Below, piece by piece: positions 1-64,000 of a stretch of DNA of 64,000 nt. Source of the stretch: Halorussus limi (GTDB taxonomy: Archaea > Halobacteriota > Halobacteria > Halobacteriales > Haladaptataceae); the NCBI RefSeq assembly GCF_023238205.1, contig NZ_CP096659.1:3117626-3181625 (forward strand). Reading direction: 5' to 3'. Within the stretch, counting starts at the first letter, position 1, and each line of letters starts with the position of its first letter. The translations under genes were made by a program, and so were the position numbers. The notes under the pieces were generated by a model that saw only the letters and a list, made by a program, of their open reading frames with translations, did no database searches and was not told the DNA's origin.

Positions 1-713
1 CGACCGACGACGACGACCGGAAGCGCGACCAGGTTCGGACCTTGGCGGAGGCGGTGGCCGACCGCGCCCGCCGGAAGGGCGCGATGTACCGCACCATCGG
101 TATCAAGGCCGTGACGCCGCCCTACGACGTGAACACCCGCGCGAAGTCGCTCCCCGGTCCCGTGGACGAACCGGAACTGGTCGAGGAGGTGGCGCTCGAC
201 CTCCTCTCGGAGTTCGAAGGCCTCGCGGTCCGGAAGGTCGGCGTGCGCGTCTCGAACCTCTCGTTCGCGGCGGGCGAGCAGGCCAGCCTCGGCGACGGGT
301 GGGAGTCGAGCGCGGGCGAGTCCGAGGGTACGAGCGAGCGAGAGACCGACGCGGACGCCGAGTCCGAGAGCGCGACGCCGGAGGACGACCAACGCTCGCT
401 CGGCGAGCAGTGGGACGGCGACGCCGCATCGGACCCCGGCGAGTCCGGCGACGAGACCGGCGGCGAACCGTCCGACCCCGCGGACCCCGACGGACAGGTC
501 TCGCTCGGCCATGAGTGGGACACGGACGGTGACGCCGGGGGTTCGACGACGGACGACGCCGAAGGCCGAGAGTCGCTGGCGAGCGACGGGGGTTCGTCTG
601 GCGCCGGGGGTTCGACGGACGATGAAAGTTCGTCGGGCGACGAGAGTTCGGAGAGCGACCGCCGCGACGAGTCGGACCCGGAGGGACAGGTCTCGCTCGG
701 CGACTTCGGGTGA
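1..713 (+). CDS. dinB: DNA polymerase IV (Y family), C-terminal part, 5' truncated by window edge
   Basis: The reading frame is open from base 3, so the gene begins outside the window. What remains is the end of the little-finger DNA-contacting domain (RTIGIKAV, then RKVGVRVSNLS), typical of archaeal DinB/Dpo4 translesion polymerases. It is followed by an acidic Ser/Asp/Gly-rich tail of about 140 residues. The tail carries four copies of a PCNA-interacting-like motif: QASLGDGW, QRSLGEQW, QVSLGHEW and the terminal QVSLGDFG. Family knowledge: Y-family polymerases bypass DNA lesions and reach the fork through the PCNA clamp. The catalytic palm residues lie outside the window and cannot be checked. 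Confidence 0.85.
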   Translation, partial: TDDDDRKRDQVRTLAEAVADRARRKGAMYRTIGIKAVTPPYDVNTRAKSLPGPVDEPELVEEVALDLLSEFEGLAVRKVGVRVSNLSFAAGEQASLGDGWESSAGESEGTSERETDADAESESATPEDDQRSLGEQWDGDAASDPGESGDETGGEPSDPADPDGQVSLGHEWDTDGDAGGSTTDDAEGRESLASDGGSSGAGGSTDDESSSGDESSESDRRDESDPEGQVSLGDFG

Positions 714-802
714 CTCTCGGCGCGGCCCTCCCGTCGCCGAACGCCGCCCCGCACCGTGGCCCGACAGTTTATGAGGGGCGGGTGAGAGGTAGCCCGCAAG
801 GA

Positions 803-2389
803 ATGTCGCAGGAGACCATCGACGTGGCCGAGGTGAGCGCCGGGAAAGGGGGAACCGCCGGCGAACCCGGCGACCCCGTCGAACTGCCCGTCGTGGAGGT
901 GCTGACCGGCCGCGCGTTCATCACCGGAAAGTCCGGGAGCGGAAAGTCGAACACGATGAGCGTCGTCGCCGAGAAGCTCTTAGACGGCGGATACCCGGTG
1001 ATGCTCGTGGACACGGACGGGGAGTACTACGGCCTCAAAGAGGAGTACGAACTCCTCCACGCCGGGGCCGACGAGGAGTGCGACATCCAGGTCAACCCCG
1101 AACACGCCGAGCGACTCGCCTCGCTGGCTCTCGAGGACAACGTCCCAATTATCCTCGACGTGTCGGGCTACCTCAACGAGGAGGACGGCAAGGAACTGCT
1201 GAAGGCGGTCGCCCAGCAGTTGTTCGCCAAGGAGAAGAAACTCAAGAAGCCGTTCCTGATGGTGGTCGAGGAGGTCCACGAGTACATCCCCGAGGGCGGC
1301 GGGATGGACGAGTGCGGCCGCATGCTCATCAAAATCGGCAAGCGCGGGCGGAAACACGGACTGGGCATCGCGGGCATCAGCCAGCGCCCCGCCGACGTGA
1401 AGAAGGACTTCATCACCCAGTGCGACTGGCTGGTGTGGCATCGCCTCACGTGGAACAACGACACCAACGTCGTCGGGCGCATCCTCGGCAACGACTACGC
1501 CGACGCCATCGAGGACATGGGCGACGGCGAGGCGTTCATGACCACCGACTGGTCGGAGGAGACCCGCCGGGTCAAGTTCCACCGCAAGCAGACGTTCGAC
1601 GCCGGCGCGACGCCGGGTCTCGACGACTTCGAGCGCCCGGACCTCAAGTCGGTCAGCGACGACCTGGTGAGCGACCTCCGGGAGATAAGCGAGGAGGAGA
1701 GCCAGCGCGAGGACCGCATCGAGGAACTCCAGCAGGAACTCCGCGAGAAGGAGAACCACATCGAGGACCTCGAACGGCAGTTGGAGGAGGCCCGCGAGAT
1801 GGAGGAGGTCGCCGACAAGTTCGCCAAGGCGATGCTCGACACCTCGCGGAACCAGCGCGCGAACCCGTACGTCGGTACCGGCGGTAGCGGCGGGACGGTG
1901 CGGGGAGCGGACGCGCAACCCCCGCACGGACGACCCGGCGAGCAGGTCCAGCAGGCCGGCGAGCGGGCCCGGCAGGCGGACCTCGGCGGGTTCGAGCGGG
2001 GCGAGGCGAACGCCGAGTCCGAGTCGGAGGAGACCGAGGCGGGGGAGACCGAGAGCGACGCGGCCGACCGGAACCCCATCGACGCCATCCGGTCGGAACT
2101 CGACGCCCTCGACGGCGTCGAGCGCGGGATGCTGGCCCACTACCTCCGGCAGGGCCCGGCGACTCCCGTCGAGGCCCACGTCGTCGCCGGCGGGTCGGAG
2201 GACCGCGAACTCGCCTACAACCACAACCGGACCCTGCGCCAGCGCGGGTTCGTCCAGCACGCCGGGAGCGGCGAGTACGTCGCGGCCCTGCCGAGTCTGC
2301 TCGCGGCGCTGACCGACGGCGAGATGGACGACGACACCCGGAAAGAGGCATTGGAGGCGGTGGCCGAGGAACTGCCGGACGTGGAGTAG
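803..2389 (+). CDS. HerA/DUF87-type P-loop ATPase with coiled coil and C-terminal winged-helix-like region
   Basis: 528 residues from the ATG at 803; the frame is open further upstream but that part looks non-coding. Walker A GKSGSGKSN is at about residues 42-50, Walker B FLMVVEE at about 151-157, and a sensor-like SQRP at about 193-196, the layout of HerA/VirB4-type DNA-pumping ATPases (helicase HerA central domain, DUF87). A Glu/Arg-rich coiled coil follows at about 285-345, then an acidic linker, then a helical domain resembling a winged helix. It may translocate or remodel DNA; lying directly after dinB hints at DNA metabolism, but no nuclease partner (NurA) is next to it. The biochemical role is inferred. 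Confidence 0.8.
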   Translation: MSQETIDVAEVSAGKGGTAGEPGDPVELPVVEVLTGRAFITGKSGSGKSNTMSVVAEKLLDGGYPVMLVDTDGEYYGLKEEYELLHAGADEECDIQVNPEHAERLASLALEDNVPIILDVSGYLNEEDGKELLKAVAQQLFAKEKKLKKPFLMVVEEVHEYIPEGGGMDECGRMLIKIGKRGRKHGLGIAGISQRPADVKKDFITQCDWLVWHRLTWNNDTNVVGRILGNDYADAIEDMGDGEAFMTTDWSEETRRVKFHRKQTFDAGATPGLDDFERPDLKSVSDDLVSDLREISEEESQREDRIEELQQELREKENHIEDLERQLEEAREMEEVADKFAKAMLDTSRNQRANPYVGTGGSGGTVRGADAQPPHGRPGEQVQQAGERARQADLGGFERGEANAESESEETEAGETESDAADRNPIDAIRSELDALDGVERGMLAHYLRQGPATPVEAHVVAGGSEDRELAYNHNRTLRQRGFVQHAGSGEYVAALPSLLAALTDGEMDDDTRKEALEAVAEELPDVE

Positions 2390-2421
2390 CGCGTTCGCCG
2401 ACTCTGCGACTCCGCTCACCG

Positions 2422-2430
2422 ATTTATATG
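2422..2430 (+). promoter_or_regulatory. TATA box for the lipoprotein gene at 2453
   Basis: The sequence atttatatg is centred about 27 bases before the ATG at 2453, the spacing expected for a leaderless haloarchaeal mRNA. Confidence 0.6.
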
Positions 2431-2452
2431 GAAGCCGACGGAACCACCGCGT

Positions 2453-3181
2453 ATGCCAACACGACGACGCGTCCTCGGTGCGGTCTGTGCCGGGGTCGCG
2501 ACCGGACTCGCGGGGTGTCAGGGAATCATCGAGGTCAGCGCGAGCGCCGAAGCCTCTCCGGCCGCGGTGCGCGAGTCGGCGGCCGCCGAGGCGGGCTACG
2601 AACACGTCGGCACGGAACCGGACACGCTCGCCACGGAGGTGTCGGCGTTCCCCTATGTCGCCGACTTCGAGGCGACGTGGTGGCTCGCCCGGTATCGCAA
2701 GCGCCTCTCCGACGGCGGCGTCGCCCGGTTCGAGGTGATGTCGTCGCCGACCGAGAAGGTCAAGGGGACGCAACTGAACCCGATTTCGAACTTCGAATAC
2801 GGTCCCCTCGTGACCACGTTCTCCACGAGTTCCGGCGAGGGACCGGTCGGTAAGGCGTTCTCCTCGGTCCTCGGCGACGGCGACTTCGCCGACGTGGCGC
2901 GCGTCGAGACGACCGAGCGCGACCTGCTGGGCGAACCCGCGGAGTTCGGCGTCTTCGACGCGACGTTCACCGGCGCGCGAAGGGGGAGCGACCGACCGGT
3001 TCCGGTCCGGGTCCACCTCGCGGTCGCAGAGCGCGACGGCGACGTGGTCGTGCCGGTCGGCGTCTACCCTCGGGAGGCCGACGACTCCGACGCCGTCTAC
3101 CGACTGGTCGAGGGCCTCGAACATCCGGCCGACGCGACCGGGTCGAGCGACGCGGGCGACTCGACCGAAACGGTCGCCTGA
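2453..3181 (+). CDS. Tat-exported lipoprotein, DUF6517-like
   Basis: 242 residues. The N-terminus has a twin-arginine stretch (RRR at residues 4-6), a short hydrophobic segment and the lipobox LAGC with Cys22, so it is probably exported folded by Tat and lipid-anchored outside the membrane. The mature part resembles the haloarchaeal DUF6517 lipoprotein family; no enzyme motif is visible. A TATA box sits about 27 bases upstream of the start. Monocistronic. Function unknown. Confidence 0.75.
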   Translation: MPTRRRVLGAVCAGVATGLAGCQGIIEVSASAEASPAAVRESAAAEAGYEHVGTEPDTLATEVSAFPYVADFEATWWLARYRKRLSDGGVARFEVMSSPTEKVKGTQLNPISNFEYGPLVTTFSTSSGEGPVGKAFSSVLGDGDFADVARVETTERDLLGEPAEFGVFDATFTGARRGSDRPVPVRVHLAVAERDGDVVVPVGVYPREADDSDAVYRLVEGLEHPADATGSSDAGDSTETVA

Positions 3182-3232
3182 GCGCGCTCTCGCGACGAGA
3201 GACTTTTACCGCGTCTCGGAGTAGCGTGGCGC

Positions 3233-3517
3233 ATGAACACGCTGGCGCGGGCGGGCGACGCCGACGACCGGTGGCGACTCCCGCAACACGCCTACGTCGT
3301 TGTCTACGACGAGCGAGAGACCGAACTGCTGACCATCTACGACTGCGGCGCGGCCCAGAAACCTCCCTCGGCGCGGGTGCTGGGCAACCTCGTCCGGGTG
3401 AAGGCCGACCACGAGTTGGAGAACACCGTCACGGGCTACGTCGTCCGGATGCGCGAGGAGTCGGTTCTCGAAAAGCAGGACGACGACCACTGGATTATCG
3501 TCGAAAGCGAGGCGTGA
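3233..3517 (+). CDS. hypothetical protein, 94 aa
   Basis: Small protein with no recognised family, without signal peptide or membrane segment. The pattern of alternating hydrophobic residues (HAYVVVYDERE, TGYVVRMRE, DDHWIIVESE) suggests a compact beta-rich fold. A TATA-like cttttacc lies about 27 bases upstream, consistent with a leaderless transcript. Codon use matches the neighbours, so it is likely a real gene. Function not predictable. Confidence 0.65.
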   Translation: MNTLARAGDADDRWRLPQHAYVVVYDERETELLTIYDCGAAQKPPSARVLGNLVRVKADHELENTVTGYVVRMREESVLEKQDDDHWIIVESEA

Positions 3518-3566
3518 CGAACTACGACCGGGCACGAGTCCGCCGAGGACTCCGTCTCTCCCGGTC

Positions 3567-5453
3567 TCAGACGTGTTCGTCCAGAAACGCCGCGATTCGC
3601 TCGAACATCTCGATGCGGTTGTCGAGTTTCGTGGTGTGGTGGCCCTCGTCCTCGAAGACCAGCGTCTCGACCGGGACGCCCTGCGATTCGACCTCGTCGG
3701 CTATCTGGCGGGCCTCGCCGACCGGGACGCGGGGGTCGTTCGCGCCGTGCTGGACGAACAGCGGGCACCGAATCTCGTCGGCCGAGTGGATGGGGCTGAT
3801 GGATTCGAGGAACTCGCGGTCGTCGGCGAGCGACCCGTACTCGGCCTCGCGGTGGGAGCGCCGCCAGTCGCCCGTGTTCTCCAGGAACGTCACCCAGTTG
3901 GCGATGCCGACGAAGTCCACCGCGGCCGCCCAGAGGTCGGGGTACTCCGTGATGGCCGCGAGGACCATGAACCCGCCGTACGAGCGGCCGTAGGCGACCA
4001 CGCCGTCGGGGTCGATTTGGGGACGGTCCCGGAGCCACTCGACCGCTTTCGCGATGTCCCGTACCGAGTCCATGCGCTTCTCCACGTCGTCGAGCGCGGC
4101 GTACTCCCGACCGTAGCCCGACGACCCCCGGACGTTCGGTTCGAAGACCGCGTACCCGGCGTCGAGGAAGTACTGACGAATCGGCCGGAACCACGGCCGA
4201 CGCTGGTGGTGCGGTCCGCCGTGGATGTCCACGACGACCGGGACCTCGCTGGTCTCGGGCCCTTCAGCTACACCGTCGGGGAGCGTGAAGTACGCCGGAA
4301 TCTCCCGGCCGTCGAACGTCTCGTAGCGCACGAGGTCCGGCGAGTCGTAGGCGTCGAGTTCGACGCCGCCCGGCGAGGGTCGGGTCCATCGCTCGGTCGG
4401 CACGGCGTCCAGCGACTCCGAAACCTCCTCGGGCGGGTCCGCGACGAAGACGGAGTGATTCAGGTCGGGCGCCGAGACGGTGGCGGCGACGCGCTCGCCG
4501 TCCGGGCCGAGCGTGAGGTCGTGGACCACGCCGTCGGGAATCTCGGCGTCCGCGAGAGCGGCCTCGGTCGCGTCGGTCAGCCTCCCGACTCGCAACTCCG
4601 AGTAGCCGTCTACGTTCCGGGTCAGCGCGAGTCGGCCGGTGGCGGCGTCGAGCGCGAACCCGTCGATGCTCCACTCGCCCCCGGAGACGACCGTCTCGGT
4701 CGAATCGGCGACCGCGTCCGCGTCGGTCGCGGCGGCGAGGTCGATGCGGACCAGTTCCTTCGCGTCGGCGTTCGCGTCGCTCAGGCAGTAGAGCGCGTCG
4801 CCGTCGGGACCGAAAATCGGCTGGCGGTAGCGGACCTGACCGTCGTGGGGCGTGACGTGGCGTCGCTCGCCGGTGGCCGCGTCCACGACGTAGAGGTCGT
4901 CGTCGGAACTCGCGCGCGAGCGCTGGACGACGAGTCGGTCGCCGTCGGGTCCCCACGCCGCGACGCTCAGGAAGCCTTCCTCGTCGCTCTCGCTGAGGAG
5001 TTCGGGGTCGCCCGAGTCGAGGTCCATCGCGTACACGTCGAAGGTCGCGGCGTCCCGCCGGTTGGCCGCGAACGCGATGCGGTCGCCGTCGGGGTGCCAC
5101 GCGCCCCAGCGGTGGATGGCGTCGGGGTCGTCGGTCAACTGCTCGACGGCGTTGGTCGCCGGGTCGAGGCGGAACAACTGGTCGTGTTCGTCGGCCCCGG
5201 CGTCCTTCCCGAAGACGACCGACCCGCCCGCGGGCGACCACGAGACGAACGAGACGCGCTCGTCGTAGAAGGTTCGCTGGCGGGGCCACGCGCCCGGTTC
5301 GTCGGCGGTCCAGACCTGCGTCGTGCCGGTGGTGTCCGCGAGGAAGGCGAGGCGACCGTCGGGCGCGAGCGTCGGTGTCGTCGTCTTACGCGCGGTGAAG
5401 TACCGCTTGACGTTCTCCGTCACGACTCCCGCGTCGCAGCGAGACTCATTCAA
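3567..5453 (-). CDS. S9 family peptidase (prolyl oligopeptidase / acylaminoacyl-peptidase type)
   Basis: 628 residues. The N-terminal half is a beta-propeller built of TolB-like repeats (PDGDRIAF, GPDGDRLVV, GPDGERVAA and others). The C-terminal half is an alpha/beta hydrolase with the nucleophile in GRSYGGF (Ser491), Asp573 in NDPRVP and His605 in EDEGHH, so the Ser-Asp-His triad is intact. It probably cleaves short peptides or acylated N-termini in the cytoplasm, as there is no signal peptide. The first ATG gives the start used; an in-frame GTG at 5423 ten codons later is an alternative. It lies downstream of tpiA on the same strand with an AT-rich, promoter-like 80-base gap. Confidence 0.88.
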   Translation of the reverse strand: MNESRCDAGVVTENVKRYFTARKTTTPTLAPDGRLAFLADTTGTTQVWTADEPGAWPRQRTFYDERVSFVSWSPAGGSVVFGKDAGADEHDQLFRLDPATNAVEQLTDDPDAIHRWGAWHPDGDRIAFAANRRDAATFDVYAMDLDSGDPELLSESDEEGFLSVAAWGPDGDRLVVQRSRASSDDDLYVVDAATGERRHVTPHDGQVRYRQPIFGPDGDALYCLSDANADAKELVRIDLAAATDADAVADSTETVVSGGEWSIDGFALDAATGRLALTRNVDGYSELRVGRLTDATEAALADAEIPDGVVHDLTLGPDGERVAATVSAPDLNHSVFVADPPEEVSESLDAVPTERWTRPSPGGVELDAYDSPDLVRYETFDGREIPAYFTLPDGVAEGPETSEVPVVVDIHGGPHHQRRPWFRPIRQYFLDAGYAVFEPNVRGSSGYGREYAALDDVEKRMDSVRDIAKAVEWLRDRPQIDPDGVVAYGRSYGGFMVLAAITEYPDLWAAAVDFVGIANWVTFLENTGDWRRSHREAEYGSLADDREFLESISPIHSADEIRCPLFVQHGANDPRVPVGEARQIADEVESQGVPVETLVFEDEGHHTTKLDNRIEMFERIAAFLDEHV

Positions 5454-5533
5454 CCTGTGGGTCGCGGAAGTGACCAGAGAATCGTCTCGGAATGGGGGAT
5501 ATTGCTAAAAGAAATATTCTCCCGTCCAGTGGT

Positions 5534-6181
5534 CTACTCCAGCGGTGCGATCAAGTCCTCCAGCGCCGCGGTCGGGTCGTCGGCCTTCGCCACGCCGCTG
5601 GCGAGCAGGACGCCCTCCGCGCCCAACTCCCGCGCCGCGGTCAGGTCCTCGCCGGTCGAGATGCCCGCGCCGCAGTAGACCGCCACGGAGTCGTCGGCGT
5701 CCGCGGCCGCTTCGACGGCGTCGGTCACGACGTCGGGGTCGGCCTTGCTGACGGGCGTGCCGGTGCCGATGAGTTCCGGCGGTTCGACCGCGACGGCGTC
5801 CGGGCCGAGACCGGCGACGGCCCCGATTTGGTCGGGGTTGTTCGCGCAGACGCAGGTCTCGAGGCCGACGCGCTCGGCCGCCGACAGCGCGGCGTCGATG
5901 TCCGCGAGTTTGAGGCGGCGCTCGGAGTGGTTGAGCATCGTCCCGGTCGCGCCCGCCTCGGCGGCGGCCTCTGCGAGCGTCGAACCGGTGTGACTGCCGT
6001 GTTCGACCGGGCTGACGTGCTGTGCCCACGTCTCGACGCCCGTCTCGGCCACGCGTTCGAGGTGCGCGGCCTGCGGCGCGACGGCGATAGGGACGCCCGA
6101 CGCCTCGCTCACGTCGCGCGCGGCGGTGGCGACTTCGACCGGGTCACACGGGTACGCCTTGAGGTTGACGACGACTTTCAT
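5534..6181 (-). CDS. tpiA: triosephosphate isomerase
   Basis: 215 residues, the short archaeal form of TIM, which interconverts dihydroxyacetone phosphate and glyceraldehyde 3-phosphate in central carbon metabolism. Visible catalytic residues: Lys8 in VNLKAY, His85 in MLNHSERR, and the acidic residues of [10 protein letters not shown] (Glu133 region). The phosphate-binding YCGAGIS and [11 protein letters not shown] segments are near the C-terminus. Starts at ATG 6181 ([10 protein letters not shown]), a classical archaeal TIM N-terminus. Confidence 0.95.
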
Positions 6182-6347
6182 ACCCGAACTGTCCGCCGGG
6201 CCGGACTAATAGGTTGCGAGAACGCTCGTCGAGAGAAGATGCGGTCGGCGCGAGTCGCGTCGGACGCGTCCGACGGCGTTTTCGGCCGAGCGTCTGCGGC
6301 GGGAGGTCGGCCGCAGGCGAGTTCCCGACCGCCGAAAGCGGTCGCTC

Positions 6348-6872
6348 TCAGTCCTTGCGCTTGACCACGTCGCCGAGGGTGTACTCGCCGGTAGAGCTAC
6401 CGCCGCTCCAGTCCTCGTCGTCGCCGGAACCGCCGGCGGTCAGTTGAATGTCGAGTTCGCGTTCGAGTTTCCGCTGGACCTCGTCGCTCGGGAGAACGTC
6501 GCCCCGTTCCAGTTTCCGGATGAGACTGGCCTTCTCGTTGAGTTCGTCGGCGAGGTCTTCCTGACTCATCCCGGTGCCCTCGCGGGCGTTCCGGATGCGG
6601 TCGTCGTAGTCTTGGGCGAGTTCGTCCATGTCGTCGAACATGTCCGAACGCCGCGATTGGGAGGAACTCGAAGACGTACTCGACGAGGACGACGAACTTC
6701 CGGAGGACGACGAACTCGTGGAGTACTTGGTAGACGTGGAACCGGCGTCGTCCTGCGTCTTGACCTCGGTCCCGAAGTCCGAGCAGTTGTCGCAGACGTC
6801 CAACTCGGCCCCCTCGACCTTGATGGTCTTCGGGGAACTCGTCTCGGCGCCGCACATCTCACACTGAACCAT
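6348..6872 (-). CDS. multiprotein bridging factor 1-type zinc-ribbon/HTH protein
   Basis: 174 residues from MVQCEMC; upstream in-frame codons look non-coding, and a TATA element (cttaaatt region, 6897-6904) is about 27 bases before this ATG. Cys4, Cys7, Cys27 and Cys30 form a zinc ribbon. A striking Ser-rich linker spans about residues 51-73. An XRE-type helix-turn-helix covers about 92-140 (GMSQEDLADELNEKASLIRK). This is the architecture of archaeal MBF1, which links transcription or translation machinery; in some archaea it binds the small ribosomal subunit. Which role applies here is not visible from sequence. Confidence 0.9.
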   Translation of the reverse strand: MVQCEMCGAETSSPKTIKVEGAELDVCDNCSDFGTEVKTQDDAGSTSTKYSTSSSSSGSSSSSSSTSSSSSQSRRSDMFDDMDELAQDYDDRIRNAREGTGMSQEDLADELNEKASLIRKLERGDVLPSDEVQRKLERELDIQLTAGGSGDDEDWSGGSSTGEYTLGDVVKRKD

Positions 6873-6960
6873 AGTAGGTGGTAGTCTGTCGCCGCTCTTA
6901 AATTCCACGCCGCGGAGACCGTCGAACTGCGACCGTCCGTGGGTCCGCGACCGACGACCG

Positions 6961-7212
6961 CTACGGCAGTCGCCCGTCGTTCTGGTCGCGGAGGTAGCCG
7001 AACCCCTGCTTTACCTCCTCGCTCCGCTCGAAGTACTTGAGAATCCGCCGACAGCGTTCGCGCGAGAATCGGGTCTCGCGGCTCAACTCGAACAGCGAGT
7101 CCACCTCTTCGGCCACTTCGAGGAACTCCTCCATGGTGATGTGGCTGTTCGCCGGCAGGATGTCGTCCAACTCGACGTTGATGCCCGACTCGCCCGGACG
7201 TTCTCCCGTCAT
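6961..7212 (-). CDS. hypothetical protein, 83 aa
   Basis: Small acidic helical protein starting at ATG 7212 (MTGERPGESG). A longer upstream frame exists but overlaps the phosphatidyltransferase gene and is not credible. The C-terminal half (FSRERCRRILKYFER) looks like a DNA-binding-type helical bundle, but no family is recognised. It lies between MBF1 and the hisC operon on the same strand; a T-rich element at 7251-7259 could be its TATA box or the upstream terminator. Confidence 0.6.
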   Translation of the reverse strand: MTGERPGESGINVELDDILPANSHITMEEFLEVAEEVDSLFELSRETRFSRERCRRILKYFERSEEVKQGFGYLRDQNDGRLP

Positions 7213-7250
7213 GACACTTCTCAACTCTGTTGATTTCGACAATCCGCAGG

Positions 7251-7258
7251 TTAAAAAA
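7251..7258 (-). terminator. T-tract after the hisC-adk-pgsA operon
   Basis: On the minus strand this reads ttttttaa within 30 bases after the stop of the phosphatidyltransferase gene, consistent with an archaeal T-run terminator. It could equally serve as promoter element for the gene starting at 7212. Confidence 0.35.
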
Positions 7259-7277
7259 GGTGACTGAACGTCGCTCG

Positions 7278-7886
7278 CTACGCCAGCGCCCGCCACGCGT
7301 AGTAGAACCGCTGGAGGGCGGTGAAGTGGCCGACGACGGCGAACACGACCAGCAGCCATCCGACCACCGTGAGGCCCGCGGGCGTCGCCGAGACGAAGGC
7401 CGCCAGCGCCCCGGTCACGCCGACGAGCGCGAGGCGGTCGGCCCGCCCGAGCAGGCCGCCGTACACCCGGTCCAGTCCCACGGCCTGCGCTTGCGTTCCG
7501 AGGTAGGAGGTCATCAGCACGCCCGTCACGGCCGCGAGACCGAGGGCGTAGCGACCGATTCCGGCCGCGAGTCCGGAGATGACCACGATGTCGGCGTACC
7601 GGTCCAGCACGTGGTCGAGCAGGTCGCCCGCCTTCGAGTCGGTGCCGAGTTCGCGGGCCAGCGCGCCGTCGAGCAGGTCGAGCCACCCGTTCAGGAAGAC
7701 GAGGACCGCTCCGGCCAGATACCAGACCGGCGCGGTCCCGCCGAGGTAGAACGCGCCGCCGGCGCCGCCGGCCAGCGCGAACGCGACGACGCTGACCGCG
7801 TCGGGGGTGAGTCCGAGTCTGGTCGACAGCGAGACGAACGGGTCGAGCATGCGGTCGGCGACGTGGCGGAACTGGTCGAGCGTCAT
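7278..7886 (-). CDS. CDP-alcohol phosphatidyltransferase family protein
   Basis: 202 residues, integral membrane enzyme with about six hydrophobic segments. The signature D-G-x2-A-R-x8-G-x3-D-x3-D is complete (starting at DGALAR and ending in DHVLDRYAD), so it should catalyse transfer of a CDP-linked lipid to an alcohol headgroup in archaeal phospholipid synthesis. Sequence alone does not tell whether the acceptor is inositol phosphate, glycerol phosphate or serine. Its ATG overlaps the TGA of the upstream adenylate kinase gene (ATGA, 7883-7886), so the two are translationally coupled. Confidence 0.88.
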   Translation of the reverse strand: MTLDQFRHVADRMLDPFVSLSTRLGLTPDAVSVVAFALAGGAGGAFYLGGTAPVWYLAGAVLVFLNGWLDLLDGALARELGTDSKAGDLLDHVLDRYADIVVISGLAAGIGRYALGLAAVTGVLMTSYLGTQAQAVGLDRVYGGLLGRADRLALVGVTGALAAFVSATPAGLTVVGWLLVVFAVVGHFTALQRFYYAWRALA

Positions 7887-8389
7887 ACGTAGTCGATGTA
7901 CGAGACCTCGCCCGCGCTCGGTTCCCGGTCGCCCGCGACGACGGCCGAAATCTCGGCGGCCACGTCGTCGGGGTCGCGCTCGGTCGTCTCGATTTCGTAG
8001 ACGTTCTCGACGCCGTGAGCGTTCACGGCCTCCGAGAGAATCACGTCGAGCGCCTCGCTCTCGGCGTTCTCCGCCGCCTTCGCCTCGGATTCGCCGCGCT
8101 CGGTGAGTCGGCGCTCCAGTTCTTCGGGGTGACACCGCAGGACGACCACCCTGTCCGCGTCGAGGTGATGGGCGAGGTGCGACTCCACGAGCAGGTCGTC
8201 GCGGCCGTCGAGTCGCTCGGCGATCGCGTCGAGGTCGGCCACGAGGCTGTCGCGCTCCTCGTCGCGCTCAGCCCAGAGGTCCTCTTCCCGAATCAGGTCG
8301 TTGAGGTGGACGACCTCCAGTTCCGTCTCCAGCGCCTCCACCGCCGAGGTCTTGCCCGTTCCGGGGGTGCCGGTGACGACGACCCTCAC
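7883..8389 (-). CDS. adenylate kinase-like P-loop kinase (AK6/Fap7 family)
   Basis: 168 residues beginning with GTG at 8389, chosen because it overlaps the hisC stop (GTGA) and puts the P-loop near the N-terminus: VVVTGTPGTGKTS. Length, early P-loop and the VESHLAHHL segment fit the archaeal/eukaryotic AK6 (Fap7, hCINAP) family, which has adenylate kinase activity and in some organisms helps small-subunit ribosome maturation. Middle gene of an operon with 4-base overlaps on both sides. Confidence 0.85.
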   Translation of the reverse strand: MRVVVTGTPGTGKTSAVEALETELEVVHLNDLIREEDLWAERDEERDSLVADLDAIAERLDGRDDLLVESHLAHHLDADRVVVLRCHPEELERRLTERGESEAKAAENAESEALDVILSEAVNAHGVENVYEIETTERDPDDVAAEISAVVAGDREPSAGEVSYIDYV

Positions 8390-9513
8390 GACGACAGCAC
8401 CTCGTTGAGTTCCGAGACGGCGCGTCTCGTCTCGTCTTTCGTCCCGCAGGTGATGCGGATGCACTCGGGCAGGCCGAACGACGAGCAGTCGCGGACGATG
8501 ACGCCCCGGCGCTGGAGTTCGTCGGCCACTTCGCTCGCCGGGCCAGAACTCTCCGAGTTCTGGCTGGCTCTCGAATCGGACGATTCGAGAACGTCTCCGA
8601 CCTCCGCGAGGACGAAGTTGGCGTTGCTCTCCCACGTGGGGGCGTCCAGATGCTCGTACATGTACTCGCGCGCCCACGCGGCGGTCTCGACAGTCTTCTC
8701 GGCGTGGTCGTCGTCGTCCAGCGCGGCGAGTCCGGCCCGGCAGGCGATTTCGCTCGCGGCGAACGGCGTGTTGACGCGGGCGTAGGCGTCGGCCCACTCT
8801 TCGGGCACGACGCCGTAGCCGAGGCGCACGCCCGCCAGTCCGTGCACCTTAGAGAACGTCCGGAGGACCGCCACGTCGTCGCGCTCGTCGACGAGTTCGA
8901 CCGCGCTCGGACCGTCGTGGAACTCGCCGTAGGCCTCGTCCACGACGACGAGCGTGTCGTCGCCGGTCTCGTCGGCGATTTCCTCGACTGCGTCGAGTTC
9001 GAATCGCTTCCCGGTCGGGTTGTGGGGACTCGTGAGGTGGACGATTCGCTGGCCGGAGTAGTCGGCGAGGACGGTCTCGCTGTTCAGCGCGAAGCCTTCG
9101 TCTTTCGAGAGGTGATACTCCGCGACTTCGCCGTGGTGGAAGCGCGCGCTCATCCCGTAGTAGGCGAAGCCTGGGTCGGGCACCAGCACCTCGTCGCCGG
9201 GTTCGAGCGTCGCGCGAGCGAGGTAGTCGAGTACGCCGTCGCCGCCGTTTCCGAGCCAGATTTGGGCGGGCGAGACGCCCCACTCGTCGGCCAGTTCCTC
9301 CGTGAGGTCGGCGTGGGAGGCCTTGGGGTAGGAGCTAGCCGACGCGGCCGTCTCCCGAATGGCCTCGACCGCGGCCGGACTCGGGCCGAACGGGTTCTCG
9401 TTCGACGCGAGTTTCACGAGGTCGTCCGGGTCCAACCCGAGTTCGCGGGCGACCTCCTCGATGCCCCGCCCGGCCTGATACACGGTGTGCGAAGAGAGGT
9501 CCCGTGGTTCCAT
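8386..9513 (-). CDS. hisC: histidinol-phosphate aminotransferase
   Basis: 375 residues, PLP fold type I aminotransferase for the late step of histidine synthesis (imidazole acetol phosphate to histidinol phosphate). Visible motifs: substrate-binding SNENPFGPS near residue 38, NPTG at 165-168, VDEAYGEF at 191-198, and the PLP lysine Lys222 in RTFSKVHGLAGVRLGYG. First gene of a minus-strand operon with adenylate kinase and the phosphatidyltransferase. A TATA-like ccttaagac lies about 27 bases upstream of ATG 9513, suggesting leaderless expression. Confidence 0.93.
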   Translation of the reverse strand: MEPRDLSSHTVYQAGRGIEEVARELGLDPDDLVKLASNENPFGPSPAAVEAIRETAASASSYPKASHADLTEELADEWGVSPAQIWLGNGGDGVLDYLARATLEPGDEVLVPDPGFAYYGMSARFHHGEVAEYHLSKDEGFALNSETVLADYSGQRIVHLTSPHNPTGKRFELDAVEEIADETGDDTLVVVDEAYGEFHDGPSAVELVDERDDVAVLRTFSKVHGLAGVRLGYGVVPEEWADAYARVNTPFAASEIACRAGLAALDDDDHAEKTVETAAWAREYMYEHLDAPTWESNANFVLAEVGDVLESSDSRASQNSESSGPASEVADELQRRGVIVRDCSSFGLPECIRITCGTKDETRRAVSELNEVLSS

Positions 9514-9689
9514 GTGAGAGAGGTGTGGGCGACTTGCCTTAAGACTGCTTACCTCCGGTAGCGCGGGGGAGCGCCACCGAACCGGAACCGCCCGAAATCG
9601 AGGGGTCCCCGACGCCCGGCGGTATTTTTGTCAGAATCCGCCCAGTACACATAAGGAAAATCCTGTGGTCGTTACTGTGGGGAGACACA

Positions 9690-10898
9690 ATGTCACGAGA
9701 AAATCGAAACAACTGGGGCAGCCACGACGAGCGGAGCCACGAGCGCAGTTCGCAGGGCGAAGGTGACACACGAGGCGGCCGCTACTCGGCGGGTGGCCGA
9801 GAGCGAGGGGAGTCCGGGCGACGACACCAGGGTGGTCAGCAGGATATGCCGGGCCAGCACCAGACGGGTCAGCATCAGCAGACTGGTCAGCATCAACAGT
9901 CCGGTCAGCAGGACACCCAATACGGAAGCAACCGTCAGCGACAGGGTGGCCACCAGCAGTCCGGTCAGCACCAGCAGTCCGGTCAGCACCAGCAGTCCGG
10001 TCAGCACCAGCAGTCCGGTCAGCACCACCAGACGGGGCAGCACCAGACCGGCCACGACCAGCAATCCGGTCAGCATCAGCAGACCGGCCACCACCAAACT
10101 GGTCAGCACCAGATGGGCGGCCGCGACATCCAAGAGCAGGGCCACCACCAGCAGACCGGTGGCCAGCACGGAAGCCACCAGCAGAGCAACCGATACGGAA
10201 ACCAGCGCGGCCAGCAGGGTAGCCAGCACCAGCAGGGTGGCCAGCACCACCAGGGCGGCCAGCACCAGCAGACCGGCCAGCACCAGCAGGGCGGCCGCCA
10301 TCAGAGTAGTCAGCGCCACGAGGTCGGACAGAATCAGGGTCGAGGACAGAGTCGCCAGCAGAGCGACGTCCACGAACTGAGCCAGCACGGCGGAAGCGGC
10401 GGCCAGTACACCGGCCACGACCAGCAGTCCGGCCAACAGACGGGCCAGCACGGCGGTCAGCCCACCAGCCACCAGACCAGCCAGCACCAGCAGTTCGGGA
10501 GCGACCAGCAGACCGGTCAACAGACGGGTCAGCACGGCGGCCAGCACCAGACAGGTCAGCACGAACGCTCGGGGCAACACCAGACTGGCCAACACGGTCA
10601 GACCGGTCAGCACCAGACCGGCGGCCAGCACCAGACCGACCAGTACGGGCAGACTACCGGCCAACGTGGCCAGACCGGTCGTCACCAGCAGTCCGGCCAG
10701 CAGACGGGCCAGCACCAGCAGGGCGGCCAACACGACCAGACCGGCCGCGAGCAGGGCCAGAACCAGTACGGCGGGAGTTCCGAGAGCGGATTCAGTCCGG
10801 TCCAGCAGACCATGATGCGCGGTCAGGAACGTCACGGCCGCCAGAGCGAACAGACCCGCGACGACGAGGAGTCGTCCCGGCGTCGCGGCGGCCGATAG
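9690..10898 (+). CDS. Gln/His/Gly-rich tandem-repeat protein, intrinsically disordered
   Basis: 402 residues, no signal peptide or membrane helix. The N-terminal ~45 residues are charged and Arg/Glu/Ser/Gly-rich. Residues ~46-365 are made almost entirely of short units such as GQHQQSGQ, GQHQQTGQ and GQHQTG. The C-terminal ~40 residues are charged again (GFSPVQQTMMRGQ, ending RRRGGR). Its lack of hydrophobic core and low acidity are highly unusual for a halophile. A GGGGAG Shine-Dalgarno-like stretch is 6 bases before the ATG. Possible roles (condensate former, matrix protein, metal binder through the many His) are speculation. A 380-residue Leu/Val/Ala-rich frame on the opposite strand is a shadow of the CAG/CAC repeats. 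Confidence 0.75.
   Translation: MSRENRNNWGSHDERSHERSSQGEGDTRGGRYSAGGRERGESGRRHQGGQQDMPGQHQTGQHQQTGQHQQSGQQDTQYGSNRQRQGGHQQSGQHQQSGQHQQSGQHQQSGQHHQTGQHQTGHDQQSGQHQQTGHHQTGQHQMGGRDIQEQGHHQQTGGQHGSHQQSNRYGNQRGQQGSQHQQGGQHHQGGQHQQTGQHQQGGRHQSSQRHEVGQNQGRGQSRQQSDVHELSQHGGSGGQYTGHDQQSGQQTGQHGGQPTSHQTSQHQQFGSDQQTGQQTGQHGGQHQTGQHERSGQHQTGQHGQTGQHQTGGQHQTDQYGQTTGQRGQTGRHQQSGQQTGQHQQGGQHDQTGREQGQNQYGGSSESGFSPVQQTMMRGQERHGRQSEQTRDDEESSRRRGGR
9951..10022 (+). repeat. four perfect 18-bp tandem repeats
   Basis: The unit caccagcagtccggtcag occurs four times head to tail without a mismatch, encoding HQQSGQ each time. It is the most homogeneous part of a degenerate repeat array spanning about 9.83-10.77 kb. 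Identity at synonymous positions points to recent expansion. Confidence 0.95.
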
Positions 10899-10948
10899 AA
10901 CGGTCGACCGTCACCATCGCCCGCAGTACCGACCGAGTCGCTCGAATC

Positions 10949-10959
10949 CGTCTTTTTTC
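10949..10959 (+). terminator. T-tract downstream of the repeat protein
   Basis: cgtcttttttc about 50 bases after the stop codon at 10898, a plausible archaeal transcription terminator. Confidence 0.4.
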
Positions 10960-11110
10960 GAACGCCGCGCCGACGACGATAGACGTTAGCACTAATGCCG
11001 TCCGGGGCCGACGTTGAGTCGGGAATGGGAATGTACACGCGATTTACTACCGGAAGTCGGAGCGAAGCGTGTCGGGGAGGGGAACGTCGGGTCGAGTTGG
11101 GTGGTGCGCG

Positions 11111-12787
11111 ATGAGTGACGCGCCCGAAACCGACCGCGACGTAACGACGCCGGCGCGACGCGAGGGCGTCGACTACGACGAACTCGAATCCCTGCTCGGC
11201 GACCAGGTAATCGGACGTGAGACCCACCTCAACGCCGAGGGGTTCGTCGTTCGCCCGGACGCCGTGGAGTCGGTCCTCCGGACGCTCAAGCACGAGGCCG
11301 GGTTCGACCACCTCTCGCTGCTCACCGCCCAGGAGTACGAGGACCGCTACGAGAGCATCTACCACCTGACGAAGTACGACGACCGGACCCAAGAGGTCAG
11401 CGTGGTCGTGCCGACCAACAAGGACAATCCGTGGAACGAGTCGGCGGCGTCGGTGTACAAGACGGCGGAGTGGCACGAGCGCGAGGCCTACGACTTGGTG
11501 GGTATCGATTACGAGAACCACCCGGACCTCCGGCGCATCCTCCTGCCCGAGACGTGGCAGGGCCACCCGCTGAGCCTCGAATACGACCAGGACAAGCCCC
11601 AAGTCGTCTCGCTGAAAGAGCACGTCAACCCGCTTGCGAACAGTTCGGACGAGACGACCGAGTCGGACACGATGTTCCTGAACATCGGTCCCCACCACCC
11701 TGCGACCCACGGCGTGCTCCACCTCAAGACGGTGTTGGACGGCGAGCAGGTCGCGGCCGTCGAACCCGACATCGGCTACCTCCACCGCTGCGAGGAGCAG
11801 ATGTGCCAGAGCTGTAACTACCGCTACCAGATTATGCCCTACCCCGACCGGTGGGACTACACCGCCAACATGCCGAACGAGTGGGCGTACGCTCGGGTGG
11901 CGGAGGACCTGAACGACATCGAGGTGCCCGAGTACGCCCAAGTCATCCGGACGATGGCGGTCGAGTTGGCCCGCATCATGGGCCACATGCTCGCGCTCGG
12001 GACCTTCGCGCTCGACGTGTACGGCGACTTCACGGCCATCTTCATGTACGCCATCCGGGACCGGGAAATCGTCCAGAACATCTTGGAGGACCTCACCGGC
12101 CAGCGCATGATGTTCAACTACTTCCGGTTGGGTGGCGTGGTCTGGGACCTGCCCGAACCCCGCGACGAGTTCTTCGACAAGATTCGGGACTTCCTCGACG
12201 GCCTGCCAGAGCGCATCGAGGAGTACCACGCCATGATGACCGAGAACGAAATCTTCCAGAAGCGGACGGTCGATACCGGAGTCATCGACGCCGAGACCGC
12301 CAAGGACTACGGCTGTACAGGTCCGGTCGCCCGCGGGTCGGGCGTCGATTACGACGTGCGCCGCGACGACCCCTACGGCTACTACGACGAACTCGACTGG
12401 GAGGTCGTCACCGAACCCTACGGGGACAACTACTCGCGCGTGTTGGTCCGCATGCAGGAGGTCGAGGAGTCCGCGAAAATTATCGGTCAATGCGTCGACA
12501 TCCTGGAGGACTGGCCGGAAGAGGAGCGCAACATCCAGTCGAACGTTCCCCGGACACTCAAGCCCGACCCCGACACCGAAATCTATCGCTCCGTCGAGAT
12601 AGCGAAGGGCGAACTCGGCATCTACATCCGGTCGGACGGGACCAACCAGCCGGCACGGTTCAAGATTCGGAGCCCCTGTTTCAACAACCTCCACGCGTTG
12701 GGAGAGATGGCCGAGGGCGAGTACGTCCCCGACCTCGTGGCCGCGCTGGGGAGTCTGGACATCGTGCTGGGGTCTGTGGACCGGTAG
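11111..12787 (+). CDS. nuoCD: NADH dehydrogenase-like (complex I) subunit CD fusion
   Basis: 558 residues from ATG 11111 (MSDAPETDRD). The first ~190 residues are the NuoC (30 kDa) domain, with the signature around EWHEREAYDLVGIDYENHPD and RRILLPETWQGHPL. After a linker comes the full NuoD (49 kDa) domain: NIGPHHPATHG, PYPDRWDY, and the C-terminal quinone-pocket motif GSLDIVLGSVDR. In haloarchaea, as in other archaea, the complex lacks the NADH-input module and probably oxidises ferredoxin or another donor. No other nuo gene is in the window: flanks are the repeat protein and a convergent SHOCT gene. The region EEQMCQSCNYRY carries extra cysteines. Confidence 0.92.
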   Translation: MSDAPETDRDVTTPARREGVDYDELESLLGDQVIGRETHLNAEGFVVRPDAVESVLRTLKHEAGFDHLSLLTAQEYEDRYESIYHLTKYDDRTQEVSVVVPTNKDNPWNESAASVYKTAEWHEREAYDLVGIDYENHPDLRRILLPETWQGHPLSLEYDQDKPQVVSLKEHVNPLANSSDETTESDTMFLNIGPHHPATHGVLHLKTVLDGEQVAAVEPDIGYLHRCEEQMCQSCNYRYQIMPYPDRWDYTANMPNEWAYARVAEDLNDIEVPEYAQVIRTMAVELARIMGHMLALGTFALDVYGDFTAIFMYAIRDREIVQNILEDLTGQRMMFNYFRLGGVVWDLPEPRDEFFDKIRDFLDGLPERIEEYHAMMTENEIFQKRTVDTGVIDAETAKDYGCTGPVARGSGVDYDVRRDDPYGYYDELDWEVVTEPYGDNYSRVLVRMQEVEESAKIIGQCVDILEDWPEEERNIQSNVPRTLKPDPDTEIYRSVEIAKGELGIYIRSDGTNQPARFKIRSPCFNNLHALGEMAEGEYVPDLVAALGSLDIVLGSVDR

Positions 12788-12792
12788 CGCTG

Positions 12793-13263
12793 CTACTGTC
12801 CGGCCGAGTCGAGTTCCGCGTCGCGGGTCGCACGACGACCGCCCGACCGTTCGACCGAATCGGCGTCGGACCGGTCGGGCGCGTCGTCGGACGCCGCCAT
12901 CAGGTCGTCGAGCCGTCGCTCGAACTCGTCTCGGTCTATCTCTCCCGCGGCGTATCGCCGTTTCAGCGTCTCTACAGGACGCTCGCCGCGCGAGTCGTCA
13001 GGTCGAGTCAGGCCCGAATCGGGAGCGAACACCGTCGTCGTTGCGACGACCGGAAGGAGCAGGGTTAAGGTGCCGAACAGGAGCGCGAGCAGGTTGTAGA
13101 CGATTCCGCTCTTCACTCCCGAGACGATAGCGAACGTCGCGTAGAGCGAGAGCATGGCTCCGACTGCCGCCAGTCCGGCGACGCGACGCCGCCACCGACG
13201 GCTATCCGGAGTGTATCTCGCCAGCGGTCTCGGAAGACCGGAGGTATCGACGGGCGGGCTCAT
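12793..13263 (-). CDS. SHOCT-domain membrane protein
   Basis: 156 residues. Two hydrophobic segments at about residues 28-48 and 53-78 anchor it in the membrane. A cytoplasmic SHOCT motif follows (VETLKRRYAAGEIDRDEFERRLDDL), then a charged tail. SHOCT domains are short helical modules thought to mediate oligomerisation; the protein's task is unknown. Convergent with nuoCD, the stops being 5 bases apart. Confidence 0.8.
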   Translation of the reverse strand: MSPPVDTSGLPRPLARYTPDSRRWRRRVAGLAAVGAMLSLYATFAIVSGVKSGIVYNLLALLFGTLTLLLPVVATTTVFAPDSGLTRPDDSRGERPVETLKRRYAAGEIDRDEFERRLDDLMAASDDAPDRSDADSVERSGGRRATRDAELDSAGQ

Positions 13264-13388
13264 GTCAGTTGTCGCATCTCATATCAGTTTGAAACGCCTT
13301 TCGGTGAGCGCGGGACGGGTCGAGACGAACGGTCGGCGTCCTCTATCGAGGCCACAATAGCCTTGCCCGACCTTGCCGTGGCACCTCT

Positions 13389-14354
13389 ATGGTCGAACTC
13401 GGCTACACACTCTCCAGCGAAGAGCACGGCCCGACCGACCTCGTGAACCACGCGGTCAGCGCCGAAGAACACGGCTTCGACTTCGCCTCCATCTCGGACC
13501 ACTTCCACCCGTGGATAGGCCAGCAGGGGCACGCGCCGTTCGTGTGGTCCACGCTCGGCGGTATCGCCGCGGCGACCGACGACTTGGACGTCGGCGTCGG
13601 CGTGACCTGTCCCATCATCCGGTATCCGCCCGCGCTCCTCGCGCAGGCGACGGCGACGGTGGCCAAGATGTTCGAGGACTCCGACCAGCAGTTCTACTTC
13701 GGGGTGGGCACGGGCGAGAACCTGAACGAACACGTCCTCGGCGACCACTGGCCGCCCCACCGCGTCCGACTCGACATGCTCGAAGAGGCCGTGGACGTGA
13801 TTCGGAAGCTCTGGACCGGCGAGATGGTCAGCCACCACGGCGACCACTACACCGTCGAGAACGCGAGACTGTTCACGCTGCCCGACGAGAACCCGCCGCT
13901 CTGCGTCTCGGCGTACGGCGAACAGACCGCGAGACACGCCGCCGACTTCGGCGACGGCTTCTGGTCGGTCGGACCTCAGGACGTGGTCGAGACGTTCGAA
14001 GAGGAGGGCGGAGAGGGGCCGAAGTTCAGCCAGTTGACGGTCTGCTACGCCGACGACGAGGACGAGGCGGTCGAGACCGCCTACGAGTACTGGCCCAACA
14101 GTCTCCTGCCGGGCCAACTCGCCACCGAACTCGCCACGCCGAAGTTCTTCGAGCAGGCCTGCCAGATGGTCGAGAAAGAGGACGTGCGCGAGGCCGACAG
14201 CATCGTGACCGACCCCGACCCGCAGACCCACGTCGAGAGCGTCCAAGAGTTCATCGACGCGGGTTACGACCACGTCTACGTCCATCAAATCGGAGCGGAG
14301 CAGGAGAGGGCGATGGAGTTCTACGAGGAGAACGTCCTGCCCGAGTTCCGGTAG
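13389..14354 (+). CDS. F420-dependent LLM-class oxidoreductase (G6PDH-like, TIGR03557 type)
   Basis: 321 residues, a TIM-barrel luciferase-like monooxygenase family member. Residues expected for coenzyme F420-dependent dehydrogenases are present: ISDHFHPW near residue 38, FYFGVGTGENLNEH near 107, and GDGFWSVGP near 190. It begins at ATG 13389 (MVELGYTLSSEEHG), the usual N-terminus of the F420 glucose-6-phosphate-dehydrogenase-like subgroup. The substrate in haloarchaea is not known from sequence. Monocistronic. Confidence 0.88.
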   Translation: MVELGYTLSSEEHGPTDLVNHAVSAEEHGFDFASISDHFHPWIGQQGHAPFVWSTLGGIAAATDDLDVGVGVTCPIIRYPPALLAQATATVAKMFEDSDQQFYFGVGTGENLNEHVLGDHWPPHRVRLDMLEEAVDVIRKLWTGEMVSHHGDHYTVENARLFTLPDENPPLCVSAYGEQTARHAADFGDGFWSVGPQDVVETFEEEGGEGPKFSQLTVCYADDEDEAVETAYEYWPNSLLPGQLATELATPKFFEQACQMVEKEDVREADSIVTDPDPQTHVESVQEFIDAGYDHVYVHQIGAEQERAMEFYEENVLPEFR

Positions 14355-14495
14355 TCGCGTCGCCCGGTCGTCGCGTCGCCCTCGCCTTCCCACTGCGGGG
14401 ACCGCCTCTCCGCGCCTGGTCCACTCGGTTCGGAGGGTCAAAGGCGCGTTTGACTCACCGGCGGGTTTACGGTGGTAGAATATGACAGCTACGCT

Positions 14496-15455
14496 ATGGC
14501 ACGCGACACGAGACGGTGGCTGCTCGCGCTGGCGCTGGCCTCGCTGGTCGTCCTCGCGGGGTGTTCCGGCAGCGGTAACGACGCCGCGATGCAGGCGACT
14601 GCCGGCGGGAACCCGGACCTCTCGAACGAGGAGAAGGCGACCCAGAGCGGTGGCGGCGGTGGCGCTAACTCGAACGGTAACGCGGTGCAGGCTCAGAACC
14701 GGGCGCTGATTCGGACCGGCACGGTCGAGGTGACGGTGAACGACTACGACGCCGCCCGGCGGAATCTCTCGCGGGAGGTCGAGCGACTCGGCGGATTCGT
14801 CAGCGACTCCACTCAGCAGGTCAACAAGCGCGGCAACCGGACGTGGACGACCGGAGAACTCGTCCTCCGGGTCCCGAAGGACAACTTCTCCGCGCTCATT
14901 TCGCGGGCCAAGCAGACCGGTCAGGTCCGCGAGGCCAGCACCAGCACGAAGGACGTGACGAAGAAACTGGTGGACCTCGAGGCCCGACTCCAGAACCTGA
15001 AGGCCCAACGCCAAAAGCTGCGCGACCTCTACGCGGCGGCCAACGACACAGAGAACGTCCTCGAAATTCAGAAGCGACTCTCGGAGGTCCAGTCCGAAAT
15101 CGAGCGACTCGAAGCGCGGCGCAAGTCGTTGAACCGGAAGGTCGCCTACTCGACGCTGACGGTCCGCCTGAACGAGCGCCCGCCAGAGGGACCCTCGACC
15201 TCCGACACCGAGTCGTGGTACGACACCGGACTGCTCTCGGCGTTCGTCTCGTCGGCCCACGGCGTCGTAGTCGTCGCGCGGGGCCTCGCGGTCGGCTTGG
15301 CGTACGGTCTCCCGTACGTTCTCGCCTTCGGGCTTCCGGTCGCCGGCGTGGTCGCGTTCTGGCGGCGACGGCGCTCTGACGACTCGGCGGGCGCGGACCT
15401 CCCCGACGCGCCCGACTCGGGAGACTCCGGAGACGCCGCCGAGGAAGACGGCTGA
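14496..15455 (+). CDS. DUF4349 domain lipoprotein
   Basis: 319 residues from ATG 14496 (an in-frame GTG at 14472 is less likely). The signal peptide ends in the lipobox LAGC (Cys19), so it is probably lipid-anchored at the outer face. The DUF4349 domain (RTGTVEVTVNDYDAARR onward) includes a long coiled coil (KLVDLEARLQNLKAQRQKL, then EIERLEARRKSL) and is followed by a C-terminal membrane helix (VVARGLAVGLAYGLPYVLAF) and an Arg-rich stop-transfer. Double anchoring suggests a cell-envelope structural or sensing role. Function unproven. Confidence 0.82.
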   Translation: MARDTRRWLLALALASLVVLAGCSGSGNDAAMQATAGGNPDLSNEEKATQSGGGGGANSNGNAVQAQNRALIRTGTVEVTVNDYDAARRNLSREVERLGGFVSDSTQQVNKRGNRTWTTGELVLRVPKDNFSALISRAKQTGQVREASTSTKDVTKKLVDLEARLQNLKAQRQKLRDLYAAANDTENVLEIQKRLSEVQSEIERLEARRKSLNRKVAYSTLTVRLNERPPEGPSTSDTESWYDTGLLSAFVSSAHGVVVVARGLAVGLAYGLPYVLAFGLPVAGVVAFWRRRRSDDSAGADLPDAPDSGDSGDAAEEDG

Positions 15456-15522
15456 GGCCACGTTGACTCCGCCTTTCGTTCCACGGATTTCGAGCGGTCT
15501 CCCAAGCGGTCAATCCCGGCAG

Positions 15523-15531
15523 TTTTTATTA
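15523..15531 (+). promoter_or_regulatory. TATA box upstream of rnj leader
   Basis: tttttatta stands out in GC-rich sequence. Transcription would start near 15550-15555, giving a leader of about 235 bases, long for a haloarchaeal mRNA. Confidence 0.5.
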
Positions 15532-15538
15532 CCGGGGC

Positions 15539-15772
15539 GCGTAAAGCCCCCATAGACCGATAGCTCGGGGGTACGTGGCCTCGCCACCGCGGGGTCCGAC
15601 CGATGGCTGTAAGACGCCGCGGCGGGACCTCGTCGCCCCGAGCAGGTTTACGTGCGTACGGACGCCACCCGACGCGGCTTTGCCACGGAACCGGCGCGGC
15701 TTCGCCCCGGCACGACGGCGAGGCCCGAAGTGGAACCGCGGCGTGGCACTGCCGCGACCGGTGGCTTTGCGT
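15539..15772 (+). ncRNA. candidate structured RNA: rnj 5' leader or independent RNA
   Basis: Seen in the sequence: an 8-bp perfect stem pairs 15563-15570 (gctcgggg) with 15636-15643. Inside it are a 5-bp hairpin at 15575-15587 (gtggc-ctc-gccac) and an 8-bp stem of 15590-15597 with 15625-15632 containing one G-U pair. A further hairpin lies at 15691-15710 and a 6-bp perfect hairpin at 15737-15756. The ends 15539-15548 and 15763-15772 can form a 10-bp closing stem with two G-U pairs. The closing stem would be lost if transcription starts at ~15552 as the TATA box suggests, so it needs readthrough or another promoter. I find no RNase P, SRP, 5S or tRNA signatures. Function inferred only from position. 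Confidence 0.45.
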
Positions 15773-15775
15773 ACA

Positions 15776-15783
15776 TAAGGTGA
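15776..15783 (+). promoter_or_regulatory. Shine-Dalgarno site of rnj
   Basis: taaggtga, with six bases matching the anti-SD of 16S rRNA, ends 4 bases before the ATG at 15788. Its presence supports translation from a leadered transcript. Confidence 0.65.
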
Positions 15784-15787
15784 AACT

Positions 15788-17140
15788 ATGGAAATCGAAA
15801 TTGCAACCATCGGCGGTTACGAAGAAGTCGGACGGCAGTGTACTGCCGTGCGCGCAGGCGACGACGTTGTCATCTTCGACATGGGGCTGAACCTCTCGAA
15901 GGTTCTCCTCCACGACAACGTCGAGACAGAGAAACTGCACAGTCTGGACCTCATCGACATGGGGGCCATCCCGGACGACCGCGTGATGTCGGACCTCGAA
16001 GGCGACGTGCAGGCCATCGTTCCGACTCACGGTCACCTCGACCACATCGGCGCCATCAGCAAACTGGCGCACCGGTACAACGCGCCGGTCGTCGCCTCGC
16101 CCTACACCATCGAACTGGTCAAACAGCAGATTCAGGGCGAGCAGAAGTTCGGCGTCGAGAACGACCTCGTGAAGATGGAGGCGGGCGAGACGATGTCCAT
16201 CGGCGACTCCGGACAGGTCGAGTTGGAGTTCGTCAACGTGACCCACTCTATCATCGACGCCATCAACCCGGTCCTCCACACGCCCGAGGGCGCGGTCGTC
16301 TACGGTCTCGACAAGCGCATGGACCACACGCCGGTCCTCGGCGACCCCATCGACATGAAGCGGTTCCGCGAAATCGGTCGCGAGGGCGAGGGCGTCCTCT
16401 GTTACATCGAGGACTGCACCAACGCGGGCCGGAAGGGACGCACGCCGAGCGAGGCGGTCGCTCGACGGCACCTCAAGGACGTGATGACCTCCATCGAGGA
16501 CTACGACGGCGGCATCGTGGCGACGACGTTCTCCAGCCAAATCGCCCGCGTCAAGAGCATCGTCGAGTTCGCGCAGGAGATTGGCCGCGAACCCGTCCTG
16601 CTCGGCCGGTCGATGGAGAAGTACTCGGGCACCGCGGAGCGACTCGACTTCGTCGACTTCCCCGAGGACATGGGGATGTTCGGCCACCGCAAGTCCGTGG
16701 ACCGGACCTTCAAGCGGATCATGAAGGAGGGCAAGGAGAACTACCTCCCCATCGTCACCGGTCATCAGGGCGAACCCCGCGCGATGCTCACCCGGATGGG
16801 CCGCGGCGAGACGCCCTACGAACTGGAGAACGGCGACAAGGTCATCTTCTCGGCCCGCGTGATTCCGGAACCGACCAACGAGGGCCAGCGCTACCAGTCC
16901 GAGCGCCTCCTGAAGATGCAGGGCGCGCGCATCTACGACGACATCCACGTGTCGGGCCACCTCCGCGAGGAGGGCCACTACGAGATGATAGACGCGCTCC
17001 AGCCACAGAACATCATCCCGGCCCACCAAGACATGAAAGGGTTCGCGCCCTACGTGAGCCTGTGTGAGAGTCAGGGCTACAAACTTGGTCGCGACCTCCA
17101 CGTGACGAGCAACGGCAACATCATCCAACTCGTCGAGTAA
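15788..17140 (+). CDS. rnj: archaeal ribonuclease J
   Basis: 450 residues, metallo-beta-lactamase/beta-CASP nuclease. The zinc motif HGHLDH (His81, His83, Asp85, His86) is intact, with later beta-CASP motifs such as [13 protein letters not shown] and QNIIPAHQ. Family knowledge: aRNase J is a 5'-3' exoribonuclease acting in RNA decay and maturation. It is followed after one base by idsA, an arrangement seen in mevalonate-pathway gene clusters of archaea. The gene has a long structured leader and an SD site, unlike most genes here. Confidence 0.93.
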
Positions 17141-17141
17141 C

Positions 17142-18203
17142 ATGACGGACGCGAGCGCCGAGACACTGGAAGCACAGGTGCTTGGAGCGGTCGAACAGCG
17201 ACGCGAAATCGTCAACGCCGCCATCGAGGACGACCTGCCGGTCGACGAACCGAAGCGCCTCTACGAGGCGGTCCGGTACCTGCTCGACGCGGGCGGCAAG
17301 CGTCTGCGACCGACCGTACTGTTGCTCGTCGCCGAGGCGCTCGCGGACTTCGACGCCGACCCCGAGGCCATCGACTACCGGGACTTCCCCGACCGACAGG
17401 GCGACAGCGTGGACGTGATGGCCGCCGCGGTCAGCATCGAGGTCATCCAGTCGTTCACGCTCATCCACGACGACATCATGGACGACGACGACCTGCGCCG
17501 GGGCGTCCCCGCGGTCCACCGGGAGTACGACACCGAGACCGCGATTCTGGCGGGCGACACCCTCTACTCGAAGGCCTTCGAGATTCTCGTGGAGGCCGAC
17601 GCCGACCCCGAGCGAGTCGTGGAGGCGACCGACGTGCTGGCGACGACGTGTACCAACATCTGCGAGGGACAGGCCCGAGACATCGCCTTCGAGGAGCGCC
17701 CGGACGTGCTCCCCGACGAGTATCTCGAGATGATAAAGGACAAGACCGCGGTGCTGTACGGCGCGGCGGCGACCATCCCCGCCATCCTGCTCGGCGCGGA
17801 CGACGAGACCGTCGAGGAACTCTACCAGTACGGCATCGACGTAGGTCGGGCCTTCCAGATTCAGGACGACGTGCTCGACCTGACGGTACCGAGCGAGAAA
17901 CTCGGCAAGCAGCGCGGGAGCGACCTCGTCGAGAACAAGCAGACCATCATCACGCTCCACGCCCGCGAACAGGGCGTCGACGTGGACTCGCTGGTCGGGA
18001 CCGACGACGTGGACGCGGTCACCGAGGCCGAAATCGAGGAGGCGGTCGCCCGACTCGAAGACGCCGGAAGCATCGACTACGCGAAGGAGAAGGCCCAAGA
18101 GTTGGTCACTCGCGGGAAGGACCGACTCTCGGTCCTGCCGGAGAACGAGTCGCGCGAACTGCTGGAAGGCCTCGCCGACTACCTCATCGAGCGCGGTTAC
18201 TGA
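17142..18203 (+). CDS. idsA: geranylgeranyl/polyprenyl diphosphate synthase
   Basis: 353 residues, trans-isoprenyl diphosphate synthase. The first Asp-rich motif DDIMDDDDL begins at residue 110 and the second is FQIQDDVLD near residue 240; GGKRLRP near residue 51 binds isopentenyl diphosphate. It supplies C20 chains for archaeal ether lipids, carotenoids and quinones. It starts one base after the rnj stop, so both are probably cotranscribed. Product length (C15, C20 or longer) cannot be fixed by eye. Confidence 0.92.
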   Translation: MTDASAETLEAQVLGAVEQRREIVNAAIEDDLPVDEPKRLYEAVRYLLDAGGKRLRPTVLLLVAEALADFDADPEAIDYRDFPDRQGDSVDVMAAAVSIEVIQSFTLIHDDIMDDDDLRRGVPAVHREYDTETAILAGDTLYSKAFEILVEADADPERVVEATDVLATTCTNICEGQARDIAFEERPDVLPDEYLEMIKDKTAVLYGAAATIPAILLGADDETVEELYQYGIDVGRAFQIQDDVLDLTVPSEKLGKQRGSDLVENKQTIITLHAREQGVDVDSLVGTDDVDAVTEAEIEEAVARLEDAGSIDYAKEKAQELVTRGKDRLSVLPENESRELLEGLADYLIERGY

Positions 18204-18456
18204 CCGGGTCCGTCGACGCGCCGAGTTCCGTCGCGGCCCGACGCCGTTTCTCTTCGGCCGAAACTACTCTCCCCGTAGCTACGGCTTCTCGTCGGGGGAC
18301 GATAGTGCGGTGAGAATCGGAGAGCCAGTCAGAAGCGGAGAGCCGACGGAGTCGGGGTCCGCGAGAACTGGGGAGGGTCGGCGTCAGCGGGGCTTCTCGG
18401 CGGGGAGCGTCACCGCGTAGCGGTCGAGAGAACGGCGTCAGCGGAACCGGGCGAGG

Positions 18457-18858
18457 TCATTCGCCCGAGAATTCTTTGTTGTGAGTGTGTTCGAGATACT
18501 CTTCGAGCGTGGGTTGGCGCCAGTAGCGGACGACGTCGCTGCGCTCGTCGTACTCCACGATGTCGGCGTCGGCGAGGCGCGGCAGGTGGATTTCTCGAAG
18601 CTCCTCGGCGATAGTCTCTCGGAGGGCGTCGGTAATCGGCTCGTCGCCGGTGCGGCCCTCCCACATGGCCACTTCGTCGGCCAACTGGTCGACCTCGGCG
18701 AGACCGTCCTCGGTTCCGATAAGCGTGTACAGGGCGTACCGGCGTCGGCTCTCCGCGAGGAGGTCGAAGAGTTCGTCGAACGAGGGCGTGGTGACTGCGC
18801 GACCGTTTCGGAGGGCGTGGTCGCCCTCGATACCGGAGCGGATAGAGTCGTTGTTCAT
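18457..18858 (-). CDS. DUF7344-type winged-helix protein
   Basis: 133 residues from ATG 18858 (MNNDSIRSG). The domain begins at SFDELFDLLAESRRRYALYTLI and continues with EIHLPRLADADIVEYDERSDVVRYW, the pattern of a haloarchaeal winged helix-turn-helix family (DUF7344). It is probably a DNA-binding regulator. Next to it, on the same strand, is a Bat-type regulator gene whose stop lies 125 bases upstream; cotranscription is possible. Confidence 0.75.
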   Translation of the reverse strand: MNNDSIRSGIEGDHALRNGRAVTTPSFDELFDLLAESRRRYALYTLIGTEDGLAEVDQLADEVAMWEGRTGDEPITDALRETIAEELREIHLPRLADADIVEYDERSDVVRYWRQPTLEEYLEHTHNKEFSGE

Positions 18859-18983
18859 GGCGGGTGACCTCCGCTCGAATCTTTCTCCAGAGGGGACAAC
18901 AAACCTATGCCTCAATAGTGAGGTACGGACGGTAGAGAGTGTCAAACGCCGAATATCAAACGTTTTAGAGGTAGAACGAACGT

Positions 18984-21017
18984 TCACTCACCCGACGTTT
19001 GGAGGTCGAGGAAGGTGCCGACGAGTTTTCGCTGGGCCGCCTGTAGATGCTGGTGGAGCGTGGGCGAGGAGACGCCGAGCGACTCGGCGACTTCCGCGCC
19101 GGTGCTCTCGCGGGGGTACTCGTAGTACCCCGCGAAGTAGGCCGCCTGCAACGCGGTCCGCTGTTTCTCGGTCAGGTTCTCCGCGAGCGTCTGGCGGAAC
19201 TCCTGGGTCGTGTGGACCGGCCTGTCGACCTCCTGCTTGCTCACGAGTTCGGCGCCGGGGTAGGTCGTCTGGAACTCCTCGACCACGGTCCGGACGTTCA
19301 CGTCGGAGGACGCCTCGGCGACGCACCGGACGACGCCGCTCTCGGCCGTTGCAGACGTCACGACCGTTCCGGTCTCGACCAGTTGGCTGACGCCGGACTC
19401 CGCGGATTCTATCTCGAACAGACACTCGCCGTCGTCGGCGGTCACGAGTCGGTAGTCCGCGACGGTGGGAGAGTCGGCGATTCGGTCGGTGACGGCGTCG
19501 GGCGACGCACCGTCGACGGCGACGTATTCGAGCAGTCGGTCGCCCGAGAGGCCGACGAGACCCTCCAGCGAGAACCGGCAGTCGAGGTCGGCAGAGATGC
19601 GCCCGAACCCCCGGTCGGGGTCCTCGACTCGGAACTCCAGTTCGACCGCGGTGTCCGACAGGAGCAGGTTGCGGTTCTTGACCGCGTTGATGGCGAACGC
19701 GACGATTTCTCCGAGCGCTTCGAGCGCGGTCAGTTCCCGGTCGCCGAAGGTGCCGCTGCAGGCCCCGCTGATGCCGAGGACGCCGTAGTTGGTCGTGCCG
19801 TAGGTCAGGGGTACGAGGACCGCCGTGGACATCTCCATCTCGACCATGAGTTCGCGCTCGCGCTCCGAGAGGATGTCCGAGTCGGCCACGTCGGAGACGA
19901 CGACCGACTCGTCCTCGCCGACGACCCGCGAGAAGGCGTTCTCGGAGTCGGTCCGGGCGCTGGTGGCTTCCACGAGTCGCTCGATTCGCTCGCGCTCGAT
20001 GCCCGCGACCACGCTCGGGGCCATGCGCTCGTCCGTGACCCACGGGCCGCCGACCCACGCGAACTGGTAGTACTCCGAGTTGGCCAGTTCCTCGCAGACG
20101 ATTCGCTCTATCTCCTCGCGGGTCGCTGACCCGACCAGCGACTTGAGGATGTCGTTGACGAGACCGTTGATTCGGGTGAGTCTGGCGAGTTCGTCGCGGT
20201 TCTCGGCGAGACGGCGCTCGTTTCGCCGGCGCTCGGTCACGTCGCGTGCGACCCACACGACCGCCTCGCGGCCGTCGATGGTGTCGCCCAGCGGCGCGGT
20301 CCGGCCCTCGTACCAGCGCTCGCCGGCGTCGGTCTCGACTTCGTACTCGATGGTCTCGACCTCGCCGGTTTCGAGCGTGGTGTCGATGAGGTCGAGGAAG
20401 CGCTCGGCCTGTTCGGTCGAAAAGGCGTCGTGGAGGCGCTTGCCCACCAGTCGCTCCTGTTCGACCGTCTGGAGGTCTTGGGTACTCGGTCCCGACAGCA
20501 CCTCCAGATACCGTCCGGTCTCGTCGAGCACGAACGCCACGTCGGGGAAGGCGTTGGTCAGTTCTCGGAGTCGGTCGCCGGTGACGCCCGACTCGGTCTC
20601 GACGCTGGCCGAGGCGACCGCCCGGACGACGCGTTCGCGGAGCGTCTCGCCGTCGGCGTCCTTCGGCAGGTAGTCGGTCGCGCCCGTCCCGAACGCCTCG
20701 CTGGCGACCGCCTCGCTCCCCGACCCGGTGTAGAGGACGAACGGGAGGTTCGGGTGGTCGCCCCGGACCGCCTCCAGCAGGGCCAGTCCGTCGCCGTCGG
20801 GCAGTTCGTACTCGCTGACGACGCAGTCGACGTTCCCGTCGGCCGCGAGGCGGTCGCGCGCGCCCGCGGCCGTCTCCAGGGTCGAGAGCGCGACCGCTTC
20901 GGACTCGGATAACGCCGTCGGCGGCGACTCGTCGTCCACGTAGAGAACTCGGACGGTCTGTCCCGATTTCTCGGTGGGTCGCTCGTCCGTCGCCCGCGCA
21001 GTCTCCTCGGAAGTCAC
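18984..21017 (-). CDS. Bat-type multi-domain regulator (receiver-PAS-GAF-BAT-HTH_10)
   Basis: 677 residues with GTG start at 21017. Order: receiver-like domain (~22-135, VRVLYVDDES, LPFVLYTGSG, DYLPKD), PAS (~145-265), GAF (~290-430), BAT region (~445-600) and C-terminal HTH_10 (~620-675: LTEKQRTALQAAYFAGYYEYPR). This matches the bacterio-opsin activator family that integrates redox or light cues and activates transcription. The expected phospho-acceptor aspartate is a glutamate (CVVSEYELPDGDG), so the receiver may not be phosphorylated. Target genes unknown; no opsin gene is in the window. Confidence 0.85.
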   Translation of the reverse strand: MTSEETARATDERPTEKSGQTVRVLYVDDESPPTALSESEAVALSTLETAAGARDRLAADGNVDCVVSEYELPDGDGLALLEAVRGDHPNLPFVLYTGSGSEAVASEAFGTGATDYLPKDADGETLRERVVRAVASASVETESGVTGDRLRELTNAFPDVAFVLDETGRYLEVLSGPSTQDLQTVEQERLVGKRLHDAFSTEQAERFLDLIDTTLETGEVETIEYEVETDAGERWYEGRTAPLGDTIDGREAVVWVARDVTERRRNERRLAENRDELARLTRINGLVNDILKSLVGSATREEIERIVCEELANSEYYQFAWVGGPWVTDERMAPSVVAGIERERIERLVEATSARTDSENAFSRVVGEDESVVVSDVADSDILSERERELMVEMEMSTAVLVPLTYGTTNYGVLGISGACSGTFGDRELTALEALGEIVAFAINAVKNRNLLLSDTAVELEFRVEDPDRGFGRISADLDCRFSLEGLVGLSGDRLLEYVAVDGASPDAVTDRIADSPTVADYRLVTADDGECLFEIESAESGVSQLVETGTVVTSATAESGVVRCVAEASSDVNVRTVVEEFQTTYPGAELVSKQEVDRPVHTTQEFRQTLAENLTEKQRTALQAAYFAGYYEYPRESTGAEVAESLGVSSPTLHQHLQAAQRKLVGTFLDLQTSGE

Positions 21018-21182
21018 GTTCTTACGGAGCGTACGCTCGCGCGAACGTAAGGGCCTCGGTTACCTCGCCGACAACTTCCGGTCCGTACGAGTCCGGTCGG
21101 GGTCGTCGCGCGACGGTCCCGACGAGTTCGGACCGAGGCGAATCCGGACGAGTTTTCCCGAAGACCGTCCAACTCCCCGGCA

Positions 21183-22907
21183 ATGAACGACGAACTCCGC
21201 GAGCGAATCGAGACGGAGGCAGAGAAGCACGCGCTGGTCAACGCGGTCAAACACGAGAGCGAGGCCGACGTGGGTGCCGTGATGGGACCGCTGATGGGCG
21301 AGAACCCCGACTTCCGCCAGCACGGCGACGAGATTCCGGGCGTCATCGCCCCGGTGGTCTCGCGGGTCAACGACTCGACGGCCGAGGAGCGCCGCGAGCG
21401 ACTCGGCGAACTCGCGCCCGACTGGCTAGAGGAGATAGAGAGCGAGGACGAGGGCGAGGACCAGATTCTGCCCGACCTACCGAACGCCGAGGAGTACGAC
21501 CAGATTCGGATGCGGTGCGCGCCGAACCCCAACGGCCCGTGGCACATGGGTCACGCACGGATGCCCGCCGTCATCGGCACCTACGCCGAGGAGTACGACG
21601 GCGAGTTCATCGTCCGGTTCGACGACACCGACCCCGAGACCAAGCGGCCCCTGATCTGGGCCTACGACGAGATTCTGGAGGAAATCGAGTACCTCGGCTT
21701 CGACCCCGCCGAGGTCTACCGAGCGAGCGACCGTCTGGAGACCTACTACGACCACGCCCGCGACCTCATCGAGAAGGGCGGGGCCTACACCTGCTCGTGT
21801 TCGGGCGAGGAGTTCTCCGACCTGAAGAACTCCGCGGAGGCCTGCCCCCACCGCGACAAAGACGTCGAGACCACGATGGAGGAGTTCGAGGCGATGGTCG
21901 ACGGCGAGTACGAGTCGGGCGAGATGGTCCTCCGGGTCAAGACCGACATCGAACACAAGAACCCCGCGCTCCGCGACTGGGTCGGCTTCCGCATCATCGA
22001 CACGCCCCATCCCCGCGAGGAGGCCGAGGACTACCGGTGCTGGCCGATGCTCGACTTCCAGTCGGGCGTCGACGACCACCTCACGGGCGTCACCCACATC
22101 ATCCGGGGCATCGACCTGCAGGACTCCGCGAAGCGCCAGCAGTTCGTCTACGACTACTTCGACTGGGAGTACCCCGAGGTCATCCACTGGGGCCACGTGC
22201 AGGTCGACGAGTACGACGTGAAGATGTCCACCTCCACGATTCGCGAACTCATCGAGGACGGCGAGTTGGACGGGTGGGACGACCCGCGCGCCCCCACGAT
22301 TCCGAGCGTCCGCCGCCGGGGCATCCGGGGCGAGGCCATCGTGGACGCGATGGTCGAACTCGGCACCTCGACAAGCAACGTCGACTTGGCGATGAGCACG
22401 GTCTACTCGAACAACCGCCAGCGCATCGACGACGACGCCGACCGGTACTTCTTCGTGCGCGAGGACCACGCGGACTTCACGCTCGCGGGCGACCATCCCG
22501 AGACGGCCCACCCGCCGGTCCACCCCGAACACGAGGAGCGAGGCACCCGCGACATCGACGCCGGAAGTCGGGTCCGAATCGAGGCGGAAGACGCCCCCGA
22601 GGACGGCGAGCGCATCTGGCTCAAGGGATTCGGCTGTTTCCGACGCGAGGGCGAGGACCTCTCCTACGTCGGCGACGACATCGCCGCGGTCCGCGAGGAG
22701 GGCGTGGACGTGATTCACTGGGTCCCGGCCGACACCGCGGTCCTGACCCGGATGCGGACGCCCGACGGCGACGTGACGGGTTACGCCGAACCGGGCTTCC
22801 GCGACACCGCCGAGGACGAGATGGTCCAGTTCGAGCGCGTCGGCTTCGCCCGCGTGGACGACCACGAGGCGAGCGACGAGAGCGTGGCGTACTTCGCCCA
22901 CGAGTAA
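21183..22907 (+). CDS. gltX: glutamate--tRNA ligase (archaeal type)
   Basis: 574 residues, class I aminoacyl-tRNA synthetase. The HIGH-like motif is seen in APNPNGPWHMGHARM, the glutamate-binding region in FIVRFDDTDPETKRPL, and the KMSKS-like loop in VKMSTSTIREL. The C-terminal beta-barrel anticodon-binding domain is of the archaeal/eukaryotic (GlnRS-like) type. In archaea the enzyme is usually non-discriminating and also charges tRNA-Gln for later amidation. Monocistronic, starting at ATG 21183. Confidence 0.94.
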   Translation: MNDELRERIETEAEKHALVNAVKHESEADVGAVMGPLMGENPDFRQHGDEIPGVIAPVVSRVNDSTAEERRERLGELAPDWLEEIESEDEGEDQILPDLPNAEEYDQIRMRCAPNPNGPWHMGHARMPAVIGTYAEEYDGEFIVRFDDTDPETKRPLIWAYDEILEEIEYLGFDPAEVYRASDRLETYYDHARDLIEKGGAYTCSCSGEEFSDLKNSAEACPHRDKDVETTMEEFEAMVDGEYESGEMVLRVKTDIEHKNPALRDWVGFRIIDTPHPREEAEDYRCWPMLDFQSGVDDHLTGVTHIIRGIDLQDSAKRQQFVYDYFDWEYPEVIHWGHVQVDEYDVKMSTSTIRELIEDGELDGWDDPRAPTIPSVRRRGIRGEAIVDAMVELGTSTSNVDLAMSTVYSNNRQRIDDDADRYFFVREDHADFTLAGDHPETAHPPVHPEHEERGTRDIDAGSRVRIEAEDAPEDGERIWLKGFGCFRREGEDLSYVGDDIAAVREEGVDVIHWVPADTAVLTRMRTPDGDVTGYAEPGFRDTAEDEMVQFERVGFARVDDHEASDESVAYFAHE

Positions 22908-23101
22908 TTCTCTCGATTCTTCCTTCGAGGTTCCCGGTTATCGTGCTGTTCTCGTAGCGAGTCGAACCGTCCACAGCGAGCGGCAGGGGCTTTCCAAAAC
23001 ACTGTCCCTCCAACCACCACGAGAATCACCCGAACGCCCACACCGACCGAGCGACGGGAAAACAGAAAACTCACGTGACTCTACGGAAGCACTACTCGGT
23101 G

Positions 23102-23581
23102 ATGCGCCGCGCCCTCCTCGCTCTCGCACTCGCCGCGCTCCTCGCGCTCGCCGGTTGTTCCTCGCTCACGTCGCAGTCCGACGCCCCCGACACTCCCGAG
23201 GAACCGCCCGTCTTCCGGAGCGTCAGCGTGAACAACTACGACAACCAGAGCCACACCGTCGAGGTGGTCGTCCTACACGATGGCGCGGTGGTCCACTGGG
23301 CGACGCGCCGCGTCGCGGGCAAAGAGGAGAACGAGACGCTCGGGACCGTGGTCCACAGCGCGGACGTTCATCCGCCCGAAATCGAGAACACGACGCGCCG
23401 GTACACCGTCCTCGTGCGTCTCGACAACCGCAGTTCCGGCGAGCGCTACCACCTCCCGGCCGACCAGCTATCGGAGTGCTACAGCGTCGGCGCGGCGATT
23501 CGGGACGGCGAACTCGACGGGCCGATCGTCCACCACTGGAACGACGACCTACACGATTACTGTGCGAATCCCGAGACGTAG
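23102..23581 (+). CDS. small lipoprotein, hypothetical
   Basis: 159 residues starting at ATG 23102 (MRRALLALAL); an in-frame GTG nine codons upstream is possible. The signal peptide ends in LAGC (lipobox, Cys19). The mature part is a beta-rich domain with conserved-looking NNYDNQSHTVEVVVLHDG, similar in type to the immunoglobulin-like lipoprotein domains of haloarchaea. Function unknown. It faces the PQQ-repeat gene tail-to-tail. Confidence 0.7.
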   Translation: MRRALLALALAALLALAGCSSLTSQSDAPDTPEEPPVFRSVSVNNYDNQSHTVEVVVLHDGAVVHWATRRVAGKEENETLGTVVHSADVHPPEIENTTRRYTVLVRLDNRSSGERYHLPADQLSECYSVGAAIRDGELDGPIVHHWNDDLHDYCANPET

Positions 23582-23727
23582 CTCACCCTCTACAGACGTC
23601 TCGAACACTTCTATAGCCACCTTTCGGGACTGAATAAGTTCCGCAAAGATAGGTAGATATTTCCCACGGTAGCGGTGAACCTCGCTATAGCGGCTCGCGA
23701 AACTCATTCCCGCCCTCGACTCGTCTC

Positions 23728-25029
23728 TCACTCGCTGTCGCGGAACAACTCCGGCACGGCGAAGGCGTACACCGAATCGCCGACCGGAGTGTAGAGGACA
23801 CCGTCTACGACCAGCGGTGCGGGACCGACCAGTCCGTCGCCGTAGGGTCCGTAGCGGAACCGCTCCTCGCCGGTCGCGGCGTCGAGTGCGAGCCACGTCA
23901 CCTGCTCGGGAACGAGCAGGGTATCGCCGACCAGCACCGGATACCGCTGGGGGTCGTCGAACGGAATCCGGGCGTCCTCGTACTGCCACCGCTGTGTTCC
24001 GGTCGCGGCGTCGAGCGCGGTGACCGTCGAGAGGTTGGCGACGTAGACCGTGTCGTCGTCCACGACCGGCGCGTGGCCGGTAGACGTGTTACCCTCTTCG
24101 AGCGCGTACGACCAGCGGACGGTCCCGTCAGCCGCGTCGAGCGCGTACAGTTCGGCCGGTCCCGTCCCGAAGTACACCCGGCCGTCCGCGGCGGTCAGAT
24201 TCGGTTCGCCGCCGCCGAGTCCGAAGAAGCGCGCGAGGCGGTCGCCGGTGCCGACGCCGTAGCCGGTCACGTCGCGCTTCCAGCGGCGTTCGCCGCCGTC
24301 GGCGTCAAACGCCTGCAGGACCCACGTTCCGGTGAACGACTCCTGCTCGTCCCGGTAGCGGCCGGAGAACAGCGTGCCGTCGGCGTACGCCAACGGCGGA
24401 TGGGTCGCCACGTCCACCCTGCTCTGCCACCGCGTTTGCCCCGTCGCGGGGTCCAGCGCGACCAGCCGTTGCCCCTCGGGGAGCGTCGCGACGAGGTAGA
24501 GCGTGTCGGCGACCGGGAGGACCGCGCCGACGTTCGTGTTGGTCTCGAACTCCCATTGGGTCTCGCCGCCGTCGACGGGGTAGGCGGCCAGCACGTCGTT
24601 CGCGCCGCTCAGACTCCACGCGACGAAGACGCAGTCGCCGTCGGTGGCGAGTTCGCCGACGTGGAAGGGGACCCGTTCGCCGTCGGCGTTCGTCGTCTTC
24701 CGCTGGCGAGTCCACGCCACCGACCCGGCCTCGGCGTCGACGGCGTACAGTTCGCCGTCGCTCGCCACGAACAGCGTCCCGTCCGCGAACACTGGTCGCC
24801 GGTGGAACAGTCCGTCGCGGTCGGTTTCGAGGTCCCACTCCGCGGGCGCATCTCGCGCCGAGCGGTCGGCGTCGGGGAGGAAGCCAGTGTGGCCGGGGTC
24901 GCGCTGGACTGTCACCCACGCCGACTCACTGTCGTTGCCGGGGAGGACCGAACCGCACCCGCCGAACGGCGTCGCACCGCAGGCGGCGAGGAACTGGCGT
25001 CTCGACCATCGGGGACCGCGCTCGGCCAT
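23728..25029 (-). CDS. PQQ-like beta-propeller repeat lipoprotein
   Basis: 433 residues. The Tat motif SRRQFLA is followed by a Cys-containing cleavage region (GGCGS), so it is probably exported folded and lipid-anchored. The body consists of repeated PQQ-blade motifs (LYAVDAEAGSVAW, LVALDPATGQTRW, LYALDAADGTVRW, VTALDAATGTQRW, WLALDAATGEERF), as in BamB-like propellers. Such haloarchaeal proteins rarely bind PQQ; a scaffold or binding role outside the cell is inferred. Confidence 0.85.
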   Translation of the reverse strand: MAERGPRWSRRQFLAACGATPFGGCGSVLPGNDSESAWVTVQRDPGHTGFLPDADRSARDAPAEWDLETDRDGLFHRRPVFADGTLFVASDGELYAVDAEAGSVAWTRQRKTTNADGERVPFHVGELATDGDCVFVAWSLSGANDVLAAYPVDGGETQWEFETNTNVGAVLPVADTLYLVATLPEGQRLVALDPATGQTRWQSRVDVATHPPLAYADGTLFSGRYRDEQESFTGTWVLQAFDADGGERRWKRDVTGYGVGTGDRLARFFGLGGGEPNLTAADGRVYFGTGPAELYALDAADGTVRWSYALEEGNTSTGHAPVVDDDTVYVANLSTVTALDAATGTQRWQYEDARIPFDDPQRYPVLVGDTLLVPEQVTWLALDAATGEERFRYGPYGDGLVGPAPLVVDGVLYTPVGDSVYAFAVPELFRDSE

Positions 25030-25074
25030 GTGGTAGCCACGACGACACGTCAGATAACGGTTATGCCGGGGCGG

Positions 25075-25233
25075 TCACGGCCACTCGTCGGCGTCCCCGA
25101 TGGGGTCTGCGACCACGCCGTCTCGCCGGGCCAGCACGCGAGCGTGGGCCGCACAGACCACGCGATTCTCCGTCCACGGGACGTGTAGCCTTACCTTGGC
25201 GGGTTCCGTGCAGTCCGACTCGGAACACTCCAT
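25075..25233 (-). CDS. 52-residue zinc-finger-like protein
   Basis: A very small gene: MECSESDCTEPAKV at the start, VVCAAHARVLARRD in the middle, ending DADEWP. Cys3 and Cys8 plus Cys27 and His30 make a plausible C-x4-C...C-x2-H zinc site, like the many tiny zinc-finger proteins of haloarchaea. Codon use is native (third positions mostly G/C). The nearest T/A-rich element (gtttaaaag, 25270-25278) is about 41 bases upstream, shared with the divergent HalOD1 gene. Function unknown. Confidence 0.65.
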   Translation of the reverse strand: MECSESDCTEPAKVRLHVPWTENRVVCAAHARVLARRDGVVADPIGDADEWP

Positions 25234-25333
25234 CGCCTGAACGTACGGTAACCAATCACAAGCATCTTCCCCGTTTAAAAGGGCCTCAGCAGTAAACCCC
25301 GCGACTCACGTCTCCCTCCTCCGTAAGTGGAAC

Positions 25334-25621
25334 ATGGACGAACTCGACGCGACGCACACCGGCGGGACCGTGCGGAATCTCGACGTCGGAGATTCGCCGC
25401 CGAGCGAGGCTGTCGTGCTGGCCGTCGCCGACGCCCGCGGCTGTGACCCCCTCGATTTACCGCCGCTGAACGGCGCGCTCGACCCCGACGCCCTCGATTC
25501 GCTGTTCGGCGACAGGGTCTCGGGGCGTGCCCGTACCGGCGGACGCGTCACGTTCGAGTACGCCGACTGTACCGTCACGGTGACCGGGACCCGTGACGTG
25601 TTCGTGGACGCGACCGACTGA
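25334..25621 (+). CDS. HalOD1 output-domain protein
   Basis: 95 residues consisting of one HalOD1 domain: SEAVVLAVADARGCDPLDLPP, then LNGALDPDALDSLF, and RVTFEYADCTVTVTG at the end. The domain is confined to haloarchaea and found fused to receiver or sensor domains, hence the presumed signalling output role; stand-alone copies such as this are common and uncharacterised. No sensor partner is adjacent. Confidence 0.82.
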   Translation: MDELDATHTGGTVRNLDVGDSPPSEAVVLAVADARGCDPLDLPPLNGALDPDALDSLFGDRVSGRARTGGRVTFEYADCTVTVTGTRDVFVDATD

Positions 25622-25666
25622 CCGTCGCGTAGCGCCTCGCTCACCGCCGCGACGAGTCCCGGAATC

Positions 25667-28027
25667 TCACTCGACGTATCGCCGCTTCTCGTCGGCCGCG
25701 GCGGCGTCGCCGTAGCGGTCCACCAGCGGTTCGTAGGCGTCGCCGAGAGCGCGCATGCACTGGCCCGCCGAGTGGAAGCCGAGTTCGTCGGCCACGTCGG
25801 GCCACGGGCGGCCCTGCAACACCTTCCGGACGAGCAGGCGCTCCTCGCGCGGAGAGAGGGCGTCCGAATCTCCGTCCGAGTCCGCGAAGTACCGGAGCGC
25901 AACCCGGCGGAAGGGCCGGGGCGCGGCGTCGTACTGGCCGGGACCGTACGCGCTCGCCGCGACCGCCCGCCAGTCCCACGCCGAGAGGTCGAGTTCGACC
26001 GGGGCCTCGACCGACCGGAGGAGTTCCCGGACCACGTCGGGGTCGGCGTCGCGCAGGGGGTCGGCGAGCATCGAGGCGACCCGCGAGGCGAACCAGCGCG
26101 CGTGTCGGTCGTGAAGCGCCTCGCCCGCCTCGCTCAGGGGGTCGAGCATGAGCGCCGAGTACTCCCCGCTGGTGTCGTTTCTGGTCGTCGAGAGTTGGAC
26201 CGCTCGATAGCCGTTCGCGCGCCAGAACCGGAGGAGTTCGGGCGTCGCGCCGTAGCCGACGCCGAGCCAATCGAGTTCGTCGGCGTACTCCCGGCGAATC
26301 TCCCCGAGCAGGCGCGACCCGAGGCCGCGGGACCTGACCACGTGGTGGGTGGCGATGCGCATCACGCGCTTCCCGACCGGGACTCCGGCCGCCTCGTCCC
26401 GGAGTTGGGAGGTCAGCACGTCGGGGAGCATGTTGCCCCGCACGCGACCGCCCTCGTACATGTGCTCGCGCACGTCGGCGGGGAGGCCGCCCTCTCGGGC
26501 GAGCAGAGCGACCGCGACGACGTGGTCTCGGCGAGGCGAGTCCGCGTCCGTATCTGGGCCCGCCGCGCCGTCGGTCCGGACGAGCGCCCGGACCGTCAGG
26601 TTCGGCGCGTCGAGCAGACGCGCGAGGTCGTCGGGTTCCGTCCGGTAGTGGGCCAGCACGAGCAGGCCGAACACCTCCCGGAGCAGGGTCTCGTCGGCGA
26701 GCAGGTCGTCGGCCGAGAAGTCGCGGTACGCCACCGACTCGGGGTCGGCGTCGGCGACCACCGCGTCCACCGGCGGCCGGGCGTCGAGCAGGAGCGCGCG
26801 GAACGCCCACGCCTCCACCGGGTCGCCCGCGGCGTACCGAATCGGGTCGTCGAGTCCCGTCTCGACGACCGCGTGGTCGCTCTCGGCGAGTCTGTCCCGA
26901 AACCGGACCGAGAACCCGCGGCCCGCGCCCTCGTAGCCGTGAACCGTCGTCGCGAACGCGACCTTCGGGGCGGCCAGGAAGCGTTCGAGCAGTCGGACCG
27001 AGAGCGCGGCGGCCTCGTCCACGAAGACGGCGTCGGGCGCGCCCGCCGAGTCGTCGCAGTCACCGGCGACGCCGAGTAGGTCGGCGGCCTCGGCCGGAGA
27101 AGCGAAGCGGACGCGGCCGCCGCCGGCGGTTTCGACGGTCCGGGGCGGGTCGCCGTCGGTCTCGACGTCGAGTCCGAGCGACTCCAGCAGGGCCTCGGCC
27201 CGGACGAACACCTCGCGCGAACTCCGATGCTCCGGGGCGGTGACCAGCACGTCCGCGCCCTCCGCGGCGAGGCTTCCGGCCGCGATGCCCGCGGCGCTCG
27301 ACTTGCCGCGGCCGCGGTCGGCCTCCACGACCACCGCGGTCTCGTCCGGGTCCGAGTCGTCGCCGGCGTCGCGGTCCGGAACGCGCAACGCCTCCAACTC
27401 CCGCACGACCGCCATCTGGTCGCCCGTGAGACAGGCGTCGTAAGCCGCGTCGGGGAACGCGCGGTCCGCGGGGCGTTCCGGCGAGTCGTCTGCGGTCGAG
27501 AGTCGCGGCGCGGGGTGGGTCAGGCCGTCGCGCTCGACGGTCCCGGAGTCCGCGTCGAAGACGGCGATACCGGGGTGGACGCGCAGGGTCTCGGCGAACC
27601 GCCGCCGGAAGTTCCCCGTCACGTCTTCGAGGTCGTCCGGCGGCACCGCCAGCGTCCGGTCGAAGTCGGTCCGGCGGTCGGGCCACTCGTCGAGGGGCGG
27701 CGCGAGCAGGACGAACAGGCCGCCGCCGTCCACCGCGCCGACGACTCGGCCGAGCGCGTTCGGTCGGAAGTCGGCGTGGGCGTCGAAGACGACGCACTCG
27801 CGGGTCGTCCCGAGCAGGCGGTCGGCGCGCTTGGGTCCGACGCGCTCGCAGTCGAGATTACCGGTGCCGACCAGCGTAGTCGCCCCGCGGTCGAAGTCGG
27901 CCGCGTCGAGCGCGGCGTCCGCGGCCGCGTAGCAGGCGTCCCGGTCGCCGGTGAGGACGAGCAGTCGGCGCTCGTCGGTCGCCGCGGCCTCCTCGCGGAG
28001 CGCGGCGACGACCGATTCGAGAGTCAT
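25667..28027 (-). CDS. tmcA: tRNA(Met) cytidine acetyltransferase
   Basis: 786 residues from ATG 28027 (MTLESVVAALREE). Order: N-terminal DUF1726-like domain (~1-180); P-loop helicase-like domain with Walker A in EADRGRGKSSAAG and the DEAA-type Walker B (VFVDEAAALS); GNAT acetyltransferase domain with IATHHVVRSRGLGSRLL; and a C-terminal tRNA-binding region. TmcA uses ATP and acetyl-CoA to make N4-acetylcytidine in RNA; in archaea ac4C can be widespread and supports RNA stability. cysK lies upstream on the same strand with a gap of 52 bases. Confidence 0.92.
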   Translation of the reverse strand: MTLESVVAALREEAAATDERRLLVLTGDRDACYAAADAALDAADFDRGATTLVGTGNLDCERVGPKRADRLLGTTRECVVFDAHADFRPNALGRVVGAVDGGGLFVLLAPPLDEWPDRRTDFDRTLAVPPDDLEDVTGNFRRRFAETLRVHPGIAVFDADSGTVERDGLTHPAPRLSTADDSPERPADRAFPDAAYDACLTGDQMAVVRELEALRVPDRDAGDDSDPDETAVVVEADRGRGKSSAAGIAAGSLAAEGADVLVTAPEHRSSREVFVRAEALLESLGLDVETDGDPPRTVETAGGGRVRFASPAEAADLLGVAGDCDDSAGAPDAVFVDEAAALSVRLLERFLAAPKVAFATTVHGYEGAGRGFSVRFRDRLAESDHAVVETGLDDPIRYAAGDPVEAWAFRALLLDARPPVDAVVADADPESVAYRDFSADDLLADETLLREVFGLLVLAHYRTEPDDLARLLDAPNLTVRALVRTDGAAGPDTDADSPRRDHVVAVALLAREGGLPADVREHMYEGGRVRGNMLPDVLTSQLRDEAAGVPVGKRVMRIATHHVVRSRGLGSRLLGEIRREYADELDWLGVGYGATPELLRFWRANGYRAVQLSTTRNDTSGEYSALMLDPLSEAGEALHDRHARWFASRVASMLADPLRDADPDVVRELLRSVEAPVELDLSAWDWRAVAASAYGPGQYDAAPRPFRRVALRYFADSDGDSDALSPREERLLVRKVLQGRPWPDVADELGFHSAGQCMRALGDAYEPLVDRYGDAAAADEKRRYVE

Positions 28028-28079
28028 GTCCCGGCGTTGGCGCGAAAGGAGTAAGGGGATTTCGCACCGTCCCGGTCGC

Positions 28080-29015
28080 TCACTCGTAGAGGTCGGTCGA
28101 GAGGTAGCGCTCGCCGGCGTCGGGGAGCATCGCCACGACCGTCTCGCCGGGGTGGTTGCGGGCGTACTCGGCGGCCGCCGCGACCGCCGCGCCGGCGGAG
28201 ACGCCGACAGCGAGGCCCTCCGTCCGGGCCAACTTCCGGGCGGCCGCCTTGGCGTCGTCGCCTGCGACAGCGCGTACCTCGTCCACGAGTTCGGTTCGGA
28301 GTACGTCGGGGACGAACCCCGGTCCGATGCCCTGCAGGTCGTGGCCGTCGGAACACTGCTCGGAGAGCGTCGGCGAGGCGGCGGGTTCGACCGCGACAGC
28401 GGTGAATTCCTCCGCGCCGCGCTCCTCTTTCGCGTACTCCGAGACGCCCGTGATGGTCCCGCCGGTCCCGACGCCCGCGACGAAGGCGTCGACCTCGCCG
28501 TCGGTCGCGCGCCAGAGTTCCGGCCCGGTCGTGCGTCGGTGCGCGCGGGGGTTGGCATCGTTCTCGAACTGGCGGGCCAGCACCGCGCCCTCCCGTCCGT
28601 CCGCGAGTTCCGCCGCGCGTCGGTTCGCACCGCCCATTCCCTCCTCGGCGGGCGTGAGTTCCAGTTCCGCGTCGAGCGCCCGGAGCAGTTTGCGGCGCTC
28701 CTCGGACATCGATTCGGGCATGGTCAACACGAGGTCGTAGTCGCGGGCCGCGCAGACCGCGGCGAGGCCGATGCCGGTGTTGCCGCTGGTCGATTCGACC
28801 ACGACCCCGTCCGGGCCGAGTTCGCCGCTCTCCTCGGCGGCGTCTACCATCTCGCGGGCGATACGGTCCTTCACGGAGTAGGGGTTGCTCGCCTCGACCT
28901 TCCCGAACAGGTCGGCGGCGAACGCGTCGAGGCGGAGCAGCGGCGTCCCGCCGATGAGGTCGTCTATCGACTCCGCCGCGTCGAAGGTCGCCGTGGACTC
29001 GCTAGATTCTGCCAT
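28080..29015 (-). CDS. cysK: cysteine synthase (O-acetylserine sulfhydrylase type)
   Basis: 311 residues from ATG 29015 (MAESSESTATF). PLP lysine Lys49 lies in NPYSVKDR; the substrate loop TSGNTG is at 76-81, and the phosphate-binding loop GVGTGGTITG is near residue 176. It makes cysteine from an activated serine and sulfide. Variation between cysteine synthase and cystathionine beta-synthase is subtle; no CBS domains are present, favouring cysteine synthase. Confidence 0.92.
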   Translation of the reverse strand: MAESSESTATFDAAESIDDLIGGTPLLRLDAFAADLFGKVEASNPYSVKDRIAREMVDAAEESGELGPDGVVVESTSGNTGIGLAAVCAARDYDLVLTMPESMSEERRKLLRALDAELELTPAEEGMGGANRRAAELADGREGAVLARQFENDANPRAHRRTTGPELWRATDGEVDAFVAGVGTGGTITGVSEYAKEERGAEEFTAVAVEPAASPTLSEQCSDGHDLQGIGPGFVPDVLRTELVDEVRAVAGDDAKAAARKLARTEGLAVGVSAGAAVAAAAEYARNHPGETVVAMLPDAGERYLSTDLYE

Positions 29016-29140
29016 CGGCGGAACTACCCGCAGCGAGGCGGTAATCGTTGGGTCGCACATCTTCGCGTCACCCGAAGTGTTGCCGGAACTCGGGACGGCC
29101 GTCCGCAACGGACTTCGTCTCGGCGTGCCTCCGGCGCAGT

Positions 29141-29713
29141 ATGCCCGGCCCCGTCTACCTCTCCGGCGAGCGCGTGGAACTGCGAGTGACCGAACGCGAG
29201 GACGTGGAACTCGTCCAGCGCGCCCGGAGCGACCCCGCCATCCGCACCGCGCTGACCCAGACCGCACCGCAGACCCGCGAGCAAGTCGACGAGTTCTACG
29301 ACGAGTACGTCTCGGTCGACAACGGCGACGCCGACTTCGTCGTGTGCGTGCGCTCCGACGACGAATCGGCGAACGACGACGCGTCCGAAGACCCCGACCC
29401 CATCGGCGAGGTGAGCCTCTTCCGGACCGAACACGACCACGGCGAAATCTCGTACTGGCTCCTCCCGGAGGCCAGAGGCGAAGGCTACGCGACGGAGGCG
29501 GTGTCGCTCCTGCTCGACTACGCGTTCGACACGAGCGGCCGCCACCGCGTCTACGCGCGTGTAGTAGATTTCAACGGGGCTTCGAGAGCGCTGGTCGAAC
29601 GGCTCGGATTCGCCGAGGAGGGCCGCCTGCGCGAACACGTGTTCCTCGAAGGTGCGTACCGTGACGTGGTGCTGTACGGTCTCCTTCGCGACGAGTGGGA
29701 CGGAGCGCCGTGA
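29141..29713 (+). CDS. GNAT family N-acetyltransferase (RimJ/RimL-like)
   Basis: 190 residues from ATG 29141 (MPGPVYLSGERVELR). The acetyl-CoA site is seen in LLPEARGEGYATEAV; the C-terminal NGASRALVERLGFAEEGRLRE is typical of RimJ/RimL-type acetyltransferases of proteins or antibiotics. Divergent from cysK with 125 bases between. The substrate is unknown. Confidence 0.85.
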   Translation: MPGPVYLSGERVELRVTEREDVELVQRARSDPAIRTALTQTAPQTREQVDEFYDEYVSVDNGDADFVVCVRSDDESANDDASEDPDPIGEVSLFRTEHDHGEISYWLLPEARGEGYATEAVSLLLDYAFDTSGRHRVYARVVDFNGASRALVERLGFAEEGRLREHVFLEGAYRDVVLYGLLRDEWDGAP

Positions 29714-29763
29714 CCTCCGATCCCGTGCATTCGTTTCGCACGCCGCCGGAGCATTTGAAAGCG

Positions 29764-29771
29764 CTTTTAAG
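29764..29771 (+). promoter_or_regulatory. TATA box of the rpl7ae operon
   Basis: cttttaag predicts transcription start near 29793, about 90 bases before the ATG at 29884, so the operon has a long leader. Confidence 0.6.
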
Positions 29772-29800
29772 GGGCGACGAACTACGCAAGGATACGACCT

Positions 29801-29866
29801 GCGCGCGGTTGATGATGCTCCTAGCCGCACAGGATACGCCCGGCAGGGGAGCTTGAGCCGACGTGC
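29801..29866 (+). promoter_or_regulatory. candidate kink-turn (box C/D-like) in the rpl7ae leader
   Basis: Pairings seen: 29801-29805 with 29862-29866 (one G-U), a bulged A at 29861, 29806-29809 (cggt) with 29857-29860 (gccg), and an inner stem 29817-29821 (gctcc) with 29848-29852 (ggagc). Between the two stems, the 5' strand has TGATGA (29810-29815, exact box C) and the 3' strand has TTGA (29853-29856, one base from box D CTGA). This is the arrangement bound by L7Ae in C/D RNAs. The element ends 2 bases before the SD site, so L7Ae binding could block initiation on its own mRNA. Confidence 0.6.
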
Positions 29867-29867
29867 A

Positions 29868-29876
29868 GGGAGGTGA
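29868..29876 (+). promoter_or_regulatory. strong Shine-Dalgarno of rpl7ae
   Basis: gggaggtga, a near-complete match to the 16S anti-SD, 7 bases before ATG 29884. It also fixes the start codon against the earlier in-frame ATG at 29863. Confidence 0.75.
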
Positions 29877-29883
29877 ACAACCT

Positions 29884-30246
29884 ATGCCAGTGTACGTAAA
29901 CTTCGACGTCCCAGCCGACCTCCAAGACAGCGCCGTCGAGGCGCTCGAGGTCGCCCGAGACACGGGTAGTGTAAAGAAAGGAACCAACGAGACGACCAAG
30001 GCCATCGAGCGCGGCAACGCCGACCTCGTCTACATCGCCGAAGACGTTCAGCCGGAGGAGATCGTCATGCACCTTCCGGAACTCGCCGACGAGAAGGGCA
30101 TCCCCTTCATCTTCGTCGAGACCCAGGACGACATCGGTCACGCCGCCGGACTCGAAGTCGGGAGCGCCGCCGCGGCGGTCACCGACTCCGGCGAGGCCGA
30201 AGACGACATCGAGGACATCGCCGGCAAGGTCGAGGAACTTCGCTGA
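29884..30246 (+). CDS. rpl7ae: 50S ribosomal protein L7Ae
   Basis: 120 residues. The RNA-binding region is classical: [25 protein letters not shown], followed by [20 protein letters not shown]7Ae binds kink-turns in 23S rRNA, box C/D and H/ACA guide RNAs and RNase P. First gene of the operon rpl7ae-rps28e-rpl24e-ndk, a widely conserved archaeal order. The leader carries a kink-turn-like fold, suggesting autoregulation. Confidence 0.97.
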
Positions 30247-30258
30247 GGTGGTTGAGTC

Positions 30259-30486
30259 ATGAGTGCAGAGGAAACTGAAGAAGAAGGCTCCACGCCCGCC
30301 GAAGTGATAGAGATCGTCGGCAAGACGGGGATGCACGGCGAGGCCATGCAGGTCAAGTGCCGCATCCGCGAGGGCGAGAATCAGGGCCGCATCATCACGC
30401 GGAACTGTCTCGGCCCCGTCCGAGAGGGCGACGTCTTGCAACTGCGCGAGACCGCACGCGAAGCCGACTCCATCGGAGGTCAGTAA
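30259..30486 (+). CDS. rps28e: 30S ribosomal protein S28e
   Basis: 75 residues with the S28e core ([20 protein letters not shown], then [15 protein letters not shown]). The N-terminal acidic extension is a halophilic feature. Twelve bases after rpl7ae, with gaggtg serving as Shine-Dalgarno in the gap. Confidence 0.96.
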
Positions 30487-30489
30487 CTA

Positions 30490-30684
30490 ATGCCCCAATC
30501 CCGAGTTTGTGACTTCTGTGGCGACGACATCGAACCCGGCACGGGTACGATGTTCGTCTACACCGACGGCAGTACGGTCCACTTCTGCTCGGCGAAGTGC
30601 GAGAAGAACGCCGACCTCGGCCGCGAACCCCGCGACCTCGAATGGACCGAGGAAGGCGGTGCCACCGAAGGGACCCAAGAATGA
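30490..30684 (+). CDS. rpl24e: 50S ribosomal protein L24e
   Basis: 64 residues with a zinc-ribbon: Cys9 and Cys12 (RVCDFCGDD), then HFCSAKC supplying the second pair. The stop overlaps the ATG of ndk (ATGA), so translation is coupled. Confidence 0.96.
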
Positions 30685-31148
30685 GCGACGAAACCGAACG
30701 CACCTTCGTGATGGTCAAGCCCGACGGCGTCCAGCGCGGCCTCATCGGGGAAATCGTCTCCCGACTCGAGGAGCGCGGCCTGAAGATGGTCGCCGGGAAG
30801 TTCATGCAGATGAGCGAGGACCTCGCTCACGAACACTACGGCGAACACGAGGGCAAGCCGTTCTTCGAGGGCCTCGTGGACTTCATCACGTCCGGTCCGG
30901 TCTTCGCCATGGTCTGGGAGGGTCAGGACGCGACCCGACAGGTCCGCAAGATGATGGGCGAGACCGACCCGGCCGAGTCCGCGCCCGGCACCATCCGCGG
31001 CGACTTCGGACTCGACCTCGGTCGCAACGTCATCCACGGGTCGGACCACGAGGACCCCGGCGCGAACGAGCGCGAAATCGACCTGTTCTTCGACGAGGAC
31101 GAACTGGTCGATTACGAGCGCGTCGACGAGACGTGGCTGTACGAGTAA
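30681..31148 (+). CDS. ndk: nucleoside diphosphate kinase
   Basis: 155 residues. [17 protein letters not shown] opens the domain, and the phosphorylated histidine is His119 in GRNVIHGSD, with [12 protein letters not shown] upstream. It equalises nucleoside triphosphate pools. Last gene of the ribosomal operon; starts within the rpl24e stop. Two T-runs follow the stop codon. Confidence 0.96.
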
Positions 31149-31156
31149 AATAACTC

Positions 31157-31175
31157 GATTTTCCACCCGTTTTTT
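31157..31175 (+). terminator. T-run terminator after ndk
   Basis: gatttt followed by gtttttt within 27 bases of the ndk stop, typical of archaeal termination signals. Confidence 0.5.
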
Positions 31176-31180
31176 CGCAG

Positions 31181-31750
31181 CTATACGGTGACTAGTATTA
31201 GGAGTCCTCCAATCGTAATCAGGAGGCCGCTCCAAAAGATGCAGAAGGCAACTGTCTTCGCCGAATATGCCTTTTTAGGCAATTTCCTCATTTCCTGCCA
31301 GAAGGTATCTGACTTCTTAATATCTTGATTTACAATGTTAGAATTGTTCCCTATAACCCAGTATTGAATACCCAGTGGTCGTTGTACTGGTTCATTCTGG
31401 ATTCCTTCGGCATACTGCTCCGTTCGCGTACGGAGGGCCTCTGCTGACTGTCGTTGAATAAAATGATTAAGAATGATAGCCCCAATCAACGAAAATCCGA
31501 GTCCTCCAACTAAGATACTTATGCCTATGGTCACGACGTTTCCAGTTCTGAACTCTCGCAGTACTATTCCTACAATTGCAAACGTGGCGATTATAAGAAG
31601 ATAGTAGGAGTTATGAAGAAGTTTGTCTCTGTATCGAAATTCCTCTCCTGTTTGGGTGTATTCTGCGATTAGGAGGTCCTTATCGTACAGGTTTTCAGAA
31701 ATATTACCCTCTTGTAATTCATCATCTTCTTCAGACTGTATCTTAGACAT
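31181..31750 (-). CDS. AT-rich membrane protein of foreign composition
   Basis: 189 residues, no recognised family. Three hydrophobic segments are visible: about residues 48-66 (YYLLIIATFAIVGIVL), 73-96 (VTIGISILVGGLGFSLIGAI) and 166-189 at the C-terminus. The N-terminal ~40 residues are charged and cytoplasmic in character. Codon use is AT-rich (many ATA, AGA, TTA, AAT codons), completely unlike the GC-rich neighbours, and the protein has Lys, Ile and Asn levels unusual for a haloarchaeon. This points to recent horizontal transfer or a mobile-element remnant. Function unknown. Confidence 0.65.
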   Translation of the reverse strand: MSKIQSEEDDELQEGNISENLYDKDLLIAEYTQTGEEFRYRDKLLHNSYYLLIIATFAIVGIVLREFRTGNVVTIGISILVGGLGFSLIGAIILNHFIQRQSAEALRTRTEQYAEGIQNEPVQRPLGIQYWVIGNNSNIVNQDIKKSDTFWQEMRKLPKKAYSAKTVAFCIFWSGLLITIGGLLILVTV

Positions 31751-31837
31751 TACAACCTTAAGACCAATCCGAGACTTGTTAGTTTTGTGGATGGCTTTGC
31801 CACTAGTTCCTTACCACCGGACAACCAAACAGAGGAT

Positions 31838-32491
31838 GTGCAGATAACTGCCCACCGAGGGTTCGGCGACCAGCACCCGGAGAACACCGTCTGTGCGGTC
31901 CGGCGCGCCTCGCGGTTCGCCGACGCGGTCGAAATCGACGTTCAACGGTGCGGAACGGGCGAACTCGTGGTCTCACACTGGAACGAGGTGAAACTCGTCA
32001 CCGACGGGTTCGGCGAGGTCGGCGACCTCTCGGCGACGGAACTGGCCGCCCTCCGGGTCGAGGGGTCCGACTGCGGCATCCCCCTGTTGACCGAGGTGTT
32101 GGAGGTAATTCCGCCGGCGGTGGACATCAACGTCGAAGTCAAGGAGACCGGCTTGGTGGCCGACCTGTTGGCGGCGCTGGAGGGCGTCGAGAACGACGTC
32201 GTCGTCTCGTCGCTCCACCCCGACCCGCTCTGGCGCACCCGGATGCTCGACGAGTCGATGCCGCTGGCGTTCAACTTCGACGTGCGACCCGACGCCAACT
32301 TCGAGACCGCCACGACGCTCGACTGCGCCTACGCCAACCCCCACTGGACGCTGTGTCTCGCCACCGACCTCGTGGAGCGCGCCCACGAGGCGGGGATGGA
32401 AGTCCACGCGTGGCCGGTCGGGTCGCGGTCGCTCGCGTGGGCGCTCGCGCGGCGCGGCGTTGACGGACTCATCACGACGAAGCCGCTGTGA
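31838..32491 (+). CDS. ugpQ: glycerophosphodiester phosphodiesterase
   Basis: 217 residues. The GDPD core starts at once: QITAHRGFGDQHPENTV, then VEIDVQRCGTGELVVSHW, with catalytic HRG...E and metal-binding ExD-type residues. It hydrolyses glycerophosphodiesters to glycerol phosphate and alcohol. I take GTG 31838, because the 17 codons between it and an earlier GTG (31787) have AT-rich, non-native usage and family members begin right before AHRG. No signal peptide, so it is probably cytoplasmic. Confidence 0.88.
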   Translation: MQITAHRGFGDQHPENTVCAVRRASRFADAVEIDVQRCGTGELVVSHWNEVKLVTDGFGEVGDLSATELAALRVEGSDCGIPLLTEVLEVIPPAVDINVEVKETGLVADLLAALEGVENDVVVSSLHPDPLWRTRMLDESMPLAFNFDVRPDANFETATTLDCAYANPHWTLCLATDLVERAHEAGMEVHAWPVGSRSLAWALARRGVDGLITTKPL

Positions 32492-32707
32492 CGGCGCGAG
32501 CGCACGCGCCGCCAACGATTTAGCCGGTAAACGTCGAATGCCCGGTTATGGAGTTGAGGACATCTCGTTGCCTCTCACGCGAATCGAATCCTACTCACGT
32601 GTCTCAAGAACGGCGAGAGCGTAGAATGCGAGCGACCGACAACAGACGCGGAACGCGGGCGGCCGACGACCGACGACCGAACCGCGAGCGACCGACGAGA
32701 GGAGCGC

Positions 32708-33256
32708 TCAGTCGTCGAGCGGTCGCTCGCTCCCGTCGACGCTGTCCACGATACAGTCGCCGTCGGGGCGCTCGACCAACCAGAATAGCTTATAGGCGTC
32801 CACCGTGCGCGCGAGTTCGACCTCGGGCACGTCGCCGAGAATCGAGGTCCGGAGCGTCCACTTGAACGCGGCGTCGCGGGCCTTCTCGTCGGCCTGCTCG
32901 GGCGAGAGTTCGCTCGGCAGGACCAGCGCGTCCTCGACGGTCCGGGTCTCGAACTCGGGGACGGTGTCGGCCCGGAGCGAGAGGCGGCGCGAACAGTCCA
33001 CGCTGATGACCCGGCGGTCCCGCCGCGGGGACATGAGCGGTCGGTCCACCTCGACCTCGGCCTCGTACACCCGGTAGGGGTAGGCCACTGCGCCGACCCG
33101 GCCCGAAGAATCGACCTCATCGCGGGCTATCGCGGGTCGGATGACCGGGAGTTCGACCTCGTCGTGGCGCTGGCCGACCATCGGGTGGTCGCCGGCGTCG
33201 GCGCCGTCGGACGCTGCGTCGGCCGGGGCGTCGGCCGCGGGAGTGTCAGCGCTCAT
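32708..33256 (-). CDS. hypothetical protein, 182 aa, downstream of the symporter
   Basis: No recognised family. The N-terminal ~25 residues are Ala/Asp-rich and disordered; the remainder looks like an all-beta domain (YRVYEAEVEVDRPL, RRVISVDCSRRLSL). Its start overlaps the last 11 bases of the upstream symporter gene, so both are likely cotranscribed and the protein may modulate the transporter. This link is inference from gene order. Confidence 0.6.
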   Translation of the reverse strand: MSADTPAADAPADAASDGADAGDHPMVGQRHDEVELPVIRPAIARDEVDSSGRVGAVAYPYRVYEAEVEVDRPLMSPRRDRRVISVDCSRRLSLRADTVPEFETRTVEDALVLPSELSPEQADEKARDAAFKWTLRTSILGDVPEVELARTVDAYKLFWLVERPDGDCIVDSVDGSERPLDD

Positions 33257-34991
33257 CGTCGTCCCAGTAGCCCGACGCCGCGACGTGGGCGCGGATGTTG
33301 TCCCCTTCGGTCACGACCTTCGGCGAGGTGTCGTCGCCGGTCCCGCCGTCGGACCGCAGGTCCGACGAGGCCCGCGGACCTTCGGACCGCTCACCGCCGT
33401 CCGTCGCGTAGTCGGCCGACCCGCCGTCGGCGATGACCGCCGAGAGGGGCTTGTCGAACACGTCGAAGTGGTCGTCCACGTTCGCGGGCGGTTCGGTGTA
33501 CAGCGACACCGCGACCAGCGTAATCGCCGAGACGATGAACGCGGGGAAAAGGCCGTAGACGCCGACGAGACCCGAGAGGAACGCCGAGCTTTCGACCGTC
33601 GCCGAGAGGCCCAGCAGGTCGACGACCGTCGATATCTGGGTCCACAGAATCATCGTGGACGCGCCGACTATCATGCTGGCGACCGACCCCTCGGCGGTCA
33701 CGCGCTTCCACCAGAGGGTGGCGATGACCGTCGGGCCGATGGCGGCCCCGAGACCGCCCCACGCGTAGTCCAACACCAGCGTGTAGATGGGCGTGCTCTT
33801 GGCGAGGTAGGCGAACGCGACGCTCGCGGACCCGAGCGCGAAGGTGACGTACCGGGAGTACTTCACGAGGTCCTCCTCGCTGGCGTCCTCGTTGACGAAG
33901 CCGTGGTACACGTCCTCCACCACCGCACTGGTGGCGACTAGCAGTTGGGAGTCGGCGCTCGACATCATCGCGGCGAGCGCGGCCGCGAGGACGATGCCGG
34001 CTATCGCGCCGGGCAGCAGGTCGAGGGTCAGCATCGGCATGACCTTGTCGCCGTTCTGGATAGCGCCTTCGCCGAACGTGGCGATGGCGTAGAGACCGAC
34101 CAGCGCCGCGCCGATGTAGGCGACGAACATGAACAACTGGGCGACCAGCGCCGCGAGGCGGACGTTCTTCACCCGGTCGATGCCCATGAACCGGACCATG
34201 ATGTGAGGGTTGCCGGGCACCCCGAGACCGATGGCGGCGTAACTGATGACGCCGAAGACCGCGGCCCACCCGGCGGTTCCGGCGGTGATGCTGGTCAGAC
34301 TCCCCTCGCCGACGCGGGCCACCTCGTCGAAGGGCAGGCCCATGTTGGTGAACGCGATGACCGGCAGGAGGATGAACGCCCCGAGGATGATGGCTCCTTG
34401 GAAGTAGTCCGACCACGCCACGGCGAAGTAGCCACCGAGGAAGGTGTAGCCGATGACGATGACGCCCCCGACCAGAATCCCGACCCACGGCTCGATGCCC
34501 GTCAGAATCTGGAGCAGGGTCCCGGCCGCGACGATTTGGGCGCCGACGTAGCCGCCCTCGAACAGCATGAGGACGACCGCCGAGACGCCCTTGACCGCGC
34601 CGGTGTCGTCGCCGAGGCGGGTGGCGAAGAACGTGGGGAGCGTCACCGACCGGACGAGTTCGGTGTACTTCCGGAGGCGCTTGGCGATGGCGGCCCACGC
34701 GAACAGGTCGGCCGGAATCATCCCGAGACCGTTCAGGAACGCCATGATGCCGGAGGTGTACGCGTCGGAGGGCACGCCGAGCGTGAGCCAACCGCTCATC
34801 TCGGAGGCGCGCTCGGAGAACCCGGTCACGACGGGGCCGATTTCGCGGCCGCCGATGACGTAGTCGCCGACCGAGTCCATGAACCGCGAGGAGTACAGTC
34901 CGATGCCGAGCAGGACCAACAGATAGAGCGCGAAGGTGCCCAGCACCCAGATGCCCGCGTCTCCCGCGATGCCGCCGGCGCTACCTTGCAT
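33246..34991 (-). CDS. putP: sodium/solute symporter (SSS family, PutP-like)
   Basis: 581 residues with about 13 membrane helices. Family motifs include the N-terminal YVIGGREIGPVVTGFSE, SGWLTLGVPSDAYTSG, and the sodium-site region MMSSADSQLLVATSAVVED. The cytoplasmic tail of ~80 residues is acidic. The closest textbook relative is the Na+/proline symporter, but substrate cannot be fixed from sequence (proline, pantothenate or other carboxylates). A 46-residue membrane protein gene overlaps its start by 11 bases, and a hypothetical gene overlaps its end. Confidence 0.88.
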   Translation of the reverse strand: MQGSAGGIAGDAGIWVLGTFALYLLVLLGIGLYSSRFMDSVGDYVIGGREIGPVVTGFSERASEMSGWLTLGVPSDAYTSGIMAFLNGLGMIPADLFAWAAIAKRLRKYTELVRSVTLPTFFATRLGDDTGAVKGVSAVVLMLFEGGYVGAQIVAAGTLLQILTGIEPWVGILVGGVIVIGYTFLGGYFAVAWSDYFQGAIILGAFILLPVIAFTNMGLPFDEVARVGEGSLTSITAGTAGWAAVFGVISYAAIGLGVPGNPHIMVRFMGIDRVKNVRLAALVAQLFMFVAYIGAALVGLYAIATFGEGAIQNGDKVMPMLTLDLLPGAIAGIVLAAALAAMMSSADSQLLVATSAVVEDVYHGFVNEDASEEDLVKYSRYVTFALGSASVAFAYLAKSTPIYTLVLDYAWGGLGAAIGPTVIATLWWKRVTAEGSVASMIVGASTMILWTQISTVVDLLGLSATVESSAFLSGLVGVYGLFPAFIVSAITLVAVSLYTEPPANVDDHFDVFDKPLSAVIADGGSADYATDGGERSEGPRASSDLRSDGGTGDDTSPKVVTEGDNIRAHVAASGYWDDDER

Positions 34992-35121
34992 GCTCCACCT
35001 CCTCGTCGTAGCGCTCGCGGAGGCGGCGCTCGCGTCTCCCTTCCCAGACGTAGTACGCTATCAACATCCCGAAAAACAGGACGTACGGTCCGACCAACCC
35101 GAACCAGTCGAGTGCGCTCAT
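34981..35121 (-). CDS. symporter small accessory membrane protein, 46 aa
   Basis: A tiny gene just upstream of the symporter and overlapping it by 11 bases. One membrane helix (GLVGPYVLFFGMLIAYYVW) is followed by a basic Arg/Glu stretch (RRERRLRERY). Small partner subunits directly preceding SSS symporters are known in prokaryotes; here coupling by overlap supports that role. An in-frame ATG three codons earlier (35130) is an alternative start. Confidence 0.72.
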   Translation of the reverse strand: MSALDWFGLVGPYVLFFGMLIAYYVWEGRRERRLRERYDEEVEHAR

Positions 35122-35301
35122 GGCAGGCATTATCACCGTGACCGTAACCAATCATACTATTTCATACTTTTGGTGATTAAGTCCTTCCGCCCGTTTCCAG
35201 CAACGATAGTCGTTTAGCACGCACCCGATCGTCCTGCGCTCGTCTTTTATATAGTATCTGACCGAAACAACGCTCGGGAACTCGGAACGAGTGGAACAGC
35301 G

Positions 35302-35309
35302 GTTTTACG
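35302..35309 (+). promoter_or_regulatory. TATA box for the penicillin acylase-like gene
   Basis: gttttacg centred about 27 bases before ATG 35332, suggesting a leaderless transcript. A second element, tttatatag, lies farther upstream near 35246. Confidence 0.45.
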
Positions 35310-35331
35310 TGAGAACCGCCACACCCCCTCT

Positions 35332-37782
35332 ATGGACATCGATACCACGCGACGTGCGCTCGTCGCCGCCATCGTCGGCGGCGGCGCCGTCGGCGGGTCG
35401 CTCTCGCCGGTCAGGGGGTATCTCGACCGGTTCGCGCCGTTCTCGGGGTCGGCGTGGCGGGACGCGACCGACCGAACGAACCGCCGGGTCGAGAGTCCCT
35501 ACGGACCGGCGACGGTGCGCTACGACGAGTACGGGACCGCTCACGTCGAGAGCGAGGCCGGCGGTGAGCGACCGCTGTACTACGCCGTGGGCTACGCGCA
35601 AGCCGCCGACCGACTCTTCCAGATGGACCTCCAGCGCCGGGTCATGCGGGGCGAACTCTCGGAGGTGGTCGGCGAGCGCGCTCTCGACTCCGACGAGTTC
35701 CACGTGCGGATGGACTTCGCTGGCGGCGCGGCGGCCAACCTCGAACTCCTCTCGGGGACGCCGACCGGCGAGGCGGTCGAGGCGTTCGCCGAGGGCGTCA
35801 ACGCCTGCCGGGAGCGCGAGGAGTTGCCCCTGGAGTTCGGACTGCTCGACTACGAACCCGACCCGTGGACCCCCGCCGACACGATGCTGATGGAACAGCA
35901 GATTTCGTGGGGACTGACCGGGAGTTTCCGGACGCTCCGGCGCGAGCGACTCGCCCGGAAACTGGGCGAGGACGCGGTGAAGGAACTCTACCCCTTCCGG
36001 ATGGACCACGACTCGCCCATCATCAGGTCGGACTCGGCCGGAGGGGACGACGGCGGGACCGACGGCGCGCGGCGTCGCCGTCGGGTCTCGCCGTCGGGCG
36101 AGTTCGAGGGCGGCGACCTGCTCGACTGGCTCTCGGCGTTCGAGTCGCTGCCCGGCGTCGGGTCGAACAGTTGGGTCGTCTCGGGCGAGCGGACCGAGAG
36201 CGGGAAGCCCATCGTGGCCAACGACCCGCACCTCACGCTGATGGCGCCGCCGGTCTGGTACGAGATGAACCTCCGGACCGACGACGTGAGCGTCCGGGGC
36301 GTGACGTTCCCGGGCGTCCCGTTCGTGGTCATCGGCGAGAACGACTCGGGCGCGTGGGGGTTCACCAACAGCGGGGCGGACGTCATCGACTTCTACGACT
36401 ACGAGACCGACGAGTCGGGCGACCGGTACCGGTATCGCGGCGAGTGGCGCGAGTTCGAGACCGAGGAGCGGACGATTCGGGTGGCCGACGGCGAGGACCG
36501 GACGGTCACGACCCGCAAGACGGTCCACGGTCCGCTCCTCGAACGCGAGGGCCAGCGAGTCGGCGTCTCGTGGACCGGCCACACCGCGACCCGGACTTCG
36601 GCGGCGATTCACGAGTACAGCAAATCCGGGGGCGTGGACGACTTCCTCGCGGCGACGAAGAAGATGGATCTGCCGACCCAGAACGTCGTCTACGCCGACC
36701 GCGAGGGGAACACGCTCTACTACGTCACGGGTAAGATTCCGGTTCGCACGATAGACGCCGCCGACCGAGACTCGGAGAGTAACCGGCAGTCGGAGAGCGC
36801 CGACGACGGCGAGGAGGTCTGGGGCACGCGAGTCTTCGACGGGTCGGCGGGCGAGGCCGAGTGGGAGGGCTTCGAACCGTTCGGCGTCTCGTCGTGGGAG
36901 GGGTTCGTCCCGTTCGAGGAGAAACCCCACGTCCGCGACCCCGACTACCTCGGCACCGCGAACCAGCGCATCGAGGACGACCCCGAACACTACGTCGGCG
37001 AGCAGTACGCCGTGCCCTACCGGGGCCAGCGCCTCTACGAACTGCTCGACGCCCGGGCCGCCTCCGAGAAACCGATGACGCCCCGGTTCATGCGCAGGGT
37101 TCAACGCGACGCGAAGTCCGCGCGCGCCGAGCAGGTGCGCGAGGAACTCGTTTCGGCCGCAGAAGGCGTAGACGACCTCTCGGGGACGGTCGAGACCCTC
37201 CGGAACTGGGACGCCCGCATGACCCGGGACTCCCGGGCGGCGCTCGTCTTCGTGAAGTGGTTCGACCAGTTCCGCCGGGAGGCGTTCGCCGACGAGTTCG
37301 AGGCGAAGGGTCTCGACGAGTCGTACTACCCGAACGACTGGGTGCTGGCGACCCTGCCCGACGACAGCAGGTGGTTCGGCGACGAGGGACGCGAGGCCGT
37401 GATGGTCCGGGCGCTCCGGAAGGCGCTCGACGGAATCGAGGAGGGCGCGACCTACGGCGATTACAACACCACCGCGGCCATCACCCACCCGTTCGACCAG
37501 TCGTTCCTCAACTACACCGAGTACCCGACCGACGGGTCGGCCTACACGCTGAACAACTACCGGAAGGAGTCGGCGGTCGGGAGCAGTTGGCGCATGGTCT
37601 GTCCGATGGCCGAGCGAGAGCGGTCGGTCTGCGTCCTGCCGGGCGGCAACTCCGGGGAGTACTTCTCGGACCACTACGACGACCAACTCCGACTCTGGGC
37701 CGACGGGAAGTACAAGCCGATGGGTCGAGACGTCCGCGGCGAGACGGCCATCTCCTTCGAGACGCGGGAGGGCGACCGATGA
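35332..37782 (+). CDS. penicillin acylase family Ntn-hydrolase
   Basis: 816 residues. The N-terminal hydrophobic stretch (ALVAAIVGGGAVGGSL) preceded by Arg-Arg could be a signal or anchor. The alpha-chain region includes YYAVGYAQAADRLFQMDLQRR. The beta chain would begin at Ser278 in GVGSNSWVVSG, where self-cleavage exposes the N-terminal nucleophile; NDPHLTLMAPPVWYEM follows, as in penicillin/acyl-homoserine-lactone acylases. Preceding the cleavage site is an unusual Arg-rich, low-complexity linker. Substrate unknown: amide-linked acyl compounds are likely. The stop overlaps the next gene (ATGA). Confidence 0.88.
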   Translation: MDIDTTRRALVAAIVGGGAVGGSLSPVRGYLDRFAPFSGSAWRDATDRTNRRVESPYGPATVRYDEYGTAHVESEAGGERPLYYAVGYAQAADRLFQMDLQRRVMRGELSEVVGERALDSDEFHVRMDFAGGAAANLELLSGTPTGEAVEAFAEGVNACREREELPLEFGLLDYEPDPWTPADTMLMEQQISWGLTGSFRTLRRERLARKLGEDAVKELYPFRMDHDSPIIRSDSAGGDDGGTDGARRRRRVSPSGEFEGGDLLDWLSAFESLPGVGSNSWVVSGERTESGKPIVANDPHLTLMAPPVWYEMNLRTDDVSVRGVTFPGVPFVVIGENDSGAWGFTNSGADVIDFYDYETDESGDRYRYRGEWREFETEERTIRVADGEDRTVTTRKTVHGPLLEREGQRVGVSWTGHTATRTSAAIHEYSKSGGVDDFLAATKKMDLPTQNVVYADREGNTLYYVTGKIPVRTIDAADRDSESNRQSESADDGEEVWGTRVFDGSAGEAEWEGFEPFGVSSWEGFVPFEEKPHVRDPDYLGTANQRIEDDPEHYVGEQYAVPYRGQRLYELLDARAASEKPMTPRFMRRVQRDAKSARAEQVREELVSAAEGVDDLSGTVETLRNWDARMTRDSRAALVFVKWFDQFRREAFADEFEAKGLDESYYPNDWVLATLPDDSRWFGDEGREAVMVRALRKALDGIEEGATYGDYNTTAAITHPFDQSFLNYTEYPTDGSAYTLNNYRKESAVGSSWRMVCPMAERERSVCVLPGGNSGEYFSDHYDDQLRLWADGKYKPMGRDVRGETAISFETREGDR

Positions 37783-38162
37783 GCGGACTTCGCGAGGTCC
37801 GAGACGCGAGTCGGACCGTCACCGGACCGCTCCGGAGCGCGCTGGCGGAGATTCGGACCGACGCCCGGGCGCGACGGGCCGCGCTCGTCGCGGGCGCAGT
37901 CGTCGGTCTCGCGGCGGCGCGGGTCCACTGGTACGGCTTCTTCCTCGGCGGCGCGCTGGTCGGTCTCGTCTCGACGGACGCCAAGCGGGGCCTCGCGGCC
38001 GGACTCGGCTTCGGTCTGCTCGCGTGGGCCGTCTTCGCCGGTCTGATGGCCGCGAACGGCGGTCTGATGCAGTACGCCGGGATGGGACGGTTGCTCTATC
38101 TGAGCGTCGCGATTCCGGTCGGTCTGTCGGCGCTCGGGTCGCTGGTTCGGGCCGTTGTGTGA
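37779..38162 (+). CDS. small membrane protein coupled to the acylase gene
   Basis: 127 residues starting in an ATGA overlap with the acylase stop. Three to four hydrophobic segments after residue 34 (ALVAGAVVGLAAARVHWYGFF, then FGLLAWAVFAGLMAAN, then YLSVAIPVGLSALGSL). No family recognised. Coupled translation suggests it works with the acylase, perhaps as an anchor, but this is inference. Confidence 0.7.
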   Translation: MSGLREVRDASRTVTGPLRSALAEIRTDARARRAALVAGAVVGLAAARVHWYGFFLGGALVGLVSTDAKRGLAAGLGFGLLAWAVFAGLMAANGGLMQYAGMGRLLYLSVAIPVGLSALGSLVRAVV

Positions 38163-38526
38163 GCCGCAGAAGTATTTATGATTCTGTGAGAAATATTCTT
38201 ATTTCCCTAAGACGCGAGTAGTTGGTCGAACCTACAGTGAGAACTCAGCCGCGCTACCCAGCACCGCGTTAGCCTCGCGCCACCTCGTCCTCGCGCCCGC
38301 ATGCGCCAGTCCAGAAAATCCAATCGAGGCGATAACGCGTCGAAGACCCCCGTACAAACCTTCAAGTACGAAACCGGAACGAACTCGGTCCGTGACCTGA
38401 ATCGGGCCGGAGCGCGCCAGCGGTCGCGCGGCGCGCAGCGCTCCGGAACGTGGCCGACGCGCGCCGCCTGTTAGCAACCTCCAACGAGCGCAAATAACGG
38501 TCTGTCCGGTCAATCGCGGGCGCCGG
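38163..38526 (+). other. 364-base gap between convergent genes, with a weak 57-codon frame
   Basis: Begins with an AT-rich stretch (tatttatgattctgtgagaaatattcttattt) that could terminate or initiate transcription. A plus-strand frame at 38301-38474 (starts MRQSRKSNRG, ends PTRAAC) encodes a basic Arg-rich peptide with weaker codon bias than neighbours and no ribosome site, so I do not call it a gene. No tRNA or other RNA seen. Confidence 0.5.
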
Positions 38527-39594
38527 TCAGTCGTCCGCGGTCACGGCCGACCGCTCGACGTCGATTTCGCCCTCGTCGAGTTCCCGTTCGACCTCGCGGG
38601 CGGCCTGTACCAGATTCGCCATCTTCTCGTAGGCCACCTTTCGCGGGAGGAGTTTCACCCCGCAGTCCGGACTGACGGTCAACTGCTCGGGCGGGACGAC
38701 TTCGAGACCCTTCTGGATGTTCTCCTTGATTTCGGGAACCGTCTCCACGTCGGCGTCGTGGGCGTCGACCACGCCGAGCGCGAGGTCAGCGGTGAACTCG
38801 GGGTCCTTGAACACGTCGAGTTGCTCGTAGTCGCCGTTGGCGAGTTCGAGGTCGAACTCGTCCACCGGGAAGTCCAAAATCTCGGGGTAGATGCGCGAGT
38901 AGTCGCCGTAGCAGACGTGAAGCCCGATGCGCACGTCCTCGGGAATCCCGTCCGCGATGCGTTCGAGGCAGTCGCCGACGATGGCGTGGTCGTCGGGCGT
39001 CGTCGCCAGCGCGGGTTCGTCTATCTGGACGTAGCGAGCACCCGCCTCGACCAACTTCTCTATCTCCTCGTTCACGAGGTCCGCGAGGTCGTGGGCCAGC
39101 GACTCGGTGTCGTCGTAGGCCTCGTTGAAACTCCAGTTCGCCAGCGTGTACGGGCCGGTGATGGGCACCTTGACCGGTCGCTCCGAGACGCTCGCGGTGA
39201 ACTCGTACTCGTCGACGAGCCACGACTCGTCGTACTCCACCTCGGAGACGACCGACGGCTTGTCGAAGGTGTTGTGGCCCCACACCTTCACGGGACCGTT
39301 GAACTCGTAGCCCTCGATACGGTGAGCGAAGAACTCCACCATCTCGTTGCGCCGCATCTCGCCGTCCACGACCACGTCGAGTCCGGCCCGCTCGTGTTCG
39401 TCCGTGATGAGTCGCGCGGCGTCGTCCTTGGCCTCGTTCCACGCGTCGTCGTCGAAGTCCGCGTCCTCGTCCTCGTGGAGGTCCCGGGCCCTGTCCAGCC
39501 ACTTCGGCTTGGGGTACGAACCGACGACGGTCGTCAGTAGGAAGTGGTCGTTCGGGTGATTCGGCGGTCGGAACTGGTCTCGGTTCTGGCTCAT
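38527..39594 (-). CDS. metE: methionine synthase, core MetE (catalytic domain)
   Basis: 355 residues, equivalent to the C-terminal catalytic barrel of cobalamin-independent methionine synthase. Zinc ligands are visible in GLHVCYGDYS (His, Cys) and SPDCGVKLLP (Cys), and homocysteine-binding residues in TTVVGSYPKP and YVQIDEPALA. It methylates homocysteine to methionine. Archaeal core MetE proteins lack the N-terminal half of the bacterial enzyme and may use a different methyl donor. Its ATG overlaps the stop of the upstream paralogue. Confidence 0.9.
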   Translation of the reverse strand: MSQNRDQFRPPNHPNDHFLLTTVVGSYPKPKWLDRARDLHEDEDADFDDDAWNEAKDDAARLITDEHERAGLDVVVDGEMRRNEMVEFFAHRIEGYEFNGPVKVWGHNTFDKPSVVSEVEYDESWLVDEYEFTASVSERPVKVPITGPYTLANWSFNEAYDDTESLAHDLADLVNEEIEKLVEAGARYVQIDEPALATTPDDHAIVGDCLERIADGIPEDVRIGLHVCYGDYSRIYPEILDFPVDEFDLELANGDYEQLDVFKDPEFTADLALGVVDAHDADVETVPEIKENIQKGLEVVPPEQLTVSPDCGVKLLPRKVAYEKMANLVQAAREVERELDEGEIDVERSAVTADD

Positions 39595-40598
39595 GCTGTC
39601 ACCTCCGCGAGGTCGGTCGCTTCGCCGAGCGCGGCGAGTTTCTCCTCGAACGTCGAGTAGGGCAGGTAGAACAGTTCGGTGTTCGGCGTCAGGTACACCG
39701 TCTCGAAGTCGGCGGCCGGGGTGTTGTCCTCCAACCAGTCGGCCCGCTCGGAGATGGCCTCCGCGTCCTCGACCAGCGTGTTCTGGCCGTCCACGACTCC
39801 CGCCGCGACGGAGTCCTTGGTGCCGTACTCGTTGATGTTGTAGAGGTTGTCCTCGGGGTTCGAGACGAAGTCGTAGCCCAGCGCGTCGAAGTCGGCGTCG
39901 AGCAGGTGGGCGTGGACCTTCTCTTCGAGCGCGCCCCAGTAGGTGTGGACGACCACGTCGGTGTCGGCCGGAGCGGCGTCGGCGACCGTATCGACCGCCT
40001 CGCTCGCACGCTCGTCTTCACCCTCGCCGGGCGCGTTCTCGACCAGCGACGGTTCGAGGACGAACAGCGTCTCGACCTCGGGGAACGCCTCGACCTCTCC
40101 GGCGAGGAAGTCGGCCACCGCGTCCAAGAAGTCGGCGTCGTCGCCGTAGTACTCGTCGGTGGCGAGGTCGGCCAGCGAGTACGGGCCGGGGACGACCGCC
40201 TGCAGGGAGTCGTCGTCCGCGAACTCGCTCGCGGCCTCCAACTCGCCGGCGATGTCGCCGTCGAAGGTCAACTCGTCGGTCACGACCGGTTCCCGGTAGA
40301 AGTTGTTGTTGTCGTAGTACCGGACGATGCCGCGGGTCTCCACGGCGTCGTGGACCGCGAGCGGATGGGCGAGCATGTCGTCCCATCGGAGCTGTCCTTC
40401 GACCACGCGGTCGAGTCCTGCGGCCTGCTGGCGGTCGAGTACCTCTTGGCGCGCCTCGTCGTAGACTGCGACGACCTCCTCGCCCTCGTCGCCGTCCACG
40501 AGGTCGTGTTTCTGGTGGCCCTTCAGGTCGGCCAAGTCGTCCTTGGCCCAGTCCGGGAGCGGGTACACTCCCGGCGTCGTTGCGACGTATTCGGTCAT
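39591..40598 (-). CDS. MetE-like partner protein without zinc ligands
   Basis: 335 residues, a barrel homologous to MetE (TTPGVYPLPDW, VVEGQLRWDDML, VPGPYSLADLA, TYWGALEE). At the positions where the catalytic paralogue has H-x-C (HVCYG) and DCG, this protein has HTYWG and TPNTEL, so the zinc-binding cysteines are absent. It may supply the methyl-folate-binding half of a two-subunit enzyme, analogous to the N-terminal domain of full-length MetE. First gene of the pair, with a 4-base ATGA overlap to metE. Confidence 0.82.
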   Translation of the reverse strand: MTEYVATTPGVYPLPDWAKDDLADLKGHQKHDLVDGDEGEEVVAVYDEARQEVLDRQQAAGLDRVVEGQLRWDDMLAHPLAVHDAVETRGIVRYYDNNNFYREPVVTDELTFDGDIAGELEAASEFADDDSLQAVVPGPYSLADLATDEYYGDDADFLDAVADFLAGEVEAFPEVETLFVLEPSLVENAPGEGEDERASEAVDTVADAAPADTDVVVHTYWGALEEKVHAHLLDADFDALGYDFVSNPEDNLYNINEYGTKDSVAAGVVDGQNTLVEDAEAISERADWLEDNTPAADFETVYLTPNTELFYLPYSTFEEKLAALGEATDLAEVTA

Positions 40599-40727
40599 GT
40601 ACCTCCGACTACGAAATGCCGATGCTTAATATTTTCCTCTTCGGAAATTACCGTCGGTCATAGGTCAACGGTGACACACCGCAAGGCAGTGGAAACGTAC
40701 TTCTCGTTCCTATTCGAAAGTATATAC

Positions 40728-41273
40728 GTGAAACAGTCAACGCTCGCCCTCCTCGCGGTCGCAACTGCGTTCGTCCTCGGGACCGTCGTCGGTTCGGCCG
40801 GCGGACTCGGACTCAGGGTCGGCGGCGACACCGACACCAGCGACTTCGAGTCGCCCGGATTCTCGCTGTCGAAGGCGACCGGTTCGTGCGACGGAATCGA
40901 CTCGGACTCCGGGTGGGTCCACGACGTGGCGGTCGGAGAATCGTTCGCGGTCACGCTGGAGGCGACTGTCGTCCACGACCGGAACCGGACCGTGACGGCG
41001 AACGTCACTCACGTCGCGCCGGGGAACTACGTCGTCGACCTCCGAACCGTCCCCTCCGACCGAGCGGACGCCCGACGAAAGAAGGCGAACGCGTCGGCCG
41101 GTTCGGTCCCCGACTGCGCCTCGACTCGCCTCAGTCTGGGGACGAGTCTTCCGACCGACTACGAGCAGTTCACCGTCGCGATGAACGGTCGGACCATTCG
41201 GACCGTCGAATACGACGGTACGGTCGCGGACCTCCACCGACTCCCGAACCCGATAAACGCGACCGACCGCTAG
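40728..41273 (+). CDS. exported hypothetical protein
   Basis: 181 residues with GTG start at 40728, chosen because it yields a signal peptide (KQSTLALLAVATAFVLGTVV). The mature domain contains SGWVHDVAVGESFAVTLEATVVHD and ANVTHVAPGNYVVDLRTV, a beta-sandwich-like haloarchaeal family of unknown function. Two cysteines (SCDGIDS, VPDCAST) could form a disulfide. Tail-to-tail with the hemK gene, overlapping by 4 bases. Confidence 0.65.
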   Translation: MKQSTLALLAVATAFVLGTVVGSAGGLGLRVGGDTDTSDFESPGFSLSKATGSCDGIDSDSGWVHDVAVGESFAVTLEATVVHDRNRTVTANVTHVAPGNYVVDLRTVPSDRADARRKKANASAGSVPDCASTRLSLGTSLPTDYEQFTVAMNGRTIRTVEYDGTVADLHRLPNPINATDR

Positions 41274-41851
41274 CGCAGGAGTTTCAGCACGGTCAGTGTC
41301 TCGAACGGGAACGACTCGTCGCGGAGCGCCACCGCGGAGAACCCCTCGTCGTCGGCCAGTTCGACCACCTCGTCGACGCCCGTGAGACTGCTGACCAACA
41401 GGTAGACGACCCCGTCGGGCGCGAGCGCGCGCCCGACCGATTCGAGGAACGGTTCGATGACCTTCCGGCCGTCTTCCCCGCCCGAGAGCGCGACTTCCAT
41501 CCAGTCGTCGCGCTCGTCGTCGGGGTCGGTCGGCAGGTAGGGCGGGTTGAACAGAACGGCGTCGAAGACGCCCGCCCGGAACGGTTCCAGCAGGTCGGCC
41601 CGGACCGTCTCGACCCCGCGCTCTCGGGCCTGTCGGCAGGCGTGAGGGTTCAGGTCCGACCCGAGGACGCGCGCGCCGGTCTCGTCGGCCACCGTCTCCG
41701 CGACGTACCCCGACCCGGTGCCCACCTCCAGCGCGAGGTCGGCGGGGTGGGATTCGAGGTCGGCTATCGCGGCCTCGGCCAGCAGGTTCGAGTCCTCGGC
41801 TGGCTGGTACACTTCGGTCTCGGCGTCCCGGCGGTCGGCGAGGTCGGTCAC
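41270..41851 (-). CDS. HemK2/MTQ2-type protein methyltransferase
   Basis: 193 residues, class I SAM methyltransferase. SAM site LALEVGTGSGYVAE and catalytic NPPYLP are intact. Archaeal/eukaryotic HemK2 methylates the glutamine of the GGQ motif in release factor 1; archaea often carry it near ksgA as here. Starts in an ATGA overlap with the mscS stop. Confidence 0.9.
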   Translation of the reverse strand: MTDLADRRDAETEVYQPAEDSNLLAEAAIADLESHPADLALEVGTGSGYVAETVADETGARVLGSDLNPHACRQARERGVETVRADLLEPFRAGVFDAVLFNPPYLPTDPDDERDDWMEVALSGGEDGRKVIEPFLESVGRALAPDGVVYLLVSSLTGVDEVVELADDEGFSAVALRDESFPFETLTVLKLLR

Positions 41852-43059
41852 TTCTCGTTCCCCCCGTTTCGCTCGCTCGGGTCGGCCCGCTGGCCGGTCA
41901 CGCCGCCGTCCGTCTGACTGCTACCGGCCCGGCCGCCGTCCGCGGTGGCCTCCGGCAGGTCGGTTTCTCCGGCAACCCGAAAGCCGCCCGACTCCTGTCG
42001 GCCGGTGAGTTCGCGCTGGGGGAACGGAATCTTGACGCCCTCGCGGTCGAAGGTCGCCTTGACCGACTCGATTATCGCGGTCCGAGCGCGCCACTGTCTG
42101 CGGGCGCTCGGCTTGTCTATCCAGCACCGAAGGGCGAGCGTGACCGCCGAGTCGCCGAACTCCTTGAGGACGACCTTCGGAGTCGGCACGGTCAGCACCT
42201 CGTCTAACTCCTTCATCGTCTCCTCGGCGAGGTCGGCCGCTCGCTCCACGTCGGCCTCGTAGTCGACGCCGACCTCGACCTCGATTCGGAGTCGCCCCTT
42301 TCGGCTCTTGTTTACTATCTTCTCGCCGCTCACGATGTCGTTGGGAATCATCACGTACTCGCCCGCGAACGTCTGGATGCGCGTGTTGACGATGGAGATG
42401 TCGGTCACGATGCCCTCCTCGTCGTCTATCTCCACCCAGTCGCCGATCTCGAAGGGCCGCGAGAACATCAGCACGAACCCCGCCAGCAGGGCACCGAGCG
42501 TCTGGCGCGCGGCCATCCCGACCACGATACCGAGGAAGCCCGCCCCGACCAGCAGGCCGCTGAGGTCCACGTCCCAGAGACCGAGGATGATGGACACGGC
42601 CGAGACGTACACCGTGAGCTGTGAGACGCGGTAGACGATTTCGCTCTGGTGCTGGCTGATGGTGTCGTGGCCCTCGACGAACCGGTCGATGGCCTTCTTG
42701 ACGAACCCGGTCACGACGTACGCGCTCGCCAGCACGACCAGCGCGAGGATGATCGCGAATCCCTTCCCGGCGGTGAGGGTAATCTGATCGAGCGCTTGGG
42801 CGGCGGTCTTTCCCTGTCCCCAGAGGACGATGAGACTGACCGTCGTCACGAGCAGACCGCCGGCGAGTCCCGCTAGCAACACCACGTCGCCGACGTGTCT
42901 GGGGAACCGCCGCCGGAGCTTCGGCCGGACGTACCGCGTCGCCCAGACCGCGGCGACGCTGGTGAGGAGGATGAGCGCGGTCGCCACTATCTGCTCGGTC
43001 TGGCTGAAGTTCGCCAACTGGTCGATGGCCGCGAGGATGCCGTCGAGAGGACGCCTCAC
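41848..43059 (-). CDS. mechanosensitive ion channel, MscS family
   Basis: 403 residues with GTG start overlapping the ksgA stop (GTGA). Three to five membrane helices; the pore helix and following beta domain are clear (GLLVGAGFLGIVVGMAARQTL, then FSRPFEIGDWVEID, TRIQTFAGEYVMIPNDIV). It opens under membrane tension during osmotic down-shock, an obvious need for a halophile. The C-terminal ~60 residues are polar and disordered. Placement between ksgA and hemK interrupts a translation-related cluster. Confidence 0.9.
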   Translation of the reverse strand: MRRPLDGILAAIDQLANFSQTEQIVATALILLTSVAAVWATRYVRPKLRRRFPRHVGDVVLLAGLAGGLLVTTVSLIVLWGQGKTAAQALDQITLTAGKGFAIILALVVLASAYVVTGFVKKAIDRFVEGHDTISQHQSEIVYRVSQLTVYVSAVSIILGLWDVDLSGLLVGAGFLGIVVGMAARQTLGALLAGFVLMFSRPFEIGDWVEIDDEEGIVTDISIVNTRIQTFAGEYVMIPNDIVSGEKIVNKSRKGRLRIEVEVGVDYEADVERAADLAEETMKELDEVLTVPTPKVVLKEFGDSAVTLALRCWIDKPSARRQWRARTAIIESVKATFDREGVKIPFPQRELTGRQESGGFRVAGETDLPEATADGGRAGSSQTDGGVTGQRADPSERNGGNEK

Positions 43060-43952
43060 CCGTTCTCACCCCCGTCGAGTCCGTACTCGGCCGCGACCGT
43101 CGCCAGCGCGGCGAACGTCTCCGGCGGAATCTTGCCCGCTCGCTTTCCGAGCACGTCGGGGTCGAGGCCCGTCATTCCGTCGGCGATGGCCGCGACCGGC
43201 GCGTCGGCGTCGTCCAGCCCCGAGATGTGGCCGGTGTTCCGGATGGCGTTCCGGAGCGTCTTGCGCCGCTGAGTGAACACGGCCTTCACGAACCGGAGGA
43301 AGAACGCCTCGTCGTCGACTTCGTAGTCGGGGTCCCGCGGCGTGGTCCGGACGACCGCGCTCTCGACATCCGGCGGCGGCGAGAACGCCTCCTTCGGCAC
43401 GGGTTCGACGACTTCCACGTCGGCGTAGTGCTGTGCAGAGACCGAGAGACGGCCGTAGTCGTCGGTGCCCACGTCGGCCGCCATGCGCTCGGCGAACTCC
43501 TTCTGGAACATCAGGAGCGTCGGCTTGCCCCGCGGGAGGAGTCGGAAGGTGATTTCGCTGGAGACGCCGTAGGGGAGGTTCGAGATACAGGCCGTGAAAT
43601 CGGGGAGTTCGACTTCCAGCGCGTCGCCCGTCACGACCGTCAGGCGACCGGCCGCGATTTCGTCGGCGAACTCCTCCCGGAGGAACGCCGCGAGGTTCCG
43701 GTCGCGCTCTATCACCGTCACCTCGTCGGCGACCGCGAGCAGTCGGTCGGTCAGCGCGCCGGTCCCCGGCCCGATTTCGAGGACGTGCGACAGGTCGAAC
43801 CCCGCCTCCTCGGCGTAGTCCGGCAGTCGGTCGAGAATGCGGTCGTCCACGAGGAAGTGCTGGTCCCTGTCGGGGTTCCCCCGGACGCCCGCCCGCCTGA
43901 GCAGCGCGTCGGGATTCCGGAGGTCGTCCCCCGCGTCGCGTGCGTCGGTCAT
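43056..43952 (-). CDS. ksgA: 16S rRNA adenine dimethyltransferase
   Basis: 298 residues. SAM-binding VLEIGPGTGALTDRLL and catalytic NLPYGVSSEI mark the KsgA/Dim1 family, which dimethylates two adjacent adenines in the 3' helix of 16S rRNA during small-subunit maturation. It sits downstream of the rpl21e-rpo4-DUF655 genes after a 236-base gap. Confidence 0.95.
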   Translation of the reverse strand: MTDARDAGDDLRNPDALLRRAGVRGNPDRDQHFLVDDRILDRLPDYAEEAGFDLSHVLEIGPGTGALTDRLLAVADEVTVIERDRNLAAFLREEFADEIAAGRLTVVTGDALEVELPDFTACISNLPYGVSSEITFRLLPRGKPTLLMFQKEFAERMAADVGTDDYGRLSVSAQHYADVEVVEPVPKEAFSPPPDVESAVVRTTPRDPDYEVDDEAFFLRFVKAVFTQRRKTLRNAIRNTGHISGLDDADAPVAAIADGMTGLDPDVLGKRAGKIPPETFAALATVAAEYGLDGGENG

Positions 43953-44188
43953 CTTACCCGGTGGTAGCTACCGGAGGTGGGTAAAGCCACCGAGTCTCTG
44001 AGGGGTAGGGAGTTCTCTCGACGGCCGCACCGTTCGATGCGGGAGCGAAAGGCGGTCTTCCGGCCGCTGAGCCGGCGCAGGCGGCGCTATGCAGTAGATT
44101 CGTACGTGACGGAGGAGAGTCGTAGTGAGGGGGACCGCACAGAAACGTGGCTTCGCACCGAGCGCCGAGAGAACCGAATCGCCCGCGA

Positions 44189-44770
44189 CTACTCCTGTTG
44201 TTCCTCGACCCGCACGAACGTCCGGTACTTCAGGTCGTCTTCCCGAATCTCCTCCAGGATGCGCTCGACGAGCACCTCCTTGGGATTGTGAAGACCCGAC
44301 ACCCGCCCTTCGAGGTCCTCGAAGCTCTGGAACGGTTTGCCCTTGCGCTCTTCGAGGATGTTGTTCCGGAGTTTCTTCCCGATGCCGGGGAGGAGATTCA
44401 GTTGGTGGAGACGGAGGGTGATGGGTTGGGCGTCGTTGTAGAAGTTCACGAAGCGCTCCTCGTCGGTCTCGACCACGTCGCGGATGGCGTGTTCGAGTTC
44501 CGACTGGGCGGCCCCAGAGAGGTCTTCGAACTCGATTTCGCGCACGTTCGCCACGAGTTCGTCGCCGGTGTCGGCGTCGAACCGGTCGGTGATGGTGAGG
44601 CTCACGTCCTCTTCGAGCGTCACTTCGAACAGCCGGAACTCCTCGACGCCGAGCGCGTAGGTCAGCGCGGGTTTCTGGTACTGTGGCCTGTCGTCGTCGG
44701 CGCGGCCGTGCGGGAGGTAGTCCAAAACGACCGCCGGCACCTGCTCTTCGTCGTCGTTCTGTTCGCTCAT
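44189..44770 (-). CDS. DUF655 protein (helix-hairpin-helix nucleic-acid binding)
   Basis: 193 residues. N-terminal OB-like domain (AVVLDYLPHGRADDDRPQY) and C-terminal helix-hairpin-helix (NLLPGIGKKLRNNILEERK), a family found in archaea next to rpl21e and rpo4. Probably RNA/DNA-binding; exact role unknown. I use the second ATG (44770, MSEQNDDEEQ), since a ttaagta element lies 27 bases before it; the first ATG (44776) is an alternative. Confidence 0.88.
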   Translation of the reverse strand: MSEQNDDEEQVPAVVLDYLPHGRADDDRPQYQKPALTYALGVEEFRLFEVTLEEDVSLTITDRFDADTGDELVANVREIEFEDLSGAAQSELEHAIRDVVETDEERFVNFYNDAQPITLRLHQLNLLPGIGKKLRNNILEERKGKPFQSFEDLEGRVSGLHNPKEVLVERILEEIREDDLKYRTFVRVEEQQE

Positions 44771-44814
44771 TGTCATCGATTACGGCGACGAACTACTTAA
44801 ACAGTTGGTGGGCG

Positions 44815-45171
44815 TCAGACGTATTTCGCGACGACGTTGAGGATGTCGTCGAGTTCCTCGCCCGAGAGCGTGTAGCGTTCCTGCGCGTACACCGCGCGGA
44901 GTTCGTCGCGGTCCTGCGGGAGCACGTCGGTAATCTTGTACGCCGTCGGCTCGTCCACCTTGTCGAGTTCGAGCAGTGCCTCGACGAGTTCGCGGGACTC
45001 CTCGGCGTCGAGCGTGGCGAACCGGTTGACGTGTTCGATTGCACGCGCCAGTTCGTAGCGCATCTCCCGGTCCTCGTCCAACGCGCGCTCCTCCTCGACG
45101 TCCGAGAGGAGTTCCTTGGCTTCCGCGGTGGTGAGGTACTCCTCGTCGACCTTCTCCTTGAATATCGTCAT
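44815..45171 (-). CDS. rpo4: RNA polymerase subunit Rpo4 (RpoF, Rpb4-like)
   Basis: 118 residues. YLTTAEAKELLSDVEEER and the HRDC-like C-terminal half (LPQDRDELRAVYAQERYTLS) identify the stalk subunit that pairs with Rpo7 and helps open complex formation and RNA binding. It follows rpl21e after one base. Confidence 0.93.
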   Translation of the reverse strand: MTIFKEKVDEEYLTTAEAKELLSDVEEERALDEDREMRYELARAIEHVNRFATLDAEESRELVEALLELDKVDEPTAYKITDVLPQDRDELRAVYAQERYTLSGEELDDILNVVAKYV

Positions 45172-45172
45172 G

Positions 45173-45463
45173 CTATTCCTGCGCTTTCAGGTGCGCCGGG
45201 GTGACGATGAGGGTCTTGTCCTTGCCGCGGTCGTTGACGCCGACCTTGTAGGCTTCGCCCTGCTTGCCTTCGATTTCGCCGGTCAGTCCGTCGAAGCGCG
45301 GGTGGAAGCGACCGTCCTCGACGCTCGGGTCGATTTTGAGGTGGACCTTCTGGCCCTCCTCGTACTGCTGGACGGCGCGCTGAGGCGGGGACGTACCGCG
45401 CTCTCGGGGGTCGTTCGAGAGTTTGTCACGAGTGCTGTGGTAGGGTCCGTTCGAACTCGGCAT
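45173..45463 (-). CDS. rpl21e: 50S ribosomal protein L21e
   Basis: 96 residues from ATG 45463 ([15 protein letters not shown]). The family core is clear: [19 protein letters not shown], then [24 protein letters not shown]-like ttttataac element is about 30 bases upstream. First gene of a minus-strand cluster with rpo4 and DUF655. Confidence 0.95.
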
Positions 45464-45582
45464 AGTCGTACCCACCTCTTGTTCTGTCTCCGTTATAAAA
45501 GGCACGTTCCGAGTCTCTCGGACCCCACGCGGGGCGCGTCGGAAGGACAAGAGTAACCTGCCGCCCGCCCCTCGCTACGCAC

Positions 45583-46749
45583 ATGACCGACGACGAGGAG
45601 TTCAGATTCGAGACGCGGTCGATTCACGCCGGACAGGAACCCGACGAGGAGACCGGGGCGCTCATGACCCCGATTCACGCCAACTCCACGTACGAACAGG
45701 ACGCGCCGGGCGAACACCGGGGCTACGAGTACTCCCGGACGGGCAACCCCACCCGGACCGACTTGGAGGCCAACGTCGCCAGCCTCGAAGGCGGCGAGTA
45801 CGGCCGCGCCTTCTCCAGCGGGATGGGAGCCATCAACACGGTCCTCAACCTGCTCGAATCCGGCGACCACGTCGTCGCCAGCGAGGACGTGTACGGCGGC
45901 ACCCACCGCATCTTCACGCAGGTCTACGAGCAGTACGACCTCGAGTTCGACTTCGTCGACATGACCGACCTCGACGAGACAGCGGCCGCCGTGCGCGAGA
46001 ACACGGAACTCGTGTGGGTCGAGACGCCGACCAACCCGTTGCTCAACGTCGTGGACATCGAAGGCACCGCGGACATCGCCCACGACCACGACGCGCTCTG
46101 CGCGGTGGACAACACGTTCGCCACGCCCTATCTCCAGCGACCGCTCTCGCTCGGCGCGGACATCGTCGCCCACTCGCTGACCAAGTACATGGGCGGCCAC
46201 TCCGACGTGGTGGGCGGCGCACTCGTCACCGACGACGAGGAACTCGACGAGCGGTTCGGCTTCTACCAGAACAGCGTCGGCGCGACGCCCGGTCCCCACG
46301 AGTGTTTCCTCGTCCTCCGCGGGACGAAGACGCTCCCGGTCCGGATGGACCGCCACTGCGAGAACGCCCGCGCGCTCGCCGAGTGGCTGGAGGGCCACGA
46401 CGACGTGGACCGCGTCTACTACCCCGGCCTCGATTCGCACCCGGACCACGACCTGGCCGCGTCGCAGATGGACGACTTCGGCGGGATGGTCAGTTTCGAG
46501 ATGGACGCCTCGCTCGAAGAGACCGCCGACGTGGTGTCGAACACCGAGGTCTTCACCCTCGCCGAGAGCCTCGGCGGCGTCGAGAGCCTCATCGAGCAAC
46601 CCGCGACGATGACCCACGCCGCGATTCCCGCCGAGGAGCGCGAGGCCGCGGGCCTCCGCGACGGCCTGATTCGGGCGAGCATCGGCATCGAGAACGTCGA
46701 GGACCTGAAGGCCGACCTCCAGCAGGCGTTCGAGCAGTCGCTGGAGTGA
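45583..46749 (+). CDS. metB: PLP-dependent cystathionine gamma-synthase/lyase family enzyme
   Basis: 388 residues, Cys/Met-metabolism PLP family. Hallmarks: EYSRTGNPTR (50-58), SSGMGAINTVL near 78, VETPTNPLLNVVDI near 146, and the PLP lysine Lys201 in HSLTKYMGGHSD. Synthase, lyase and O-acylhomoserine sulfhydrylase members cannot be separated by eye. Together with cysK and the MetE pair it makes the window rich in sulfur amino acid genes, though these are not linked in one operon. Confidence 0.88.
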   Translation: MTDDEEFRFETRSIHAGQEPDEETGALMTPIHANSTYEQDAPGEHRGYEYSRTGNPTRTDLEANVASLEGGEYGRAFSSGMGAINTVLNLLESGDHVVASEDVYGGTHRIFTQVYEQYDLEFDFVDMTDLDETAAAVRENTELVWVETPTNPLLNVVDIEGTADIAHDHDALCAVDNTFATPYLQRPLSLGADIVAHSLTKYMGGHSDVVGGALVTDDEELDERFGFYQNSVGATPGPHECFLVLRGTKTLPVRMDRHCENARALAEWLEGHDDVDRVYYPGLDSHPDHDLAASQMDDFGGMVSFEMDASLEETADVVSNTEVFTLAESLGGVESLIEQPATMTHAAIPAEEREAAGLRDGLIRASIGIENVEDLKADLQQAFEQSLE

Positions 46750-46836
46750 GACGCGTCGTAGAAGGCCGTTTTCGGTGTTGCCGACACACCCCGACTGTCC
46801 AGTAGAACTACCACGCGGGACTCCGTATCCGGGCGC

Positions 46837-47505
46837 ATGACGGATAGCTCTGCGGTACACGCACTTCCGCTGTCGTTCGAGCGCGACGGGGGCGAGCTAG
46901 TCATCCACCCTGCCGCGGTCGAGACGCCGCGCGGCCTCGTCCTCGTGGACGTGGGGCTTCCCGGCGCAGTCGAGCAACTGTCGGTTCACCTCGACGACCT
47001 CGGGTACGGGTGGGACGACGTGTGGGCCGTCCTCGTCACGCACCACGACGGCGACCACGTCGGGTCACTCCCCGACTTTCTCGACCGGACCGACGCGGCG
47101 GTGTTCGCCGCGCGCGAGGAGACGCCCTACATCGACGGCCGGAGAGACCCGGTGAAGGGCGGCGACTCGGTCGGCGTCCCGGTGGACGTGGAAATCGAGG
47201 ACGGCGTGACGTTCCGGACCGAGGCCGGACCGATGCGAGTCGTCGGGACGCCCGGCCACTCGCCGGGGCACGTCTCGCTGCTCCTCCCGGACGCCGACCT
47301 GCTCGTCGCGGGCGACGCGCTGACCGCTCCGGAGGGTGACCTCTCCGGACCGAACGAGGAGTTCACGCCGGAGATGGACGAGGCGACCGAGTCCGTCCGA
47401 ACGCTCGCCGAGTACGACGTAGACCGGACCCTCTGCTACCACGGCGGACTCGTGGACGAGGGCACCGACTCCATCGCCCGTATCTGGGACGAACTCGCGG
47501 AGTGA
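46837..47505 (+). CDS. MBL-fold metallo-hydrolase
   Basis: 222 residues. The metal motif is THHDGDHVGS (residues 68-77), a variant where the middle His of HxHxDH is Asp, a form common among MBL proteins. Later metal positions are GTPGHSPGHVSLL and VAGDALT, and the terminal His in LCYHGG. Substrate unknown (thioester, lactone or phosphodiester are all possible). Cytoplasmic. Confidence 0.85.
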   Translation: MTDSSAVHALPLSFERDGGELVIHPAAVETPRGLVLVDVGLPGAVEQLSVHLDDLGYGWDDVWAVLVTHHDGDHVGSLPDFLDRTDAAVFAAREETPYIDGRRDPVKGGDSVGVPVDVEIEDGVTFRTEAGPMRVVGTPGHSPGHVSLLLPDADLLVAGDALTAPEGDLSGPNEEFTPEMDEATESVRTLAEYDVDRTLCYHGGLVDEGTDSIARIWDELAE

Positions 47506-47608
47506 GTGTCGGTTGCGGGTCGGGTGTCAACCGCAGGATGGGTTCCGGGCGGCGGGGTGACGCGAGTGTTACCTGAGACCTATTACGTCCCAGTAGCTAC
47601 GAAAACGT

Positions 47609-48238
47609 ATGTCGAATCAACGCCGTTCAGCGGACGACTTCGAGATAACTGCCGACCTCCCCGACAGTCCGATGCACACCACCGGAACCGACCACATCAC
47701 GCTCATCGGGAGCAACACCGAGGACACCATCGAGTTCTACCGCGACATCCTCGGAATGCCGCTCGTCCTCCGGCAACCGAACCTCGACGACCCCTCCCAG
47801 ACTCACCTCTTCTTCGACACGGGCGACGGTCGCATCGTCACGTTCTTCGTGAACGAGGACCGCGACTCGGACCCGCGGCCCCAGCGCACGGGCCTCGGCG
47901 CCGTCCACCACCTCTCCTTTAGCATCGACCCCGAGGAGTTCGTGGAGATTCGCGAGACGCTCAACGAGGAGTGGCGCGGGTGCAACGAGTTCGACCGCGG
48001 CATCTTCCACTCGCTGTACACGCAGGACCACAACGGACTGGTCATCGAACTCTCGACCGACAAGTGGGCGATTCCGGACGACCGACGGGGAGAAGTACTG
48101 GCGACTGCCCAGCGCATCCGCGAGGAGGACGGTGCCGACTTCGCCGAGGAACGCCACATCGAACAGGCGCTCGACGAACTCGGCATGGACGTCGAGAAGT
48201 ACGACCTGCCGGACGCCGATACCGGGTCGGGCGTCTAA
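47609..48238 (+). CDS. VOC-family (glyoxalase/dioxygenase-like) protein
   Basis: 209 residues. Two beta-alpha-beta-beta-beta modules carry the metal ligands in TTGTDHITLIGS, AVHHLSFSID and GLVIELSTDKW. This matches ring-cleaving dioxygenase/glyoxalase-type proteins of haloarchaea. The C-terminal ~50 residues form a helical extension. Substrate unknown. A weak TATA-like ctattacg sits 27 bases upstream. Confidence 0.82.
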   Translation: MSNQRRSADDFEITADLPDSPMHTTGTDHITLIGSNTEDTIEFYRDILGMPLVLRQPNLDDPSQTHLFFDTGDGRIVTFFVNEDRDSDPRPQRTGLGAVHHLSFSIDPEEFVEIRETLNEEWRGCNEFDRGIFHSLYTQDHNGLVIELSTDKWAIPDDRRGEVLATAQRIREEDGADFAEERHIEQALDELGMDVEKYDLPDADTGSGV

Positions 48239-48338
48239 GGAGCGAGTTCGACCCGCCGTTCGTGCGCACCGAGTCGAGTTACGAGGCGGACATTTTAGCA
48301 ACCGTTTTCAGGCTCCCCTCTCTCGGGAAGACTGACAC

Positions 48339-48665
48339 GTGACCGAAGAGACAACCTCCGTCGTCCAGCACGTTCCGTTGCTCGGGTATCTCGTGGCGTT
48401 TGTCCTGTTGGGCCTCGCCCTCCTGGCGAGAAGTAACGCGTACGCGGTGCTCGCTCTCTTCGTCCTCGCCCTCGCGTTGGGCGCGAAGACTATCTACGTA
48501 GCCAGGAACCGACAACGGGCGCTCGATGCCGGACTCTACTTCCGGCGATACCGAGGGTCGGGCGAACCGCCCGAGACCGCGGCCGAGGTCCAGAAGGAGG
48601 TCTGGGTCGGAACGGTCGAAACGACGGCCTTCCTCGCGACTGCGGTCGTGATTGCAGTCGCGTAG
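48339..48665 (+). CDS. small membrane protein, 108 aa
   Basis: GTG start at 48339. Three membrane segments: residues ~13-30 (LGYLVAFVLLGLALLA), ~33-53 (YAVLALFVLALALGAKTIYVA), and ~88-108 at the C-terminus. The loop between them is soluble and charged. No family recognised. Monocistronic; convergent with aef1b. Confidence 0.65.
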   Translation: MTEETTSVVQHVPLLGYLVAFVLLGLALLARSNAYAVLALFVLALALGAKTIYVARNRQRALDAGLYFRRYRGSGEPPETAAEVQKEVWVGTVETTAFLATAVVIAVA

Positions 48666-48711
48666 CTGTTCGGTCGCGGGCGGCGGCGAAAAACGAATCG
48701 AGAAAACCGAT

Positions 48712-48978
48712 TTATATCCGGCCGACGTTCTCGACTTCGACGCTCTCGACGCCGTCGACGTTCGAGAAGCCCTCTTCGACGGCTTCCGTCCCGCCCGTGT
48801 CGTCCGGCACGATGACGGTCGGCAGGAGCGCGACCAGTCCGAACGCGACCTCGTCGCGCTCGAAGCCGTTGATTTTGGCGCCCTCGGGGAGCGAGTCTTC
48901 GAGTCGCTCCTGGAGGTCGTCGAGGTCGATTTCGGGGCTCTGCGGCATGACCTTGATTTTAGCGGCTACCTTTCCCAT
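48712..48978 (-). CDS. aef1b: translation elongation factor 1 beta
   Basis: 88 residues from ATG 48978 ([16 protein letters not shown]). The ferredoxin-like guanine-exchange domain of archaeal EF-1 beta, with conserved [17 protein letters not shown] and the DVEN-type C-terminus ([12 protein letters not shown]). It recharges aEF-1 alpha with GTP. It starts 2 bases after the stop of a zinc-finger gene; that pairing is typical of haloarchaea. Confidence 0.92.
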
Positions 48979-48980
48979 TG

Positions 48981-49160
48981 TTACGGTCCCATGAACCCGC
49001 AGTCGGGGCACTCGTAGAGGTTGCTCTGCTTGCGACACTTGGCGCACCGGTAGATCTGCTGCCCGCAGTCGGGGCACTTGAACGACGCCGCGTTCGTCCC
49101 GGAGATGTTGATCCCGCAGGAGACGCATCGTCGCGCCTGCTTCTGTTTGGATTGACTCAT
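48981..49160 (-). CDS. 59-residue HVO_2753-type zinc-finger protein
   Basis: Small basic protein [16 protein letters not shown]... with four CxxC(G) knuckles: CVSCG, CPDCG, CAKC and CPDCG, forming two zinc ribbons. It is the upstream partner of aEF-1 beta and belongs to the conserved haloarchaeal family typified by HVO_2753, a two-zinc-finger protein linked by mutant studies to motility and biofilm traits. A ctttaaatc element 27 bases upstream indicates a leaderless transcript; ggaggt abuts the ATG directly, too close for a normal SD. Confidence 0.88.
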
Positions 49161-49320
49161 ACCTCCCTGTACCCGACCACGACTTTAAATCGTTTCGATA
49201 GGGCCGCCAGCCCCGCCACACCAGTGACTCACCGGTGGTTCGACCCTGTTCGTCGCGGACTCGTCGGCGAAATCGAGCGGTCGGCCGGCCGCCGCTGACC
49301 GCGCGCGCTCCGAAACGTGA

Positions 49321-49330
49321 TTCTTAAGAG
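49321..49330 (+). promoter_or_regulatory. TATA box of the large FKBP gene
   Basis: ttcttaagag is centred 27-28 bases before ATG 49353, the leaderless spacing. Confidence 0.55.
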
Positions 49331-49352
49331 GCGAACGAGCGACGTTTCGGGT

Positions 49353-50306
49353 ATGAGTGAAGAACAAGAGGCCGAAGTGGCCGACGACGAAGAACAGGCG
49401 GAAGTCGAAGACGAGGCCAATGAGGGACTTCAGCGGGGCGACTTCGTTCGCCTCGACTACACCGCGCGCACCGTAGAGGACGACGACATCGTGGACACGA
49501 CCGACCCAGAGGTCGCCGAGGAGGAGGGTCTCGACCAGGAGGAGCGCGAGTTCGAACCGCGCACCATCGTCCTCGGTGAGGGTCACATCTTCGAGAGCGT
49601 CGAAGAGGACATCATCGGCAAGGACATCGGTCACTCGGGCAGCACGACCATCCCCGCCGAGGAGGCGTTCGGCGAGTACGACGCCGACGAGGTCCGAACG
49701 GTCAGCGCGAACAAGATTCCGGAGGACGACCGGTACCCCGGCGCGCACGTCGACGTCGACGGCCAGCACGGTCACGTCGAGACCATCATCGGCGGCCGCG
49801 CTCGCGTGGACTTCAACCACCCGCTCGCGGGCGAGGACATCGAGTACGACTACGAAATCGTCGGCGAGGTCGACGACCGCGTCGAGCAGGCCCAGGGCCT
49901 CATCTCGATGTACATCGACGCCGACCTCGACATGTGGATCGAGACCGACGAGGTCGAAGAGGAGACGGTCGTCGAACCCGACGAGGACGACGAGGACGCC
50001 GAACCCGAGACGGAGACCGAGACCGTCGAGAAGGAGACGCTCTACATCGAGAGCACGCCCCAGTTGGCGATGAACCAGCAGTGGATGTTCCAGAAGCAGC
50101 AGATCGCCCAGAACGTCATCGACCAGTTGGGTCTGGACCGCGTCATCGTTCAGGAGACCATCGACGGCGGCGGCATGGGACCGATGGGCGGCATGATGGG
50201 CGGCGGCATGGGCGGCGCCGACCTCGAAGAGGCCCTCGAAGACGCCGACGTGGACGAAGACGAAATCGTCGAAGAACTCGAAGAAGTCGAAGGCGACGAA
50301 GAGTAA
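49353..50306 (+). CDS. FKBP-type peptidyl-prolyl isomerase with insert domain and Gly/Met-rich tail
   Basis: 317 residues. Acidic N-terminus, then an FKBP domain (GDFVRLDYTAR, RTIVLGEGHIFESVEEDIIG, ARVDFNHPLAGEDIEYDYEIV) with an inserted-in-flap chaperone domain as in SlyD-like archaeal FKBPs. A C-terminal region is followed by a GGGMGPMGGMMGGGMGG tract (residues ~270-286) and a 31-residue acidic helix. It should catalyse prolyl isomerisation and act as a folding helper. The Gly/Met tract resembles the flexible tails of chaperonins. Starts at ATG 49353 after a good TATA box. Confidence 0.88.
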   Translation: MSEEQEAEVADDEEQAEVEDEANEGLQRGDFVRLDYTARTVEDDDIVDTTDPEVAEEEGLDQEEREFEPRTIVLGEGHIFESVEEDIIGKDIGHSGSTTIPAEEAFGEYDADEVRTVSANKIPEDDRYPGAHVDVDGQHGHVETIIGGRARVDFNHPLAGEDIEYDYEIVGEVDDRVEQAQGLISMYIDADLDMWIETDEVEEETVVEPDEDDEDAEPETETETVEKETLYIESTPQLAMNQQWMFQKQQIAQNVIDQLGLDRVIVQETIDGGGMGPMGGMMGGGMGGADLEEALEDADVDEDEIVEELEEVEGDEE

Positions 50307-50816
50307 TCGCGACTCGTTCCTGCTTTCTTTTCCGCCGATAGCGTCGCGGCCGTCGAACGAGCGACGAGCGCCGGGAGGCCTCGAACGAATCGAGAGCCTT
50401 AGCGGCGAGCGGAGCGTTCCGGAGGCGAACGGAAAATTTCGGAGGTTAACGGAGGATTCTGGAGGCGAACAGCGGGGTCGGGGTGAACGGAGGGCCGACT
50501 GCGCCAGCGGGGACCGCGGGCGATACCGCGAAGGAAGGCTGGCTACGCGAGACCGCCGCGGGGGTCAGGGCGACCTGACTGGTCGGGAGGGCTGTCTGTC
50601 GGGGACCCGGGCGGTCCGAGGAGGTCGGGTGCGACCTCCACGTTTACCTGCACGGTCGGCCGTATTCAACTCTATCCGGATACAATCTATACTATCGAAG
50701 TAAAGGATAGTATCGATACAATCTATACTATCGACACTACTCATTCTACGGTCGTCGTGACCGAAACCGACGGACCGGCGAATTACCGCGGACCGTCCGA
50801 TAGGAGAAGTAGCGCG
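50307..50816 (+). other. 510-base repeat-bearing gap between convergent genes
   Basis: No gene seen. A pyrimidine run (gctttcttttcc, ~50323-50334) may terminate the FKBP transcript. At 50421, 50441 and 50461 a 12-base unit GGAGGYKAACRG recurs with exact 20-base spacing, with a weaker fourth copy near 50480. At 50673-50734 an AT-rich cluster has a palindrome and two 20-bp direct repeats separated by an inverted half-site, described separately. Confidence 0.7.
50679..50734 (+). repeat. two perfect 20-bp direct repeats with alternating inverted half-sites
   Basis: gatacaatctatactatcga occurs at 50679-50698 and 50715-50734. Between them gatagtat (50706-50713) is the exact reverse complement of atactatc found in both copies (50689-50696, 50725-50732), so the RNA could form either of two exclusive hairpins. 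A 10-base palindrome tatccggata precedes it at 50673-50682. Confidence 0.9.
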
Positions 50817-51563
50817 TCAGAGGTCCCGAATCTTGTGGCGGAACGCGCGGAGGGCGTCGGCCCCGGTGTCGGTGAGGACGACCTGCTTGCGTCGGCCCAC
50901 GTCCTCGATTTCGACGTAGCCGTCTTCGAGCAGCGGGTCGATGACGTTCGCGTTCAGGAGCGCGAACTTCGCCTTGTCGTTGGCGGGGTCGTTGTCGGCG
51001 ACGAACGCGAGGCCCTGCTCCTCGGCGTACTCGATGATGTCCTTCTTCTTGACCGTGTACGCGTCGGTATTGGTCTCCGCGAGGAAGTCCATGACCGCGA
51101 CTTGGTCGGTCGTGGGCGACTCGATGGGGTAGGACGGCAGCACTTCGTCGCCCGCGTAGCCGTAACTCCGTCGCTCCCGGCGGTCGGTCGCTGGGTAGTC
51201 CGTCGGATGGACGTAGTAGGCGGTCGCGTCGGTGGCCATGCAGGCGATGGCCGCGCCGACCGCCGAGAGCTTCGACCCGCTGGAGACGTTGACCCGGACG
51301 ATGTCCTCGGCGTGGTCGGCGGTCAGCGTCGTCACCACGCCCAGCACGTCGTAGATGTCGAACACGTCCACGCTCCGGGAGCGAGTCTCGACGCCGAGGT
51401 CGTCCAGTTCCTCGCGCAGGTCGTCGTGGTAGTCCGGACCGCTTCCGGGGTCGTCGTGTTCGAGGAGGTAGAGAACGTCGACGTTGTGTTCGCGCACGGG
51501 GCCGACGATGCGGTCGTACTCGTAGCCGAGCGGGGCGATGTGAACCTCGTCTATCGTCTGCAT
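50817..51563 (-). CDS. HFX_2341/DUF6293-type regulator (CARF-like sensor plus winged helix)
   Basis: 248 residues. N-terminal ~140 residues form a Rossmann-like domain with the signature RVNVSSGSKLSAVGAAIACM, which resembles the ligand loop of CARF-type domains (as in Csa3 of CRISPR systems). The C-terminal ~100 residues are a winged helix (KKKDIIEYAEEQGL, LLEDGYVEIEDVGRRKQVVLT). Likely a ligand-responsive DNA-binding regulator. No CRISPR or cas gene is nearby, so its ligand and role are open. Monocistronic. Confidence 0.82.
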   Translation of the reverse strand: MQTIDEVHIAPLGYEYDRIVGPVREHNVDVLYLLEHDDPGSGPDYHDDLREELDDLGVETRSRSVDVFDIYDVLGVVTTLTADHAEDIVRVNVSSGSKLSAVGAAIACMATDATAYYVHPTDYPATDRRERRSYGYAGDEVLPSYPIESPTTDQVAVMDFLAETNTDAYTVKKKDIIEYAEEQGLAFVADNDPANDKAKFALLNANVIDPLLEDGYVEIEDVGRRKQVVLTDTGADALRAFRHKIRDL

Positions 51564-51706
51564 GGCGGGGTATCTTCGATGGGTCGGCGCGAGACCTTAA
51601 GTTCTCACTCTCGGCGTCGCGCAAAGTGCGTTCGACGGAGTCGCCGGCCCGTTATCGCGAAATCGAACGTCGGCGCTCGTGGGAGAAAATCGGACGGCCG
51701 CTCCGG

Positions 51707-52333
51707 TCACGCGATGTCGCGACTCGTGTCGATGCGGACCGATTCGGCGAGTTCGAGTTTGATGGTCTCGGGGAGCGCGCGGCCGCCGCGGAACTTCGGC
51801 ACCGCGAGCCGAGTTTCGACGGTGTCGCCCGAGTACTCGGTGTGGAGTTGGAACACCACGTCGGCGACGTGTTCGGTCACGTCGCGGGTGTCGGGCACCG
51901 CGCGGCCGTCGAGGCAGTGGAGGAAGGCGACGCCGTCGGTGTTGTGCAGGTGGTTCTGGAGGTCGTTGAGGAAGTTGCGATACCGGTCCTCGTCGCGCTT
52001 CTCCAGCAGGTCCACGGGGTCCACGATGAGGTTCGAGTCCTCGGGGAGTCGCCGAAAGAGGCGCTGGGAGTGGTCCAGCGGCGCGTCGCCGGGGACGCGG
52101 CGCACGTCGGGCGACCCCGTGTGGCCCGGCGCGCGTTCGAGCGCCTCGGTCACGGCCGCCTCGTCGCGGTCAGTCGAGAGGTACAGCGTCTGACGCGCGG
52201 CGGTGAACTCGTAGAGTAGCAACTCCGCCTGACTCGCGGGCGGTGCCGAGAGCGCGACCACGCTCCCCTTGGGAAGTCCCCCGTCGAGTTTCCTGTCTAA
52301 CACGTCGATACCAGTCGAGAGACGCCGTGCCAC
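51707..52333 (-). CDS. RAD55/KaiC-like ATPase homologue with degenerate P-loop
   Basis: 208 residues, RecA-superfamily fold. The start STGIDVLDRKLDGGLPKGSVV is the typical KaiC/RAD55 opening, but the Walker A segment reads LSAPPASQAE instead of GxxGxGK[ST], so nucleotide binding is doubtful. Walker B-like SNLIVDPVD is present. GTG start at 52333 with a cataagta TATA-like element 27 bases upstream, within the end of the MinD-like gene. Possibly a regulatory or scaffold protein. Confidence 0.78.
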   Translation of the reverse strand: MARRLSTGIDVLDRKLDGGLPKGSVVALSAPPASQAELLLYEFTAARQTLYLSTDRDEAAVTEALERAPGHTGSPDVRRVPGDAPLDHSQRLFRRLPEDSNLIVDPVDLLEKRDEDRYRNFLNDLQNHLHNTDGVAFLHCLDGRAVPDTRDVTEHVADVVFQLHTEYSGDTVETRLAVPKFRGGRALPETIKLELAESVRIDTSRDIA

Positions 52334-52360
52334 GTATTTGCACGCATTGGAATCGTTGTT

Positions 52361-53086
52361 TCATAAGTATTTGGGCTGAAGAGCTGACACGAGTCGGTCG
52401 TGTGCGGCCCGAACCTCGTCGTCGTCCAGCGGTTCGACGCCCCGGCCGACGGAGGTTGTCCGGGAGTCGATTCCAGCGTCGGGGACGTCACCGAGGACCG
52501 GGCAGTCCAGCAGGCGGCCGACCCCCGACGGCGTCTCGTCGGCCCGCGAGACGACCGCGCCCGCGACCGGCGCGTCGAGTTCGCGCGCCATCGCGGCCGT
52601 CTTGGCGGCGTCGCGCAGGCAGTCGGGGTCGGTCGTGGTCACGATTACCGCGGCGTCGGCCGCCCGAAGCGGTGCGACGGCATCCGGTCCCGCGCCCGCG
52701 GGGCAGTCCACCAGCACGGCGTCCGCGACGCCTCGCACGCGCGCCAGCGAGGACTCGGTTCCGGCGGTTCTGCGGTCCGCGGCCCTGTCGGTTCCGCGGT
52801 CCACGGCCCCGGACCCGGCCGACGGCGGACCCGTTCCCGCGGGGAGCACGTCGACGCCCGCCGTCGGCGGGTCGGCGGGTCCGGCGACCAGTTCGGCGGG
52901 CCACCCCGCGGCCACCGCGTCGAGGCCGGGCGTGCGCGCGACCCCGGACATCGCGTGCAGGTCCGGCATCTCCCTGTCGGCGTCCACCGCGACGACGGTC
53001 CTGCGCTGGCGGCCGAGCGCGGCCGCGAGACCGAGCGTCGTGGTCGTCTTTCCGGCACCTCCCTTGCCTCCGGCGACGGCGAGCAT
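52361..53086 (-). CDS. MinD/ParA-family ATPase
   Basis: 241 residues. The deviant Walker A KGGAGKTTTT is at residues 8-17, the A' motif VAVDADREMPDL follows, and the switch-like DAVLVDCPAGAGPDA is near 125. Such haloarchaeal MinD-like proteins position cell-surface or motility machineries, or regulate membrane-bound partners. The middle region is Gly/Ala/Thr-rich and less conserved. Upstream neighbour of the RAD55-like gene on the same strand, 27 bases apart. Confidence 0.88.
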   Translation of the reverse strand: MLAVAGGKGGAGKTTTTLGLAAALGRQRRTVVAVDADREMPDLHAMSGVARTPGLDAVAAGWPAELVAGPADPPTAGVDVLPAGTGPPSAGSGAVDRGTDRAADRRTAGTESSLARVRGVADAVLVDCPAGAGPDAVAPLRAADAAVIVTTTDPDCLRDAAKTAAMARELDAPVAGAVVSRADETPSGVGRLLDCPVLGDVPDAGIDSRTTSVGRGVEPLDDDEVRAAHDRLVSALQPKYL

Positions 53087-53263
53087 GGACGGGGCTTGTC
53101 CCGGCCTCCGGTTTCAAGGTTCGGACGAAACGAGAACGAGCGCTCGCGTCCCGCGGCCGCCCGAGTCAGGGGTCGTCTCCCCGAAATCCGACTGTCCGAC
53201 CGCGGCGGTAGTCGTGACTAGCGACGTTCGCCGACGCAGGCGGTTCGCCGCCCGTCGCGGACG

Positions 53264-53434
53264 CTACTTCCGAATCGAGCGGTACGCGCCGTTGATGTCC
53301 CACTCGTGGATGCAGTGGGGGTTCCCGGCGCGCGTTTCGCCGTCGATTCGCCACGTCGTCGCGTCGGGGTCCCACACGTCCCGACGACCGCACCGCTGAC
53401 ACTCCCGTTCGTTCGGCGGGTCCAGTTCGACCAT
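53264..53434 (-). CDS. HEWD family zinc-binding small protein, 56 aa
   Basis: A short gene starting MVELDPPNERECQRCG and ending HCIHEWDINGAYRSIRK. It carries CQRC and HCIH as a likely zinc site and the eponymous HEWD motif of a small haloarchaeal family. A tgataaat element lies 27 bases upstream of ATG 53434, matching leaderless expression. Function unknown. Confidence 0.82.
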   Translation of the reverse strand: MVELDPPNERECQRCGRRDVWDPDATTWRIDGETRAGNPHCIHEWDINGAYRSIRK

Positions 53435-53509
53435 CGGTCGGAGGGACGCGCGCCGGCCTGATAAATGAGACTCCTGCCGCGGGGTTTGCCGCGAGTCGGG
53501 GACCGTCCG

Positions 53510-55321
53510 TCAGTCGCGCCGACCGACCTTCACGTGGTTGTACTTGTGCTTCGAGAACCCGGCCGCGCCGGTCTTGGGCACGTCCACCCAGTCGTAGTAG
53601 AACCCCTCGCCGACGGGGTGGTAGACGGGCAGCGCGACAACGTCCTCCCAGTTTGCGGTCTCCATCTCGCGGAAGGCGTCGGTGCGCGCCTGTCGGTCAG
53701 TCTCACTCGCCGACGGGTGGTCGAGGACGCGTTCCCACGCCCGCTTCGCCCGGTCGGCCGCGGGCGTGCCGCCCCATCGGAAGAAGTAGTCGTCCGAGGA
53801 CGGCGGGTAGAGAATCTTGAGGAAGCTGTCGGGCGAGGGATAGTCCATCGTCCACCCGTAGGAGAAGACGTCGAGTTCGCCGTTCCGACCGCGTTCGGCG
53901 ATGGACGCGAACGGCGCCTGTTCGACGGTCATGTCGACGCCCACGCGGGCGAGTTTGTCCCGCAGGAGCGTCGCGGTCTCCTTCCACGCCGACGCCTCGT
54001 AGACCGTGAGTCGGACGCTCGCGGGGTCGTCGGGACCGTACCCGGCCTTCGACAGCACGTCGCTGGCGGCCTCGAACTGCGACTCGGCGAGTCCGTACGG
54101 GTAGTTCTCGGCGTGGTCGCGGTACGCCGAGTTGCCGCCGAGGTAGATTCCCGGCGGCGTGATGTGGGCCGCGCGCGACCCCCGGCCCGCGTGGACCTCC
54201 TCGATTTGGGTCTGCTGGTTCAGGACGTAGGCGATGGCCTGACGGACCGGTTTCTCCACCTGTTCGGTGTTGAATCCGAGGTAGTAGGTCCACGCCAGCG
54301 GCACCTGCCGGTACTGGACCGTCTTCCCGTTCTCGGGGAGCGGTCCGTAGGTGCCGACTTTCCGGCCCTGCTCGTCGGTGGTCTCGATGGAGACGAGACT
54401 CGGGTCGAACTTCCCGCTCGGCACCCAGAAGGCGTCGGCGTTCTCGTTGGTGGCGTAGGTGTACGCCGCCGCCGGGTCGCTGGTGACTCGCCAGTGAATC
54501 CCCGCGACGTACGGCCCGTCGCCCCGGTAGTCGTCGCGTGCCGAGACGGCGTACTCCACGTCCTTCTCCCACTTCTTCAGCGTGAACGGCCCCGCGCCGA
54601 TGGGGTTCGAGGTGGCGAACTCGTCTTGGCTCATCTCGCCGTCGTAGCCCGGAACGTCGCCCACGACGCCCTCCGGGACGATGGAGAACGACGGGTACGC
54701 CAGCACGCCGAGCGCGGCGTGGAACGGTTCGCTGAGCCGAATCTCGACCGTCCGGTCGTCTAACGCCTCGACGCCGAGCGTGCCGGGGTCGTACTCCTCG
54801 GCGGTGCCGTCTTCAGTCTCGACCGTCCGGGTGTCGTGTTCGACGCCGAGAACGTCGAGGAGGGCGCTCGCCGACGTGGAGTTGTCGGACGCCGCGATGC
54901 GCTCGAACGAGTAGACCACGTCGGCGGCCCGGACCGGCCGGCCGTCCGAGAAGGTCGCCTCGGGGTCCAACTCGAAGGTGTGGACGGTCCCGTCGTCGGA
55001 GACACGGTGGTCGTCGGCCAGCAGCAACTCGGGGTCGGGGTCGCCCTTCGGGTAGTGGACCAGTCCGTCGAACAGTTGCGAGACGACGGTGGTCGATTCC
55101 GAGTCGTTGGCGGCCGCGGGGTCGAGCGTCCGGATGGAACTGCCGACCATCTGGAAGGTCCGCTCGGCCGACGAACCGTCGGCGCTCGGTGCGCTACCGC
55201 TACAACCGGCCAGACCGACGCCGACCGCGACGCTCCCGGCGGCGGTCAGGAACGCGCGGCGCGACCGACCGTCGGAGGGGCTATCGTGGAGGTGCGTGTC
55301 GGGGGACTGATTGGGTGTCAT
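53510..55321 (-). CDS. ABC transporter substrate-binding protein (dipeptide/oligopeptide type)
   Basis: 603 residues from ATG 55321 (MTPNQSPDTH). Tat signal SRRAFLTAAG and lipobox LAGC (Cys40): a lipoprotein at the outer face. The family 5 solute-binding domain shows SIRTLDPAAANDSES, GAGPFTLKKWEKDVEY, and FSYGWTMDYPSPDSFLKILY. It would capture peptides or similar solutes, but no permease or ATPase genes lie next to it, so it is an orphan binding protein or works with a distant transporter. Confidence 0.88.
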   Translation of the reverse strand: MTPNQSPDTHLHDSPSDGRSRRAFLTAAGSVAVGVGLAGCSGSAPSADGSSAERTFQMVGSSIRTLDPAAANDSESTTVVSQLFDGLVHYPKGDPDPELLLADDHRVSDDGTVHTFELDPEATFSDGRPVRAADVVYSFERIAASDNSTSASALLDVLGVEHDTRTVETEDGTAEEYDPGTLGVEALDDRTVEIRLSEPFHAALGVLAYPSFSIVPEGVVGDVPGYDGEMSQDEFATSNPIGAGPFTLKKWEKDVEYAVSARDDYRGDGPYVAGIHWRVTSDPAAAYTYATNENADAFWVPSGKFDPSLVSIETTDEQGRKVGTYGPLPENGKTVQYRQVPLAWTYYLGFNTEQVEKPVRQAIAYVLNQQTQIEEVHAGRGSRAAHITPPGIYLGGNSAYRDHAENYPYGLAESQFEAASDVLSKAGYGPDDPASVRLTVYEASAWKETATLLRDKLARVGVDMTVEQAPFASIAERGRNGELDVFSYGWTMDYPSPDSFLKILYPPSSDDYFFRWGGTPAADRAKRAWERVLDHPSASETDRQARTDAFREMETANWEDVVALPVYHPVGEGFYYDWVDVPKTGAAGFSKHKYNHVKVGRRD

Positions 55322-55470
55322 GGTTGAACGTGCCGCCGTCAAAGGCGGCTCTGTTCGACGGTTTTGACTTCCGAATAAAGATAGTGACTACTTCGGACGT
55401 CCGCGCCGGAGAATGACAGCCGTGGGACACTACCGCAAACTGCTTTGCGGACGACGACGAACCACCGGCC

Positions 55471-56142
55471 ATGCGCAGACGCACGCTTCTGCGCTCGGCC
55501 GCAGTGGCCGCGACGATTGGGGGGACCGGAGCGATGGCAGCGAGCGGGAACCGCGACGGGCGAGAGACCACGACAGACGGACAGGAGACGACGACCGAGC
55601 GACGAGAGACGACCGCAGAGGGGGAGGAGACGACCGCCGGAGGCGGTGGCGAGTTCGCGCTCACGACCGACGCGTGGGAGAACGGCGAGACGATTCCGAC
55701 CCGGTACACCTGCGAGGGCGAGAACGTCTCGCCGCCGTTCTCCGTCTCGAACTCGCCGGAGGGGACCGAGGCGTTCGCGCTGGTGATGGACGACCCGGAC
55801 GCGCCGAACCCGCCGTTCGTCCACTGGCTAGTCTGGAACGTTCCGGCCGACGCGCGAGAACTCCCGGAGAACCTTCCGCCCGGCGAGACGCTCGGGGACC
55901 TCGGCGGCGCGGTGCAGGGCGCGAACGGCACCGGAGAATTGGGCTACATCGGGCCCTGTCCGCCCGTGGGTGACCCGCAACACACCTACCTGTTCAGCCT
56001 CTACGCGCTCGAAGCGCCGCTCGACCTCGCACCCGGCGCGGAGTACCAGCAGGTCGTCGACGCCGTGATGGGGAACGCCATCGCGCGTTCGCGGTACGTC
56101 GGACAGTACGCCCGGAGCGCCGAGACCACGACGACCTCCTGA
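55471..56142 (+). CDS. YbhB/YbcL (PEBP, Raf kinase inhibitor-like) family protein
   Basis: 223 residues. N-terminal signal sequence with RRR and AAVAATIGGTGAMA suggests Tat-type export. A Thr/Glu-rich linker (TTDGQETTTERRETT) precedes the PEBP domain: YTCEGENVSPPFSVSN, MDDPDAPNPPFVHWLVWN and GPCPPVGDPQHTYLFSLYAL, including the conserved ligand-binding residues. Function in prokaryotes is unclear. Divergent from the substrate-binding protein gene. Confidence 0.88.
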   Translation: MRRRTLLRSAAVAATIGGTGAMAASGNRDGRETTTDGQETTTERRETTAEGEETTAGGGGEFALTTDAWENGETIPTRYTCEGENVSPPFSVSNSPEGTEAFALVMDDPDAPNPPFVHWLVWNVPADARELPENLPPGETLGDLGGAVQGANGTGELGYIGPCPPVGDPQHTYLFSLYALEAPLDLAPGAEYQQVVDAVMGNAIARSRYVGQYARSAETTTTS

Positions 56143-56182
56143 GCGGTCGGTCGTCGCCGCTTTCTTCCGGCGGAGCCGACGG

Positions 56183-56659
56183 TCAGTTGTCGCGCCGGTC
56201 TAACAGCGTCACGTCGAACTCGACGGGGAGGCCGGCGAGTTCGTGGTTGAAGTCCACCGTGACAGTCCCGTCGCCCACCCCGGTTATCCACCCGGTCTCG
56301 CCGGACTCCGACCGGACGAGTTCGCCCGCTCGCGTGCTCACGTCGCTTCTGGCTTCGAGGTCGGCGCGCGGCAACTCAACCACCTTCGAGTCGTCGCGTT
56401 CCCCGAACGCGCGTTCTGGTTCGACCTCGACGGTCCGTTCCTCGCCGACCGCCATTCCCCGGACCGCGTCGTCCAACCCCGCCACGACTTCCCCCGCGCC
56501 GACCCGGAACTCCAGCGGTTCGTAGTCGCGGTGACCGCGGTAGATGCCCGACTCCGTCGCCACCGCCGCGTCCGTCGTGTCGAACGTCTCGCCCGCCTCC
56601 TCGCCTCCTGCGATTCGCCCCGTGAAGTGTACGACCGCGATGGGTTCCCCGGATGTCAT
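56183..56659 (-). CDS. small FKBP-type peptidyl-prolyl isomerase
   Basis: 158 residues from ATG 56659, preceded by gggaggt as ribosome site. FKBP/SlyD-like: AVVHFTGRIAGG, EPLEFRVGAGEVVAGLDDAVRGM, and VDFNHELAGLPVEFDVTLL, with an insert-in-flap region. A second FKBP in the window besides the large one at 49353. Cytoplasmic. Confidence 0.88.
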   Translation of the reverse strand: MTSGEPIAVVHFTGRIAGGEEAGETFDTTDAAVATESGIYRGHRDYEPLEFRVGAGEVVAGLDDAVRGMAVGEERTVEVEPERAFGERDDSKVVELPRADLEARSDVSTRAGELVRSESGETGWITGVGDGTVTVDFNHELAGLPVEFDVTLLDRRDN

Positions 56660-56746
56660 ACCTCCCACTCGACGTTCCTCCTCTTGAATCCGCGGGAGCG
56701 TTCAGCGAGTTGCGACCGTCCCCGAGCGGCGAATTCTGGCGTTCGG

Positions 56747-56764
56747 GTAACCGGAATAGGTTAC
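56747..56764 (+). promoter_or_regulatory. palindrome upstream of the WtpA-like gene (distal)
   Basis: gtaacc-N6-ggttac, a perfect 6-bp inverted repeat 37 bases before the GTG at 56801. It shares half-site type with the palindrome at 56784, so both may bind one regulator. This is inference. Confidence 0.45.
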
Positions 56765-56783
56765 GCAACTGTTTTTTCGTAGT

Positions 56784-56798
56784 GGGTAATCGTTACCC
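56784..56798 (+). promoter_or_regulatory. palindrome directly before the WtpA-like start codon (proximal)
   Basis: gggtaa-tcg-ttaccc, a perfect inverted repeat ending 2 bases before the GTG start; placed where a repressor would block transcription initiation. Confidence 0.5.
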
Positions 56799-56800
56799 TC

Positions 56801-57706
56801 GTGTCGAATCGACGCGAGGTCCTCCGTCGCGGCGCAGGCCTGCTCGCGTTCGGGAGCGTGACGAGTATGGGCGCACGCGTGGCGCTGTCGGACGCGGATA
56901 GCGGTGACGCGGACAGCGGTGACGTAGGCGACGCGAGCGGTGCAGGTGACGCTCGCTCCGACGAGTCGAACGCTCCCGCCCGGAGCGCGAACGTGCTGGT
57001 GGCCGGAAGCCTGCAGCGAATCGCCGGCGAGGTCGGCGACGCGACCGTCGAGGCCCACGGGAGCGTGGCCTGTCGCCGCCTGCTAGAGGACGGTGTTCGG
57101 GACCCGGACGCGGTGGCGCTGGCCGACCCCGGCCTGTTGGCGGGACTGACCGAGCGCGCGACCTGCTTCGCCACGAACGCGCTGGTCGTGGCCGTCCGCG
57201 AGGAAATCGCCGCGAAGTACGACGACTGGCGCGCGCTCGTCGGCGATTCCGGGGTCTCGCTCGGCCGGACCGACCCCGAGCGCGACCCGTTGGGCTACCG
57301 GACCGCGATGGCGCTCGAACTCGCCGAGGGCGTCGACGCCGAGGCGGTCCTCAATAGGAGCGCGGTCTTCCCCGAGACCGGCCTGCTCCGGACGCTCGAA
57401 GCGGGCGGCATCGACGCCGCGTTCGCCTACCGGAACATGGCGGTCGAACACGACTTGCCGTCGTTCGACCTCCCGGACCGCATCGACTTCTCGGACCCCG
57501 CCCTGGCCGACGAGTACGCGAGCGCGACCGTCCAACTGGCCGATAGAACCGTCGTAGGGTCGCCGATTCGGTACGCCGCGAGCGCCCGGACAGCGCGCGG
57601 CCGCGAGTGGGTCCGCGAACTCGGTTCCGCGAGCGAGGCCCTGAGAGACGCCGGATTCGGCGTTCCGGGCGACTACCCGAGGACGCGCGAGATACCCGAC
57701 GGGTGA
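56801..57706 (+). CDS. tungstate/molybdate-type substrate-binding protein (WtpA-like), orphan
   Basis: 301 residues, GTG start. Tat-like N-terminus (SNRREVLRRGAGLLAF). The body matches the WtpA/ModA pattern: VLVAGSLQRIAGEV, EAHGSVACRRLLEDG, LADPGLLAGL, SLGRTDPERDPLGYRTAM and AFAYRNMAVEHDL. It would bind tungstate or molybdate outside the cell; however, no WtpB/C transporter genes follow, and no lipobox cysteine is seen. A low-complexity linker (DADSGDADSGDVGDAS) follows the signal. Two palindromes in the promoter region suggest regulation. Confidence 0.8.
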   Translation: MSNRREVLRRGAGLLAFGSVTSMGARVALSDADSGDADSGDVGDASGAGDARSDESNAPARSANVLVAGSLQRIAGEVGDATVEAHGSVACRRLLEDGVRDPDAVALADPGLLAGLTERATCFATNALVVAVREEIAAKYDDWRALVGDSGVSLGRTDPERDPLGYRTAMALELAEGVDAEAVLNRSAVFPETGLLRTLEAGGIDAAFAYRNMAVEHDLPSFDLPDRIDFSDPALADEYASATVQLADRTVVGSPIRYAASARTARGREWVRELGSASEALRDAGFGVPGDYPRTREIPDG

Positions 57707-57739
57707 CCGGAGCGAACCGGAATTTACTTCCTCTGCGAA

Positions 57740-57759
57740 ATTTTAGGCTGGCCTAAAAT
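57740..57759 (+). promoter_or_regulatory. DtxR/iron-box-like perfect palindrome over a start codon
   Basis: attttaggc-tg-gcctaaaat is a perfect 9+2+9 inverted repeat that ends inside the ATG at 57758. Its TTAGG...CCTAA halves resemble binding sites of DtxR-family metal-dependent repressors (known in haloarchaea as SirR/Idr). Iron or manganese control of the following gene is inferred. Confidence 0.65.
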
Positions 57760-58663
57760 GGTCGGCGGAACACTGCGGGACCTGCGAGAGCGCATCGCGG
57801 ACCGCCACGACGACGACGGTCGCTACTACGTGAGTTGCGCCCGGACCGGCGAGCGGCCGGTTCCGGTCGCCGGCAAGCGATTCGCCGGGCGCGAGACCGC
57901 GGCGGCGGCCGCCGAACTCGCGGCCGAGTACCGGGCGGAACTCCGGCGTTACGACCCGAGACTCCCGCATTACGACCTCGTGGTGTCGGAGGAACCGGGG
58001 CCGGACGGACCGGTGGACCCCGCGCCGGTCGTCGAGGAGTCCCTCGACGCGCTCTCCGCCTCCGACTTCTGTCACGACGTGGCCGCCGCGGTGTTCGAGG
58101 CGCTCTCGGAACTCGGCGAGACCGCGGTCGAACGGGCGGTGTTGGAGGCGTACCTCCACTCCGCCGAGTCGGTGACGACCCCCGACGAACTCTGTCTGGT
58201 CCTGCTCTCGACGGCGGCGAGCGAACTCGACGACCGACTCGCCCCCGACCGGCAGGGCGAGGTCCTCCGGGCCGCCGCGGACCGCCTCGGCGAGCGCTCC
58301 GGACCCGACGCGCCGGCGGACCGCGCCGACCCCGTGGACGCTACGCTGGCGCGCTTCGACGGCCTCTCGCTGGTCGGCGATTACGCGGTCGTCCGGCACG
58401 GGGAGCGCGAGCGAACCGCGAACGCCGACGGGAGCGCCGCCGGTCGCTCGTGGACGGTCACGGTCGAGGAGTACGCCTTCGACAGCGCGGACGACGGAGT
58501 GCCGACGCTCCCGTTCGCTGTCGAACTGCTCCGGTGGCTTCCGGACGCGACCATCGCGGTGTCGGACCTCCGGGCGACGGGCGAGGCGGGGTGGCAGTTC
58601 GTCGTCTCGGCGGACGCCGCGAGCGCGCGGGCGGTCAGTCTCGCCGCGCCGGAGCGCGTCTGA
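57758..58663 (+). CDS. hypothetical protein under an iron-box-like operator
   Basis: 301 residues, no signal peptide or membrane segment. N-terminal small basic domain (RDLRERIADRHDDDGRYYVSC), then helical middle (VVEESLDALSASDFCHDVAAAVFEALSELG), and a C-terminal beta-rich domain (ALARFDG-like DATLARFDGLSLVGDYAVV). I recall similar haloarchaeal proteins of unknown function but cannot assign a reaction. The perfect palindrome over the start codon suggests repression when metal is plentiful, so the product may serve iron homeostasis. Confidence 0.65.
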   Translation: MVGGTLRDLRERIADRHDDDGRYYVSCARTGERPVPVAGKRFAGRETAAAAAELAAEYRAELRRYDPRLPHYDLVVSEEPGPDGPVDPAPVVEESLDALSASDFCHDVAAAVFEALSELGETAVERAVLEAYLHSAESVTTPDELCLVLLSTAASELDDRLAPDRQGEVLRAAADRLGERSGPDAPADRADPVDATLARFDGLSLVGDYAVVRHGERERTANADGSAAGRSWTVTVEEYAFDSADDGVPTLPFAVELLRWLPDATIAVSDLRATGEAGWQFVVSADAASARAVSLAAPERV

Positions 58664-58688
58664 GAGCGGAAAAGAACCGGAGTCGCGG

Positions 58689-59153
58689 TCAGGTCTCGAA
58701 GTCGGGCAGGTCCTCGGGGGCGTCGTAGTCGGCCTCCCACTCGATGTAGTCGGTCTCCAGCGTGTCGCAGACGACCTGTCCGAGTTCGGTCATCGCGGCG
58801 TTGATGCCCGAGACGGTGTTCCACGAGTCGAGGTCGGGGTGGTAGTCGCGCTCCTTCCAGTCCTCGGGGATGCCCGGCGCGTGGTATCCCACTCGGTCGG
58901 CGAAGTCGTCCCAGAAGAAGTCGTACTCTCGGAACAGGCCGAGTTCGCGGGAAATCTCGAACTCGGACACTTCGAGGTCTGTGTGTTCGGCCCACTCGCC
59001 GAACGCCTCGTCCCACGCGCCGTCGTGCAGGAACTCCTCTAACTCCTCGCGGCGGTAGTCGGTGTCGCCCTGCACCTCCACGTCGTCGTACTCCTGTAGG
59101 TCCCGCGCGTCCGCCAGTTCTGGCGGGTCCGGAACCGCTACGTCGAGTCCCAT
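58689..59153 (-). CDS. hypothetical protein, 154 aa, acidic
   Basis: Strongly acidic, Trp/Tyr-rich helical protein (DFFWDDFADRVGYHAPG, DYHPDLDSWNTVSGI). No signal peptide, membrane segment or catalytic motif seen. Codon use is native. Convergent with the gene at 57758, 25 bases apart. Function unknown. Confidence 0.65.
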   Translation of the reverse strand: MGLDVAVPDPPELADARDLQEYDDVEVQGDTDYRREELEEFLHDGAWDEAFGEWAEHTDLEVSEFEISRELGLFREYDFFWDDFADRVGYHAPGIPEDWKERDYHPDLDSWNTVSGINAAMTELGQVVCDTLETDYIEWEADYDAPEDLPDFET

Positions 59154-59540
59154 GCCGCGGCCCTACGCCCGCGACTCCGATAAGCGTTCCTTCCCGCCGA
59201 GTGCCGGGGTCGAAGGCTCTCGGCGATCCGGTCGGACGTTGCCGCTCCGACCCGCGAGCGGCCGAGTTAGGAGCGGCTTTCTCCGTGCGGGAACCGATGT
59301 CACGGTCGGTGGTCCGCCGGGTCGTAACGGTGACGGAACCGACGGGTAACGAGACGACTACGGAGACGACCAGCACCCGGGCGACCGATTCGGAGGAACG
59401 GCCCGGCGTAAGCCACGTTTCGCACGGCTCTCTGTCGGCCTGAATACGAAAACCTCGGCTTCGAAGACACCTATCGCGGATTACTCGCCGACACGGTCGT
59501 TGCGCTTTATCTCCGTGCCTCCCGGAAACAGCACCGACGT
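59154..59540 (+). other. 387-base gap without a supported gene
   Basis: Between divergent genes. A plus-strand frame at 59201-59443 is Thr/Glu-rich at its end but has no ribosome site or recognised domain, so it is not called. A TATA-like ctttatc (~59509-59515) lies 27 bases before the gene at 59541. Confidence 0.5.
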
Positions 59541-60380
59541 ATGACAGCAGATACCTCGACACTGACGCGTACCGTAGCGGTCGGCCTCGCGGTGGTCCTC
59601 GTCGCCAGTCTCGGCGTCGGGTCCGTGGTCTCGACGACCCAAGACGCCGAGGGCGAATCCGCGACGGTCCGAATCGCGCACATGTCGCCCGACGCACCCG
59701 CGGTGGACGTGCAGGTGGACAATCAGACCGTCTTTCAGAACCTCGAATACGGTGACGTGACCGAGTTCACGGAACTCGAATCCGGCGAACATCAGGTCAC
59801 TATCGTCACCGCCGACAACGAGAGCGTCGTCTTCGAGGGACAACTCTCGCTCCGGGCCAACGAGAGTTACACCATCACCGCCGCGGGCGAAGTCTCGGAG
59901 AACGCGACGCAGGGCTTCGAACCCATCGCGCTCCGGACCGACCCCGCCGTCCCGAGCGAGAACGAGTCCGTCGTCAGACTCGCGCACTTCTCGCCGGACG
60001 CCGGGCCGATCGACGTGACACTCCGACAGTCCGGAGAGGTCGTCGCCGACAACCTGACGTTCGGCAACGCGACGGAGTACGCGACCCTCCCGTCGGGCGT
60101 CTACACGTTCGAGGTCCGGGCGGCCGCCGAGGACAACAACGGCACCGTGGTCGCGACGTTCAACGAGAGCCTCCTCGGCGGCACGGCCTACACCGCCTTC
60201 GCGGCCGGGTACGCCTCGCCCGAGGACGCGCCCGCCGACGCGCCGCTCCAGCTCTTCGTCGAGGTGGACGCCGGCGGCGAGACGAACGCGAGCGAGACCC
60301 AGCGCACCGACCGGGCCCGACAGCCAGAACAGGCCGAGGAGACGACCACGGCACCGGGCGAGACGACGACCGAAGCGTAA
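59541..60380 (+). CDS. DUF4397-domain exported protein
   Basis: 279 residues. Hydrophobic N-terminal signal (VAVGLAVVLVASLGVGSVVS) with no lipobox. Two DUF4397 repeats begin at VRIAHMSPDAPAVDVQVDN and VRLAHFSPDAGPIDVTLRQ, each a beta-sandwich, followed by a Thr/Glu-rich tail (EETTTAPGETTTEA). Probably an extracellular, glycan- or surface-associated protein. After the stop, a near copy of the last codons plus stop occurs again in frame. Confidence 0.82.
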   Translation: MTADTSTLTRTVAVGLAVVLVASLGVGSVVSTTQDAEGESATVRIAHMSPDAPAVDVQVDNQTVFQNLEYGDVTEFTELESGEHQVTIVTADNESVVFEGQLSLRANESYTITAAGEVSENATQGFEPIALRTDPAVPSENESVVRLAHFSPDAGPIDVTLRQSGEVVADNLTFGNATEYATLPSGVYTFEVRAAAEDNNGTVVATFNESLLGGTAYTAFAAGYASPEDAPADAPLQLFVEVDAGGETNASETQRTDRARQPEQAEETTTAPGETTTEA

Positions 60381-60443
60381 CGCGCGACCGAAACGGAGCG
60401 AACGACCGAGGCGTAACGAACGCCCGAAGCGGAATCCGGCGGT

Positions 60444-60938
60444 TCAGCCGTCGCTGTCCTTCCCGATTTTCTCAGCGACCGCGGCCAACTGCTCGCGGCG
60501 CTGGTCGCGCGCGGCGTCCCGGAGCGCCCGCTGGTTCTCGGTCGGGCAGTCGAGGTCCGGCACCTCGGTCGGCGTGCCGTCGTCGTCCAGCGCCACGAAC
60601 GTGAAGAAAGAGGTGGTCGTCTCGCGCTCCTCGCCCTTCCGGGGGTCCTCGGCGCGAACGTCCACCTTCACGTCGATGCTGGTCCGCCCCGTGTCGAAGA
60701 CGAACGCCTCCACGACGGCGACTTCGCCGAGGTCGATGGGCGAGATGAAATCGACGTGGTCCATCGACGCCGTGACGCACTGGTAGTTCGAGAACCGCAT
60801 CGCGGCGATGGCGCCGCAGATGTCCATCCAGTGGAGGACCGCGCCCCCGAGCGCCCGGCCGAGGTTGTTGGTGTCGTTGGGCAACAGGAGTTCGGTCATC
60901 TCGGTGTAGGAGTCCATCAGCGTCGCTGTGTCCGTCAT
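60444..60938 (-). CDS. acyl-CoA thioesterase (hot-dog fold)
   Basis: 164 residues from ATG 60938 (MTDTATLMDSYTEM). Motifs of the acyl-CoA thioesterase YciA/BFIT family: LLPNDTNNLGRALGGAVLHWMD, ASMDHVDFISPIDLGEV and EAFVFDTGRTSIDVKVDV. It hydrolyses acyl-CoA to free acid and CoA. The C-terminal ~30 residues form a charged helix. Substrate chain length unknown. Confidence 0.88.
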   Translation of the reverse strand: MTDTATLMDSYTEMTELLLPNDTNNLGRALGGAVLHWMDICGAIAAMRFSNYQCVTASMDHVDFISPIDLGEVAVVEAFVFDTGRTSIDVKVDVRAEDPRKGEERETTTSFFTFVALDDDGTPTEVPDLDCPTENQRALRDAARDQRREQLAAVAEKIGKDSDG

Positions 60939-61182
60939 CGCTCGAAACGTCTCGCTCGGAGGCAATCCAGTTTTCGCCTTCCGGATTTTGGCTTGCCGTC
61001 GCCGTCTTCCGGCCAGAGTCACCGCGAAACGGACCGGTTATCGCTGTCGTTTCCTCGCGTAACGGCCCAATTCTCCGCGGAGAGGCGCCAGCAACCGAAC
61101 GCTCCCGACGCGGAACTCTCGGCACGCTGGTATTTCTCTCGTCACCGACAACGGTAAAAAGGGATAGCGTGTAAGGCGAACG

Positions 61183-62484
61183 ATGAGCGATTCAGCCGAG
61201 TTGGGCGCGGGAGACGGAGAGGGCAGCGTCCGCGTCCTCGGGACCGCCCACGTCTCCGCGGACAGCGTCGAGGAGGTCCGCGAGACCATCGACGAGGAGC
61301 GACCCGACGTGGTCGCGGTCGAACTCGACGAGGGCCGGTATCGCCAGATGAAAGGCGAGGTGGCCCAAGACCTCGAACCCTCGGACCTGCTCGAAGGGAA
61401 CACGGTCTTCCAGTTCATCGCCTACTGGATGCTGTCGTACGTGCAGGCCCAGATGGGCGACCGCTTCGACATCGAACCCGGCGCGGACATGCAGGCGGCC
61501 ATCGAGGCCGCCGAGGCCGTCGGGAGCGAGGTGGCGCTGGTGGACCGCGACATCCAGATGACCATCCAGCGGTTCTGGGCGCGCATGAGCGTCTTCGAGA
61601 AGTTGCGGATGGTCTGGGAACTCTGTCTGGCGATGGTCGGCATCGGCGAACCCGAGGAGGACGAGGAGTTCGACGTCGCGGACCTGACCGACGGCGACGT
61701 GGTGACGGCGATGATGGAGGAGTTCCGCCAGTTCTCGCCCGGCGGGGCCGAAGCACTCATCGACGAGCGCGACGCCTTCATCGCCCACCGACTCGTCGCC
61801 CTGCGGAAGGCGGGCCACGACGTGCTGGCGGTCGTCGGCGCGGGCCACCGCGCCGGCATCGAGGAGTATCTCGACCACCCCGAGCGCCTGCCTCCGATGG
61901 AAGAGTTGGTAGGCACCGAGTCGGGGAGTCGGTTCTCGCTGTTCAAGTTGTTCGGCTACCTGATGACGGTCGGCTTCCTCGCGTTCTTCTTCCTGCTGTT
62001 CATGGCCGGCGTGCGCGACACGTTCCTGCTGAAGGTGTTCGGGGCGTGGTTCCTCTTTAACGGCATCTTCGCGTTCGGACTGGCGAAACTGGCGGGCGCG
62101 CGCTGGACCTCCGCGGGCGTCGGCGGCGCGGTGGCGTGGCTGACCAGCGTCAACCCGCTGCTCGCGCCGGGGTGGTTCGCGGGCTACGTCGAACTCAAGT
62201 ACACCTCGGTCAACGTCGGCGACATCGCCAAACTCAACGACATCCTCTCCGACGAGGAGAGTCCGCTCCGCGACATTCTGGGCCGGATGCTCGACGTGCC
62301 GCTGTTCCGACTCATCGCCATCGTGGCGATGACCAACGTCGGGAGCATGATAGCGAGTTTCGCGTTCCCGTTCGTCGTCCTGCCGCTGCTGGGGTCCGAA
62401 GTCGGTGGCGTCGCCCAGATAACCGACTGGATGATAGAGGGCGCGCGCAACAGCGCAGATATCATCGTGCAGGCACTGACATGA
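61183..62484 (+). CDS. TraB/GumN (PrgY-like) family membrane protein
   Basis: 433 residues. N-terminal TraB domain: VLGTAHVSADSVEEVRETI, VVAVELDEGRYRQM, and VVGAGHRAGIEEYLDHPE with the GxxH motifs considered catalytic in this putative protease-like family. The C-terminal half has about five membrane helices (from GYLMTVGFLAFFFLLFMAG on). Enterococcal members silence peptide pheromones. A gtaaaaag TATA-like element is 27 bases upstream. The stop overlaps the next gene (ATGA), a membrane metalloprotease, suggesting a functional pair. Confidence 0.87.
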   Translation: MSDSAELGAGDGEGSVRVLGTAHVSADSVEEVRETIDEERPDVVAVELDEGRYRQMKGEVAQDLEPSDLLEGNTVFQFIAYWMLSYVQAQMGDRFDIEPGADMQAAIEAAEAVGSEVALVDRDIQMTIQRFWARMSVFEKLRMVWELCLAMVGIGEPEEDEEFDVADLTDGDVVTAMMEEFRQFSPGGAEALIDERDAFIAHRLVALRKAGHDVLAVVGAGHRAGIEEYLDHPERLPPMEELVGTESGSRFSLFKLFGYLMTVGFLAFFFLLFMAGVRDTFLLKVFGAWFLFNGIFAFGLAKLAGARWTSAGVGGAVAWLTSVNPLLAPGWFAGYVELKYTSVNVGDIAKLNDILSDEESPLRDILGRMLDVPLFRLIAIVAMTNVGSMIASFAFPFVVLPLLGSEVGGVAQITDWMIEGARNSADIIVQALT

Positions 62485-63098
62485 GGGTGGGCAACGTCCG
62501 GTTCGGCAAGCGCGAACTGCTCGACATCTCGGTCGCGTGGGCGGCCCTCACCGTCGCCTTCGCGGTGTTCTTCGGCGGCGGCGGGCGGGCGATTCTCTAC
62601 CGCCCCGGCGTCCTCGTCGGCCTGCTCCCGGCGAGTCTCGTGACCGCGGGACTGGGCTTCCTGCTCCACGAGATGGCTCACAAGGTCACGGCGATTCGGT
62701 ACGGACAGGTCGCCGAGTTCCGCGCCGACTACGGCATGCTGTTTCTGGCCGTCGCCGGCGCGCTGGCCGGGTTCCTCTTCGCCGCGCCGGGCGCGGTGTA
62801 CCATCAGGGCCGGGCGACGCTCCGGGAGAACGGTCTCATCGCGCTCGCCGGGCCGCTGACCAACGTCGCGCTCGGAATGGTGTTCTTCCCGCTAGAACTC
62901 CTGCTCGGCGGTGCGCTCGGGAGCGTCGCGGCGCTCGGCGTTCGCATCAACTTCCTGCTCGCTGGCTTCAACATGATTCCGTTCGGCCCCCTCGACGGCA
63001 ACACGGTCAAGAAGTGGAGCGTCCCGGCGTTCGTCGGGTTCGGCCTCCCCTGCTTCGCGCTGGCGGCGTGGGCGCTGTTCGGCTTCTCGTTCCTCTGA
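62481..63098 (+). CDS. M50-type membrane metalloprotease (site-2 protease-like)
   Basis: 205 residues, about six membrane helices. Zinc motif HEMAHK (His63, Glu64, His67) lies in the second helix region and the second metal site NMIPFGPLDGNTV near the C-terminus. Family members cleave peptides within the membrane; haloarchaeal short forms have unknown substrates. ATG overlaps the TraB-family stop. Confidence 0.87.
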   Translation: MRVGNVRFGKRELLDISVAWAALTVAFAVFFGGGGRAILYRPGVLVGLLPASLVTAGLGFLLHEMAHKVTAIRYGQVAEFRADYGMLFLAVAGALAGFLFAAPGAVYHQGRATLRENGLIALAGPLTNVALGMVFFPLELLLGGALGSVAALGVRINFLLAGFNMIPFGPLDGNTVKKWSVPAFVGFGLPCFALAAWALFGFSFL

Positions 63099-63105
63099 GT
63101 CGGGG

Positions 63106-63366
63106 TCAGCGCTCGCCGGCCTCTCGCTTCTGGCCGTCCTCACCCAGCACGATTTCGTCGGCAGTCACCGACTCGACGTGGGTCTCCTGAAACGTGTAGT
63201 CGCCTTGGTCGCCCCAGTCGAGTCGCTCCTTGACCGCCTCGGACACCGACGACTTTGGGTCGACGTGGGCGACGCCCGCGTCTACCTTCTCGACGGTGCC
63301 GATTTCCTCCCCGTCGGGACCGACGACTCGCTTGCCCTCGTCGTCTTCGCTGAGTGGCTGATTCAC
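63106..63366 (-). CDS. PRC-barrel-like small protein
   Basis: 86 residues with GTG start at 63366 (reads VNQPLSEDDEGK). The core RVVGPDGEEIGTVEKVDAGVAHVDP is a PRC-barrel-type strand pattern; the rest is acidic. These small haloarchaeal proteins may bind RNA or partners; function unknown. Convergent with the protease gene. A TTG upstream in frame is a weaker start. Confidence 0.7.
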   Translation of the reverse strand: MNQPLSEDDEGKRVVGPDGEEIGTVEKVDAGVAHVDPKSSVSEAVKERLDWGDQGDYTFQETHVESVTADEIVLGEDGQKREAGER

Positions 63367-63467
63367 GAGTGTACGCCCAACGCGTTTCGCCAAGAGTCCT
63401 GTGGGCGCGGGCTGATAGGAGCAGTGATGAAGTCGATTTCGGGGGCGAGTCGGACCCGAAACCGGTG

Positions 63468-64000
63468 TTACGAGTCGGCGACTACGTTCCGGAAGTCGAA
63501 GCGCGCGCCGCCGTCCTCGCTCTCGGTTATCGTCACCGTCCAGTCGTACACCTCGGCGAGTTCCTCGACGAACGCGAGGCCGAGTCCGGTCCCGCCGTTG
63601 TCGGACGCGGTCGTGAACCCCGCCTCGAAGACCTGTTCGCGCTCCTCGACGGGGATGCCCGCCCCGTCGTCGGCGACGTAGAACCCCGTCGGCGCGTCGC
63701 CGACCGCGACGGTTACGTCGTCGCCGCCGTGTTTCACCGCGTTCTCGAACAGGTTGCGGAACAGGTGGCGGACGTACGTCGCGTCGGCCTGAATCGCGCG
63801 GTCGACGGTCACCGCTAGCGTCGCGTCGGGCGCCTCCACCTCCTCCCACGCCTCGTGCGCGACCGTCGAGAGGGGTACCGTCGTACACTCGTCGACCGCC
63901 TCGCGGCCCTTGGTCAGCACCAGCATCACGTCTATCATGTCCTCGATGCGGTCGAACGCCTCCGTCACGTACTCGACCGCCTCGGAGTCGGACTCGTCCG
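63468..64000 (-). CDS. sensor histidine kinase, C-terminal part (5' end outside the window)
   Basis: The minus-strand frame runs off the window end; a GTG at 63968 is internal, since the frame continues open upstream with helical, acidic codons. Seen: a dimerisation-like helix (FDRIEDMIDVMLVLTKGRE), N-box LFENAVKHGGD, G1 box FYVADDGAGIP and G2 box GGTGLGLAFVEELAEVY. This is the HATPase_c kinase domain of a haloarchaeal two-component sensor; sensor inputs and the phosphorylated His lie outside. Cognate regulator not visible. Confidence 0.88.
   Translation of the reverse strand, partial: DESDSEAVEYVTEAFDRIEDMIDVMLVLTKGREAVDECTTVPLSTVAHEAWEEVEAPDATLAVTVDRAIQADATYVRHLFRNLFENAVKHGGDDVTVAVGDAPTGFYVADDGAGIPVEEREQVFEAGFTTASDNGGTGLGLAFVEELAEVYDWTVTITESEDGGARFDFRNVVADS

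Follow-up and report, generated by a model that had tools for sequence, protein, structure and literature searches.

What role could an almost uncharged protein, predicted to be disordered and conserved across one family, play in a cytoplasm of molar KCl? The question is raised by an open reading frame in the window, that is, the whole 64,000-nt stretch of Halorussus DNA that was analysed:

9690..10898, plus strand: gene of a Gln/His/Gly-rich, putatively disordered protein, open from ATG to TAG

Acidic surfaces keep haloarchaeal proteins soluble in molar KCl (PMC6384707), and the 50 genes called in the window have median values of pI 4.4, 19% D+E, 2% Q and 1.7% Lys. The 402-aa product consists of 29.1% Q, 20.9% G, 11.4% H (46 residues), 9.0% S, 7.7% R, 7.0% T and 7.2% D+E, and contains neither Lys nor Cys. 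The hydrophobic set AVILMFWC accounts for 3.5% (14 residues, three of them Phe or Trp) and Tyr for 1.5%; the GRAVY score is -2.20, the pI 9.3, and the net charge at neutral pH almost zero (+0.005 per residue). This make-up, basic, without Lys and with few acids, is the opposite of the norm for the salty haloarchaeal cytoplasm, in line with the original prediction, which had called the protein hardly acidic. The full protein matched nothing in Pfam (E <= 0.1), NCBIfam, PDB (E <= 0.01) or Rfam, and no account of such a haloarchaeal protein was found in the literature available as open-access text. The product represents a new protein family, restricted to one archaeal family and of a general kind that is known, the low-complexity disordered proteins.

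The gene is conserved and protein-coding in Halorussus

An ORF of this type might be spurious, or might be decaying repeat DNA: its sequence is a low-complexity repeat, the antisense frame is open too, and a copy in a Haladaptatus genome is frameshifted. Against this, a whole-genome protein search gave matches in 14 of the 28 genomes of the family, all of them Halorussus, and motif profiles combined with a reading of the genomic slot extended this to an intact gene, from ATG to stop, in 18/18 Halorussus. Between the close pair G012 and G026, 7, 13 and 50 substitutions fell at the three codon positions in turn, and pN/pS was 0.18 in the sense frame versus 1.89 in the antisense frame. By these measures the sense frame is under purifying selection, and the gene is conserved and protein-coding, not decaying sequence. 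Frameshifted copies in close strains had been named beforehand as the sign of decay; every Halorussus copy proved intact. The single frameshifted copy is that of Haladaptatus G008 (L238), where the frame is lost after ~30 codons; this is a draft genome and a sequencing error is possible. We also considered the 380-aa antisense ORF (9693-10835) as a gene and rejected it (antisense pN/pS 1.25-1.89); that frame stays open as a by-product of Gln/His/Gly codon use. Since the promoter-like block and the islands described below are conserved as well, a spurious or decaying origin is extremely improbable.

A conserved block upstream and a fixed place beside hisC

Two further features flank the coding sequence:

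9629..9657, plus strand: conserved promoter-like block TGTCAGAATCCGCCCAGTACACATAAGGA, with TAAG 38 bp before the ATG
10953..10958, plus strand: oligo-T tract after the stop codon, candidate archaeal terminator, comparable in most Halorussus orthologues

The block has the form TGTCA-N3-TCCGCCCAGTA-N3-NTAAGGA, a few bases varying among some species. It was found with few base changes in 17/18 Halorussus and in a reduced form in G016, its TAAG lying 37-42 bp upstream of the ATG across the genus, and a related GCC[AG]..AC..NTAAG block occurs in Haladaptatus and Halomicrococcus. When five genomes were searched with up to 3 mismatches, it preceded this gene in 4/4 Halorussus tested and appeared at one extra site in G012; the whole genome from which the window comes holds one match. 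As a regulon search, the block therefore returned the gene itself and one G012 paralogue, and nothing more. This family paralogue (L247, ~1500-2100, reverse strand), which the protein search had missed and which is known only through the block, starts MARNTRSRWGG and carries 12 His at its end. A scan for bacterial-type promoters and terminators, which is unsuited to archaea, found none.

In Halorussus the gene is flanked on one side by the divergent hisC and on the other, usually after an intervening solitary nuoCD, by a luciferase-like gene, and the hisC-adjacent slot is kept in 18/18. In Haladaptatus, a Gln/Arg-rich ORF separates hisC from the luciferase-like gene in all nine genomes and is 119-215 aa long (107 aa if frameshifted), while in Halomicrococcus the counterpart follows the luciferase-like gene, one gene further from hisC. 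At 22 loci from other families, no ORF of low hydrophobicity lay beside hisC (0/22). As judged from these genomes, the protein occurs only in the family of Halorussus and Haladaptatus. In global comparison with the Haladaptatus proteins, the window protein scores no better than shuffles do (z 0.6 and below); the relation between them rests on the slot, the promoter-like block and a shared motif.

A functional link to nuoCD was considered and rejected: G015 and G016 have no nuoCD in the slot, and the Haladaptatus gene is present without it. This neighbour is incidental. In the window, the solitary nuoCD (11111-12787) is a fusion of the complex I 30/49-kDa subunits, and a further copy with 84% identity lies at G000:C1:2600437-2602068. 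In G025 (L242), the copy at this locus consists of separate nuoC and nuoD genes, after which come more complex I-like genes.

Other Gln-rich proteins turned up outside the family. In family f7, Gln/Arg/His-rich proteins starting MTHHQH or MPHHQH (L164:5775-6608 and L165 ~3700-5000, minus strand) are encoded divergently from an acidic gene with an NQYGG motif, a few kb from nuoCD. Although they share the MTHHQH start with the Haladaptatus Gln/Arg-rich proteins, homology between the two was unsupported over composition-matched shuffles (z about 1.2). Adjoining nuoCD in the same family (L165:7266-7895 and L164:2124-2777) is a ~210-aa protein with Gln-rich ends and the core TCIRVCQDIGELADLNARMIARDS, which had no Pfam match above the cut-off. 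Viral contigs and plasmids, searched with one query that was an approximate C-terminal peptide among others, held no relative, and a match in Nonomuraea over 10% of the query was taken as compositional. Elsewhere in the window, 6348-6908 (minus strand) encodes a zinc-ribbon and helix-turn-helix protein with a linker of almost pure serine, which we take to be MBF1-like, and the repeat scan found two tandem arrays, at 50404-50470 (20-bp units) and 50679-50734 (18-bp units), the second of them AT-rich.

A repeat body of free length is interrupted by conserved islands

Within the coding sequence we distinguished the following elements ahead of the C-terminus:

9951..10022, plus strand: four identical 18-bp units (HQQSGQ x4) from the repeat scan, a recent expansion
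9690..9800, plus strand: N-terminal block MSRENRNNWG...RYSAGGR, residues 1-37, from the Halorussus alignment
10116..10142, plus strand: island GGRDIQEQG, residues 143-151, from alignment A1, in about half of Halorussus
10299..10430, plus strand: double island SSQRHEVGQNQGRGQSR and DVHELSQHGGSGGQYTGH, profile A5

The 18-mer CACCAGCAGTCCGGTCAG occurs four times identically, starting at 9951, 9969, 9987 and 10005. Among 300 codon shuffles, the most frequent 18-mer occurred once in 261, twice in 38 and three times in one, and never four times; the repeat is not shared with G014 or G024, which bears out the recent expansion first read from these units. Period 6 is likewise real, the lag-6 identity being 0.308 against 0.162 +/- 0.017 in shuffles. 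The claim that about 320 residues consist of repeat units stands as to this periodicity but not as to its extent: strict G[QH][HQ]+[ST] units cover only 106 residues, the remainder of the array is degenerate, and non-repeat islands break it up. The expected variation in repeat number was found among the Halorussus orthologues, whose length ranges from 194 to 429 aa with composition and islands kept, and recent species-specific tandem expansions have arisen separately in G000 (77 bp), G021 (79 bp) and G022 (68 bp).

Read along the protein, the islands are RYS.GGR near the N-terminus, then GGRDIQEQG, QRHEVGQNQGRG and VHELSQHGGSGGQY, and finally a C-terminal pair of NQYGG and SPVQQTMMR. R31, Y32, S33, G35, G36 and R37 are invariant among 15 aligned Halorussus; the N-terminal block is missing in G016. 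Profile A5 scored E 4e-22 on the window protein and reached E <= 6e-14 in a total of 12 Halorussus genomes, was marginal in G027 (0.0074), and found nothing convincing beyond the genus. Across 30 family and candidate proteins, [RK]Y[GS] occurs 75 times versus 6.7 expected from shuffles. The sequences thus describe a conserved gene that has a conserved promoter-like block to itself and encodes islands set in a repeat body free to vary in length. The original prediction had noted the array and missed the islands, among them the most constrained one, at the C-terminus.

The C-terminal motif extends to acidic proteins of other haloarchaea

Foremost among the conserved islands is NQYGGSSESGFSPVQQTMMRG:

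10758..10823, plus strand: C-terminal motif QNQYGGSSESGFSPVQQTMMRG, residues 357-378, most constrained block

Mean pN was 0.13 in this block versus 0.34-0.36 in the arrays. The full NQYGG...SPVQQT motif is present in 17/18 Halorussus and 3/9 Haladaptatus, and is degenerate or absent in the rest. We searched 392 genomes with a profile (A2) built from Halorussus C-termini only. It retrieved Haladaptatus proteins (E 6e-12 to 3e-9) and also, in genus g39 of another family, acidic proteins of 95-105 aa (E per genome from 8e-6 to 0.03). Once hits had been added to the profile in two rounds, acidic motif proteins of 46-105 aa emerged in families f4, f5 and f7, and at least one Haladaptatus genome proved to have a second copy that is acidic; E-values of these later rounds are not independent for sequences used in building the profile. 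In the phylum sample outside the order no match was convincing (best E 0.007), and against PDB the motif profile gave only two chance matches of 8 residues (E 0.14 and 3.2). Across haloarchaea the consensus is roughly [NT]QYGG-x(5,6)-[SD][PA]-V-[EQ]QT-x-[MR]. Downstream of the acidic motif genes of g39 come a DUF2243 gene and then a manganese catalase. At L160:4520-4837 and L161:4529-4810, the acidic NQYGG protein has a tandem acidic neighbour with the shortened motif SPVEQTMMDSD, just beyond which the DUF2243 and manganese catalase genes follow.

The small acidic proteins carry the same motif as the window protein but differ in length (46-105 aa), in their Asp/Glu-rich body and in their neighbourhoods; the likeness seen between them is that of the motif. 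It is conceivable, though rather unlikely in our estimate, that a short linear motif of haloarchaea, docking one partner, forms the functional core and that the low-complexity body attached to it is exchangeable. That body would be Gln/His/Gly-rich in Halorussus, Gln/Arg-rich in Haladaptatus and Asp/Glu-rich in the other families, the Halorussus one serving as a condensate scaffold.

The protein is predicted to be disordered and is probably cytoplasmic

AlphaFold gave a mean pLDDT of 44, with every residue below 70 and no secondary structure, from a shallow alignment of six sequences that makes this weak taken alone; on the charge-hydropathy plot, 30/30 tabulated proteins fell on the disordered side. 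The protein is predicted to be almost entirely unstructured. Disorder predictors overpredict in halophiles (PMC6384707), which mainly concerns acidic proteins, and the 402-aa protein is not acidic. Extracellular matrix had been put forward among its candidate functions, and the composition does loosely resemble that of matrix and barrier proteins, a resemblance that is inference only. However, the N-terminus MSRENRNNWGSHDERSHERSS lacks a hydrophobic stretch, a Tat motif and a lipobox, and the sequence contains no signal peptide, transmembrane segment or anchor. With no visible export signal the protein is probably cytoplasmic, and a matrix or cell-surface role is very improbable.

Metal binding, nucleic acid binding and soluble protection

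Metal binding through dozens of His had also been proposed, and the protein might bind or buffer Ni, Cu, Zn or Co with its 46 His. Such binding is possible, given that three orthologues (G012, G020 and G026) have 9-His runs and that the G012 paralogue with the same promoter-like block has 12 consecutive His. Yet His content ranges among orthologues from 11.4% down to 4% in G019 and 3.4% in G016, and is 4-9% in the Haladaptatus counterparts; Cys is absent, and no metal transporter or metalloregulator was seen beside the gene. Because His content is not conserved, metal binding would be secondary at best, and as the main function it is quite doubtful.

The Arg/Gly/Tyr islands and basic ends could instead bind RNA or DNA, making the protein a nucleic acid chaperone. 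A pI of 9.3-11.8 in 18/18 Halorussus proteins, 17-29% Arg in intact Haladaptatus versions, the [RK]Y[GS] islands and an RRRGGR end are consistent with this, whereas the near-zero net charge at neutral pH, the weakness of electrostatic binding in molar KCl and the lack of any known RNA-binding domain argue against it. On balance we hold this reading to be unlikely.

A stronger candidate is a soluble protectant of the hydrophilin type, which would be abundant and, without condensing, would shield other proteins when cells dry out or osmotic conditions change. Hydrophilins are defined by Gly > 6%, GRAVY < -1, mean hydrophilicity > 1 and induction by water stress (PMC4190154). Drying and dilution are faced by salt-lake organisms, and the Gly content (20.9%) and GRAVY (-2.2) agree with the definition, but mean hydrophilicity on the scale of Hopp and Woods, whom that paper cites, is only 0.36; as it falls short on this third sequence criterion, we did not file the protein as a hydrophilin. 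Like hydrophilins and LEA class 2 proteins (dehydrins), it is rich in Gly, very low in hydropathy and putatively disordered; unlike them, it stays below 1 on the Hopp-Woods scale and has no Lys-rich segments, and no LEA or dehydrin Pfam family matched at E <= 0.1. We judge this possibility somewhat unlikely as the whole answer, but soluble protection without condensation would fit the sequence about equally well as condensation does.

A possible condensate in molar KCl

The reading we favour, at a probability of about 0.4, is that of a cytoplasmic, rapidly evolving disordered protein that would self-associate in molar KCl and recruit a partner through its C-terminal motif. Condensate formation, one of the candidate functions in the original prediction, is plausible. 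The uncharged Gln/Gly/Ser/Thr body would act as spacer, and islands of Arg, His and Tyr ([RK]Y[GS], QYGG) as stickers. With charge screened in the molar-KCl cytoplasm and no acidic solubilising surface on the protein, self-association could yield a condensate or gel, which would protect or organise cell contents, probably under stress, while the C-terminal motif docks the partner. Disorder and location are here predicted, and condensation, protection and docking are inferred steps. Such a protein would work in the manner of filaggrin or a hydrophilin, not as an enzyme. It counts against this reading that in Halorussus none of the neighbouring genes is linked to stress.

Two known systems lend analogies. 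Above 1.5 M KCl, FUS condenses a second time, by way of non-ionic contacts (PMC7889641), and FUS-type prion-like domains likewise pair spacers of Gln, Gly and Ser with islands of Tyr and Arg and contain QYGG and RYG motifs. The window protein differs from them in its many His and in lacking an RNA-binding domain; its Tyr content of only 1.5% and three Phe+Trp residues provide far fewer aromatic stickers, which counts against condensation. Profilaggrin (10.2% His, Arg bias 0.885) helps to form keratohyalin granules, which arise by phase separation (PMC8348711); the corresponding values here are 11.4% and 1.0. Profilaggrin and hornerin (S100 fused-type proteins) also have long Gln/Gly/Ser/His/Arg repeats, ~10% His, Arg over Lys, disorder and variable repeat number, whereas the window protein is archaeal, 10-fold shorter and without an S100 domain (no Pfam match). 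The likeness is a comparison of how the proteins might work and not a claim of sequence homology, and condensation of the archaeal protein is putative. Arg/(Arg+Lys) is 0.88-1.0 in family proteins, which is weak evidence because haloarchaea are low in Lys anyway.

If the C-terminal motif is indeed a docking motif with an exchangeable body, Halorussus would be using, in its salt-in cytoplasm, a scaffold for condensates that is almost uncharged and tolerates salt. The use of condensates by salt-in archaea becomes a directly testable question, and the C-terminal motif, carried by both acidic and non-acidic putatively disordered proteins, offers a handle for finding the partner.
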